Assembly: GCA_004123355.1 (NCBI GenBank)
Contig: SCHM01000008.1
Coordinates: 1,049,501 to 1,113,500, forward strand
Reading direction: 5' to 3'
Length of the DNA: 64,000 bases
From: Amphirosellinia nigrospora
Lineage: Eukaryota; Ascomycota; Sordariomycetes; Xylariales; Xylariaceae
Both the position numbers and the translations under genes were made by a program. Numbering within the stretch: the stretch's first letter is position 1; every line of letters starts with the position of its first letter. Shown piece after piece: positions 1-64,000 of this stretch. Below the pieces are notes generated by a model. The model saw only the letters and a program-made list of their open reading frames with translations. It was not told where the DNA came from and made no database searches.

Positions 1-285
1 GGACCACCATGGTCATCTAGGCGCCTGCTTCGCTAGTTGATAGTAGTAAGCTTTCATATTTGACTCTACAAGAACTTGCAAAATGTATGAGAAACACTGG
101 TAAAATGCAACGTGTTATATTGAACTATGTTGAGATGGAGATATTGATCGTACAGCGCGTCCACGTAGGAAAACCAAAGGAAATTGGCGCCCCGCGCCAC
201 AAGCTCTAGGCTATAGGATGGTCACATTTCGCAATGACGCCAACAAAGGCATATAAAGGTCTCTAGCCCTAGTTATAAAAACTGT
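1..285. other. 3' flank of the oxygenase gene
   Basis: No gene is visible here. This is the downstream flank of the minus-strand oxygenase, whose stop codon lies at 286-288. Because the window begins here, further cluster genes could lie just to the left. Confidence 0.5.
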
Positions 286-1306
286 CTAAGCCTCTACTCC
301 AATAGCCGCCAAGAGTTGCTTGCTGGGTTTCATTTGCTTTTGGAACCGCTTGACAAAGAGATGGCCAACCGTTTCTTTGCTTTTACCAGGTTCTTCGAAC
401 GGATTGGTGGCAAAGATGTCGCCATGCCAGGCTGTGACGGTCGAGTACCGCTCCACTCGAGCTTTGTTAACAACGCGGTGATGTACAGCCTTATACACAT
501 TTCCAGACCAGCCAGCAAGCATGTCTCCGCAGTTGATAACAAACCTGTCCTCCACGGCAGGAACACTTACCCATTCCTTCTCATCCTCCAGCCAAATTTC
601 GAGAGCCTCTTTGCCAGGTTCCTGGAGCAAGACCGTGATACCACCCCAGTCATTGTGCGCGCCGAGACCGAACTGGCCCTCGGCGGTATCTTCCGGAGAA
701 GGATAACGGAGGAGGTTCATGCCTATCAACGGCCGTTTCGAAAAACGCTCCATTGTGCTCGTAGAGCGATCGAGGCCTTGAATCAACATTTCCCAAAGCA
801 GCTTCCCCATAGCGGCCGTCTTTTCGTAATACTCCCAGATTGGCTGGCGGAACTCATCTTCGGGAAGAGACGGCCACTGGTTGGGCCCGTAAATCCCGCC
901 CATCTCAACCTCGGGGTCGTCTTCGCAGAAATAGTAGGACTAATATGGTCATTAGCTACAGATTTCATGACCACCGACATGTCTGCTGGGGCTTACCTCT
1001 TTTGCGTCCGGCATAGCTTTACCGTCGCGACTGTGGGCACCGGAAGCTTCGTACCCTCGACGCAGCGACTGTTGAAAACAGATATCTCCATCTTCTTTTC
1101 TTTGGGCTGGCTATAGAACCGCTCGGATGCCTGGAACATACTACGTTGTAGGCTCACGGGATGCCATGACCGGTGCACTGGAAGAAGCCAACTGTCTTGA
1201 ATGCATCCCGAACCTGTGCAATGACTTTGGCCTTGTCTTCAGGTGAAGTTGGATTGAGATACCCACTGATGTCAATCAGTGGGAACTGGGCAGCCTTGTC
1301 AGACAT
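286..1306 (-). CDS. Isopenicillin N synthase-like Fe(II)/2-oxoglutarate-dependent oxygenase
   Basis: Member of the non-haem iron oxygenase family that hydroxylates, desaturates or cyclises small molecules; here probably a tailoring enzyme for the neighbouring PKS-NRPS product (inferred from position). The start is the ATG at 1306 (MSDKAAQFPLIDISGY). Exon 1 runs to 997, an intron covers 940-996, and exon 2 runs to the stop at 286; about 321 residues, normal for the family. The N-terminal DIOX_N part contains GFFQCTGHGIP. The C-terminal jelly-roll carries the iron ligands HND (AHNDWGG) and the distal His in VHHRVVN, followed by RYS, the usual 2-oxoglutarate carboxylate-binding Arg-x-Ser. Exon 1 has two single-base frame breaks, near 1157 (just after GHGIP) and near 1060; both keep strong family similarity on each side. 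Divergently transcribed from the PKS-NRPS with a 498 bp shared promoter. The substrate cannot be told from sequence. Confidence 0.85.
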
Positions 1307-1557
1307 ATTGGTGACTGTTTCCAATAAATCGTCTATTGCAAGATAACAGAGCCAGAATGAGAAATGGTAAAAAACCTATAGATCGACAAATGCGCTGAAC
1401 TCTATGGGGTCGTATTGTACTATGACTATAAGAGTATTTGAAGAGTTGATAAAACACGGCATTTCGGTGCCCGAATACATAATGACCTCATGTCTTATCT
1501 TGGAACACTCTTTATTATCATCTCAGGAAATGCGTTCCGTCGTTTGAGGATTCGGGT

Positions 1558-1568
1558 TCGGCTACCGA
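1558..1568. promoter_or_regulatory. Candidate AflR-type regulator site TCG-N5-CGA
   Basis: The sequence TCGGCTACCGA is an exact TCG-N5-CGA palindrome and also an inverted CGG-N3-CCG pair, the class of site bound by dimeric Zn2Cys6 proteins; TCG-N5-CGA is the published AflR consensus. It lies 252 bp upstream of the oxygenase ATG and 237 bp upstream of the PKS-NRPS ATG, close to the middle of the divergent promoter. With six fixed bases, about 0.12 chance hits are expected in 500 bp. An AflR-like regulator is encoded 16 kb away at 16978-18277. Binding is inferred, not shown. Confidence 0.5.
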
Positions 1569-1804
1569 CACGGGGGCGCCGTTAGCTAACCGGGCCGCAT
1601 GGCGGGGTGCAGCCGTGTGGGGCCCGAATTCTATGAATAACACCTAGCCTGTAAACCACGTGCATGGAACCATTAGACCGGGACGCATCGCCTCAAAACA
1701 AGAGCAGATCACCATCTCTTGAGATCCAAATTCTATTATTCATTCATTCCACTCTAGCCCTTCTACCTACACACTTGTCCTCGTTTCAACCAATCGCTTC
1801 GAAA

Positions 1805-4800
1805 ATGTCTCAACCTAGCGACAGAGCAGAGCCTATTGCAATCGTAGGAAGCGCTTGTCGTTTTCCTGGATCTGCAAGCTCGCCATCCAAATTATGGACA
1901 CTGCTGTCAAAGCCTCGTGATCTTGGCTTTGAGATCCCATCAGATCGATTCGGCAAAGGCTTCTATCACCCAAATGGTGCCCATCATGGAACCACCAATG
2001 TGCAACATGCGTACCTGTTGGAAGAAGACATCCGCATGTTTGATGCTGCCTTTTTCAATATCCATTCTAAGGAAGCAAACTCGATCGATCCGCAACAGCG
2101 GCTACTTCTGGAAACAGTTTATGAAGGTAATCCAACTCCGCGACTAGTTCCGGAATTAAGCTGATTTTTTTTTGTTCTTCTCAGCCTTGGAAAGCGGCGG
2201 TCATACTATTGAAGGGCTCAGGGGCTCTGATACAGCCGTTTACACTGGCACAATGAGCGTTGATTGGATGGACCAAAGTGTCAGGGACTTTGACACCGTT
2301 CCTCAGTATTTGGCCACGGGTCTAATCGGGCCATCATCTCCAACCGCGTTTCCTATGTGTTTGACTGGAGGGGGCCCAGCATGACTATTGATACAGCATG
2401 CTCCTCCAGTTTGATTGCCGTGCACCAGGGAGTGACTTCCCTGCGTGCAGGAGAATCCCGTGTTGCCGTAGCATGCGGTACTCAGGTTATTCTTAACCCA
2501 GAGCAGTTTATTGCGGAAAGCAAGCTGCAAATGCTGTCACCGACCGGCCGGTCACGCATGTGGGATAAGGATGCCGACGGCTATGCTCGGTAAGTGGATT
2601 TTTAAGCCTTCATTAGGACATAGCTGTGATGCTGACCTCGGTTTCTCGCAGTGGCGAGGGTACCGCTGCGATTATAATGAAGAGGCTCAGCGACGCAATC
2701 GCAGATGGGGATCACATTGAGAGTATCATTCGTGAGACCGGCACGAACCAAGACGGCCGAACCCCTGGCCTTACCATGCCCAGTTCGGAAGCGCAGTCTG
2801 CATTGATAGACCGGACTTATAAGCGCGCTGGGCTGGACCCAGTCAATAATCCACGTGATCGACCTCAATACTTTGAGGCCCATGGTACCGGAACCCAAGC
2901 CGGCGACCCAAGAGAAGCCGGCGCTATTTACGAGGCGTTCGGTCGTCATATTCATCCATCCGAAACCCCTTTGTATGTAGGGTCCATTAAGACCGTGATT
3001 GGTAAGTGATTATGTAACCCGTTCATTTCATCTACGTATGCGCTACAGCCGATGTTTCGATATGCGTCACCATGGGACATTGGAGATCTATCTATTATGA
3101 GCAAGTTTAGCTTACTATGTCTCTCACGCAGGTCACCTTGAGGGCACCGCTGGTCTTGCTGGTCTTCTCAAAGCCTCCGCGAGTATCCAGAATGGATACA
3201 TCGCACCAAACCTTCTGTTCAACACTCTGAACCCAAAGCTCGAGCCCTTCTACAAGAGTCTAAAGGTGCCGACGGAATTGACCCCTTGGCCCGAAGTCCC
3301 TGAAGGAGTGCCCCGACGCGTTAGTGTCAATAGTTTTGGTATGTTGCCCTTCGCTACTCAACTCCGTAGCCCAGTAATTAACCTTTCCATCTTTGAATGC
3401 ATGTAGGCTTCGGTGGTAGCAATGCACACGCGATCTTAGAACAGTACTCTGGGTCGCTTGAAATTGAAAGGTCCAGTTCCATCGATGTCACGAATTTCAC
3501 ACCATTCGTATTTTCCGCAGTGTCTGAGGCTTCTCTGGTTGCGCAATTGCGGGCCTACTCAGATCATCTCAAAATCCACAATAACATCAACCCCTACGAT
3601 CTAGCCTGGACACTCCAAGCAAGAAGGAGCCACTTCCCACTCAAGATCGCGTTTTCCGCTCTTACAATTGAGCAGCTTGTAACAAAAATTGATGAGAAGC
3701 TGGAGACGCTCAAGGCGAAACCGGGCACCACTCTCGGAGTCCGTGGCGCTTCCCGGCAGGCTACTGCCTCCCCTCGCATACTGGGGGTTTTCACCGGTCA
3801 AGGTGCGCAGTGGGCATCTATGGGAGCAGATCTAATTCGCTCCTCTGAGTTTGTACGCCAGCGAATTCTGGACCTCGAGAACTCTTTAGCCTCTTTGCCT
3901 GCTGCTGATCGACCAGAATGGAGTCTAACGGAACAAATCCTTGCTGGGAAAGAGACCTCACGACTTTCTGAGGCCGCATTCTCTCAGCCTCTTTGTACCG
4001 CAATCCAAGTCGCTCTGGTGGATCTTCTCCGTACTGCTGGAATCAATTTCACCACCGTGGTAGGTCACTCATCTGGTGAAATTGCGGCAGCCTATGCGGC
4101 AGATTTCCTTTCCGGCGAAGACGCTATTCGCGTAGCCTACTATAGAGGATTGTACACATCCTTGGCAGATGGTGGTAGCGGCCAGAAGGGTGCTATGCTT
4201 GCAGCGGGAACTTCTTGGGAGGACGCCCATGAACTCATCAACCTACGGACCTTCAGGGGACGCCTTGCCGTCGCTGCCCACAACTCTCCAGCAAGTGTGA
4301 CTTTGTCAGGTGACGCCGATGCGATCGTCCATGCCAAGAAGATCTTCGACGAGGAGAAGAAGTTCGCCAGGCTACTTCAAGTGGACCAAGCCTACCACTC
4401 TCATCACATGCTACCATGTGGTGACAAGTATGTCGGGGCTTTGAGAGCTTGCGGTGTCCGAGTCAAGAAGGATCGAAACAGCTCTTGCGTTTGGTATTCC
4501 AGCGTGAGTGGTAGTGACGAGCCGGTGGCTCCCGTCGAAGAGATCCAAGATGAGTACTGGAGAGACAACATGACCAAATCAGTCTTGTTCGCAGAGGCTG
4601 TGAGGAACGCGCTGGCTTCGGATGACCAAATCAATCTCGCTCTCGAGGTTGGTCCACATCCCGCCCTCAAGGGCCCCGTGGCACAGAATGTTGGCGATGA
4701 CCGATCCACTCCTCTCTCTTATAGCGGCGTCCTAGCCCGTGGTAAGAATGATGTCGAGTCTTTTGCGGACGGCCTTGGCTATGTCTGGACACAACTCGGC

Positions 4801-7800
4801 GCCGTGGGTGTCGATTTCCAGTCTTATGCAAAGGCTGCCGCGGCAGGGTCGAAATCAGTTCAGCCACAATTAGTGACAGGTTTACCCCTTTATCAATGGA
4901 ATCATGACAAACCCTATTGGGCAGAATCACGTCGATCCAGGAGGATTCGTGCCCGTTCAGAGCCAAACCATGAAATTCTGGGCAGTCTATCACCTGACTC
5001 CACCCCACAAGACATGCGTTGGTCAAACATACTGAAGGTATCAGAAATGCCGTGGCTCGCCGGGCATCAAATCGAAGGCCAGATGATTTTCCCGGCCGCT
5101 GGATATGTCGCCATGGCACTTGAGTCGTCCAAGATTCTTGCGGCTGAGAAGAGTGTTAAGACATATGAACTCTATGACTTGTCCATTCCTCGAGCAACCG
5201 TCATAGAGGATGCCGACAATGCTAGCGTCGAAACCCTTGTCACATTGACAAAGATTCAATTCCACCATGATGATACGGCGACTGCTGATTTCCGTTGTTA
5301 CGCACTACCCGTCACCGTCACCGGATCAAAGCAAGAGATGTCTATCAATGCTACAGGCACTGTGAAGATAGTATTCGGGGAGCCAGATGTTGACGCGCTC
5401 TCCTCTACACCTGTGGAAGACTTCAACTTGCGCGGAGTTGACAGTGACGAGTTCTATGAATACCTCGCCACGCTTGGGTACGGCTATACAGGTCCATTCA
5501 GAACATTGACATCAACACAGCGTCGACTTGGTCACTCTAGTGGTCTGATAGACACTTATGATTATGCGGATTCCGAGCCATCCAGGTACCTCATTCACCC
5601 CAGCACCCTCGATGTTGCTTTCCAAGCCTCGATTCTTGCGTACACCTCCCCATCAGATGAGCGTCTTTGGGCTCTACACGTGCCAACAGTGATTGGAACG
5701 ATTAGAGTTAATGCAGCAACGTGTGGCTCACCGCCTCCTGCTGGGTCTCGCATCCCAGTGCATTCGATCCTCGAGGACTCTGAGGCTTTCTCTGGGTTCA
5801 TCGAGCTGATGAGCGAAGATGGCCAACACACCATGGTTCAAGTTGAAGACTTGGTGATCAAGCCATTGGCTCCGGCGGCAGAGTCCGACGACCGTGTCAT
5901 GTTCACCCATACGAAGTTTGCTTCAGCCGTGCCAGATGGGGCTCTTGCCTCCGATGGTCGACAGCCGTCATCCTACGAAATCGACTTGAGCATGGTTTGC
6001 GAAAGGCTCTGTTACTTCTATATTTCAAAGTGGGCTGCCGAGCTTACCGAAGAGGAGTGGAAGAACGGCCCGCCGCATTTCCTGCATCTTCGGGACTGGG
6101 TGAAGCATGTTCGCCAAAATGTCTCCAGGGGTAAAAATCCACATATTAAGAGGGAATGGTCAAAGGACACTCCTGAATTCATTGAGAAACTGATCGAACC
6201 ATACCGAGGACGGCAACGTCAAGATTATCCTCGCTGTGGGTGATAACCTACCCGCCTCTGTGCGAGGCGAGACGACAATCTTGGAGCACATGGTCAAGGA
6301 TGACATGCTCGAACAGCATTACAAGAAGAGTTTAGGAGCGGAAGTTGCCAATGAGTTCTTGGCTAATATGATGAAGCAAATCATCCATCGTTACCCACAC
6401 GCGAAGATCCTCGAGATTGGTGCTGGAACTGGCGGGGCCACCAAGGCGGTCCTTGACACCATCGAAGGCGCTATGTCGTCTTACACGTACACCGACCTGA
6501 GTGTCGGTTTCTTTGGCCTTGCTGAAAAGCTTTTCGAGGCTTACAGCGACAAGATGGAGTTCAAAACATTCGATGTAGAGAAGGCACCAAAAGGCCAAGG
6601 ATTTGAACCCAACTCCTACGATATCGTCATCGCTTCGAATTGTTTGCATGCCACCGCATCACTTGAAACGACATTGACAAATACGCGAGCGCTTTTGAAG
6701 CCTGGTGGCTATTTGCTGATCTTGGAACTGACCATGCCCTCGAGATCATTCGCACCAACACCATCTTCGGAGTACTTCCCGGTTGGTGGCTCGGCGTCGA
6801 TGATGGCCGGAAGTTGTCACCGACCATCACTCGCGGCGCTTGGCACTCGCAACTACGCAAAACAGGTTTCTCAGGCATTGACACAATCAACATTGACGTT
6901 AGTCCCATTGCCTGGCCAGCTTCGGTTGTCGTATCTCAAGCGGTCGACGACCGAGTACAATTTTTGCGCAAGCCGTTGTCCGCGCCGTCTACTTCGGTCC
7001 CTATTTATATCGAGAGCCTTGTCATCCTTGGAAATGGTTCTCTAGAGCTTGCAAGGGTAGCTGAGGAGTTGCAAGAACACCTGCAGTCATTCTGCGGCGA
7101 GGTCGTCATTTTTGATAGCTTACCGACTGAGGAAGAGGCGTCTATTTTGAATCCTATGAGCACGTTCATCAACCTGGTCGACCTTGACTCGCCCATTTTC
7201 GAGGATATCACGGAAGAGAGGATGGAGGGGGTGAAGAGAATGTCCGAGCTGGCCAAGAATATCTTATGGGTCACACAAGGTGCTTTGGCACACGAGCCAT
7301 ACCACATGGCAAGTCTCGCCTTCTGCCGTGCATTGCGCACAGAGGCGCCACATGTTAGCTTGAATAACCTCGACATCGCGGACGTAAAGCACGACAACGT
7401 TTCGAAACTCATCGCAGAGCATCTGCTGCAGCTCTATGCCCTTGATGAGGGAGCATGAACCCCAGCCGCTTCTATGGTCTAAGGAACGCGAAGCCTTCAT
7501 TGACGATGGAAAGATCAAGATTCCTCGCATGGTCGCCGATATCAACCGGAATGGCAGACTGAACTCCGTCAGACGACAAAGGTCACAAAATCCGTGATTG
7601 AGTCCAGCGACAAAGTCTCGTTCTCAGCACCGAGCGGCGATTCTCCGGCCTCTCTGGTCAACCAACCAGCTCTCGGTGACCAGGCAAGCCCCATCAAGGT
7701 TGAGTCCTCGAGCACAATGGCACTTCAGGTCATTCCAGGCACTTCCTTGTTCGTCGCTATTGGAAGACCAGATGATTCTACAGAGAGTCCCACTGTGCTG

Positions 7801-10800
7801 CTGTCGACCGCGAACACTAATCAGCAGTCACCAGTAGCGAAGACAGCTGCCCCTAACTCCAGCAAGACGGCTCACTCACCAGAGGAGCTTTTGATTCTGG
7901 TGGCGAGCGAGTTACTCGCAACCACTCTGGTTGAGAAGTTTCTTCAGGCGATCACTTACTGTTGCATTGTTCGAAGGAAGACAAACTATTGATTGCGGCC
8001 TTATCCCGGCGTATTTCAGACCCAAGTATTCGTCTCAGCATCACATATGACTTAGTAGAAGCCGCCAGAGACTCGCTAGGGCCAGCTGTGCTGAAGATTA
8101 ACGACAATACACCTCGACACTTTTTGCGGAAGACACTTCGCGACGCAAAGCCTTCACACTATCTTGACTTGACAGCTAGGCCTTCTTCTGACCAATATGG
8201 GCACATCTAGGACTTCGCATCAGTCAAGATTTGCCTGCTAGGTGCAAGCGAATTGATCAATCCACTTTGCTCCAATCCCAGTCTTCATTGCCTCTTTCAT
8301 ACGACCACGATATCTTGGTGGGTCGGCTTGAGGATGCGGTTACGAAGGCAACTGCAACTTCGACTGCTCCGGAGGAATTCCAAAATTTGGTTATCCAGCT
8401 TAGTCGGATCGAGGAGCCTTCGACTCAATACCACGCAACAAGTGCTATTCACTGGCCTTCGGACGGGCTGGTCAAAACCAATGTGCGTTCTCTAGATGTC
8501 TCGGGCTTCTTCTCAAAAGCGAAGACGTATGTCTTAGTTGGCCTCAGTGGCTCGATCGGCAATCGCTTTGTGAGTGGATGGTATCAAATGGCGCCGGCTG
8601 CGTTGTTTTGACTAGTCGGCGTCCCAATGTCGACCAAAGATGGGTCAAGTCTTTCCAGGGGTCCGGCAGTACTGTCAAAGTACTCCCCATGGATGTCACT
8701 GACATCGACAGTGTGGAGAGCGCTGTAGAGACCATCCGAGAGTCTTGTCCCCCGATCGCTGGTGTGGCGCACGGTGCCATGGTCCTCCACGATGCTCTCT
8801 TTGCCTCAATGTCGGTAGACAAAATGCAGCAGATCCTCGGACCAAAGATCGATGGAGCAATCAACCTCGAGAGCGTGTTTAGCGAAGATGACCTTGACTT
8901 TTTCGTCATGTTCTCTTCGGTATCGATGGTTTGTGGCAACGCAGGCCAATCGTTGTACGCTGCCGGCTGTGGTTATTTGAACGGCTTGGCCCGGCAGAGA
9001 CGCAGGCGCGGCCTTGCGGGCTCTACTTTCGATATCGGCCGTGTTGCCGGTCTTGGTTATGTCGAGTCAGCAGACCAGGTCGTTCGCGATCAGTTGATCG
9101 GACTCGGTCTCAAGCCCATCAGTGAGGCGGATCTCCGCAATGCGTTCGCAGAGACCATCTGGGCCGGTGTCCCGCAGCCTCAGGACACAGATACACTCCC
9201 CGAGGCCGTCGTGACGATGGGCGTGCGTCATTTCCGTGAAGACGAGGACGTCAAAGGACCGTGGTTTACTAATCCCCTTTTCTCACACTGTATCATCGAG
9301 AAACCTAAGAATCAGTCTAGCTCTGGAGATCAACGCAAGGAGAACTCTCTTCCCTTGAGTCAGCAACTCGCCCTAGTTGCTTCGAAGAAAGAAGCTTTGG
9401 AAGTCATAACCGGTAAGACGCTCTAAGGAAGTCCCCTGTTGGAAATCAGTAATTATGCTAACAAACATCCAGACTCTTTCGCGGATAAACTAGGTATTAT
9501 GCTGCAGCTTGGTGATCAGGCAAGTGATCGCGATGCGCCCCTCAACGAACTAGGAATCGACTCGTTGGTCGCAGTCGAAGTGCGAGCCTGGTTCTTGAAG
9601 AACCTCAAGGTCGACATCCCGGTGCTCAAGATCATTGGAGGAGCTTCCATCACAGAGATCTGCGAGAGAGCACTAGAACTCCTACCCCCGACCGCCCTTG
9701 GTGGCATCGACCAGCCAAAGGAAAAGGCCAAGGCTCCGGAACCCGCCCCCAAGCTGGAGCTCAAACTACATCTGCGGCTGCTGGATCAGGATTCGCCATC
9801 AAGTGGAAATACTTCCGAAGCGATTTCGACGATCGGAGACTCGTCTCCTAATTCCAAAGAAGCGTCGACAGTGCAGTCTTCTATAGGCTCTGAGGTGGGC
9901 GATGACGAAGCTACCGCCAAAGTTCCTCCGAAGACTAATGTAAAAGCAGGAGCACTCCCCCTGTCCGACGACCCAAAAAAATTCTAAAGACCGTTCCTAT
10001 TTCCCTAGCACAGTCTCGTTACTGGTTCCTTCAGCATCTACTCGCCGACCAAAGCACACACAACGTCGCCACCTACTACCGCATCGAGGGAGACCTTCGC
10101 GTGACCTGAAACGAGCCATACGTCTTGTTTGCACTAGGCACGAGTCCCTGCGCACCTGTTTCGTGGCAGATGAGGCCGAGAGAGCCACCCAGCAAATTAT
10201 GCCCAGCTCTCCACTTCAACTTGAGTGTAAGACAATCCAATCCGAAGACGAAGTCGAAACCGAGTATGCTAGAATCAAAACCTACGAGCTCGACATGGAG
10301 AGCGGCGATTTGCTGAAACTGGTTCTCTTGACGCTCTCACCGTCGGTTCATTTCCTTCTTATGAATTACCATCACATCATAATGGACGGCATCAGCTGGC
10401 AAGTCTTCCTTGCCGACCTGGAGAAGGCTTACAACGGCCAACATTTCGGGGCACCCCCACGTCAATACCCAGAATTCTCTGTCGCTCAGCGCCAGGCCTT
10501 GGAGAGTGGAGCGATGGATGAGCAGCTCAACTACTGGCGGCAGATGTTCCCTGCCCATGACCCGCCATCTGTCTTGCCACTGCTACCCATGGCTCGCGTC
10601 AGCGCCAGAACGTCGTTGAAGGTATACGATACCCATCAAGTAGCGTTCCGACTAGAGCCTGCCTTGCTAGCGCGAGTCAAGTCCTTTTCGAAGGCCAGCG
10701 GATCCTCGCCGTTCCATCTTTATCTAGCTGCCTTCAAAGCCATGCTCTTCAGCTTCGTGGACACACCAGATCTCACAATGGCGTCGCTGATGCCGGTCGC

Positions 10801-13800
10801 TCCGAGCCCAATCTCCGAGGCAGTATCGGGAACCTGCTGCCCCTGAGATTCCGCCGTCAAGATAATCAAAAGTTTAACGAGGCCATGGCCGAGGCTCGAA
10901 ATGTCCATTATGCAGCTCTCGAGAATTCTCGGATACCTTTCGATGTCCTGTTGGCCGAGCTGAACGTGGCTCGTTCCTCGTTGTATAGTCCATTCTTCCA
11001 AGCATTCCTTGATTATCGTCAGGGTTTCCCAACCAAGCATACGTTCGGTAATACTGAATTTGAAATCAAGACCGTCAACCACGGCCAGAGTGCGTACGAC
11101 ATCACCTTGGACGTCACGGACAGCGCTGCAGACACGGTTGTTATGATACGAGCCCAGAAGAGTCTCTACGATATGACGGCGACGGTTCTATTTTCTGAGA
11201 CCTTTACTCACTTCCTCGAAACGTTGACCAGCGATCCGTCCATCTCTCTTCAGGCCACTCCTCTCTATGGCGAAAAACAGCGCCCAGGCCGTCCGGTTGG
11301 CCGGGGCAGCAGCATGTCCTCTGACTGGCCTGCGACACTTCCCCATCGCATCGACCAGGTTGCCCGAGATAATGGAGACAAAGTCGCCCTCATTGATGGA
11401 TTTGGCAATGAACTGAGCTACAATGATATGACAAACCGTATTGAAGCAATCGCTGAAGCCTTGGAAAGCAAGGGGTCGGCAGCGGCTCTCGAGTGCCTGT
11501 CTTCCAACAAGCAGCTTCAGACTGGGTATGTTCCATGCTCGCCATCATGCGACTGTGTGCTGTCTATGTGCCGCTGGACCTCCGGAATCCTCTGCCCCGT
11601 TTAGCGTCAGTTGTAAAAGACTGCGACCCGGCAGCTATCCTCGTGGACGATACTACCCTGAACGATGTACCGCAGCTTGGCGTCAATGGCGCCCGTGTCA
11701 TCGATGTAACTACCGTCGGTTCCAAGGCTTCGGCGCACGTTGAGAACCGCGCCAAGGGACCATCGCCAGCTGCTATACTTTACACTAGTGGTTCCACCGG
11801 TACACCAAAAGGTATCGTAGTCACACACTCGGGCCTGCGTAACGAGATCGAGGGCTACACGAAGATGTGGAAATTGGGTGCCGAGCGTACTCTGCAGCAG
11901 AGTGCATTCACGTTTAATTCCTCGGATCAGTAAGTTCCATACCTTCGCCATCAGCAGCTACAAATATTAACACATGATTATCTAGGATATACACGGGTCT
12001 CACCAATGGTGGCAGTGTATATATCGTCCCATGGAGTGCACGTGGTAACCCTCTTGAAATCACCAAGATTATGCACGAGCAGTCCATCACATATACTAAG
12101 GCAACGCCATCCGAGTATCTGCTCTGGATGCAGTACGGAGGTGATGCACTCCGCCTTGCGTCAGAGTGGCGTTCTGCCTTCGGTGGCGGCGAGAGTTTGA
12201 CGACCACTGTTACTCAAGAATTCTCTAAGCTTAATCTGCCCAACTTGCGTTTCTACAATTCCTACGGCCCTACGGAGATTTCAATCTCGTCTCACAAGAT
12301 GGAGATTGCGTACCGCGACACGCCAGAGCTGGAGAGTATGGGTCGTATTCCGTGCGGCTACTCCCTGCCCAACTACCATACCTACATCGTCGATGAGGAG
12401 CTGAAACCGGTCCCCATTGGGAGCCCCGGCGAGATTTGCTTGGGTGGCGCCGGTGTATCTCTGGGGTACTTTAAGAACCCAGAGCTGACAAACAAGCATT
12501 TCGTACCCAACCCCTTTGCTACGCCCGAAGACATCGCCAATGGCTGGACACGGATGTACCGGACGGGTGATATCGCGCACCTGCGCGAAGACGGCGCCAT
12601 GGTGTTCCACAGCCGCATCGCAGGCGACTCGCAAGTCAAGATCCGGGGTCTACGCATCGAACTCAGCGACATCGAGAGTAACATAGTCAAGGCGGCCGGC
12701 GGAGCGCTCAACGAGGCCGTAGTCACGCTGCGCGAAGGCGAGCCCGAGTTCCTGGTTGCACATGTGGCATTTGCGCCGAACCACGGCGTCGCAGATACGA
12801 CGGCCTTTTTGGAGCGACTGCTAAGTAATCTGGATGTGCCTCAGTACATGGTGCCCGTGGCGGCGATTCCGTTGGACAAGTTCCCCCTTTCGAACCACTC
12901 CAAGGTCGACAGGAAAGCATAAGGCGTTGCCGTTGCCCAAGAGAACGCAGGCGGCGCAACAAGATGCAGAGCTCACGGAGACGATGCTACAGCTGCGTGG
13001 GGCCTGGCGTGAGGTCCTGGGCCAAGTCAACAAGGACCTTGGACTTGAGATCGGTCCCTCGACCAGCTTCTTCCTTGTGGGCGGCAACTCGCTTTTGATC
13101 ATCCGCCTTCAGTCTCAAATCCGCATCACGTTCAATATTTCACTGCCCCTGTACGATCTCCTGAGTGCCAATACACTCAGCGAAATGGCGCACAAGATTG
13201 ACGAGTCGGCGACCGTAGCTCCCATTGACTGGGATGCTGAGACTGCCCCTCCCGCCATCCCTTCGTTCCTCGACAAGATTTCTAAGACTCGCCGTCTCGC
13301 TCAAGAGAAAAAGGCCGGTAAGACGGTCGTTGTCAGTGGAGGCACAGGCTTCCTAGCAAAATACGTCATCCCACAACTAGCAGCTCGGTCTGACGTGCAG
13401 ACAATCTACTGCATCGCTGTTCGAGATCCGGCCAAGTTGAACAATGCATCACCCAAGATAAAGTGCCACGCCGGCGACCTTTCGACGCCACTCTTGGGGC
13501 TCAGCACAGAGGAATTTGCCGACCTGGCGACCCAGGCCGATGTCATACTACATATGGGCGCTGCGCGCTCCTTCTGGGACAACTACACGTTTTGCGACCC
13601 AGCAACGTGCATCCGACCAAAGAGCTAGTCAGTTGGCTGCTGCCGGAAAAGTCCCAATCCTTCATTTCGACTACAGCCGTTCTCGGTGACGGTGATAGTG
13701 TTGACAGCGTCTCAGCTGCTGACAACGAGCCGGCTCTCGACGTACCAACGGATACACGGCGAGCAAGTGGGCCAGCGAGCGGATTCTTGAGCGCTCCTGT

Positions 13801-14212
13801 AACAAGCTCGGAGTTCCTGCTCCATTTACCGATTCGCTCGCAACAACCAATGAGCTGCCTCCACGGAGCTCCTGGATTTGTTCGCACATACGTGGACGTG
13901 ACCAAGGCAATGCCTGACGCAACCGGCTGGGCCGGAAGCATGACTTGATTCCTGCACGAAGGTCGCGAGCTGGCTCTCGGAGTCTATCGTGGTAACGTTG
14001 AGGATAGCGGGACCAATTTCATACACTACCCAGGGCAAGTTCGCGTCTCGGTTGACGAACTGATGCCGCACCTCGAGGGGCAGATGCGCAAACGAGACGA
14101 TCTTACACGTGTTCCCTTACTGAAGTGGACTGGTGTTATCAAGAGGGCTGGGTTTGACTATTGCATGATGTCTCATCAAGCCAGCATTGAGAAGGAAACT
14201 AAGCTAGAATGA
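1805..14212 (+). CDS. Hybrid PKS-NRPS (KS-AT-DH-cMT-KR-ACP-C-A-T-R)
   Basis: Iterative highly reducing polyketide synthase fused to one NRPS module; it builds a methylated polyketide, joins it to an amino acid and releases it with a C-terminal reductase. The ATG at 1805 ([15 protein letters not shown]) is chosen as it directly precedes the KS. Introns: 2127-2184, 2590-2651, 3002-3131, 3339-3406, 9413-9472, 11930-11985; about 3990 residues. Approximate domains: KS 1830-3480 (DTACSSS, EAHGTGT, GHLEG); AT 3780-4700 (GHSSGE); DH 4960-5880 ([16 protein letters not shown]); cMT 6240-6930 ([11 protein letters not shown]); non-catalytic ER/structural region 6950-8500; KR 8515-9290 (VGLSGSIG, Lys, Ser, Tyr); ACP 9473-9700 (GIDSL); C 9980-11260 (HHIIMDG); A 11330-12920 ([21 protein letters not shown]); T 12960-13200 (GGNSLL); R 13310-14150 (SGGTGFL, YxxxK). 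Frame breaks near 2318, 6215, 6734, 7453, 7582, 7955, 8195, 8567, 9978, 10108, 10778, 11474, 12918 and 13590-13960 look like base-call errors. The product is not predictable. Confidence 0.93.
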
Positions 14213-16977
14213 GGAGATAATCTTGGCCAGGGAGTATTTCACATTGTAGTTTATGGTATAGCTTATATTTTAACTTTTCTCGAAATTTTCTGCGTCTAGT
14301 TTAACTGTACAGATAGGGTCAATATATACAATAGAATAACAAGTACCTTTGTCCTTGAAGACCGAAGTTAAGTGCCAAGATAGGTAGACTCTAAATGCAC
14401 ACATATACGGAGGTCCGCAAGGCTCTGGGATGCATATGAGGCCATTTCAATAGAAAAGATATTCATGCCACTGTCGCTTCATAAATGATTATTACTGTAG
14501 TTGATTTGAATCTACTATGTATTCTAAGCCCGCAACACAAGCCCTTGTACATGACCGCCCCTACTCTTCGCCCAATCCTATAAGCTCGGATAGAGGGTTT
14601 GAAGATAGTTCAAATTGAGCAATAAACAACTCCTCCCAAAGGTGCCACGAAGATCTAATTTATTATTCTCTAGGCAGAGGATGCTCGGAATTTTATGCTC
14701 GAACTTCATCCTATTTTCCTACAGCCTCGCGGACCTCCGTGGACCTGAATAGAGACCTGTGCAGCCGGAGTTTGTATGTCTCGGTAATCTATCTCGGCTT
14801 TCGGCAAATGACTAAGACTACGACATTCGTACAGCTCTGTACAACTCCGTCAGCCTCTTCGTAGGGTAGTATTCAACGGGTTCTGTGCGAATCCTTGTGA
14901 CATCACGGGCTTAAACCATTTCCAGATGCGGTACAACTCGAACGATGATGGCGTGGCATAACTATCTTGCCTTTGGTTCTAAAAATCACCGACCTGGGGT
15001 ACAGTAGCACACTCATGACAAATGATATATCTTCCAAAAAGGCGGACCCGGATGTTCCATGGGATGTATTAGATGTGGTTGGATGTGGTTGATGTGGTCG
15101 ATTGTTTCGGGGTGATACCGAAACCGATACGCGTAACATGGGGAACGGCAAACCGCATCCTTTCAGTCTGCGCTACGGTGCGGGAAGCACTATCTCATCT
15201 TACATGGTACACGTGTATATGTAGGTTGCTGCCATCGGAACCAAATTTCTATAAGGCCCAGACAGAGCCCAGAGCCACACCCATCTGACACCCATCTGAC
15301 ACCCATGCAGCTCCCGTGAATATTAGGTATCAGTACCCGTATATACGGTATGTACCGGCCAAGAGGATGGCAGATTTTAGCTCCACGCTAGAGATGATTT
15401 GGTAGTCCAGTGAATATCAAGTCTGATTTAACCACGTCGTATAAGTTTAACTGATTGACCGCTGATCTGCTCCCCATCGGTTTAATTGATCTACGAACGC
15501 GGATCTAGCGTAACAATTATCATGCTGCTGTACGGCCTATAAATAGTAAATAGCTGTTTCTTCCACTCCACTTACTTAAGTACTTACTATAAGAGCTGCA
15601 GGATTCCAACCTACGCGGTTTCCCTTCACAGCAAAGCATAGTGTCCAATTACCCAATTGCACCATGATTCTCGCCTCATGTTTTCTCCGTCTGCCAGCGG
15701 CTACATTCCATTTTGTCAGCGTTACAGTGCTGTGCCGCAGATTAGTCTATATGTGCAGTGTAGCGTATAGCTTTAGTCCCGTATGCTACTTACTAGGTAG
15801 CACCTGGGTAGCAAACTATTGTTGTACTATGTACTTGACCTAGATATACTTCATCCTCGTGATCATTGTAAACAATCTTTATACTTAGAAAAGATAATGC
15901 GTGTACGTTGAAAAGTTGGTAAGCTTTACTAAGGGTAGTGCGGCTTAAATCCGTATGTGGCCGGAGGTTTTTGTACACGCGTAATAAGGAAGGGAAAGGA
16001 AGCCTTGGTAAGGTTCCGCCGTGCCGGTTAGCCGGAGTCCTGGTCAACGACGGAGGGTTGCAGCAGGGTTGCAGGTGTGAGTGGGGTTTCTTGACTAAAA
16101 TCGGTTAGTTTGGCGTGACCGTCCGACCGGTATTGAACAGGCGGGCATGACGTAACGCACTGTGTCTATAGCCGCAAAGGTATCGTTCCATCTACTAGTA
16201 AACAACGACAAGAGTTAGTCTGCAGGTAGAAACATAGATACAGATTAGCGATAGTAGCCCCTTTTCTCTTCGCCGCCAGGGATTAATAAACTGTTGGTGA
16301 GTAGGGTAGTAGAAAAAAATTAAACGCAGCCTTTGTGCAAATCTGTATGTCTATCATGATAGCCCTGCTACCACGGGACGCATGCTCTAATAAACCCCCA
16401 CATATGTGGAGAAAGGTATACGTGTAACGATGTTCTGTATCTGATATGCTAGCTTTTATCCAACACTTCATGCCCCTCCAGCCGGTGTAATAAGCCTGCT
16501 ATCCATCACTTGATGTGTCATGAAGCCACACTATCCAAACCACACTATCGCGAAGCCAACAGAGCCGTGAACAAAGAGATATTCTGTATATAGCCCAGTT
16601 ACGTCTACGGAGGTAGATTTAGAGACCTTCGCGCAACAACAAGCATATATGATCTATCCCATATATGGCGGCGCCCCTGACATGATGAGATAGGTGGTCG
16701 AGTCAGGGTTCTTGATTTGCAGGTGCTTACAACAATAGGCCAGGCCACGGTGCTTATTGGAGACTTCAAGGGCTCTCTGATGTATTTAATGAATGTTAAG
16801 ATTAATCGCTAGAGACTGAAAAAAAAAATGACTAGACACAGAAGAAACGCTAATGTATATATCTTATGTCCTTTATCGTCTATGGCGTTAGATGAGATCG
16901 ACAGACTCGCTGTCGGGAAGTTTATACAGGTAACAGTTTAATGTGTTTAAAATGGGTGCGTTTTCAGAGGTCGGTCG
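14213..16977. other. 2.8 kb intergenic region, no gene recognised
   Basis: Lies between the convergent 3' ends of the PKS-NRPS and the regulator gene. Open frames here are short and resemble no family I know. It holds small direct repeats: an 11 bp unit (ACACCCATCTG) repeated at 15277-15307 and GATGTGGTT-like units at 15071-15100. An unrecognisable decayed transposon cannot be excluded. Confidence 0.5.
15277..15307. repeat. 11 bp tandem repeat, 2.8 copies
   Basis: The unit ACACCCATCTG occurs twice in full and once in part (ACACCCATG) with no spacer. It is intergenic, and no function can be read from it. Confidence 0.8.
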
Positions 16978-18277
16978 TCATAACGGGCTCCCTTCCTTGT
17001 TAGTTCGTGACACCCGGTTCTTTACTTTCTCCTCGAGGGTTTTCAGACGGTTTTGTCCCTCTCGAGAACAATTGTCCCTATGTAACCCCGCACTCGTCGA
17101 GATGAAGAGCACTTTCTGCATTATTTTGATGACCGGCCGCAGCACATCCAGTATGACTTGCGACCGGAAACGTTCCTGGTCTTTGAAGCCCATACCGAAT
17201 CCGCTGAAGTCGACTTCGTGGAAGCCAGGTTCTATCAGTTCCATGGAAAGGGGCCGTTGGGCATCCGAGGTGTCGGCGAGGAAGTCGGCGCAGCCGGCCT
17301 CTAATATCTCCACAAGTTGATACATTATGATGTCGAAGAGAGCCAGGCATTTCGTGTTGTGACCCTCGAACTGTCCGTTGACCAGAGGGTCCAGTTTCCT
17401 GGTTACCCCTTTAACGATGCCAAGTATAAGATCCAGCACTTTCAGCTTGTCGGCTTGATACTTCTCTAAGCTGAAGATGATTTGGGAGCAAGCAATGACG
17501 CACTGGTTGTTGCGCTCGCTGTCCGGAGCCGTCGTCTGGGGTGGCGTCGTGGTGGCGGTGGTGCTGGAGGTGGAGAGCGTCGTAATGAAAATTGACTGTT
17601 GTGCGTACGGGGAGGCTGATAGCCAACCCCAACCCGGTGGGGTTCATGGTGCTCGCAGTATGCGAGAGGGAAGGGTGGGACGTCCCATTGGGGCAACCTG
17701 GACTGATTTGTGAAAGCTGCTGCGGGCGAGCGAGATCCGGCGGTGTATCCCCCAGAGAGCCGAATATGTCGTCTGCATATATTTCATCCAAGCTATAGGC
17801 GTCGTCCAAGTCCCCATTCGACACGGTAGACCAGCCGATCAAGGTATCATCGAAGAGCCCCATGTGTTCCGTGTCGGGCACCAGAGAACCTGGGGTACTC
17901 GACGAGGCGCGGTCCAGGTCGATGGCATCTCCGGTGTTTAGATCGTCCGGCGTTTGGGGAGACAGAGGTGTTGTCCCTGCATTGGCGATCTCTCGCATGA
18001 CTGCGCCTCCTTGGTTCATCATCGCTCTTACGTCTGGGTGTACTAGCTTTCTTTTCCCTCGCATGCCCGGGACTCGACCAACTCTCGACTCGGCGAACAC
18101 GCATTTAATACCTCGACTCTCGCAGCGGCTGCAGCCCGTCTTTTCACCATCGCATTTCACCTAGTCGGATATTAGTGGTTACGCTCTCTCGTGGTAAGAC
18201 GCTCTCGGCAGAATCACCTTGCTGGCGGCGCATTGGTTACACGCCGCTCTCAACTTTCCTAGTTTTTCTCTGAGCAT
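16978..18277 (-). CDS. Zn2Cys6 transcription factor, AflR-like
   Basis: Probable pathway-specific activator of the adjacent PKS-NRPS locus. The start is the ATG at 18277; exon 1 (18218-18277) encodes MLREKLGKLRAACNQCAASK, then a 57 bp intron (18161-18217, branch-like CACTAAT) and a long exon to 16978; about 413 residues. Splicing completes a canonical binuclear zinc cluster C-x2-C-x6-C-x6-C-x2-C-x6-C, from CNQC to GIKC, followed by a basic stretch (GRVPGMRGKRK). The C-terminal half has the helical pattern typical of AflR-type regulators: QCVIACSQIIFSLE, LDLILGIVK and FDIIMYQLVEILEAGC. The frame changes once within about 17540-17640, in a Pro/Ser/Thr-rich linker next to C-rich runs; conserved sequence lies on both sides. 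An exact TCG-N5-CGA site sits in the oxygenase/PKS-NRPS promoter. That this protein controls that promoter is inference. Confidence 0.87.
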
Positions 18278-21026
18278 TGTTCTTGTTGTTTCAACGGAGA
18301 CCTATGGACTACCGACACAAGTCAAAAGACATCTACTGGATACTGGCTTCGCACATATAAGAGAGATAACCACTTACAGCCTGGATGGATTCCATTCCTA
18401 CGATGGATGGGGTATCGGAGCTACGCCTCTTACGGCATCCTTGACGGGTCCATGCAGACGCCAACGTACCCAGGTATCTCAGCCTTCGGCACTTACATAG
18501 AAAAGCCCCTGCCGAGCACCCGTGCCTAGCGCGCCCTCAAATCCTGTTTAGCCTTGCGATGGGGGCATGTCTAGCGGCTCTACCGACCCACGGCCCGTCG
18601 AGCAGGGGGGGAAGCCGTAGTGGTAGGCTTGTACACCGTGATAACAGATGCATGTCAGCGTCAAGCTGACCACTCCTCCTGCAGCCGCGATATTTCCCAA
18701 TTCCCAACCCAACGTCATCCCAGCGCCACCAGGATTGTGGTCATGTCATGGCCAGGATCATGGTCACGTTTTCGTATTCGAAGGATGGCCAGAAGCGCCG
18801 CTTTCAGAGATACAAAACGGGGCGCTAGGGTTGTGGTTCTGTTTATGGTTCTGGTTCTGCCTCTGTGTCTTGTGAATCGGCGGCCTATCTCGCCGTCGTG
18901 GCCACGGTGTCGGGCTCGAAGTTGGTTCCGACTCGACTCGACTCGAATCGAAGCAGCAAGTAAGCTGACTATCTACCCCTCACTAGCCAAATGCATGCCA
19001 GTGGCGGGGGGCCAGATAGTCATCGGCCCCAAGACGTGGTGCGGCTTCTGTGGCTATATCCTGTGGCTCGTCCTTGCGAGCAGATGGCACCACCTCTTGG
19101 AGATCCGGTAGGGAGCCTGGCGCACAAACCTTCACTCTTGTCGCAAGAAACTGCCTCGCCTTGTTGGCTGGCAGGCTGGCACTGGTCGTCTCCAAGACAG
19201 ATGTTGTACGCAGGCCATTGTACAGTAGAGTGGAGGCTTCCGCTATTCCGCGACGCCTGACTTAAGGTCACAATATTACCACCTATACGATCCTAGCGTG
19301 CCAGAGCCTGCTTACGAGAAGCCTTGCAAGACTCCGGCCGTTCCTGAGCTTCGGCCCATGGTCCTAGCTGTTCTCTTGGTTGAGATGGAAAGGGATAAGC
19401 TGATAAGAGACGGAGTTAGCCACCTTGTCCGATGAATAATCGGATAACGGGGAGACACAACGACGCTGTAGACAACGAAGATTCCCCGTCTCTCCACTCA
19501 TCCTTCACCATGGCCATCGAAGATTGGTTTGAACCGGGGCATCGACGGAATAGGCTGTGGGCGTTCGCGTTCCAGCGGGAGATGCGGGATATGACAGCAC
19601 GTGCCGGTGAACTTGAAATTCTCTTCCATCCCGACAATGACAAAACTCGATATCGCCTCTAATTTAGACCCAGTATTGTGTGTGCCGTCATAGCCGAGAT
19701 GCGGGTTCAAGGTGAAAGAAGGACAGAAACATCTCGTGAACGAGTTCGTCGAGGACGTTATGAAACGCGCCACTATTATTGACAGTGGGACTTGCGCCGC
19801 AACTAGTATAGTAAATGGTTTATATTGCTATCCTTGACCGACAAAAGGACCCAACTACCTGCGTCAACCAGTGCGCAGGAATAGAACCAAATTAGCCGCC
19901 AAGATACATTCACGAACATACAAATCGCCCACGACGGCCTGAAAGTGGTGTAGCGCAACATACCCGGCGAGACGGCGAACCGGTGAGGTCTATCGCTCTA
20001 CTAACTATAGTATTTCTACTAATGCTTCGTCAGTAGGGATGAATCAACAATACTACCTAACCTTGGCTCTAGACTCTTTCTCCACAGGCATCATCGAATA
20101 GAAAGGGGTACACGGGGAGATACTAAGCGTAGACCTATATATCTAGTTGTACGTCGTATTCACGGCGACTATTACTTCTGCTACGCTGTGCGCATGGTAT
20201 CTTTAGGTAACTTGAAGACGGAGAAGATATTGGATCTGAGTGCAGGGAGCTAAGCGAGAAGACAACCTTGGGCTATAGCTCAATTTCTTCTACCAATAGT
20301 ACAAGGTTTGGGAAACTTCACCTACAAACCTAATGCTAACCACTTAGCTACCAGGTCGTTTCTTCAGAATCTCAGTTGGAACTAGTGAGGCCATTTCGTT
20401 TATTTCGTTTGTCCTTTGTTCGGTTTATACTGGACCGAATGTATTGTCGCCTTACACTAAGCGCTAACGTAATAGCCTCTCTTGGCAAGTAGGATTGGTC
20501 TTGGCAAGTGAGATTGATCTTGGCAAGCGAGATTTGATGGGGAATCAAGATCTATACTGTGAATCCGGCTTTCAGTCGCTCTCCGATTAGATATTGAAAC
20601 AGTATAGGTATCACTTGAGGCATCAACGAGAATAAAGGAGGAAGGGATTTTCATGGACCCAGGCCGGGAGACTCACATTAATTAGTTTCCCTTAATCATC
20701 TCCTTCATTTAGCTACACGTTAAATTTAATTTTAATTTCTTTTCCTACTAATCGTGTTGGATTTTATGCAACGAAGTTTTCAACATATCTAGGTAATAGT
20801 ACATTTTGCGGTTGATGTGGGAGGGCCGTGCCACCTCCTGAACCAATGGCTGAATTAAGTATCACTCACTCGGTCTAGTTCAAGAGATGCATCTCTTGCG
20901 TATCCATTATATTTTCTACTCGATACCTTCATACTAGACGATAGATTTAATATATGAAGTCATAACGTAGCATAGATATCCCGAGCCCTTATTGATACGT
21001 CAGGTGCAGTAGATGATCGGTCCCGT
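18278..21026. other. 2.7 kb gene-poor region
   Basis: Upstream of the regulator and downstream of the amidase. Several 60-160 codon frames exist on both strands (for example 18620-19111), but they overlap one another, lack conserved motifs and are low in plausible codon pattern. The last kilobase is AT-rich. A 19 bp triplicated unit lies at 20480-20536. Confidence 0.5.
20480..20536. repeat. 19 bp tandem repeat, three copies
   Basis: Three adjacent, slightly diverged copies of a unit beginning TCTTGGCAAG, with period 19 bp. Intergenic, with no evident coding or hairpin role. Confidence 0.75.
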
Positions 21027-22843
21027 TCAATCGAGTTCAAGCTGCTCATACATGTCGTCCCCTAGTGCATCTTCTATCCTCTCCATAATCGCCAACACCT
21101 TCTCCTCTTCGAGTCTACGTCCCACGACCTGAATGCCAACCGGAAGGCCGTGCATATCCTCGGCATCGTATAATTTGTAAGCTCCCCGAGCCACGCCGTT
21201 CAACTTTCGGATGTCAAACCCGGTCGGTAATTTATCAAGGTCCTTGTCGACGTGGGTGATGGAATGCAGCCGGCAGTGTAGTCGAGCTGTGACGATTAGC
21301 ATAGTTATCTACATGATATGTACAAGGGGACGTACCACATTGAAAAGGAACGTATATCCGCAACTACTAACGGCATCTTTCATTCCGTCGTGCGGAACCG
21401 CGGGGGTGGCATTGGTATGTGTCAGTATGAAGTCGATATCGACCTTGTTCCACCAAGCGTACCATTCACTTCGGTACGCCTCACGCTTAGCCACGAGTTG
21501 CCAGTTCTCATAGGCCGTCTTCTGATGCCAGTCCCTGATAAGCCCGGCCCATACATTGTCCCTGCGAATGTACTTCACCCAGAGGTAGTAAATGTACTTG
21601 AAAGGGCGCGAGAGCCTCATGAGCCAGTCCAATTGGTCGGCTCCTCTGTCATTCCACTCCCCAGGTCGCATGAAGGATTTGAACATCTGGCAACCATCCG
21701 CGTTCAATAAATGTGCGCCAAGGTACAGTGCTTCGTATGGTGAAGGCGGGTCAATCTCTACAATTTCGTGGCCCGCTCGCTTCAACGCTGCTTCCGTCAA
21801 TTCAAGGGCACGGGCACAGGCTGGGCTGGGGTCTACGACGCCGTCGGTCCTCATGATACCGACACGGAACTTCTTCTTTGTCGCATACTCTTTCTCGACG
21901 CCGGGGCGCCAAGCAAGAGGATGGACGGAGTAATCGTACTTCCATGGCTGCATGCCGATCACGGCTCGGGTGAAGTAGGTTAGGTCGTCTAGGGTACGGG
22001 CCATAGGGCTGTAGACGCTTGGCACGCCTTCTTGGCCCGGCATGCTGGTTGCGAACCCGGCTTTTGGCCATCTTCCCGTCGAACATCGAAGCGAATAGAT
22101 ACCGGAGAAATGAGCGGGCACTCGGACACTACCGGCAACATCACTGCCGATGCCAATCCGTCCGCCCAAGGCCAGAAGCGCCGACTCACCACCGTCGAAC
22201 CACCAGGCGAGTATTTGCTGTTGTGGGGGTTCGTACACCGTCCCCACACGTCGTTGGTGGACTCGAAACTGAGTAGTGTGATAGGGCAGTTGGTCTTCAC
22301 GTAAGGGATGGCGCCAGCATCCTTGAGCAGTCGAACAGTCGGGCCGTCCTCGGTATACGTCTTACCAACGAAACTGCTGAACCCCACGGTCGAATCAAAG
22401 CCGCCAACGTTGATGGTGTCCTTCAAGCTGACTGGGATGCCGGCCAGGGGTCCTTTGAAGTTAATGGAGCCGTCTCTGATCCAACCCTCGGCCTCGGAGA
22501 TCATGACCTCGGTCACACAATTGGTCTTCTCGTGGGCTTTCAAGGCGACCTTGCCATAGGTGTCGAGAAGGGCCGAGGGCTGAAGCACACCCTTTTGCAC
22601 ATCCTCGACGAGGTCTTCGATTGGCCTATCCACGGTCTCCAGGTCCAAGGCCGTAAAGGGCCCGCGATACCGGCTGAGAGCCTTGACCCGCTCTATCCGC
22701 TCATTCTGCTTGAATCGGCTGATGATGTGTAAGCTGATGACAGACAGTGAAGGAACACGAACCCGGCTAATAGTAGATGCGAGATCCGTTTATGAAACTT
22801 ACCAGTCGCGTTTATGCTGCAAGTAGTCGAGGAAGAACACCAT
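21027..22843 (-). CDS. Amidase-signature family hydrolase
   Basis: Amidase-signature enzyme hydrolysing an amide of unknown identity; about 560 residues, usual for fungal general amidases. The start at 22843 gives MVFFLDYLQHKRD; introns are 22719-22802 and 21287-21335; the stop is at 21027. The Ser-cisSer-Lys triad is visible: Lys in PVSLKDTINVGG, the cis-Ser in the YSPGGST segment, and the nucleophile Ser in GSDVAGSVRVPAHFSG. The C-terminal motif HGLPVGIQVVGRRLEEEKVL is strongly conserved in this family. Two frame breaks occur, near 22200 (inside the GGST motif, one G short) and near 21260; both look like base-call errors. Closest in type to fungal acetamidase/fatty-acid amide hydrolase-like proteins. 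No signal peptide is evident; the location is presumably cytosolic. There is no clear link to the PKS-NRPS, from which 2.7 kb of non-coding DNA separates it. Confidence 0.9.
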
Positions 22844-23694
22844 GTTGGCCGAGATGCAAAGTAGAGAGGTTCGATATTGGTTAGTCACGGTGACAAGCAA
22901 GGGGCATCTTGTATTGGCTAGACCGCCAGTCTCGCTTGGTGAATTGACACCGGAGAGAGAGAAAATGAGCGTGCCCTAAAAAGAGGTGGACCGCCAAGCC
23001 AGGCAAAATGTAGAATGATTTTAATAATTTTAATGAAGATAAAGAGAAAGAAAGCGATCAAATCAGGAACCGAGGCGCTTACTTTCACATTTAGGTAGCT
23101 ATCATGAGTGAATTCCCCCGCAGCTTATCAGACAGGCTGTGACTACCTACTTTGCACAAACATCTGTAAGTACGTACTTGGTAATAATAGATAACAAGCA
23201 TGTGAGTGGCCATTCGCTCTCTCACCACGTTGCTGAGATAAATTCGCCGATACACAACCACCACCGTTCCTAACCGACCCCGACTAACCGCATGGGACTT
23301 CCCCGCAAGGAAAATGGGGGCCATTTCCCCGGTGCCCCACCTCGGCTAAGTTGAAGCTATACCCCATTATATCCGTCTAAACAGCGCACTTATCTAAGTA
23401 CCTACTGCACAACATTGGAGAGATAGCGGCCTGATTGAGACATGCCACATACCTCAGAGTCCGGGCAACAAGAACATGCTATTTTACATAACCGATCCGA
23501 AGGTCGGCCATTAACATTTTGTTGAATGTAACCCGAATTATGCTCTGATTACGTTAGTTTACGTTCAGCCAATCAGTTGGACTGAGTTGAATAAGTCCCC
23601 GTAGCGGTACATCCTACCCTGAAGAAATGTACCGAATTGAAGCTCGTCTCATAATTGCCTTAATATCCCACAAATCACGGGCCGGGATGAGAGC
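22844..23694. other. Divergent promoter region of amidase and metallo-hydrolase
   Basis: An 850 bp shared upstream region between the minus-strand amidase and the plus-strand metallo-beta-lactamase-fold gene. No additional gene or convincing regulatory palindrome was seen. Confidence 0.5.
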
Positions 23695-24644
23695 ATGATG
23701 ACGTCCCAAAATGAACTTTCCTCTGACCCAAAGTTAACGGCGTCTTGGCTGGTCTGCAAAACATGCGGCACCCAGTTTCCCACCGCCGACAAGACCAAGG
23801 TCACCACATGTCTGATATGCGACGATCCGCGCCAATATGTGCCACCCGGTGGACAATCCTTCATCTCTCTCGACGTGCTGCGGGCAACGGGGCACAAGAA
23901 CATTTTCACACCTATACCAGGAGACCCGGAGGAGCGATTCATCGGGATCAACACGCGACCTCGAGTCGCCATAGGACAACGCGCCATTCTCGTTCGAACG
24001 CCCCAGGGAAATGTTCTCTGGACTGCATCGCTCTGCTTGACGACGAGACGATTGGCAGGATCAAGGACCTGGGTGGCCTCAGGGCGATCGTCATCTCGCA
24101 CCCGCACTACTACTCGACACATCTGGAGTGGGCGCGCGCGTTCGATTGTCCCGTCTATCTGGCGGCCGAGGACAAGGAGTGGCTGACGCAAAGAGACGCA
24201 GGGCGCCAAATATTCATCACAGCCACCGAGATAGAGGTTTTCGGGACCAAGGTGCTGAAGCTAGGGGGTCATTTCCCCGGGTCGCTGGTCATGCTCTACG
24301 AGGGCAGACTCTTGATAGCCGATACCTTCCTTGCAACACCTTCTGGGCTCGGAAATTGGGATGCGGACGCGGTGGGTACGGCGCGCAAGAGGCCCCGGGG
24401 CATGAGCAGCTTTTCATTCATGTGGAGTTATCCCAACATGATCCCGCTAGGCCCCGATGCGCTCAAACACATGTGGGATATCTTGAAGAATTATGAGTTT
24501 AGAAGTACGCACGGCGCGTTTCCTAGTACAGATATTGTGAAGACGCCTGAGGAGATGAAGAGGAGGGTGTTGGAGAGCATGCAGATACAGATTAAGTATT
24601 CTGGGCATGGAGAACACGCGATGTTAATAGAGACGGTTGTGTGA
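23695..24644 (+). CDS. Metallo-beta-lactamase-fold hydrolase with N-terminal CxxC/CxxC zinc-ribbon-like segment
   Basis: Intronless, about 316 residues; starts at the ATG at 23695 (MMTSQNELSSDPKL) and stops at 24644. Residues ~20-50 hold two cysteine pairs, VCKTCGTQFP and CLICDD, spaced like a small zinc ribbon. The rest is metallo-beta-lactamase-like: an HPH...H metal-binding loop (VISHPHYYSTHLEWA), a later His in GGHFPGSLV, the bridging Asp in RLLIADTF, and a C-terminal His-rich GHGEHAM. The loop lacks the Asp of the classic HxHxDH motif, so a one-metal or altered site is possible. One frame break near 24015 is explained by a single missing G (TGGA for TGGGA). The substrate is unknown. It is divergent from the amidase and convergent with the oxidoreductase; no operon logic applies in fungi. 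Confidence 0.78.
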
Positions 24645-24925
24645 TTGGTGAGTATGAATTATGAAAAAGATAAGGGTCGCTCTAGTCCTACGATCGATCG
24701 AATTGAAATTTAGGCATTTTACGATGACTTATGTAATTCCACCTGCCTCATATACATGATTTCCCACTTGCTTGCGTTGATGAAGACGCTCTGTCACACA
24801 CATATGCTACTTACTATGGAGAAAACGGTCTAAATACAATATTCGCGCCCCAATGTCAAGTGCCACTTGGATGGTCTACTATTATACATCATGCCATGTG
24901 CATGCCTCATATGTATGGGCTGAAA

Positions 24926-26105
24926 TTACAATTTGCTTCCGCCTGACTGAGGAACTTTTACGACGACCTTACCCCAGGTTTCCCTGCTGCCGAGGGCGAT
25001 CAAAGCATCGGGAATCGTCTCGAGTCCAACGTATTCTTTATCCGAAAACACAGTGCCCTTGAACTTGCCCTGTTCAATGAGCTTGCCGATCCCCTCCCAA
25101 TACGACGGGAATGGTCTGCCTCTCAAATTTGGAGTACGCACCCCAGTGGATGCCGACAATGGATATGTTCTTGAGCAACACCTTGTTCATGGCGACCTTC
25201 TCGATGGAGCCTGCAGCAAAGCCAACAACGAGAATGCGTCCGTTCCAAGCGACGCACTTGGTGCTCTTATCCACCAGACCTACGGGATCGTATACGATAT
25301 CCACGCCGCGGCCTTTGGGCGTCAGTTTGCGCACTTCATCGGGCCACGACGCGTCCCGGTAGTCGATGACATGGTCAGCACCGAAAGCGCGGGCGACCTC
25401 CAGCTTGCGCGCCGTGCCCGCCGTCGCGATGACGGTGGCTCCGAACGCCTTAGCGATCTGGACGGCGGCTAGCCCGACGCCACCCGCAGCGGCGTGGACG
25501 AGGACCCAATCGCCGGCCTTGACGCCACTCTTACGACGAGGGCGCCGTAGCTCGTGGGCGCCGTCACGAAGAGACCAGCGGCATCTGTGAAGGACCAGCC
25601 TTGCGGCACGGGAAGCAGCTGCTCTTCAACGGCACATATCTTGGTGGCATAGCTCCCTTGGCTAGCACCGAAGACGCGGGCGCCGACGGGGAACTTGGGC
25701 GACTTCGAGCTGGCCGGTGTCGCGAGCACGATGCCGGAGAACTCGGCACCAGATACCCAAGGAAAAGCTAGAGGTCAGGGTCAGCGAAAGGGAAAAGACA
25801 AAGAGCGTAGCAGCGGAGGAAATGAAAGGAGATAATCGACCCGAGGCCAAGACGTACCTGGTTGGTGCTGATATTTCCCTGCGATCTGTAGGATATCGAA
25901 GAAGTTGGTGGCGGCAGCGTGCACCTCGATGAGGTATTGGTCATTTGACGGCTTAGGGTCGGGGAGCTCCGTCACTTTGAGCTCCTTCGGCCCCTATGAT
26001 GTACTAATATTAGCATCATCTATTATTTGGTTGTTGGAGAGCTTCTTTTTCTAGCGTGCTAGCCTGTCTTACCTTGACGTACTGCGCAACCTGGATACCA
26101 CGCAT
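24926..26105 (-). CDS. Zeta-crystallin-like NADPH:quinone oxidoreductase, PTS1 ending
   Basis: Medium-chain dehydrogenase/reductase of the zinc-free quinone oxidoreductase type; about 336 residues. Exon 1 (26073-26105) encodes MRGIQVAQYVK. Introns are 25994-26072 and 25768-25857; the stop is at 24926. The N-terminal GroES-like part reads ELKVTELPDPKPSNDQYLIE and AATNFFDILQIAGKYQ. The Rossmann motif is AAAGGVGLAAVQIAK, followed by GADHVIDYRD. The protein ends GGSKL, a perfect type 1 peroxisomal targeting signal, so peroxisomal import is likely. Frame breaks occur near 25527 and 25125. It lacks the features I would expect of a trans-acting enoyl reductase of a PKS-NRPS; it is more like a general quinone/enone reductase. 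It sits tail to tail with the metallo-hydrolase, 281 bp apart. Confidence 0.88.
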
Positions 26106-27364
26106 GATCTATATGATATATGATGTGATTATTGTATATCTGTATATATATGTATAGTAACTATAAGTCAACAAAACAGCTACGCTTCGGAATCTGGTGT
26201 TGGGCTTTGTTTTGCGTGTCATAAAATGATATTTACAACAGGTAATAGTATAGGTGAAGTTGAGATGGCAATGCCTCGGCACGGATGAGAATGAGGCTGG
26301 AATCCATGTATAATTGCTTGCTGAGAGAGGCAGGTAGCTAGCTACCTCGGTAAGCTGCCTGATTGGTCTTAGCCTTGATCTTCGCTTTCTGTCGATTATA
26401 CTGTGGCGTGTGAAAGTGGCTAACGTGGCTGTGAAAGACCCTTAGACACTTGTACACATGCATCCATATACGTATCTTGAATGTCAAAAAGGGTTAAATG
26501 ATAGATGGGCTAGATTCACAGGTCCGTAAAATATAATACATGGTAATACCCATATACTAGTTCCCGAATCGGTGGGGAATGGATGGATTGGTGCGTGGCT
26601 CATGTATATAATAGGTGCAGATGGAAGTGAGTAGAAAACATGTGATTAGGTAATTATATCTACAGAAACTTGATTGATTGGAACTACTGATGCATGTAGT
26701 AGTAAGCACCGACCTAGTACCTATAGTACTAAAGGCATTCGGAGGACTACCTGCCTAGGTACATACTTTAGCACTGACCTACATGCATGTGCAGTACCTG
26801 CTGTAGGTAGAAGGTACCTGTGTTGAGTCGCGACATCACATCGCAACCTCCCTCCCGTCCCAATCCGCCACATCTGGCCGCCGCCGCCGCCGTCTGCCCC
26901 ACCAACACCTATCTCATCCCATCTCCATCCCATCATCTTCAATCATCTTCATCATCATCCTCTGCTGCTGCTGCTGCTGGGTCCGGCGTCCAGCCTGCCG
27001 TTTCTCTCTCTCGCCTACACCCATCTGCCCATGTGCCAGTCTGGACATCTCGCCCCTACCTCTTACTCTCTTGCACCAAGCACTACGCTAGATACATACT
27101 TCCCCTCCCTCAAACTCTCCCGTCTGCCTCTGCATCAAACTTCCCCGTCATCCTGCAGCCCGAGCCGCACTAAACCCAGACAACACGTACGTGACTACGT
27201 CGCCTGTCTTATCTGCGTTCAATACTTTAGTCTGCTTCTCTTTCCTCATCTTTTCTAAGTACGGCTGTAGATAGCAACCGAGCAACCGAGCAGCCTTAAA
27301 GACTTATCTCGCGCAAACCACGCATCCCCGGCTGCGAGAACACCAGAGCTAGACACATCCTACC
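26106..27364. other. Divergent promoter region, oxidoreductase / DSK2
   Basis: 1.26 kb without a gene. The DSK2-proximal half is strongly pyrimidine-rich with trinucleotide runs (CCG near 26880, CTG near 26965), as is common upstream of constitutively expressed fungal genes. Copies of the CCTAGGTA-type motif lie near 26710-26820. Confidence 0.55.
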
Positions 27365-28754
27365 ATGGCCGACTCCACCGACGGCGCTGCTGCCGATCCC
27401 CAGCTCACCTTCAAGGTGAAGTCGGGCGACAAGCTTCACACCGTCACCATGGCCGAGTCCGTCACCGTCGCCAGTCTCAAGGCTAAGCTCGCCGGCTCCG
27501 ACTTTGAGGACATCCCCGTTGAGCGCCAGCGCCTCATATACTCGGGCCGTGTCCTTAAGAACGACGAGCTGCTGAGCACGTACAAGATTAAGTCAGGTAA
27601 TACCGTGCACCTGGTCAAGAGCGCCGCCAGCAACCCCGCCCCCGCCCTGTCCTCATCCGCCTCATCCACCCCGGCCGCACCCCAGGTCCCAACCAATATG
27701 GCTGCTGGAACCGCGAATAACCCCCTGGCGAGTCTGACTGGTGCACGCTATGCCGGCATGGCCAACCTTCCGTCGGCTGATATGTTCGGTCCTGACGGCG
27801 GAGTGAGTATTCTCTCGCCTCCCCCCGGGGGCCGCAGCCTTACCACATGACGTGAACCACTAACAGAATTGCCTGTCTGTAGATGACTACGCCGATGATG
27901 GACGAGGACCAGCTCGCCAATATGCTCAGCAACCCGAACGTCGCCCAACAGATGAACGAGATGATGAACAATGACCAGTTCCTCGACATGATGATCCAGT
28001 CTAACCCCGTACTACGGAATAATCCCAACGCCCGCGAGATGCTCCGATCGCCCATGTTCCGCCAGATGATGACCAACCCCGACGCCCTCAGAAGCGCCGC
28101 TCGACTCCAGCGCATGATGAGTCAAGGCACTGCCCCAAGTGCATTCCCCATGCCCGGAGTCCCCGACAACACACCCAACGCCACCAACAACAATACCGCG
28201 AATAACGGCAACACATCAGGCCAGTTCAACACTTTAGATCCAGCAGCCTTGGCGAACCTGACGAGGATGAGCAACCAGCTTGGCTCTATGGGCAATATTT
28301 TCAACCCTTTCACCGGTGCCGGCCAGCCAGCGGCAACCAGCGCAACTCCGGGCAACGCAGGTGCACAGACTACTGGTAGCACTAACACAAACAACGACGC
28401 CACTGCCGCGGCGGCTGGTCAGGGACAAGGGGGGGCGCGCAGGGTGCGACGAGCCAGCCACCCAACCCGTTCGCAAGCCTTTTTGCCGCCAACCCGCCGA
28501 ACCTTGACGATAACCCGTTTGGCTTGCCATCTATGAATCCCGAGGCGTTACAGCAAATGATGCAGCTCCTGGGCATGGGCGGATCAGGGTCGCCGGCAGC
28601 CCCACCGGACAACCGACCACCTGAAGAGCGATACGCCGAACAGCTTCGTCAACTCAACGATATGGGATTCTACGACTTCGACAGAAACGTGGCAGCGCTG
28701 CGACGAAGTGGTGGGAGTGTGCAGGGTGCCGTCGAGCATCTACTGAGCTCATAA
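27365..28754 (+). CDS. DSK2: Ubiquilin DSK2, ubiquitin receptor (UBL-STI1-UBA)
   Basis: Shuttle factor that carries ubiquitylated proteins to the proteasome; cytosol and nucleus. Exon 1 is 27365-27802, the intron 27803-27882, exon 2 to the stop at 28754; about 436 residues. The ubiquitin-like domain spans residues ~13-90 (FKVKSGDKLHTVTM ... LIYSGRVLKNDELLSTYKI). STI1-type repeats rich in Met/Asn/Gln follow (MLSNPNVAQQMNEMM, MLRSPMFRQMMTNPDALR), then an Asn/Thr/Gly-rich linker and a C-terminal UBA domain (QLRQLNDMGFYDFDRNVAAL). One frame break falls in a run of seven G near 28429-28435; an eighth G would join the NPFASLFAANP segment and UBA in frame. This essential-pathway gene is good evidence that the window's frame breaks are base-call errors. 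Confidence 0.95.
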
Positions 28755-29682
28755 TCGGCTCTGTGTGCGATATTCATGGATTACTGTGATTCTTTTCGTC
28801 CCCCCGACGCTTCAACGAGACAAAGTCATCTTCGGAGAAACGGAGAAGGACAAGGGCGAACAGGGGAATAGTAGGGCGCGGCGAGGACGGTCACGAACAT
28901 ACATTATCACGAAGCGATGATGTGCACGTATGACTCGAATTGGGGTTGGCATGGAGGCATCTTCTATCAAGCTTGTAAACATGGGGGCATGGAGGAAAGC
29001 GGTTTTTTCCGCCGACGACGGCGTTGTTGTTGTTGTTGCACACGAGACCGGGTAGTGATAGAGGCAGCATTCCTATATCCAGGTCATGCCTGTCGGGCTA
29101 CGTCACGGCGGCGAGGGACTGAGACTACGAATAAGACTGGAAATGACGGCCTACAAGGCGGGTTTGGGTTGAGAGCTTGTTCAGTGTAGCCCCGCCGAAT
29201 AATGTCATGATGTCTGGCGGACAATAACAGAATTAATACGATGGTTGAGTATGAATGAATGCCGGAATTGCCGTGTACTAGTGAGCTTACCTTATCTATC
29301 TTCGACTCGGGAGTCTGTATCGCTACTTGGTGCTAAGCTAGAGTTGTTTTCAAGTTATTACTTAGTAGGCCCTCGTGTGAGGAGGAAGTGAGAATAAGGT
29401 ACTGACTAACTACACAGCGTTGATACAGTGGATATAGTGTGTGGTGGCACCACTATAGCTCCACACAGGTATTCATCTAACTAAACCTGGTGTAGATCAG
29501 AGGACTCGAGGACCCGCCTTGCTTGCATGGATATCTCTACTCGAATTGTTGATCTCCGTAGTGATTCCATTAATTCCATGTCTACACGACCTAGTATTAT
29601 ACCCACGACACCTCCGTAACCGCAACCACATTGGCCCAAACACGTCAATGTGAGACGTTCGGCCACCCAGCCGCTACCCAAG
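28755..29682. other. Intergenic, DSK2 3' / VPS53 5' region
   Basis: No gene recognised. Contains a GTT run (near 29025) and ordinary AT-rich spacer. It must hold the DSK2 polyadenylation site and the VPS53 promoter; no specific element could be pinned down. Confidence 0.5.
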
Positions 29683-32440
29683 ATGAATGGCGCTACAACA
29701 GAATCGCCATCGCTAGATGCAGGTGAGAGAAGAGAGACACCTTGGCTGTGACATATGAGATATGAGCGAGGGAGAGGGAGAGGGAGATATAGACAGACAG
29801 ACAGACAGATGACTGACTGAGACGCACAACACGACCCAGCCAACTACGATCCCATCCAGCACCTCAATGTGCTCTTCGCCCACCCGTCGACCGTCTCGTC
29901 CATCTCGTCCATCAGCCGCGTGTCGACGACGCTGCAATCCGAGCAGCATGCCCTCTCGGCCCAGATCCAGGCTCGCCAGACGGCCCAAGCCTACGGGCCC
30001 AACTCGTCGCTCGAGCGCATGCAGTCGGCCCAGGCTGAGCTGGCCGAGCTGTTTCGCAAGATCGAGACGGTCCGCGCCCGCGCCATCCAGACCGAGCAGA
30101 ACATCACGTCCATGACAGCCGACATCAAACGCCTCGACGGCACCAAGCGCAACCTGGCCCTGTCCATGACCGCCCTCAAGCGCCTGCAGATGCTGACCAC
30201 GGCCTACGAGCAGCTACGCGGCCTGGCCAAGGCTCGCCAGTACCGGGAGTGCGCCTCGCTGCTGCAGGCCGTGCTACAGCTCATGCGCCACTTCAACAGC
30301 TACCGCAGTATCGATCAGATTGCCACTCTCAGCCGCGGTGTCGGCGAGATCCAGCGTGAGCTGCTCGAGCAGGTCTGCGAGGACTTCGAGATTGCCTTTG
30401 CCAAGGGCGAGATCGGCGGTCGTAGGGCCACTCTCGTCGAGGCCTGCGGCGTCATGGATGCCCTGGGCGACACGGCTCGGGCTCGTCTCGTCACCTGGTA
30501 CGTCAACACGGAGCTGCGCGAGTATCGCCAAGTGTTCAGAGGCAACGATGAGGCCGGCAGCCTAGACAACATCGGCCGGCGGTATGCGTGGTTCAAGCGG
30601 ATGATAAAGGTCTACGAGGAAGAGCACGCGTCCATCTTCCCTCCGCACTGGCGAGTGGGCGAGACGCTCGCCATGGCCTTCTGCGACGGTACCAGGGACG
30701 ATTACAAGGGCATACTGGAGAAGAGTATGCGCCGGGTGGATGGCGCCAAGATCGACGTCAATCTACTGCTCAGCTGCCTGCAGGAGACGATGGACTTTGA
30801 GCAGAGTATAGAAAGGAGGTTCTCGAGCGAGCCGAGGGCGAGCATCGACACACTAAGCTCCGCCGACGAGAGGACCCAAAGCTTCAACGGGTCCATTTCC
30901 GTCGCCTTCGAGCCCTACCTGAGCCTGTGGGTGGAATCCCAGGATAAGGCTCTGGCGGCCATGATCCCGAGGTATAAAGCCCAGCCATTACTCCCGGCCG
31001 ACGACGAGTTCTCCCCACAGGCCGTCATCAGCTCCGCCATCGAACTCTTCCACTTTTACAAGCTCACACTATCCCAATGTGCGAAGCTCTCGACAAGCGA
31101 GCGACTACTGGACCTCGCCAAAACGCTTGCCAAATATTTAGACGAGTACGCACAACAAGTCTTGCTTGCTATCCTACAGAGACCGGCACAAACGGCCGCA
31201 TCCCTACAAGACGTGATCCTCGTGCTCAACACGGCCGATTTCTGGCACACCAACACGGGACAGTTGGAGGAAAACATCAAGAAACGCATCGACAACGAGC
31301 TCGTGTCCAAAGTCGATCTCTCGTCCCAAGCCGACGCATTCCTTGGCGTCGCCAGCACGGCCGTGTTAGCGCTCGTTAATAGAGTCGAAGCTGACTGCGA
31401 GGGCGCATGGCGCGAGATGAAGAACACGAATTGGAGCAAGATGGAGAGCGTGGGGGACCAGAGCTCGTACGTCGGTGAACTCGTCTCTCACATCAACACC
31501 AAGACGGAAGAGACGTTGGCCATCGTGGTCAAGCCGCAGTACGCGCGGGCCTTCGCCGATAACTTGGTCGAGCATATCGCGAACACCTACATTGCCAATA
31601 TTGTGCAGTGCCGACCTGTTTCCGAGGTCGGTGCCGAGCAGGTACGTCTCACCCACTTCCACGGCAGCCGCACGCCGCTCTCTTCCTATCCCATCCAAGG
31701 TAGGCCTTTGGATTCAATCTTACATTGCTAATTCGTGATCCACACTAGATGCTGTTGGACAAGTACGTCCTCACCAAAGCCTTCGAAAACCTACTCTCCT
31801 ACCACAACCCTCGCCCGCCCCGTCCCAACCCCCGCCAGCTAGTTTCGTCAAGCGTGTGAACAGCACGATGACGCGCATCGACCCGCTCCTCAAGACTCTC
31901 CAAGTGCGCCCCTCACCACCCGAGGGTCTGGTGCAGGCGTACCTCATCCACATCGCCGACCGATCCGACACTAACTTCCGGAAGATCCTCGAGCTCAAGG
32001 GTGTGCGCAAGGTAGACCAGACACACCTGGTGGAGCTGTTCGGCATTCACCGCGACGCGGCGCCCTCGTCGGGCGGGAACAAGCTCGTCGCGCAGAGTCC
32101 GCTGCTGACGCCTCTCCTGACGACCTCGGGACTGGGCAGCGCCAGTCTTCAGGCCGCCTCGTCCTCGTCGAGTACGCCCGCGCGCTTCGACCCCACGAGC
32201 CTCGGGGAGAAACTCCTTTCGGCAGCCCGCGACGGCGTCGAAAGGATGGGAACGCCGCAGCAACAACCAGGGAGCGCGACGGGGGCCGTTTTGGGAGTGG
32301 GCGGACAGAATGCGGCCAGCATCAACGAGAACCTGCGGAATTTTGGCAAGTTCTTCCGAAGGGACATCGCCATCACCGGGCTGGGGGCCCGGTTCGGGAA
32401 GAGGGATGTCAGCGGGAGTGGTGGGGGTGGCAATGACTGA
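29683..32440 (+). CDS. VPS53: GARP tethering complex subunit Vps53
   Basis: Subunit of the Golgi-associated retrograde protein complex, which tethers endosome-derived vesicles at the trans-Golgi. A short first exon (29683-29722, MNGATTESPSLDA) is joined across a 117 bp intron (29723-29839, containing GAGGGA and GACA microsatellites) to ANYDPIQHLNVLFAHP, the typical Vps53 N-terminus. A second intron is 31642-31748. About 845 residues. The N-terminal third is coiled coil (SALSAQ... TEQNITSMTADIKRL), followed by helical repeats typical of CATCHR tethers. A frame break near 31818 (a C run one base short) separates LLDKYVLTKAFENLLSYHNP from the C-terminal part, which continues FVKRVNSTMTRIDPLLK and ends Gly-rich. 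The start is supported by reading-frame phase across intron 1. Confidence 0.93.
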
Positions 32441-32983
32441 ATGGATTGAATTGAACGCCCGGTCAGGGTCAGGGTCAGGGTCAGGGTCAGGGTCAGGGGC
32501 CAGACAGATGATTTATTCACATGAACCCGAAATGATCTCTCTGTCTATTGAATAAGTGCACAGTCACATCCATTGCGTTACTGACGAAATGTATGAGCAA
32601 GCCGTCACAGCGATGTCCCGTACATTGATTGAACAAATGTGGTAGAAATTTTGATGTTATATACGGATTGTACTGGATACACAACTAATTGCTGAGTCCT
32701 GATCCGACTCTCTTTTCGTCCTGACACATATGAGGTGGTGTCCCCCCTCTTACAAAAAGGAATTCACACATTTCCTCCTAATCGTACAGCCCGTGGGCTA
32801 TTTCGTCTTCGGCTTCCCTTGATCATCAGCTGCTGGTCGTCGGGACTTGCTGATCCAAGCCCAACACTCCCTAGCCTTCGTCATAAAGGAGGCGGCCCGT
32901 TCATCCAAATACAGGCGCAATCAAATCGAATATGTAAAAGTTCCAGTTCCGGCAAGGGAGCGTAAGTAAATCCATTGACTGAT
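32441..32983. other. Convergent intergenic region VPS53 / SDHD
   Basis: 540 bp between two convergent genes. Apart from the GGTCAG array, nothing but 3' UTR-like sequence is visible. Confidence 0.5.
32461..32496. repeat. Perfect (GGTCAG)6 hexamer array
   Basis: Six uninterrupted copies of GGTCAG, equivalent to TCAGGG, which is one base different from the fungal telomere unit TTAGGG. It lies 20 bp after the VPS53 stop codon, in the 3' UTR or just beyond it. Confidence 0.9.
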
Positions 32984-33729
32984 CTAAGCCTTCCAGACCC
33001 GCTTGACGGCCTCGGTGACACCGACGTCATTGGTCTCGAATTCGTACAGGCCGATGCCAGCGAGGACGGTGGCGATATTGAGCAGCCACAGCGAGGCCTT
33101 GTAGGCGCCGGGGTAGGTCCGCTTGGGGATGTAGTCGATGATGATAGACTGCATGCCGGCATGGCTGTGGACGAGCATGAGGGCGCACAGGACGGCGTCG
33201 AGGGCCGGGTTGAGGGAGCCCGAGGCAAATGGAGCCACGGTCAGCGGCACGAGGCCTGCGGCGATCAGGCGCTCGAAGGTCCAGTGGTAGGAACCGTGGG
33301 TGGGTATCGGGTCCGGAACGGGGACGGCGTCGTTTACTGTATGTCGGATGGCGGGTTAGTACTGGTAGCTATCTAGTCGATCGCATGCGCGGGCAGTTGG
33401 TCGCTCATTCGAGGCTAGCTAGATGGACACAAGGATAGAAGAATTCCGCGAATATCAATCCATCCCTCAACGGCACGTACCGGTTCCCTTGATGACCTCT
33501 GTTGCAACATATCATTAGCAAATTGTAGATATGCGGCATATCCGCCCTATTTGTTACATACGGGGACCAGGAGGAAGCAGGCTTCTCCTGCCGGAGGCGT
33601 GGAAGGCGGCTACGCGCATGGCGCTCTTGGCGATGGGCGGCGGGACGGACGTCGTCTTTGAGAGGAAGGCAGGTGTGGCGGTTCGGAGGCCGTCTGCCTC
33701 AGCAGCATGGGGCGGAGCGCCGAGGCCAT
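32984..33729 (-). CDS. SDH4: Succinate dehydrogenase membrane anchor subunit (CybS)
   Basis: Small membrane anchor of mitochondrial complex II, binding haem b and ubiquinone in the inner membrane. Three exons: 33562-33729, an 18 bp micro-exon 33481-33498, and 32984-33336; introns 33499-33561 and 33337-33480. About 179 residues. The N-terminal ~60 residues are basic and Ser/Ala-rich, like a mitochondrial presequence. The mature part reads HGSYHWTFERLIAAGLVPL, then membrane helices with the signature HSHAGMQSIIIDYIPKR; the His/Asp spacing matches the CybS haem and quinone site. One frame break near 33690 in the presequence needs one extra base; restoring one base makes the summed exon length exactly divisible by three. 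A micro-exon of this size is easily missed by gene callers. Confidence 0.92.
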
Positions 33730-34520
33730 GGTGTCTAGCTGTTTGTGTGGTGGTGTGTGATAAAAGAAGAAGAGAAAGAGAGGGGGGTTGAGACGACCAC
33801 CCAAGAGTGCTACGTGCAACGGCGATGTCGTGTGTGCCCCGTATCAAGCTGTATCGGTTCGCAGTGCTCGAGGGTGTGAGGCAGTAAGTAAGTTAGGTAG
33901 TCGGGTGGTTGAGCGTCTTTGTGGAATGGATTGGATGGATGGATTGTTGAACGATGATGCAGTGGAGGCTTGGGAATTGGAGGTGGCATTGGATTGGCTG
34001 GAATATGGCAACCCAGATTGCCGAGGACAATTGGAACTGCTGTGATTGGCTGGGTGGCCCGACCAGCGACTCTTGCTCGCGGGAGGTGTTGCTGCCTCGG
34101 ATATCAGGTGTCAACAAGGTATTGTGGGGTCCGGCGCTATAAGGCGTGTGGGGTCATTGGTCATTGCCGTATCGATGTGGGGCCCTGCATCTGCTAGCAT
34201 CTGTTCGCCGAAATCGCAGATCGAAAATCAGGACGGAACCCATTAAAAAGAAAGATATTCACGATACCTATACTAATGTACTAAGTAATGCGGCAGCCAA
34301 CCTACCAGTCATACCATACTCCTCTTAACCAGTGTCTTCTACCTCCACCTTAGCAGCCTCTCTGATCGCTCTCTTTTTATCACCTGTTTCTTTTCTCTTT
34401 CTTTTCTTTTTTTCTCCACCGTCGATGCGCTGAAATTAAAGAATAGAGAGCTTCAAAGCTCCACCTCTCTCTTTTGACGACAACCGATACGATTGACTCA
34501 CCATTGCGTTGCTCGTCGCC
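33730..34520. other. Divergent promoter region, SDHD / mitochondrial TyrRS
   Basis: 790 bp between the SDHD start and the TyrRS start, both genes for mitochondrial proteins. A long T/C-rich tract (near 34370-34420) precedes the TyrRS start, typical of fungal core promoters. No gene. Confidence 0.55.
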
Positions 34521-36759
34521 ATGTCCACATCGATATTGCGTGCCGTCTCGGGCAGCACGGTGCGCATGACGCTCTGTCGGAATTGTCTACTCCGATCCAT
34601 GGCCGTGGCCGTGGCCGTGAGCCGTCAACACCAACACCAACACCGTCGACCCATACATCTCTCCACTCTAGAGAAGCGGCGTCTTGCACAGGAGGACTGG
34701 GATGAGCGGGCCGAGAGGATTCAGAATGGCAAGGAGCCGCACCTCTGGGATATCTTCAAGGAGCGTGGATATGTCAAGGACATTGCCGGGTAGGTAGGGG
34801 ACCATGGCGTGACGGAAGAGGACTCGAGGTCAAGGCCAAGGCCGAGGTCGAGGTCGAGGTCAGTGCTAACTGTCTCTGCAGCACCGACGACCAGATCCGC
34901 GAGCTCATGCGGCGTAAGCGTATCGGCGCCTACGTCGGCATCGACCCCACCGCCGCCTCCCTCCACCTCGGCCATCTCCTGCCCCTGATGCCGCTGTTCT
35001 GGATGTACATGCACGGCTACGGCGCCATCAGCGTCATTGGAGGCGCCACCGCCAAGGTCGGCGATCCCACCGACCGTCTGAAAACCCGCCCCGACGTGCC
35101 CAGGGTCGAACGCACCCACTTCATCACCAAGATACACTACCAGCTGAAGCGCATGTGGATGAACGTCGACGCCCAGGCCAGGCGCCACGGCTACACCAAA
35201 GAATGGGTTTGGCAGCGCGCACTGCTCAACAACAGCAACTGGTACAGCTCGACGCCCTTCGTCGAGATCGTCCACCGTCTGTTTAAGCACATGCGCGTCG
35301 GCCCCATGCTGGGCCGCGAGACGGTGAGGCGCAAGATGGCCGACGGCGATGGCATGTCTCTCGCCGAGTTCGTCTACCCAGTCATGCAGGCCTGGGACTG
35401 GTGGGAGCTGTTCAAGGGCCCGAGAGGCGTGTGCATGCAGATCGGAGGCTCCGACCAGTACGGCAACATCGTCGCCGGCATCGACATCATCAAGCTCCTC
35501 CGCAACACGGAGCGCGACGAGCAGCTAATGGTACCGACGACTTGCTACACAGGCCCGTGGGTTTTACCGTGCCCTTGTTGACCGACTCGGCCGGCCAAAA
35601 GTTTGGCAAGACGGCCGGCAATGCCTTGTGGCTCGACCCTTTCATGACCAGCTCTTTTGAACTCTACGGATACTTCATGCGGGAAATCCGACGCCGACGT
35701 CGAGAAGCTACTCAAGCTCTTCACCTTCCTGCCTCTGGAGAAATCGCGAGATCATGAAGGAGCACGACCTAGACCCGCCCAAGCGCCATGCTCACCACAT
35801 CCTCGCCCTCGAAGTCCTGGCCTTAGTCCACGGAGTACAAGAAGCCGAGGCGACGCAAGCCAAGCACAAGAGCATGTTCTCCAAGTCACCAGGAGTCACC
35901 ACCCCACAACCATGGGGAGCTGGACTCGTACCCGGATCGCTTCACACCCTCATCCGCCGACCGCGCGCTCCACTTCCGACCTGATATCCAACTTCCCGAA
36001 TCCGTCATCCTCGGCAAATCCATAGCACGCATCCTCTACGCCTCAGGCCTGGCCGAGAGTGCCAGCGAGGCCCACCGCCTGATCTCCCACCAAGGCGCCT
36101 ACGTCGGTGGAGCGCCGGGCCGATCCGCCCACGACAACCTGCCGATGCGCGATGGCGAGGTAGCTTTCCAGACCGTGAAGAGCTGGTTTCCCTCAGACAC
36201 CAAGAACTTCCTGATCGGTGGCAAGCTCCTCATCCTACGGCGCGGGAAGCACTTTGTGCGGATCGTCGAGATGGTCAGCGATAACGAGTGGGAGGCGAGC
36301 GGGAAGACCTATCCAGGCGAGCCCCACAAGGGCCGTATACGCATCATGCGCGAGCAGCTGATGGCCGCCAACGACGGCGAAGATGCCAAATTCTCCACCG
36401 AGGAACTCGCGCGTGTGAACGAGCAGCTGTTGCGCATGGAGCGCGAGGGCGACATCGCGCTCGAGGACGCCGATACGTCGAAGCCGCCACAGATCAAGTT
36501 CCCACCCACCCGCTCTCGTGCTTCCGAGCTATTGGACGCGTACAACTACAACAATAACAACGTGATGGGCTCCGGGAACCGGTGCACGAACATGGCGGAC
36601 CGGGACACGAACACCGCGCTCTCCGTGCAACGGAAGACGGTGGCTATCGATAAGGTCCTTAAGCGCGCGCAGAGTATACTTGAGGAGAAGAAGAGGGCGC
36701 GGGATGAGGCCTTGGCGGCGGCGGCTGAGGCTGCGTCCAAGAAGTCCGAGTCTCCTTGA
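34521..36759 (+). CDS. Mitochondrial tyrosyl-tRNA synthetase, CYT-18-like
   Basis: Charges mitochondrial tRNA-Tyr; in Neurospora the orthologue CYT-18 also promotes group I intron splicing. The ATG at 34521 opens an Arg/Ser-rich mitochondrial presequence. Intron 34790-34881; about 715 residues. The class I HIGH motif is LHLGHLLPL and the KMSKS-equivalent is KFGKTAGNA; tRNA/tyrosine-binding [11 protein letters not shown] is intact. An N-terminal helix before the catalytic domain ([13 protein letters not shown]) resembles the Pezizomycotina-specific extension used for intron RNA binding. The C-terminal S4-like region ([20 protein letters not shown]) is followed by a Lys/Glu/Ala-rich tail. Frame breaks near 35535, 35680, 35740 and 35930 occur within ~400 bp in otherwise well-conserved sequence, so this stretch is poor-quality sequence, not a dead gene. 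Splicing activity is inferred. Confidence 0.93.
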
Positions 36760-37645
36760 TTAGATCCGCGGATCGGTACCTGTGTAGGGATGTAGATATC
36801 TGGGACTATATTGTGTATTATAGCTGTATGATGTATATGGGTCGTTGCATCACCTATAGAGATGTGAATCATCGCTATTCCCATTTATAGGGCTATGATA
36901 TGCTCCTGATTTTGAAATGGACCAACCTAGCGCGTCGTCCTTGGCTCCTTGGAAGAAGATAGATCGGTTTCTTGCAACGAAAATGGGTCATAATAAGCAG
37001 CAGGTAAACAAGGGACGGCGGTACTTCGTTGCCATGACGAGGGATAGACACTCTCATAGGATTTATAACTGTGACGGACAAGACGATGGCGTTGTCGCTG
37101 TCGCCATTTGGCCACAACGGTATATAGACTCCACATCTCCGCGACAATAACGTAGTATACAAGTGAACAATGATCCCTGATAGCAGTAGCACTGAGCTCG
37201 ACCGACTTGGTGCCTATACTAGAAACACGATCACCTTGTTACAGTGTTCTCGCACGGAGATAGTGCCACCTGGTTCTCGAACGGAGCTCGCTGAACACTA
37301 CCCTACGAGGCTGAGGCAGTCGTACGAAGATATCGTGAGTCTCAGAAGCAGACACCGAAGCTGAACTCGAACACCGAGACACTCGCTTCTCCGGCTACAC
37401 AGGTTGGCGGAGGTTCGCGAAGGAGAGGAGAATTCTGAGCATAAAAGGGCACGAATCCTCCTTTCGAGAGGATAAGGAACTTAGATATATATGGCCCTTT
37501 GGCACCATAGTGGCTTATTACTCAATCTAAATCCCATTCCAAGCCCTCAATCAGAGCCCTTGCGACACTGTTCTACATCTGTTTGTTGACGAAAAGCTTG
37601 TCGCGAGCAAAGGAGGGTTACAAGAAAGCGACGACTTTTTTATTG
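36760..37645. other. Intergenic, no gene recognised
   Basis: Roughly 890 bp downstream of the TyrRS gene. Two short frames (36917-37150 plus, 36893-37192 minus) overlap each other and match nothing I recognise. Confidence 0.5.
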
Positions 37646-38281
37646 TTAGTCATTCTCCCCCGACAGAACATTATCCCCATCTGATATCATACTAGGGCCT
37701 GTAGATGTGTGAGATACCGAGGTTTGTAGACGAGTGTTGATTATGTCTTGCTGCCCTGCTGACGAGCGTGCACGTTCTTGCGGTTCCGCAGGCTTGTCAT
37801 TCGTGAAGTGATGCGGCGCTATCGCGAGTGTGTCGTCGGTCATCGTAGCATTGTTGACCACGATGGCATTGTCGGGTGTAGGTAAAACGCGATAGGGAGG
37901 AGGGTTGTCGTCTACAGCTACTTCGCCATTCACATGGCAGTAGCCATAGGTTGAAATATTGCTGTACGGCATACGAGCCCATCTGCAATTGATTCCTTCA
38001 TTATGTATTGGCTGCATCTCCAGTGCCTCGTTTTGACAAGACCGATCTAATTGGGTTGTCAATCGGGGTCCAGGAAATGGGAAACCCCACAGGTCATCAT
38101 CGGATGCCCAGCTTGAGAGAGTTGCTATCAGAGTGAACATGGCGGAGTAGAGAGAAAACCCTAACCGCCAGTTATACAGTAGAGTCAATGGCACCGTGAT
38201 GAGAGCTTGCCCGTAGTCTCTGCGTTCGGTGATTTGTAGTCTTGTATTCCTCGTTGCAATAATACGTGTGGAAAGAAGCAA
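37646..38281 (-). CDS. Hypothetical protein with one possible membrane segment
   Basis: An open frame of about 210 codons with no ATG at its 5' limit, so an upstream exon is likely if the gene is real. A hydrophobic stretch near residues 30-58 (ALITVPLTLLYNW ... LYSAMFTLIATLSSW) could be a membrane helix; the rest is polar, with a Pro-rich NPPPYRVLPTP segment. I do not recognise a family. Its length is notable in a gene-poor region, but a chance frame is quite possible. No function is offered. Confidence 0.3.
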   Translation of the reverse strand: MLLSTRIIATRNTRLQITERRDYGQALITVPLTLLYNWRLGFSLYSAMFTLIATLSSWASDDDLWGFPFPGPRLTTQLDRSCQNEALEMQPIHNEGINCRWARMPYSNISTYGYCHVNGEVAVDDNPPPYRVLPTPDNAIVVNNATMTDDTLAIAPHHFTNDKPAEPQERARSSAGQQDIINTRLQTSVSHTSTGPSMISDGDNVLSGEND

Positions 38282-40392
38282 AAAGTATAGTGGTGTGAGT
38301 GCGTAGTATTAACTTGATTTTAGGATGATGGGTATGGAGCAGATCTGGTAGTATACTACCTGGGTAGGGTAAAAGAAACTCTCCGTCTTTCACTACGCTC
38401 GACGGAAGGTTCCAACTATAACCGCCAGGGAAAAGTGTATTTCGGCCCTGCACAGGTACTACCCGGAAACCTAGAGACAAGCAAGTGGCGAACGCCTCGC
38501 CCGGTCACAGCACGGACTCCTATATTTTCAGACACAACAAGACCACGAGAAACCATCCTCCCATGACAAACACTACTTAAGAGACAAGTGTGCGTGTGTT
38601 CACTACAAAAGTAAGATACACCAGGAGTTCTGGTGTTTTTATTTTTGCTGGTTTTAGCTACTAATATGAGAATATGACTAAGGATTCGGATTGGAAAAGA
38701 GGACACTACTTGTAAGAAAGCTGAAGTTGTTTCGAGAGGTGGTAGCTCCATGAAATTCAATCCGAAAAAAACATTGTTGAAGTATCCTGGCGACTCAAAA
38801 TTAATATTTCATGACTTCTGTGGAATTCCAAGACCTATAGATAGTAATTAGGTTTACGTTTTCAGCTACGTATAGACATATGATGGGCACGAACAAACAA
38901 TGGGATGGTAAAAAACGGTGACAATAGTTAGATACTAACTTGCAAGGACTGTCTACGCTGATTTATAGTAGCTGGGTGCACAGTAGCTCATATAAGTCTG
39001 TGTCGCCTGGGATTCGTATACGCCAATACCGGATATGAGGAGGAAATGAACTTCTTTCTGAAACGGATATCTACTTTCCAACTTCTTAGCCTTCTAATAA
39101 TATCCCTGATATAAAAATAATAACATAATATCCAAGGTCAACCTACGAATAGGCTTCAAGGCATTTGGAGAGGAGAGAGAATATGCCACAATACAGGCTT
39201 AAGTTCAGAACTATAGCTAGTTTAAACAAAGAGAAGTATCCGGAGAGAGTTCGCAAACAACGAGCAATTTAACCGGGTGTGACATGCAGTCTATATTAGC
39301 ATACAGGCACCCTTAGCAACGGCTGCCACCACTTCAAACAGGACGGAATAGTGACGAACTATCTTGTTCAACAAAGCCGCTTCGGCACACGCGCACAATT
39401 TTTGAGTGGCCCCGGTTGTTCTCTATCGTTGCGATTAGAGATCCTTGGTTAATTGGGAAGGACGGGTGAGTGTTAGTTACGCCTGGAGATTTGGTTCTAG
39501 TTTGGGGCTTCGGTTTCTAACTATAGGTACTTGGTAGGTATATGGACGTACGTAGTACAACCTAGTAGTACCTACCTCTCCACAGAGACTCATGGATAAG
39601 CAGATACAAAATCCTCCCTCACTTCACTCGAAACGTGACAAGCAAACATACTGAAAGCTAGGTAATATATAGTTTAATTAGGTGTAGCCAATAGGCATGG
39701 CCGGGGCCTGTTTAACTGACCTTAAGGGTCTACGCCGCCTAAATCGCAAAATAGTTTACCCACCTGGATGGTTGGTGGCGGCGAGGATAGCTCTTTAATT
39801 CCATGACGACATCTCGAGTATCTGATCAGCACGTAGAATCGCTTACTCGTGCCCGGGAACGCTTCTGTCCAAAAAACAGGAAACGGTAAGCAAAAGAGGG
39901 CAATCCAGGAGCGTGAAACCAAACACACGTAACACTACCCAGTACCATGTGGGATATTGTGGGTGGCTGGATGTTTTCTCTCTCTCTCTCTATATTATCC
40001 AGCGTATTCCACCAGCTCGTCAGGAACAAACAACATAAATGTCTTCTTAAACCCAAAATGCGACCACCGCTCTTGAACTCTTATACAGCAAGGAGAACTC
40101 CTGACTTACATCCATCCCCACGCGCATCGTCTATATTACATTTCTTCGTCAAGTGTAGTCTTCTTCTCGTCCTTCTAATCCCCTAACGTCCGTGGAACGA
40201 GATAACCGGCCGATACAACACATACCTTTTCCGTCTCCCGTGTATTCTACTCCATCCCAACCCTGGACTGGATAAACAATATCTTGTGCTGACTTGTAGG
40301 TATGTTATTATGTATGGGCATGTCAAACGCCGGAAAACGCCGCCCGCCATGTATCGCTAGGGTGTCCTGGCCCTGGATATGAATGCCCCAAG
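38282..40392. other. 2.1 kb gene-poor, AT-rich region
   Basis: No credible gene. AT-rich around 38750-39200, a TC dinucleotide run at about 39979-39991, and copies of the CCTA/GGTAC-type motif near 39525-39580. Confidence 0.5.
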
Positions 40393-42413
40393 TTACACAA
40401 GTTTCGATTCGTTCGAGCTACCAAAATGCGCCGTTTTCCATCTTTCTATTGCACCTCCTTTCAAACACGTTATTTTCAAACATAAGTAATCATTTAGTCC
40501 TTTGAAATTGGGACAACGCAAGTCCCAAGGTTTCTTGAGGTTATCTGGCTTGCATACAGCCTCGTTTGCGAAGCCGCGCCACCGGTCTAGCAGATCAGTC
40601 TGGCGTATATTCTCGGCCTGCGTGAAGAAGCTAAAGTGTCCAACCACGGCACGTGTATCGATGATGAAAGGCCGGCCCGTCTTCTTCGGATCGTTTTCGT
40701 TATGGCTTCTTCGTCGTCGTCATCCATAGGTAGATGCTTCTTGATATCGGAGCCCCAGACAGCAACAAAGTTAAGGTTGTACCGCCGGAACTGCGTGTCG
40801 AAGATTTGCTCGCCACCTAATGTAGGCATGCCTTTCCGTGTTGGCGCTGGCACGGTCTTATCCTTGTCCGGCCCTTTGGCACTGGCTGGATATGTCGCTG
40901 GTCGCCCGAAGAAGTAGCGTGAAATTTGATTTTTCTCGAGATTGTATAATAGGAGTACTGTTGCTGCGCGGCCATAGCCCATGATTTCCAGACCGGGCTA
41001 AATGCGATGAAATCTCCTCCGGGATTCTGGTCATACCTACCCATCGAGGTGTGGAGGAGGTCGAAGTTGTCCTCGGAGACTAATACGAAGGAGTGGCCAC
41101 GATATGGCACCTTTGGATACATGATACTCTGGTCGTTCTTGTTTCTCAACCTTTCTAGTTTATGTTCCGGATATCTATCAAGCTCCGACAGACGCCAACT
41201 CTCGGATGAATTACGGTGCGGGGCACGATTCGGGTCCGGCACGAACGGGTAGATGGCGTTATGGTGGAATTGTTCCATACCCGTGATGGGGCTGTTGACT
41301 AGATGAGCCGAGACCCCATATGCATGTGGTACAGCAAGTCGCGTGTGCACGAGCTGAGGAATCGCATCCTGATGGATATAAACCTGATAGGAAGATTAGC
41401 TAATCACCATTTGCGGTCCACGTTGAAAGGTCACTTACAATGTCATCGTCAAGCTTGATATACATGGTCTTATCCCCGGTAGCATACTTCCACAAACATC
41501 CATATTTTTGGTCGTTCTTCTTGCAGTCATCGTGGCCCACGATTTTATAGCCTTGATTCTCCTTCACGAGAGCATTCAACCACGCCATGTCGTCCTCGTC
41601 CTCGGTATGGGCCATGAACCACACTTCATCGAGGTATCCGCCATTGGATGCGAGGTTTTGTTGGAGATAGCAGTCTAAAATGTCGACATATCTCTTTCTC
41701 CCGAAGAATACCATGGCGATGATCTTGAAGCCCTTTGGCTTTTCCCAACCGCCTTCAGGCGCGATGCTATGGTGGTCTACGTGGTCGACGCGGTCGTAGG
41801 AGTCAATGTCGTAGTTCCCGTGGTTGTCGACAGGCCAGGTGGTGCAGAACCCAGAGTCAGGGTCAGGTAGCGCGGTCTCGATAGCATCGTCGGCTTCAGG
41901 CTCAGGCTCAGGCTTGGTCTCGGGCTTAGTCTCAGTCACGGTCTCGGGCTTGGGCTTAGTCACAGGCACAGTCGTGATCGTGGTCGCCGCCGCCGCCGCC
42001 GCCGCCGTCGTTGTTGCTGCCGTTGTTGCCGCCGTCTCAGTTGCAATTACGGCGGTGGTGGACTCGGAAGTGTTGGCATGCCGGGACGGCCTGAGCGGGC
42101 CGTATGGATTAACGAGCAAGACGGTGACGGTGAAGGACACGGCGAAGATGACGATCAGTAGGCGCGGGTTCAGCTGGCTCAATTTGCGAATGGGCAACCA
42201 GCTGGGCAAGGGGATGGACTGTATGCGCTGCCACAGTTGTCGCGGCGAGGACCGGTAAGGTGTGGACCAATGGCCGTACCCGCCATCGCCGTTCGCCTCG
42301 TCGTAGTCGAAGTCGAAGTTGTCGCGAGAGGAAGCGTAATCCTCGTCGTCGTCCTTGGACGACATCAGCCGGGCCTGGGCGTCAGCCTCGACATCGTTTC
42401 CGTCCTGCCTCAT
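40393..42413 (-). CDS. Type II membrane glycosyltransferase-like protein with DDD motif
   Basis: About 655 residues, start at the ATG at 42413 (MRQDGNDVEADAQARL), intron 41384-41438. Layout: acidic cytosolic tail (~95 residues), one membrane helix (LLIVIFAVSFTVTVLLV), then a low-complexity stem (Thr/Ala run and Pro-Glu-Thr-Lys repeats), then a globular domain. The globular part has KIIAMVFFGRKRYVDIL, WFMAHTEDEDD and YIKLDDDIVYI, the last resembling the metal/nucleotide-sugar-binding DxD of GT-A enzymes. The type II topology suggests the Golgi or ER lumen. Frame breaks occur near 40990 and 40690. The family is widespread but poorly characterised in Pezizomycotina to my knowledge; donor and acceptor are unknown. 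The 5' leader contains a perfect 8 bp repeat directly before the start codon. Confidence 0.75.
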
Positions 42414-42416
42414 CTT

Positions 42417-42448
42417 CTTCGTGTCTTCGTGTCTTCGTGTCTTCGTGC
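42417..42448. repeat. Four-copy 8 bp tandem repeat in a 5' leader
   Basis: CTTCGTGT is repeated three times plus a fourth copy with one change (CTTCGTGC). It sits 4 bp upstream of the glycosyltransferase-like start codon, in transcribed leader if the start is right. Copy-number change would alter leader length but not protein. Confidence 0.85.
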
Positions 42449-43908
42449 ACAGCGTCGACGACAACAATGGTTCCAAGACTTGCCAACACCACGCCGTTCC
42501 CAGAAAGAAAAAAGGGCTTCGGCAGTAGATGTCAGAAGAAGCGCGGGCTAGGGGCCAAGAGCCACGGCTTTGTACTTGTATACCATCTCTGGCCTACTGT
42601 AGGTAGCTAGAAACTGGAGAGCGGAGAGTGGAGAGTGACTAAGCTGGAAGCAGGCTTAGTGGGCTGTAGACAGTTTGCCCCGGGCCTATGATGAAACCAT
42701 GGGCAGCCATGGGTAATTAATAAAAGCAATAAAAGCCCGCTTAGGCCTATGACAGGCCCGCCGTGTGCTCACTGGCGTGTGCGACTGTGTCCCTAGCGTA
42801 CCTGGTGTGAGTACATGTAGTGTAGGGGAATCTATCTGTACAAGTAGGTACCTGTAGAAGGTGTGCTGCACTACATAGACTACTTAAGTACCTACCTAAG
42901 CAGCATGGCACCATGTTGGCTGCTCACATAATACGCATGTACATCGCCTCCAGCCTACATTAAGTACATTAGGCAACCATGTATCAGTAGGTACATGCTG
43001 TGTCCCTAGGTACTAAATATAATGCTAACAACATTTATTATTTAAAAATAAAAAAACTTCCCATATAATTTAATTATAATTACATCATAAGTAAACAACT
43101 GCTGCAATCAGAAGGGATCGCCATCTGCCACTAAGCTATTTTCCATTTGCAGGAAAGGGTTGGAGTTAGAGTGCACATAAGTATATGTTTTGGCTCTGGC
43201 TCTCTGCTCTCTTGGATTAGGTAATCATCCAGAGTGCCTATACCTAGGTACTTAGTGTACTTGTACACGGCCAGCAACAAGTAAGTAGGCCTGGTCACCT
43301 CGTACCAGCACATATATAGTACCTCGGTAAGGAAAGACGGTTGTTGGCCTAACACTGATAAAATAAAATAAGATTGGAAGACACTCGTATTTTGTGGTAG
43401 TGCACTTAGGCTATACCTAATACGGCTGTCTCGGGTCGAGCGGAGCGATCCCTACACATGTCATGCATCTTGATCTCGATGGCGCTTTTTCCCTGCCACA
43501 GTCAGTGGTACTTATTAATGATTGACTGATCATCCATTTGGATCTTCGTTCACCTGTGGCAGGTAACTCACTAACTAACCCGGTACAGAACTCTGGCTTC
43601 TGCTCTGGGTATCCCGCGTGTTAGCCCCCCTTCTTCGCCGTCTTCTTCTTTATCTTTGCTTGTTTCTCGGTAGTGCGCCTGTCCCAACACGTTACCGTGG
43701 CTTGGCACGACGGGCTAACAGCTCTCTAACAAGCAACAGGAAGTGTTGGATGAAGCTTGCCGGGTTCTAGACCGTTGACTGTCTGGACAATCTCTGGGCA
43801 TACGCACGCTAAGCATTTCTGCTAGGGACGAACCTAGGCTGTCGAGGCTCTGACGCGACCGAGATCGACCAATCAAATCCATGAACACTTCAGTCCTCCT
43901 ACCAACCT

Positions 43909-43937
43909 AGGTAGGTAGGTAGGGGTAGGTAGGCCAG
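43909..43937. repeat. CCTAGGTAGGTAGG-type tetranucleotide cluster
   Basis: The longest local run of GGTA units, preceded by CCTA, giving a palindrome-centred array. It is one of many related intergenic copies in this window. Confidence 0.7.
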
Positions 43938-45680
43938 GTCTATGAAGGTCCGGGCAGACCCCCTATGCATTGCTCTGTGTACCGTAGATAATCAAAATGT
44001 ACACCATGACCAGCTGGAATTTGTGGTTAACGTACATGAAGCATGAGGCAAGAGAAGTAGGACGAGGAGGAGTGGTGGTTCTGCTGTGCCGCAACCCGCT
44101 GCCACAGTTCAATAACCCTGCTGCCGCGGCTCCATGATCTGTCCAGACAGCTCTTGAGCCCTTCGTTCCTCGATGGCTGTGTGCGGTACACGCCATGAAT
44201 GACGAGCCTGTTCGAAAGGGGGAGATGGGGATGCCCCAGAACGGAGCGATGAAGCTATCTCCCGCGGTTCTGCTCTAAAGCCCTCTAAACCCTTGAATAC
44301 GAAGCTTTTATATTAGCTAGCCAACAAGGGGCGACAAGCTGCATAACTAGTCGCCCAAATTGTAGTGTAGGTATGCAAGTAGCGCCAGACCCAATGAGTC
44401 GGATCCATCCACACCTTCATACAATACCTACCTACGTAACTTACCTAGGTAGGAAGTACTTGGTATTGAATTTTGAATTTGCTGCATTCCCCGACACACT
44501 TGTAAGTGTGAAAAGTGTGAAAGTGGACATTTCATCCCATCAGTGACCAGTGATAACCAAAGGTACAAGTAAGTAAAGCCCGACAAATAAATACACCTAA
44601 CCTTGGGTAGTTTGGGGGCTGCAAGTTATACCGAAAACGGTTATAACATTCGCAACGGCTGTGGAGATGCCTATTGGGACTAAGGGTCGGGACTAAGGGC
44701 TCGCAATAGGCATCCGTATAACTTTCGGCCGAGCTACAAACTGGTAATAACCAAGAGCAGAAAACTCGACAAATGAAACTTGGGAGTAATGTAACCGTGA
44801 CGACGAAGTGACTAAACACGCTTGTTAGACCTACAGTAGGCAATACAATAATCAAACTGGATAGGTATCTACTGTAGCCTAAAGCGTTATACACATCCAA
44901 CGGCGAGACAATGTTGGTGGCACAGCAGAGGAACAGCAGAGAAACACATCCCTTACCTCATACTACAAGTCCTACATGCCGACTTCCAAGTCGCCCTGGC
45001 ATTAAAAACTGGGTGGCAGTGGCTAGAGACAACATGAATACATATTCATTTCCTGAGTGATTAAAAACGAGCACTTTTCGCACGGATAGATAAATAAATC
45101 TCGCGTCGCTTCAATAGGCCTCACGGTAAGCTCATAGCCCGTCTGACGATGAAAAGCTCGTGGGCACCTCTTTGATCGCATGAGATGCACCTCATCGTCT
45201 GACAGACATGCCCGGCTTGAGAAGGGTATATATGAGACGATTATCGCCATCGTTGGTCCTTCGGGACACAGCATCGTTGGCTTATTCAGTAATGAGCAAG
45301 TAACTGCCTAGTATTATGTAAGTAGGTGTACTCCTACAATTGAAGTGAGATAAGCCTGGGTCTATGATGTGCACACCTTTAGGTGCCTACCTAGGTTTCT
45401 TGAAAGCGAACATTGAGACACTAACATTTTGGGATCTGTTTCTTGTTTGAGTCGGGTACCTGGAATGACCAAGAACAAATTGAACCAAAATGAAGTCCCT
45501 CGGGCGGTAACCTAACGCCGAGCAAGGTCATAATTTCTTCTGGTGTCATCAATCTCCAACACATACATGCCTTATCTCAATACCCCGAATAGAAATAGTT
45601 GCTCAAGTAGAACGAGCCGATTAACAGTAAAAATCTATACTAAAGCGTTCAAATAACATCGGCACCAACTACCAATACAC

Positions 45681-45715
45681 AACCAACCAACCAACCAACC
45701 AACAACCAACCAACC
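45681..45715. repeat. (CCAA)n microsatellite
   Basis: About eight CCAA units with one single-base slip. It lies just downstream of the terpene synthase stop codon, so within its probable 3' UTR. Confidence 0.85.
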
Positions 45716-45727
45716 TGATTGACTGAC

Positions 45728-47059
45728 TCAAGCAGGACTCTCAGCAAGCCCCAGATCCCGGAGCTTATACCGCTCCGAACAAGTATGAAAAGAGACATAG
45801 CCCAATACGTGATCCTTCCAGTACTGTGCATAGGGCTCCTGCCCCTCGAGAGCCAGCGCGATGCGGCGATGTAGGTCGCCGCACTCCTCGACGGTCTTCT
45901 TTAACATCTCATAAACACAGATGCCTTCGTACGAGGCGCGGCAGTGCACGTAAGTATCTGTTTCCATCGCAACTTGTTCTTTGTAGAACCTAATAAAAGG
46001 CCAGGCCATATTGTCAGCCTCGGTCAATTCTAGCCATGCTCTATGCGTCGTAACTAAGAAATCCGCTTACGAAAAAACATCATTCGTCGGCAAAGCCACC
46101 GATTCATATCGCCAACACACTGGACATAGCGGTAGGCATCCGGGCAAACCGTCTTCGGGAACGTCATATAGGCATACGCCTCGGCCATTCCGTTCTTATC
46201 CCGAATATAAGACGCCCAGCTCTCGCCACCCTTCGTGCGGACTATCTTGGGCCCGTCTGAACCCTCCAGGGCTGAAGCATTCACAAAGTCCAGACTCGCG
46301 GTCACGATGAAATTCGCGATTTGGGGGGAATAGAGCTGGTAGCTCAACCGGAGCCAGCGGTCCCATTCTCGCGCCAAGTCGTTGGTATGTCGATCCTCAC
46401 CTCCCGCCAGGAACCGCGGTACAAACTGGTGCCATTCATCCGGATCGCTGCACGCCTCATCGTCCAATAGGATGGCGAACCAAGTGAAAATGGCCGCGTA
46501 GATCCGTATTTCGATCGGAAGGTTGATGTAGCAGAACTTTTCATCCAAAGACGTCAACAATTCCGGCGCCGGACTCGCGTGGCCCGAAAGGAAGACTCAC
46601 ATATCCGTAATGTGCACCTGCTTGAAAACAAGACCGAACGCGAGCCTTCAGGGTATGGGATTCCTGTGCGAGCTGCCTCGCGGTGCAGGCCCTGTATATA
46701 ACACCAGGGTCAATAATTCCCATCGACCTTGTCGGATTCGCAAGAGTAGAATGTGCTTGTTAAGGCAACTCGTGTCTCCGAGACATCTCAAAAGGGGGAA
46801 TAAGAGACTTCAGCGACTGACCTCGAACAGGGCACGACGGTCATTTCTGTGGGCGCCGCTGTATCCCACTGCCGCGGCCGTGGCAGTTAGTAATCGATTG
46901 ACCAAAATACATGGTGTCATATGTGTATAACTCCCAAGGGAAAACAACAGGAACCCGATTCTAAGACTTTCCTCGACAGTAATCTGACTTACAGGCTGTT
47001 TGATACTGAACCAGTAGTGGTTTGACCTTGAGCCTGATATCGTCAGAAGTCGCGTCCAT
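45728..47059 (-). CDS. Trichodiene-synthase-like class I sesquiterpene synthase
   Basis: Terpene cyclase of the trichodiene synthase/longiborneol synthase (TRI5-like) superfamily; it would ionise a prenyl diphosphate, probably farnesyl diphosphate, with Mg2+. The ATG at 47059 (MDATSDDIRLKVKPLL) is followed by a GTAAGT donor. The middle N-terminal exons (46600-46980) were not fully resolved. Later introns are 46537-46600 and 45990-46070. Diagnostic features: the Asp-rich metal motif in AILLDDEACSDPDEW; NFIVTASLDFVNA; FPKTVCPDAYRYVQ; and the NSE motif NDVFSFYKE, completed only by splicing. The C-terminus reads ETDTYVHCRASYEG and HVLGYVSFHTCSERY. One frame break near 46080, just before the NSE motif, is a missing base. 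No P450 or other tailoring gene is next to it in this window. The product is unknown. Confidence 0.83.
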
Positions 47060-48196
47060 TGTTACTAGATGGCTAAAGACTGCTAGATTCTAGGTCTTGC
47101 TTTAGAAGCTGTAAGTTCTCTGCGGTAGGCTTGGAATGGGACTTCGGCTCGTTCTGCTCTGATCTCCAAGTGACGAGGACATAAGGGGGACATAAGGGGG
47201 GACCAAGAGATATATTTATACAGCTTCGCCTACTTAAGAGCTTCCCGGATGCGTTTACCTATTGTGCGAGAGAGTGTGACAGGGGCCTGTACTCCAGTGC
47301 TTGGGACTCATTGTTCTACTCAGCTAATAATCTCTTTGGGGTCACAGGGTCTCTAGTTTCCTATTTCTGCTGCAGTGTACCCTCGCTCAAAGCCTCTTAT
47401 TCATAATCGAGATTCGAGGGCCTTCACCTCATGTCCTAGGCATTGACTAATACCTCTTCTTCCCTTTTTTTCTTTTTGATCATGACGCCACTGCTAAAGT
47501 AGGCATGAGTCTCGGATGCGTGAAGTATGGCATTCTAATGCGTAGGAGCACCCAAAGCTTTGCGAATGCATGGGACGTGGCGGGCTGCTCGCTGAGTAAT
47601 TCTACCAATACAAGACAGGTTCATCATAGACTTACGGTATTGTTATTAAGTTATATCGGTAGCTGAGGTAATAAATAGTAAGGGTGCTTAGTAGGTTTAC
47701 ATCGTAGCGGTCAAACCTACCCGGCTGAAGATGGTTGGCAAATTGGGTTCTACATCCCGGAGACAGACTCGTCTCATAAGGGATCAAGCCACCACCGAAT
47801 ACAGGCCGATTGTGGTCAGCTCCGGAAGTGCCCACGTCGCTGCAGTACGCTGTCAGTCCCCACCCAAGTACCGCACATTTCTCCGGCTCCGAACAAGGTG
47901 GGGGCCCCACCGACCTGCAGCCCTAGACCCACTCCATTACCTACAATCGATAGGTACCTCGAAGCTCCCTTTTTCAACCAATCGAAGCACGCCCAAAAAA
48001 AAAAGGCTGAAGCTCCACCACCACGGTGAAAGAAATTGCTGGCAGCTAAAACACACAGCTACCTCATCGTTCAACCACCCAAAGACCCTTGTGAACGGCG
48101 TCGCCACTTAACAATACACAGACGCCCATGCCTCAATTGGCCTCAGACAAGGAGAGAGAGCACAAGTCATCCATTCGCAATAAGTTAGACATCGCC
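47060..48196. other. Divergent promoter region, terpene synthase / GAR1
   Basis: 1.1 kb without a convincing gene. A run of A (near 47996-48005) and short frames on both strands were judged non-coding. Confidence 0.5.
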
Positions 48197-48980
48197 ATGT
48201 CGAGAGGAGCGCCGCGAGGACGTGGCTTCGGCGGCGGACGTGGAGGTGGTGGTCGCGGCGGCGGTGAGTCTAGTCTCCCTTCTTAACCAGGCTCTGTGCT
48301 CTTGTCGTAGGGCTCTTCATGCCTCCGCTTTGCCAAGAAGAAGAAGAAGAATGAGAAGAACCGAGGGAAGCAAGAAGAAATCGACTAACGCGAGATAGGC
48401 CGCGGTGGTTTCGGACAGCGCGACTTCGGCCCGCCCGACACGATCCTCGAGATGGGTAGCTTCATGCACGCATGCGAGGGCGAGATGGTGTGCTCGAGCG
48501 TGAGCGCCCAGAACAAGATCCCGCAGTTCAACGCCCAGATATTCCTCGAGAACAAGACAGCCGTCGGCAAGGTCGACGAGATCCTCGGCCCCATCAACCA
48601 GGTTTACTTCACCATCAAACCCTCCGAGGGCATCCAGGCCCAGTCTTTCAAGCCGGGCGACAAGTTCTTCATCGGCGCCGAGAAGGTCCTCCCCTTCGAG
48701 CGCTTCCTCCCCAAGCCGAAGCCCCCGCCGGGCGCCCCCAAGGTCAAGAAGCCTAGTCGCGGCGGTGGACGAGGCGGTGGCCGTGGAGGACCCATTCGAG
48801 GAGGTGGCCGTGGAGGATTCGGTGGTGGACGTGGCGGGCCTTCGAGGGGGGGCGTGGTGGTTTTGGAGGCGGTAGGGGTGGTCCTCGCGGCGGCGGCGGC
48901 GGCTTCAGCAGGGGAGGAGGCGGTGGTGGATTTGGTGGTCGTGGACGGGCGGAGGTGGCTTTAGCAGAGGAGGACGATAG
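48197..48980 (+). CDS. GAR1: H/ACA snoRNP protein Gar1
   Basis: Core protein of H/ACA ribonucleoproteins, which guide pseudouridylation of rRNA in the nucleolus. Exon 1 (48197-48263) encodes a Gly/Arg-rich start ([14 protein letters not shown]); intron 48264-48398 (branch-like CGACTAACG); exon 2 carries the conserved core: [35 protein letters not shown] and [18 protein letters not shown], then a long RGG tail. About 215 residues. Two frame breaks in the tail, in a seven-G run near 48846-48852 and a GGG near 48946, hide the real ending GGFSRGGR with its stop at 48978-48980; both are explained by one missing G. Without this, the tail is read in the wrong frame. Confidence 0.95.
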
Positions 48981-50083
48981 ACGCCCCTGGTTCCAGGCCC
49001 CCTCCGTCCTTTTTATCACATCACACATTTCATATGTATGGCTCATGCGGCACGGGAAATCGGCGTTCAGGACTAGTTCATTTTGCTCCACCTTACTTCT
49101 ACGGTGAGGGATGGCATGTTAAAGAAGGAGAGAAAATTGAAAGGAGCCTTATTCTGGCAAGATATGTCGTCGTTGCAGTTTGTATCGCTGTCATGGCACA
49201 TCCATCATCTTGGAATTTACTGAATGAATAGATGAATAGCTTGCGATGATCGTGTCTACAGGGCTAAGATTATAGTCGTTTACGAAATGCTATCTCGGCA
49301 TTTTATCTTGCATCAAGCAATGCGCATTCGACTACCGTAATCCGTTGCGATAGGAAGTCTTCAACTTTCATTTTTAATTCACATAGACATGTCGTATAGC
49401 AGTAAAGTCTTTCTGGTTGATGTAAATCTAGCGTGTTCCCTCATACTTTCCATATATCGTACGATTGTAATATATTGCAAGCAATAACCAAGCTAACCTG
49501 CTTGTTTTACCACCTCCACCGTTTGCTCATACACGAAAACACACACACACACACCACATTCGACGGTCCTTCAAATCGCGGACGCAAAAAGGCAAAAGGT
49601 ATAGGGTAGTAGTAGAAAGCAAAAGCACAGCACAAAATATCGCATACAAAGACTGAGTAATCGATGAGTGGCAGATAGAGAGAAGCCAATGCAAAAAATC
49701 AACACCAGATACAGTTTGTTTAGTGTGCATAGGCAAAATGACGCTCCTTGACCTTCCGTATAATCAACTTGTGGGTATCCTGTCCTTTACAAGAACTGGG
49801 GGAAAATAAGACAATTAGGAGTAAGGCTGACATGGCACGGTTCTCGGGACCGAGTTTCGCCTTCTCATGCCCCGCGAGAGTAGAAAACCTGCTCAGATCC
49901 ATCGGTATCACCTCTCGGCCGACAAGTAGTTGTATTAACATTTGACGAGCCATTCCCATTCAAAAGCCACAAATATTTGTTGCCAAAACCGACATGAGCG
50001 TGATACTTGAGAACTCCTCAGACGTCAATCCAATCTATTGTAGCAATCCTATCAGCCAAGGAGCCTTCGTTAAAATCCTTGTC
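48981..50083. other. Convergent intergenic region GAR1 / SLM1
   Basis: 1.1 kb between two convergent 3' ends. Contains an AC dinucleotide run near 49543. No gene recognised. Confidence 0.5.
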
Positions 50084-52847
50084 TCAAGACAGGGGTGTTC
50101 CACCAGGTGTACTTCGAGGGTATTCACCCGGCACGTGTGGCACGCTATTGTTTCTTTGGCCACCTGGCCGAGCTTGTCCATTCTGTGGCCCGAAGGTACT
50201 GCTGTTGCGTGGAGCCTGCTTCAGGGAGCCATTCCCCATACTCGTTGGGGTGTGCCCGTCGGCGGGCACAGCAAACGCCGGGGGCTGAGCATCGAACGAG
50301 CTAGAAAGACCGGAATCCTCGCTCAGGCTTGTGACACTAGTCCTTGTAGTCTGGGGCATATTGGCGGAGACTGGACCAGCTACGACGATCGGGGCATTTG
50401 ATGACCAGCCAGAGTTAAACCGCTGCACTCCCAGAGGCTCGCCGTTGTAAGGGTTCACACCATCTTCTCTTGCGGCATAGTCGATCATAACCGCGTGACT
50501 TGGAGCTTGATCGATTCTGATACTTGAGGTGTTTCCGTACGATTGACCAACTTGTTGCGGATGGTAAGTACTAGCATAATTGTCGCCGACCCACTACCGG
50601 GAAGCGCTCCTGCCGCGGCAATTATGTCGTGATCTGCGTTGATACTATTTATTGAGGCTTCCCCCCCCACGTTTGTCCCATGATCTACTAATCCGACCCC
50701 TGAGCTAGTGGGTGATTGCGGCACAAGTAAGCCCCGTTGTGCGTTGACCTGGATATCAGATGGGAATCGCCCACCTGTATGGGATTTGTTCTGGAACGAA
50801 TCCTGACGGGAGCTCGGTATAGAGACCGCCGGATCAGCCGTAAACGGCACGTCGTCTTCCTCATCGACCATGCCGTCGCTACTCATGCTACGTTGGGATG
50901 AGCGTGAGTAAGTCCGAGCGTGGCCCCGGACAAAGTTGCTAAGTTCTTCTGGTGACTTCTCTGTAAGGGCCTTGATATCTTCGTACCAAGCCATCATGGT
51001 ATCGTGACTCTCAGCTCGGAAAACCCAGGTATGTCCTCGATGCATCGTTCCTGTTTGTCTTCCTTTAAGTATGAACTTGTTGGAAGACCCACCTTCTGTC
51101 GAATGGGAACCAAGCTTCTGTTCCGGAAGGTAGAGCGACATGACGGGGACTCCCGTCTTGTCCGCAGACTTGAACTCGTGAAGATGTGTCGGCGAGAGCA
51201 CGTACCTGTCCTTTGTCAGTACTATTCACTATATCATTCCACGTTACATACCACCCTGCCGTGTAGCTCTTCAAATACTTGCTCTTACGTTCGAGCAGCC
51301 CCGCTCGGATTTCCTGACAGGCGTAATGGTCCCGGCCTGGGTAATGAATGTGTTCCGCTGTTCTGATCGGGAGATCTGGATCCACGAACTGAGAATCCCT
51401 CTGGATAAAGTTAATCCACTCGCGGTCTTTGGGCATAGCGATGGGACCGGACCGGAGTTCATCAATTGTACAATAGCCAGCATCCGCTTCCCTCTTAAGG
51501 ATACCTGCATAGGCGTTGTATGACTGCTGAATCTCACCAACAACGATTGATTCGAGTTCCCGGCCAGAAGCCTCCAGGTTCAGGTAGGCCTAGAAGCCGA
51601 TGTCAGTCATAACCCTTGCCTTATCACAGTAGGAGATCATATACCTGATGTAGATAGTTTTCTTCATCTAGCTGTCGCTCTACTTGTCGATCCACTGCCA
51701 GCCTCAGAAGGTAAGGATCTTGCTTTCCAGTTGTCATTGAAGGGTCAAGTTCATTTTGCCCCAAAACGTCTTGAAGGGCCTTAACAGCTCTTCTCGTCCC
51801 ATCCATCTCCTTCTCGACGGAGTTTTTGAAGTCCCCAGATAAGCTCTTGATCTCCTTCATCTTCTGGTTCAGGTCATTTCTCAACCCAGTCAGGGACAAA
51901 ATGACTTCTCCTTCGATGTCTTTGGCTTTGTTTGCTTCAATGATGGATGTTTTGTGGTAACTCCTGAGTATTTGCAATGCCTCGTCCAAGCCCTCGGAGG
52001 CCAAGAATCCGGGTGGGGTAGAAATGTTATTACAGACATTGGCGAGCTTCAAAAGCGACTTGGAGCGGTGTTCGTAGTGGTTTTGTATTTCTCTGAAATA
52101 TGCGATCAAGTCCTTCAGGATCTTCCGCCAAGCTAACATATGACATCTTAGTCAGCCAGCATACAGAAAGACGGAGGAAGACGAGCGAACGATTGGACCC
52201 GGGTTTATTCACTACTTACATTGGAACCTCTGGGCTAAAATTTCGGTAGGTGCACCTGAGGTAGGAACGGGACAATAGAAGGCGCTGTGGATCTCATCTG
52301 GCTGATGCGAGCTCTGTAGCACTAGACTTCTTACGCTCCCGGCTTTCATGCTCCTCCGACTGCTGCTCCGCTTCAAGCTAGTGCTGCGGCGCAACGAATT
52401 CTTCTTCTTAAGGGTGTTGCCTCTCGACAACGAGATGCCGTGGGCGCTCGTGCTGTCACCGGTGATGATCTCGGACCGTGAGGCTGTGAAGTTAGCATGC
52501 ATGTTTGGGCTCTGTGATCGCTGTCGTTGCTGCTGCTGGTGCTGCTGGTATGGATGATGGGCGGCAGATGGTCCATCAACGATAGAGCCGCCTCTTACAC
52601 TAGCGTCCCATTCTTCATTAAACTTGGGCTGCCGGCCGTCAGGCGGGACAGCTGATGATATATGCGCATTGGCTAGGGTGTTGGACAGGGTCTGGTCTTG
52701 TATAGCCATATCTTGCGACGGATAGGAGAAGTAGCCGACAGAGGGCGGTCGCTGATGCGAAGATGTGGCGCCGGTTGTGAGGCTTCTGCCGTCGAGGGAG
52801 GCCGGGTTGATATTAGCCAGCGGAAGCGGAGCCTGAGCCGACGACAT
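50084..52847 (-). CDS. SLM1: PH/F-BAR-like phosphoinositide-binding protein Slm1, TORC2 effector
   Basis: Plasma-membrane adaptor that binds PI(4,5)P2 and links TORC2 to downstream kinases and eisosomes. Start ATG at 52847 (MSSAQAPLPLANINPAS); introns 52133-52219, 51590-51644 and 51206-51251; about 858 residues. Order: disordered Ser/Gln-rich N-terminus with a basic Ser-rich patch (KKNSLRRSTSLKRSSSRRS); F-BAR-like helical domain (WRKILKDLIAYFREIQNHYE ... LQDVLGQNELDPS); PH domain (REIRAGLLERKSKYLKSYTAGW spans the start, then FVLRAESHDTMMAWYEDI-like end); Ser/Pro-rich tail (PSSRQDSFQNKS). The second to fourth exons join in frame. One break near 50590 separates the last ~165 residues. The 46 bp intron is short but has proper GTATGT and CAG ends and restores the conserved GWYVLSPTHLHEF. 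Confidence 0.92.
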
Positions 52848-54306
52848 AATGCACTGACGCAACCGCCTGCTTCAGTAATCGGGATCAGGATCGGCTTGTC
52901 GGCACGTTGGCTTGGCCGAAGTAGGGTCTAGTTGCCCACTAGTGTGAGCTGATGTTGCAAGAACCCAGCAGGCGCCCGAGAGACTGTGTGGCGGTCAGGG
53001 GGTCGTGCGTCCAAGGGAAATGGACAGATAGAGTTTGCGACGGCGGATGCACGCGATGCGAGCGTGGACAGCGCCGTCTTAGATCTTAGTTGGATGCGGG
53101 AAGAACACGGCCAATCGTGAATGGTCCTAAATGAGATCGTACTAGGCTGGTTAGTGAGAGCATGTGAGGAGAGCGAGAGGCTATGTGCAACGTCTTAAAA
53201 GGCCGATAATAATCATTGTTGTTGGTGGTTGGTGGTTGGTGGTTGGTGGTTGGTGGTTGGCAGATGTATCCTACAATAGGAATAGGGGCTTGGTGCGGCG
53301 TACCTACATTCATTCAGTTGCTTTGTCTTTGTTCCAAAACCAAGCGCGCGTAATTGCGAAAGCTTGCGGTGAGAATAACAGAAGAGGAGGCCAGACCAGG
53401 TAGCCGGTTACCTAGATGGGTTGGTAAGATATATCAATCAGTCACTGTTGTTGCTGGACAAGCCAAAAAACAACAAAAACGCACACGTTGGGGAGAACAA
53501 GTGGCTGCATCACAAGCTAGAGGTCGTCGTGGTGGTGCTGCTGCTGCAACAAGGCGACTGGTTCGTCGAGAGTCAAGATGTATCGGACTGGGTTGGATGA
53601 CGGGGAGGCCTGTTGTCGTCATCAGCATGGTTGTCCCCCTTCTATCCGCTTCTGGTAAGCCCCACCAAGCGGCGCTATGGGGCTGGTGTCTTGAATCCCA
53701 ATCGACCGCAGGCTGCCCGCCAATGAGACGCGGGGTATCACGGTATAACCTCAAGACCATCCTACGATGACGTAGCTGTAAGGACACTTCTTATGACTCT
53801 GTGCCCCCCTTCCCTAATACAACTTGAACCATCCCCGCAAATTAGGAAGCACTAGCAGGTGATAGTACCTAGGTATTTTGATACATGTAGATCTTAGGAG
53901 CACGCATTAGGTACTTGTAGTATGATATATAATCTTGCATCTTTTAGCCCTTACTTATAGATATATATACGACTTGTAAGCACATACGATTGGGTATAAC
54001 TATACTAAATTCATCTCCCTATACTTATTGTATGTTCGATTCATGTCAGTAGCATGGGCGGCTAGTTTGAAAACGCCCGCCTCGTAAGCCTCTTCAGCAA
54101 TGCCCAACGAACCTCTGACGACTAGCTCACGCAAATGCAATGAAAACATATTATGCCCCGGATCCAATCCCATCTAGAGCGCCCCACACTATTCATGCCC
54201 AAACCAGCGGCTCGCATTGTGTCCCATAGGGATTTCTATCTCTTGAACTTATCACCATCCTAACATGTAAGCATATTGTTTCCTCTGAACAAGCTCGCCA
54301 TCCCCA
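52848..54306. other. 1.5 kb intergenic region upstream of SLM1
   Basis: Holds the SLM1 promoter and the 3' flank of LDB17. A 7 bp minisatellite lies at 53224-53258. A frame at 53354-53770 is Arg/Ala-rich without recognisable motifs and is not called. Confidence 0.5.
53224..53258. repeat. (GGTGGTT)5 minisatellite
   Basis: Five perfect 7 bp copies, followed by a partial unit. G-rich on the plus strand with GG pairs at regular spacing, so a weak two-tier G-quadruplex is conceivable. Located about 380 bp upstream of the SLM1 start codon. Confidence 0.9.
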
Positions 54307-56022
54307 TCAGCCAAACGAGAGCTTGCCACGCCGTCGAACTATCAATGACCTGTCATTATCTCTGCCTTCTTCCCGAGGACCTAGACTAAGGGGCGAACCA
54401 ATCTCCTCCGAAGCTGCGGAGACTGCCTTGAACCTGCCCTTACGCCGCGGCGGTGGTGCCTTGGGTGGAATCTTCTTGGACGGGCCCCCATTACCGTTCA
54501 CGTGCTGGATGGCGGGTACGCACGGATTGCCATACCTGTGTTTTGGTACTTCGGGGGGATCTTCTTTGCTCTGTTCGGTATTGGTGCTACTAGCTTCGTC
54601 CCAGCCGCTCCCGATTCGACGGGGGATAAGTCTAATCCTGCTTCACCCTCTGCTTTCCGACTTCGCGTCTGGACTCCCGGCTTTTCCATGACTTCGGCCA
54701 CATCAACAACACTAATGTTACTGGCGGTGTCCGTGGGGGAGAGACTAATCCCGAGAGACCTGCGGGCAATTTCCCCGGCGCTGTTATCCTCTAGAAGCCA
54801 TTTCACCTTTGTTACGCGGTCCACAAGTCGTAGGGTTGTCTCATCTGCAGCCTCGAAATGCGTGTTGCCCGTCCCTGCCAACAACTTCATGACCTTCTGT
54901 ATTTCCTTCTTTTTATAATGTGGGGGTTGGCTCAGCGGCGTGTGTGCGAGCAAGGGGTACAGTACTCGGAGATATGTGTGTCGCAAAGACATGAGTTCGT
55001 TTGGTAAGTCTAGAAGGTTGCGGATGATGACGTCGAGGAGGACATGAAGGTCGTTCGTGTAGAAGTATTCGTAGGTGGCTTTCGTGGTGAAGAGAAGATA
55101 CAGCAGCTTGAGGATCAGTAGCTGCATCGACGTCTCTGTTTCGCGATTCAGCAGGAGTATGAGGTTTTCGCCGAAGGTTTTGTAGTGTGTCCCGTTAAGA
55201 CTCAGGCACTTGACGACTCTGTTGGTCAAAGGAACGGTGGGCGGGGTAGGGTCAGCGACGGCCGTAGCGGACGCAACCATGTACTGCTCATTCAAAACCA
55301 GCTGCTTCTGTGTAAGTCCGGCGGTAACCGATAGGGCGTTGGGCAGCAACTTACCAAGACACGAACGATGGGGTAATGACATGGATCGTTGGCATCGTCA
55401 GAGAGGATCTCGGTCAGCTCGAAGAGGTAGTTTACAAAGCCGTCGTCGACGTGTACGAGATCCTGGACGCGCAGCTTTTGGATCCGTGACATCTCATAGA
55501 CCAGCTCAAGTAGCAGGCGGTGCAAAGGGGGGTCGTCTTCTTTGCGGCCGTTGATGAGCTCTATGAGGCGGTGGAAACAACTCTCCTTGATCATGGTGCG
55601 GAACGTCATCTCATTTGCCCTCCCCGAGGAGCAGAAAGCTAGCTATGGGATATAGGTGCGCAGCCTCGTCGTCTTGCAGCAGGCTGTAGATGATCTGGGT
55701 CCGCACATATGCTGCATTCTTGCTGAAGAGACTGCCCTGCAGGAGGTATTGTGAACAGGTCGCCACGTCGTCTTCGGAGAGGGCAAACTCGGTACGGCAT
55801 CTCGAAGCGAGCGACAGCCATATGCGCAGGGCGTCGTCGATGGTTTCGGGAGCGTGCGCAGCACACTTGGTGGCAACGACGTTGGAAATTTCTGAGGTGG
55901 GCGGGAGTCAGTCAGCGTGGCAATGTGCGATGCCGGCATCAAAGAGGGCAGAAAACCCACGCACCATTCCAAAGCTGCTCCTCGTTCTCTATGCTTACAT
56001 ATTCGCTGCCCGTTCCGGCCAT
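54307..56022 (-). CDS. LDB17: SPIN90/Ldb17-family activator of Arp2/3
   Basis: Actin-patch protein (S. pombe Dip1, yeast Ldb17) that activates Arp2/3 to start linear filaments for endocytosis. The ATG at 56022 gives [19 protein letters not shown]; introns 55890-55964 and 55308-55354; about 531 residues. The SPIN90 leucine-rich domain is clear: [61 protein letters not shown] and [20 protein letters not shown]. The C-terminus has Pro/Lys-rich SH3-binding-like sequence ([17 protein letters not shown]). Frame breaks near 55618 (GGG one short) and 54537 (AAAA one short) are typical of the window. Confidence 0.9.
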
Positions 56023-56823
56023 GGTGTTGCGGGAAAAGCTAGCCTACGAGGAGGGCCAGTCGCTTCATTCCGAACGGCGAGTGCAGCGCACGGGCGATAA
56101 GAAGGGGTTGGTTATGTGCTCCGCGTGATGAGATTCCCGACCTGCAAAGTTGATTCCAGGGCATCGACTGCGCGCGTGTTAGCTTGGTCTAACAAGCCAC
56201 ATTGATGGCCACCGGTACATTTGGCGCCCTGCAAGATAACGTCTTGTTACGATAGGAGAAATGAGCCTCGGGTTACGAAGCCCCTTCTACTTTGCGGTAA
56301 AACACGAAGCAAGTTGGGTATGTGGTATGTAGCGTGTTAGGTGGGGTACCTGTTGGGTAAGGTAGGTATTTCACAGGAGGACTAGGTACCTACTTGTAAT
56401 TGATACCTACCTACTTGCCCTCAGGTACCTAGAGACGTCACCACGCCCACTTTTCCCCCGGGTTCTGTCAATTTAAGTATGATTTAACAAATGCCGACTA
56501 GGTAATTTTATTGACTATTGTAAGTGACGCTTTATGCACCGACTCCACACAGGTGATGAGAAAACTGAGCTTTGTGGTCATGCTCGGGCCTTTTCAGCAT
56601 CAACTGTATTGGCCACTCAAGAGCCATTTCCGTTCCATACTGAAGATGCCTCCGAACTGAGGATGCTTGGGGAACTCATCGCTAAACGTGTCTAGGTATA
56701 CAGCCGATATGTCCGAATCCCGCCGTTTCCAAGTGATAGTCAACTAGATCGGGTTCAAATCTTCCCTGCACCAACACCCGACACGATTGCTTTGTTGGCG
56801 GGGAGACTTGCTGGGGGAACTTG
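56023..56823. other. Intergenic region with dense CCTAGGTAGGTA-type motifs
   Basis: 800 bp between LDB17 and the 3' end of MSN5. The stretch 56330-56440 is packed with GGTACC, GGTAGG and CCTACC units. No gene. Confidence 0.55.
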
Positions 56824-59800
56824 CTATATTTCGAACAAGCCGGCTAGTCCGTCCAGTCCATTGGTAGCGTCTGCATCGGCGCCTGCAGTCGATGTTCTAT
56901 GGTTTGTAGACTCTGGCGCCATCATAAACTTCTGTGCCATCATGCTGCGTGTCGTTTTCCTCGAGGTAGCTTGTGATGACGGCAATCCGACGCTCTTTGA
57001 TAGTTTCCCCATTTCCGACACACTTACGCCCTTCAGATTGCGCAGCAGCTCCAAAATTACTGCTCGCTGCCCGCGAGAACTAGTCCCACTCCTAACCATG
57101 AATTCAATGCCTTTGTCCACTTCCACTGGTTTCATATTCGGTAGGGACACGAGTACGTCACGCGCCGTTGTGCTCAGATGGCTGTAGTGGACTACAATCG
57201 CAGCAATGAGACCTGCTAGTTCTTTTTGCTGCTCGACAAAATGAGGCTCGTGGAGCGAAGTGACGCAGGCCATTACTATATCTCTTGATATGTACTCGCG
57301 AATAGCCGATGCAGTTTCGGCTGGGACCCAGGGATTGGCTGTGCGCCTAGTCTCAGATCTCTTATCTGTTTCGATCAACTCAAGGGAGCCTGAGCCTGAG
57401 CTATCGAACTCGGGGACCACACTTTTCAGAACGCGCAGGATAATACTGCAACATCGCGTATCTTTTATCCCTATGGCACGAGTGCAGAAGATGAGTAGAG
57501 GCTCTACAATAGAGGAATGCATTAAACAAAAGTTTCTCAAGGAAGGATACTTTTCCAAATCCTCATTCAAATCCTGGCCCTTGAGGTTATCTATACCAGT
57601 CACGTCAGTATGGACGACCTATCCAGAAACGGTAAACTCACTTTGCCGAGCAGGATCGAGGAAATCCGCCACTAACATCACAGACGTATACGTTAGTTGT
57701 CTAAGGATGCTCTCATTTTTCATCTCCTCTGTTAAGTCGTCTCCTGTAGTTTCAACTACTTGCTGTTGACCAAGTTTTGCCCATTCACCACTGACTCTGG
57801 CATCCATCTGCCGAAAGCAAGCTTCCAGTATGGGGGGCAAGAAGTGATCTCGCAGGGGCACAGGGCAGTTATCGACAAGGAACCTAAATTAGATTAAGAA
57901 GATTGATCAAAACTGATGGCTGATAGGCTGGATCCTGAGCCAGAATTGCGAGCTAACGGTTCCGGAAGTTCGCTGAAGCCATAGAATTGCGCATCAAGTC
58001 GTGTCATACAGTAGATAATCGCGTAGCACGACTCTCGTATCATCCACGATAGTCGCAGCCACCTCAGTGTGTGCTTCTTATCCAGCACGCGGCATAAAAG
58101 TCTTCCTTACTGCCCTCGGATATACCAGATTGCCAAAGCGATCGGTTAGTATACGGGCGACATGTTCTCATCTCTGGCGGAAGTACTATCCAATTATCAA
58201 GAGGTGAGGCGTGAGCGTGGCTGCAAAGTAGCTATTGGCCGTACGCTTGGAGACGGTGTCCAATTACCTCAGAAAGTTCAGCAGTTCGGGTTAGATAATG
58301 GGGAAGCAGTCCTCCACAAAATAGTTGAGACTTGGAAGGGTTCTTGTCCCTTTCGACTTTATCGACAGAGCACGTGAGAAACGACTTCGTTAAGCGTAGC
58401 GGTAAACTCTGGCGAGATGTTAGGCTGTTGGCTTTCTATCAGAATTAGTAGAACTCACAGTCTGCCGCGCTTCTAGCTCGATTTGTAAGGCCTTGCCTTC
58501 CTCATCGAGCTCCACAGAACCCCAGTCTTGAATCTCATGCATTCGTTTGCGGTTACTATTCTTGCTTTGTCTAACCCCATGAGCTCGCAAAAGCTAGTAT
58601 GGGAACTGAGGCCCTGTTTCAATCGAGGATCTTGCCACTGAGCCTTTATAGGGTCGAGGAATCCTTGGAGTTTGCAGACCTTTGTAGTCTGTCCAGTCGA
58701 CGGGACCGATGGCTAGTAGGTATCAGCATATACTCATAGTAGAAGAAGGAATGGCTTTACATGATAGTGAACAAAAACGTCTGGTATGACATTTGACGTT
58801 TTTCATCCAATGTGCCAGACGAAATCATCTTAACCTTTGTCGCTATTTGATCATAGACATCCTATTCCTCTAATCAGTATGTGGGAAGATGAACTAGGAG
58901 TCTTGAGACTTGCTAGCAAGTGATCAGGTAATTTAGCCGCGAGTCTCTGAAGCTCGACCATGCTTTCTCCTTGAAGCTCCTTAATCGCATCGCTGTACAC
59001 TTTGTGTCGGGTTGCGTGGCTGGCCACGTCACAAGAATATGCTCGAGGACTTTGAGCATGAATGAAGGGTTCTTATCAAGGACAGAGGTAGAAAATGCTA
59101 CTAAAAGTGCAAGATCCGTTTCGTATGAGTGGTCCTACGATAGTCAGTTGTTGATCCGAAAAGATGAATTTTGTCGAGACGGACCTCGAATTTCATCTCC
59201 AAGAGTCGATTACACCAGCTTCGAGACTGCTCGAGAGAGAGTTGAATTCCTGAACCTGATACTCATCAGTTTGGGACTCAGAGAGGCCTTGAGGGCGACT
59301 CACGTCCTGTTTGCCGTCACGTCTAAAGCCGGCCCTCCATTTGCTGTAACCTTTAAGACTGCTTCGATGACTGTCGCCCGCGCATCGACCCGCAGCACAG
59401 GCTGGATACTTTCGAATAGTTTGCCACTGAAGCCAGTCAGCATACCCTATAATTGAAGGGCCAGGGCTCTCACTATCAAGAGGGGGGCAATCGTCATAGA
59501 GATGAGCTAAGACATTCTCAGTCTGTCCAAGTATATGTTCCATAGCATCAGATACCTTGAGGTGAACTATAATCTCAATGACTTGTGAGGCATAGCGTCG
59601 GTAGTTGCCTAAGAATAAATGCCGTTCGGGGAAAGTGTCAGTGTCCTCAAACAAAAGGCGAATGGTTGGGTCCTCGCTATCCTCAGGAAGACACTCGTAT
59701 CGAATAAGCCTAATACTACAAACTTCCAGCAAAGGCCCAATCACCGCGGCTATTGCTGCAATGGGACCCAGTCCCGGATGGTTCAATAAACGGCACCATG

Positions 59801-61113
59801 TAACTAGCACTGGAATAGAAACCACCAAACTTTGATTTTGAGTGATTAACAGAAGTAGCTGCAGAAAGCCCATCAAGTCGACTTGCGATGATTCCGTAGG
59901 CAGCACTGAAAACCGTCGTTCTAGGTAATTAGCTAGATAGGAGATGAACTAAGGCTGAAGTCAACACAGAATCAGCAACGCGATTATTTTTCTGGACATA
60001 CCTCAGATAGCTTTTTAGAGAGCTGATATTTGTCATCATCTAGATCGTCCGGATCGATGACGGACCACTCGAATAATTGTCTAAAAGCGTGACATATCGA
60101 CCATCATATAACGGAACTACGAGTTCTAGGAACTCCTCATCGTCAAAGCTAGTGCGTGAATAAAGAGCGTGTAAAGCTTCCAAAGACGCCTTATTTGTTC
60201 AGAAGACCAGATTATAGGCGCTGAAGGAATGGTACTGACCTTCTGAATGTCAACGTGAGAGGCGCGGAGGCCTTCGCATATGACAGGCACAGCTCCTGTC
60301 ACTGTCACTGCTTTCGGAATAACCATGGCATCAAAGTATACAAGACCGCAAAGCCGCGGAGGGCGCAGCTACGTAGATCTTCGTTGTTCTGGACGTCCCG
60401 GATAAGCACTGCCGGAGCAACTCGACGACTCGCGCCAACCACCCCCTCCCTGAGCGCACCTCGGGACCGCTTCTCGGTTTGGGTAGGCCTCGAGCAGGAC
60501 AGTAGCAGGCGTGAATATCTCGACCGAGCCTTGCTAAGACCTTCTCGCGGAGATGACAACCATATCATCACTGTTGAATATTTCATCGGACAACGTTTCT
60601 AAGACGCCAACACAAATTCCTTATGCACGGCAGAATCAGGTACTTGCCACAGCTGAACGAGAAGCAAGTCCATCTCCATCCATTCTGTGCCCCAGCTCCT
60701 CTTGGCACCTCAACCCATAACTGGGCTATCTTGTTTCTCAAGTAGACGGGGTCGCCCTTTGCGACGTCACGCGACAGCTGCAACACCCAATCCCGCAGAG
60801 CCTTTGCCTCGGCCGTCGTGTAGGTTGTCCATTTGTGTTTGATAGCGTGGTCGAGCAGTGACAGGCATAGTGTCTGACCACAGGAGACTGGTTCGTGTCA
60901 GAGGCCAGGCGAAAGCCGTGTGTGGGAGCTTCCGGGATGTCTTTGATCGACTCGAGAAGGGACTGGGCATATTTGCGCTCGTCGTTGGAGGAGTATGGCT
61001 GTACACAACGTCGAGGGCCTGTTGGATTTTAGGCAAGACCTGAGCATCGTCAGTTGCATGGGGAGCGGCACGTCCACCCATCCCGTATCTCCATTGATCG
61101 GCTGCGCAGCCAT
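56824..61113 (-). CDS. MSN5: Exportin-5/Msn5 nuclear transport receptor
   Basis: Karyopherin-beta that exports phosphorylated proteins (and RNA in other lineages) with RanGTP. The ATG at 61113 gives [18 protein letters not shown]; the stop is at 56824; roughly 1200-1250 residues before removing several short introns, matching the family. N-terminal HEAT repeats include [32 protein letters not shown] and [20 protein letters not shown]; further helices read SALREGV-like in 60300-60590. The C-terminal third is most diagnostic: [60 protein letters not shown] and [13 protein letters not shown]. Frame breaks are frequent (for example near 61053, 60985 and 60885, and several between 57900 and 60200), so exon borders in the middle were not fixed. 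The low-quality sequence makes this the gene most likely to be split by automatic annotation. Confidence 0.87.
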
Positions 61114-62597
61114 CGCGCGGGGTTGGGAGCGACTGTGGCAGCAGAAGTATACAGTCGGCGGACGGCGATCTTGGAGGGCAGTGGCGGGAGCACTCGTCCT
61201 ACTACTTTGTCTTAGACGTGCACCATCAGGCAACGAGTCACCGTGTGGCAACAAGCGCCAGACCAGGCGAGGCGGTATTGAAGGTAGGCAAATCGCAAAA
61301 CGAACAAGCCTGCGTGCGCAACCGAGGAGGCAGAGAGACGACGAAGGCTTTGGTGGTATGAGCAGGTGACGATATCTATATTATCATGGTGCAAAGTGTC
61401 AATCACGCTCGGGGTGCTTTAGGACTGTGCTTGGGACAGTATGGAGGTGCAGATAGACAGAGGCTGTTGAGTTTTACGGAATTTCTCGCAGGGGTGTCCA
61501 GGACGATTGAAGTCTAGCTATCTGAAGACTCGATGGCCAACGGGGGAAAGGCACTGGATTAAGTTGAGGTTGGCTTGTAAGATCGGATGAGTGCCTGGAG
61601 GTACCTCCCCAGGACTGTCGTTGACAAGCGTCGATGCACAATTCGCTAAGTAACTTAGTGGTTACGAGCTGCTTATGTATCTAGTGTACCTAGGTAGGTA
61701 CTAAGGTGCACAATACCCGTGACATGACCTCCTGCCCTTATTAAAGCATTAAAACCCTCCAAGTTCCATTATTACCTTATTATTATAGTGCCCCTAGGTA
61801 CCTACCAGGGAGGTCAATGACTGACGACTCAAAAAAGTCCAGACTAGGTATCTCTTACAGAGATAGTCAATGCATCGATGTCCCAAGGACCAGAATTCCT
61901 ATAATACCATTGAAATTAGGTAGTGTACACCACAGCAATAACGTGAATGATCGAAAAAAGTTGCGCGACGCGCCTGTGGGACATAAATCCAGCCAACAGG
62001 GATGCTGCTGGACCCAACTCGCATGGAACTTGGCCCAAAGAGCCATCTCGATACTGCATACATTGAGTACATACTCGAGCTGCAGTGTCCACGGGTCTTG
62101 CAGATAAAGATAAGGTATCAATGATCGCGTCGACAGGTAAATCCACAGGTACAAAGTCCCCCCGAGCACTAGTGTGCCTCATGGAAGACAACGACACAAC
62201 TTGGAAACGTGCAATGTCCATCATGATAGCTCGAACTTTCAATTTATGCTACCTATTGCATCGTTCTTTCCCCAGCAACAGTTGCCCAGAACCTCCGTCT
62301 ATTGCACAGACACAGCAAAGTTCAAAGCTTACATACAATGTCAGCAAATGTGTTATGAATGACATACACAAGAACAGTTCTAATCAAATTAAATGATTGC
62401 TACGAAACTCGGATGAGCTGAACTGTCCTGTCACTACCCACAGGAGATAAAGTATATTACTCTGTCCCGTTGCCAGCAGTGCTCTTCCTCGCGTTAGGAA
62501 TTACATAACAATACCGATTGCGTACCTACCCATATGGAAATTCCATAGGCAAAGCAGCCGGTCATAGAAGCTTGTAGACACGCAGCGGAGAGGCCGG
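61114..62597. other. 1.5 kb intergenic region, MSN5 5' / DPH7 3'
   Basis: No gene recognised. CCTAGGTAGGTAC-type motif copies occur at 61685-61705 and 61790-61810. Short frames around 61820-62400 have no coding character. Confidence 0.5.
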
Positions 62598-63864
62598 CTA
62601 TCGAGCGGTATTCCGGCTGGAAATCGCTTCATAGTTCATGCTCTTATGTTCTTCAAATCGCCCGAGCACGTTGATTTGGCAGAAATCGCCGTAGTCGCCG
62701 GTAATTTCGACGATACGCATCCGGCGTGCATACAGAGGCTAAAATCAATGCGGACCAGTATATTTGCGGAGCATCGCTCTCTTTCTTTGGGTTGTTCAAG
62801 TCAACCAACTTCAACCTCCAACACCACCTCCGAGATTCTCCTCAGCGAGCAACTTGGGCTGTCGAGCCATAACCACTAACTTGCGGGTGAATCGAGTAGA
62901 TTCGGAGACAGTCATCATAGCTACCCGTGACTACGATTCCAGATCCGTCAAGGAGGGTCAAAGAGAGTAATATGGCAGTGACACCCGCCGTATGACCTTT
63001 AGTTGTAACCGTAAGATAAGGCATAGTTATAGTATCGCCATCATCGTTATGACCTTGGTCTCCATTATAGAAGCAGGTTGTACTAAAAGCTTCGAATCAT
63101 CACCCCCCGAGTATATCACTAGTCCATGCCGACTACCTGGCGCTGACCCATTCTTTATATCTTGATAATCGGTTGGGAGTGGCGAGAATGCCACCGTCCA
63201 AGCCTCAAGTGTATGCGTTATAATCGGCAGGATGAGGTCTGATGCGCACTCCACGAGTCATCCACCCTTAGAATGTGAACTTGGAAATCTGACGTAGTGA
63301 CGGCTAGCAGATGAGGCAGACTAGGGTGCCACGCACATGATAGAAGAGCACAGTCTCATCGTCTCCGAGCGGTTTGTGAGTAGCCAATTCCACTAATGGA
63401 GCCGAAGATGATCGGTTTGGTGCCAACCGGAAGAAAGAGAGGTTCCGGTACTTGATACTGTCGCCAAAACCTCATGCTTGTCTTGGCGATAATGGAAGTG
63501 CAAATCGAGTAATGCAGAAGGATAGGAAAGCGTTTGCACGCGCGATCTGGGAAATAGATTTGACGTGCGTCAGGGATATTCGCAAGAAATTCGCAGAATG
63601 AGAGGCTCACATATCGCCAGCGCTTTCAGCAAGCCGGAAAACCACAAGACTGCCGTTCCGGTTCTGGGGTTTCTTCACGGCCTGATAGCTCCCTTCATCG
63701 TCAGAAATGCCATCCCCATCGACAGCTGTCGAGTCTTCTTTTTGCAGATTATAGGTGCCAACAACCAAATAATCCGGGTGGGCCGGGCAGAACTCGATGC
63801 AACTCGGCGGCAGGTCTAGGACGAAAGATCGCGAAGAACCAATGACTTGACCTCTTGCCTCCAT
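62598..63864 (-). CDS. DPH7: WD40 diphthine methyl ester esterase Dph7
   Basis: Cytosolic WD40 protein that demethylates diphthine on elongation factor 2 in diphthamide biosynthesis. The ATG at 63864 gives MEARGQVIGSSRSFVLDLPP, followed by the typical SCIEFCPAHPDYLVVGTYNL. Blade signatures follow in several frames: LATVSSTGTLSFFRL, SCAWHPSLPHLLAVTTSDFQ, AWTVAFSPL, IYSGGDDSKLLV, KGHTAGVTAI and VVTGSYDDCLRIY. The C-terminus has the family ending RFEEHKSMNYEA, with the stop at 62598. About 400 residues. At least four frame breaks or short introns (near 63590, 63340, 63235 and 62720) interrupt the frame. The domain order is that of a complete gene. Confidence 0.87.
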
Positions 63865-64000
63865 GTTTTGCCACAAATATCAGGTGTCAGGTAGTGATAA
63901 AATGTACCCCAAAATGTCATTTTACGAGTCTCGTGGGAGGCAGGAAAAGCAAGCAGAGCGGATCCACCACCATTCGGGAAGCTCCCCGCTACCAGGACGC
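63865..64000. other. DPH7 5' flank at window end
   Basis: 136 bp of sequence upstream of the DPH7 start. Too short to judge; the window ends here. Confidence 0.5.

Follow-up and report, generated by a model that had tools for sequence, protein, structure and literature searches.

The window analyzed here is a 64,000-nt stretch of the Amphirosellinia nigrospora genome (C10:1049501-1113500), which we examined together with flanks of 40 kb (left) and 20 kb (right) and against the whole assembly of 48.1 Mb in 11 contigs; negative coordinates lie leftward of the window, and the contig position is 1049500 plus the coordinate. In a search with 221 residues of ribosomal protein uL3 from this genome, the entries of Chaetomium thermophilum and Neurospora crassa reach 460 and 458 bits and the other entries listed no more than 393, a pattern suggestive of a filamentous ascomycete. 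Close to the left edge of the window, a gene with a 2OG-FeII_Oxy domain and a PKS-NRPS gene point away from each other across a 498-bp shared promoter, an arrangement already described for an IPNS-like oxygenase by the first-pass annotation, and Pfam coordinates confirm its further observation that these two genes and a Zn2Cys6 gene occupy a fairly compact stretch (Table 1).

Table 1. Genes and TTCGGN3CCGAA palindrome sites at the locus, ordered from left to right.
Feature	Position	Strand	Evidence or context
P450	-17957 to -16490	+	Pfam
MFS transporter	-11098 to -9407	+	Pfam
One-mismatch palindrome copy	-7008
LovC-type trans-enoyl reductase (trans-ER)	-6709 to -5526 (C10:1042791-1043974)	+	ADH_N, solved-structure matches
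Exact palindrome	-5203		Between CmcJ-type gene and trans-ER
One-mismatch palindrome copy	-3882
CmcJ/NvfI-type oxygenase	-3604 to -2601 (C10:1045896-1046899)	-	NF041278
Exact palindrome	-2235		Upstream of CmcJ-type gene
IPNS-family 2OG-Fe(II) oxygenase	286-1306	-	PF03171, DIOX_N, PDB phmmer, residue alignment, junction analysis
Exact TTCGGN3CCGAA palindrome	1463-1475	.	Divergent promoter 1307-1804; also a TCGN5CGA site
One-mismatch palindrome	1557-1569	.	Divergent promoter 1307-1804
PKS-NRPS	1805-14212	+	Pfam on separate pieces, junction analysis; frame-broken in assembly
Zn2Cys6 regulator gene	16981-18277	- (start 18277)	Zn_clus match, three-frame view
Amidase	21312-22789	-	Right of cluster, housekeeping genes next

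Pfam matches to separate pieces of the PKS-NRPS, from 1805 to ~14,212, give the order KS, AT, DH, methyltransferase, KR, ACP, C, A, T and a reductase-type NAD-binding domain, and this KS-AT-DH-MT-KR-ACP-C-A-T-R series fits a fungal highly reducing PKS-NRPS. A cis ER domain is absent from the pieces scanned, which leave out ~7990-8190, and a separate gene for a LovC-type trans-ER lies nearby. The AT and DH domains are covered by one 948-codon open frame, and the HHxxxDG and YxxxK motifs are kept. The first-pass annotation had described a full megasynthase of ~3990 residues, and all domains are indeed present in order over a span of 12.4 kb that makes this length plausible, but in this assembly they do not form one readable frame. 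In the A domain (window 11457-11930 and 11978-12919), the A4 stretch reads F-N, compared with F-D in the four readable of five PKS-NRPS-like paralogue loci; by eye, the stretch is also one residue shorter than in those four. An A4 stretch lacking the aspartate would fit a hydroxy-acid substrate, a reading that is suggestive only and is weakened by the adjacent intron and indel errors. For A. niger, the available part of PMC5381763 reports that CaaA uses malic acid. The R domain did not discriminate between modes of release, with YxxxK present here and in four of the five paralogue loci.

Five other loci in the genome carry both KR and C matches, which makes several more PKS-NRPS genes probable. 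The best-scoring matches elsewhere were 39% (KR) and 37% (C) identical, with shorter pieces reaching 49%, so the KR and C searches found no close second copy of this gene.

At several points the PKS-NRPS changes frame where there is no room for an intron. Junctions anchored on profile matches show a net change of -7 nt in the KS, two breaks of net -4 and -1 in the condensation domain and one of net +7 at the adenylation-carrier border; a frame change in the KR was seen by eye, and reading the whole 12.4 kb by eye gives ~15 breaks, of which only 4 are profile-anchored. The 2OG oxygenase gene contains a break of net -1, with at least one break in its N-terminal third, and the Zn2Cys6 gene has one frame change near 17.55 kb, also seen by eye. 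Other junctions, with net values of +47 in the A domain, +49 in the P450 and +74 in the CmcJ-type gene, are intron-like and are likely introns. Four neighboring genes (MFS, P450, trans-ER and CmcJ-type) showed no break. A path finder based on codon bias, which allowed both introns and frame shifts, failed to distinguish between them and was abandoned in favor of the profile-anchored junctions: it hid most or all of the PKS-NRPS breaks in invented introns, and one of its training stretches had been read in an incorrect frame with 31 stops.

The same kind of junction rule was applied to nine chaperonin-family loci (13.5 kb, from 24 of 25 match rows), where 15 junctions comprised 8 frame breaks, 4 intron-like junctions, 1 in the same frame and 2 that were unclear; six of the nine loci were affected, and five of the eight breaks were one base short. 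Across 47 KS loci in the genome (from 111 of 120 match rows), 64 junctions comprised 14 strict breaks in 10 loci, along with 28 that were intron-like, 13 in the same frame and 9 that were unclear, and 10 of the 14 strict breaks were again one base short. Chaperonin genes are essential in fungi, so the breaks within them make an assembly with single-base losses the simplest reading, and the PKS-NRPS breaks are most likely assembly indels in a gene that is intact in the organism. The alternative is a decaying PKS-NRPS pseudogene in a relic cluster, for which the many by-eye frame changes over 12.4 kb and the four neighboring genes without seen breaks can be cited. The ~15 PKS-NRPS breaks exceed the 8 in the chaperonin loci, although the former were counted by eye and the latter by profile anchoring, and this higher count together with the unbroken neighbors keeps decay in consideration. 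However, junctions of the same type occur in the chaperonin and other KS loci, and both the long open frame that spans AT and DH and the conserved HHxxxDG and YxxxK motifs speak against decay, which we regard as improbable. As a more general observation, this assembly seems to have frequent single-base losses in coding regions, chaperonin genes included. Gene finders may render such losses as false introns or pseudogenes, and frame breaks in this assembly should not be taken as either.

The divergently transcribed 2OG oxygenase has its best solved match in TraH (PDB phmmer, E 1.1e-49), with 82 of 185 aligned residues identical (44%); 63 of 160 aligned residues are identical to SpoC, and a search of the genome with the piece that matched TraH gave four other matches, 30–42% identical over 62–142 residues. 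A short piece of the lid loop, where residues 99, 112 and 114 lie, had no PDB match. The available part of PMC13083874 describes TraH as the oxidative decarboxylase in the pathway to terrestric acid, with Y195 and R280 as 2OG ligands, K191 as the proposed proton source for decarboxylation and Y214 and F286 clamping the tetronate; it also gives clade logos in which position 191 is K or R and position 214 is Y or F, and reports that ThnC, whose substrate in the trihazone pathway is a tetronate, is 44% identical to TraH. In the oxygenase studied here, the H-x-D...H iron pattern (TraH H211, D213 and H270, assigned from the alignment) is kept, as are Y195, R280 and H288, and the enzyme would thus resemble TraH and ThnC in how it binds iron and 2OG. 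The positions equivalent to K191, Y214 and F286 hold N, W and A, which departs from the K/R at 191 and Y/F at 214 of the TraH/ThnC decarboxylases (clade A4). This changed substrate pocket makes TraH-type decarboxylation, and hence TraH's own reaction, unlikely. The residues of the protein lead us to expect an active 2OG enzyme that has a different substrate or outcome, and hydroxylation or desaturation of another substrate would be more likely than decarboxylation; with all three positions replaced, the comparison to TraH may tell little about what that substrate is.

Two further genes of interest lie just left of the window. The first encodes a CmcJ/NvfI-type oxygenase, as indicated by NF041278 scores of 95.4 and 100.8 bits for its two pieces, both over the cut-off of 80; the one piece searched against solved structures gave weak matches (7eus, E 1.7e-10; NvfI, ~9e-5). 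The second encodes the trans-ER, for which two solved sequences came up at E up to 1e-8, namely LovC (3b6z) and 3gqv, an entry for an enoyl reductase, with ADH_N matched and ADH_zinc_N just below its cut-off. Beyond them, a carboxylesterase gene joins the MFS and P450 genes 9–18 kb left of the window, with a BTB gene and an LRR-like match that is weak (18 bits against a cut-off of 27) in between, and near -20 kb there is a second Zn2Cys6-like match (20.2 bits, just below the cut-off of 21). No family was found in the pieces scanned between the trans-ER and MFS genes. On the right, the Zn2Cys6 gene starting at 18277 is followed by genes for an amidase, a ubiquitin-like protein, Vps53 and a tRNA synthetase, and the amidase and housekeeping genes likely mark the right boundary of the cluster.

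We observed that the trans-ER, the CmcJ-type gene and the divergent promoter are accompanied by copies of a palindrome, TTCGGN3CCGAA. One copy lies ~290 bp before the trans-ER gene, and the copy at -5203 sits between convergent 3′ ends. Genome-wide, the exact motif occurs 54 times in 48.1 Mb, against 52 for its reversed control, with the positions of the three copies at this locus taken from the local scan of 124 kb; in the window alone the two sites with up to one mismatch are not above chance (1.86 expected; 60 of 100 shuffles reach two). Three exact copies fall within 6.7 kb at this locus; when 54 sites are placed at random, such a triplet arises in 26 of 20,000 sets. The palindromic extension is common to 3 of 18 sites, as in 23 of 20,000 draws, both figures being for a motif that was extended and defined after inspection of these very sites. 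The 124 kb scanned contain seven sites that are exact or have one mismatch, six of them from -7.0 to +1.6 kb. Neither kind of site occurs from -22 kb to -7.1 kb, and there is no near copy upstream of the MFS or P450 gene. The shared palindrome suggests a four-gene core of trans-ER, CmcJ-type oxygenase, 2OG oxygenase and PKS-NRPS, without the P450, for which we see moderate support.

The adjacent Zn2Cys6 protein (Zn_clus, E 7.5e-5, 23.2 bits against a cut-off of 21) would probably control the core genes through TTCGGN3CCGAA; the upstream region of its own gene contains no near copy of the motif. The first-pass annotation called this regulator AflR-like. AflR binds TCGN5CGA, and two such sites occur in the 498-bp divergent promoter, a number reached by 20 of 2000 dinucleotide shuffles. 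The zinc cluster and these sites agree with that label, but the AflR C-terminal domain was not detected, with no Pfam family found in the C-terminal piece, part of which the frame break may hide.

The same annotation proposed a minimal locus made up of a PKS-NRPS, a single 2OG oxygenase and a regulator, which would be unusual unless genes lay left of base 1, and it saw no P450 or trans-ER in the window. The absence of these and of a transporter holds for the scanned pieces of the window, where the ORFs contain no further tailoring gene from the PKS-NRPS up to the amidase at 21–23 kb, but the proposal fails once the contig is extended leftward, the very check that the annotation had proposed: a trans-ER lies 5.5–6.7 kb, an MFS gene 9.4–11.1 kb and a P450 16.5–18 kb left of the window. 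A second non-heme iron oxygenase, the CmcJ/NvfI-type enzyme 2.6–3.6 kb left of base 1, removes the idea of a single such oxygenase, and with palindrome copies beside both this gene and the trans-ER, a minimal locus is very hard to sustain. A larger cluster, bounded by the P450 at -18 kb and the Zn2Cys6 gene at +18 kb and taking in the MFS and esterase genes, is compatible with the reading that we favor and differs from it in the borders. The MFS, P450 and carboxylesterase genes and the Zn2Cys6-like gene near -20 kb speak for this extent, whereas the palindrome-free interval from -22 kb to -7.1 kb and the intervening BTB gene and weak LRR-like match speak against it, and we hold it to be possible but on the doubtful side. 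Membership of the MFS and P450 genes in particular is uncertain, because the MFS, BTB, esterase and weak LRR-like genes separate the P450 from the core, and neither the MFS nor the P450 gene has a near palindrome copy upstream. Our preferred reading is a fungal gene cluster for a secondary metabolite, of the PKS-NRPS plus trans-ER type, with the four-gene core and with frame breaks that are assembly errors, and we consider this probable.

Known tetronate clusters show that the architecture is less unusual than first annotated, as tra, thn and tho all pair a PKS-NRPS with a 2OG oxygenase (available parts of PMC13083874, PMC8648635 and PMC12843353). The tra cluster for terrestric acid in Penicillium crustosum comprises, among the genes named in the accessible text of PMC8648635, the PKS-NRPS TraA, the trans-ER TraG, the 2OG enzyme TraH, the flavin enzyme TraD and the P450 TraB. 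It shares with the present locus the combination of PKS-NRPS, trans-ER and IPNS-family 2OG oxygenase, TraH being the closest solved relative of the latter, but differs in the pocket residues given above, in having no CmcJ/NvfI-type gene among those named there, and in TraD, for which we found no counterpart in the scanned pieces. The thn cluster of Trichoderma, for the trihazones described in PMC12142736 (accessible part), is likewise a PKS-NRPS cluster with a TraH-type oxygenase, ThnC, which decarboxylates a tetronate (PMC13083874, available part); this likeness follows the published description of the cluster and not a direct comparison of sequences. The tho cluster for talactones in Aspergillus flavipes, as far as the available text of PMC12843353 goes, encodes a PKS-NRPS, the trans-ER ThoB, the alpha-ketoglutarate oxygenase ThoD, a regulator, a P450/P450-reductase fusion, two FAD monooxygenases, an SDR and an oxidoreductase; thoE and thoB were enough for product formation, and added tailoring genes yielded nothing more. 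It matches the present locus in PKS-NRPS domain order, trans-ER, 2OG oxygenase, P450-type gene and regulator, but it also has the two FAD monooxygenases and the SDR, and no CmcJ-type enzyme is named in that text. The present cluster belongs to a known kind; its 2OG oxygenase is a divergent TraH relative, and its CmcJ/NvfI-type oxygenase is an extra. A literature search with partial coverage found no description of this gene set, which may still have been described elsewhere.

From the domain content and neighboring genes, we infer a pathway in which the highly reducing PKS, with C-methylation, would work together with the separate LovC-type enoyl reductase, and in which the C-A-T-R module would add one amino or hydroxy acid before chain release. 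The product would most likely be a tetramate or tetronate, and the two non-heme iron oxygenases may oxidize the ring or its side chain. A more specific proposal is that the IPNS-family oxygenase with its re-cut pocket and the CmcJ/NvfI-type oxygenase replace P450 tailoring and perform a novel oxidation on an acyl tetramate or tetronate, under common regulation with the PKS-NRPS and trans-ER; we offer this tentatively and think it rather unlikely. The 2OG oxygenase is in any case a natural TraH-family variant without K191, paired with a second non-heme iron enzyme, and the role of K191 could thus be probed outside mutants.

Further left, at -25735 to -25010 on the plus strand, we noted a DUF3435 piece (PF11917, E 1e-7) in which only the C-terminal part of the model is matched; DUF3435 is the domain of Starship captain recombinases.
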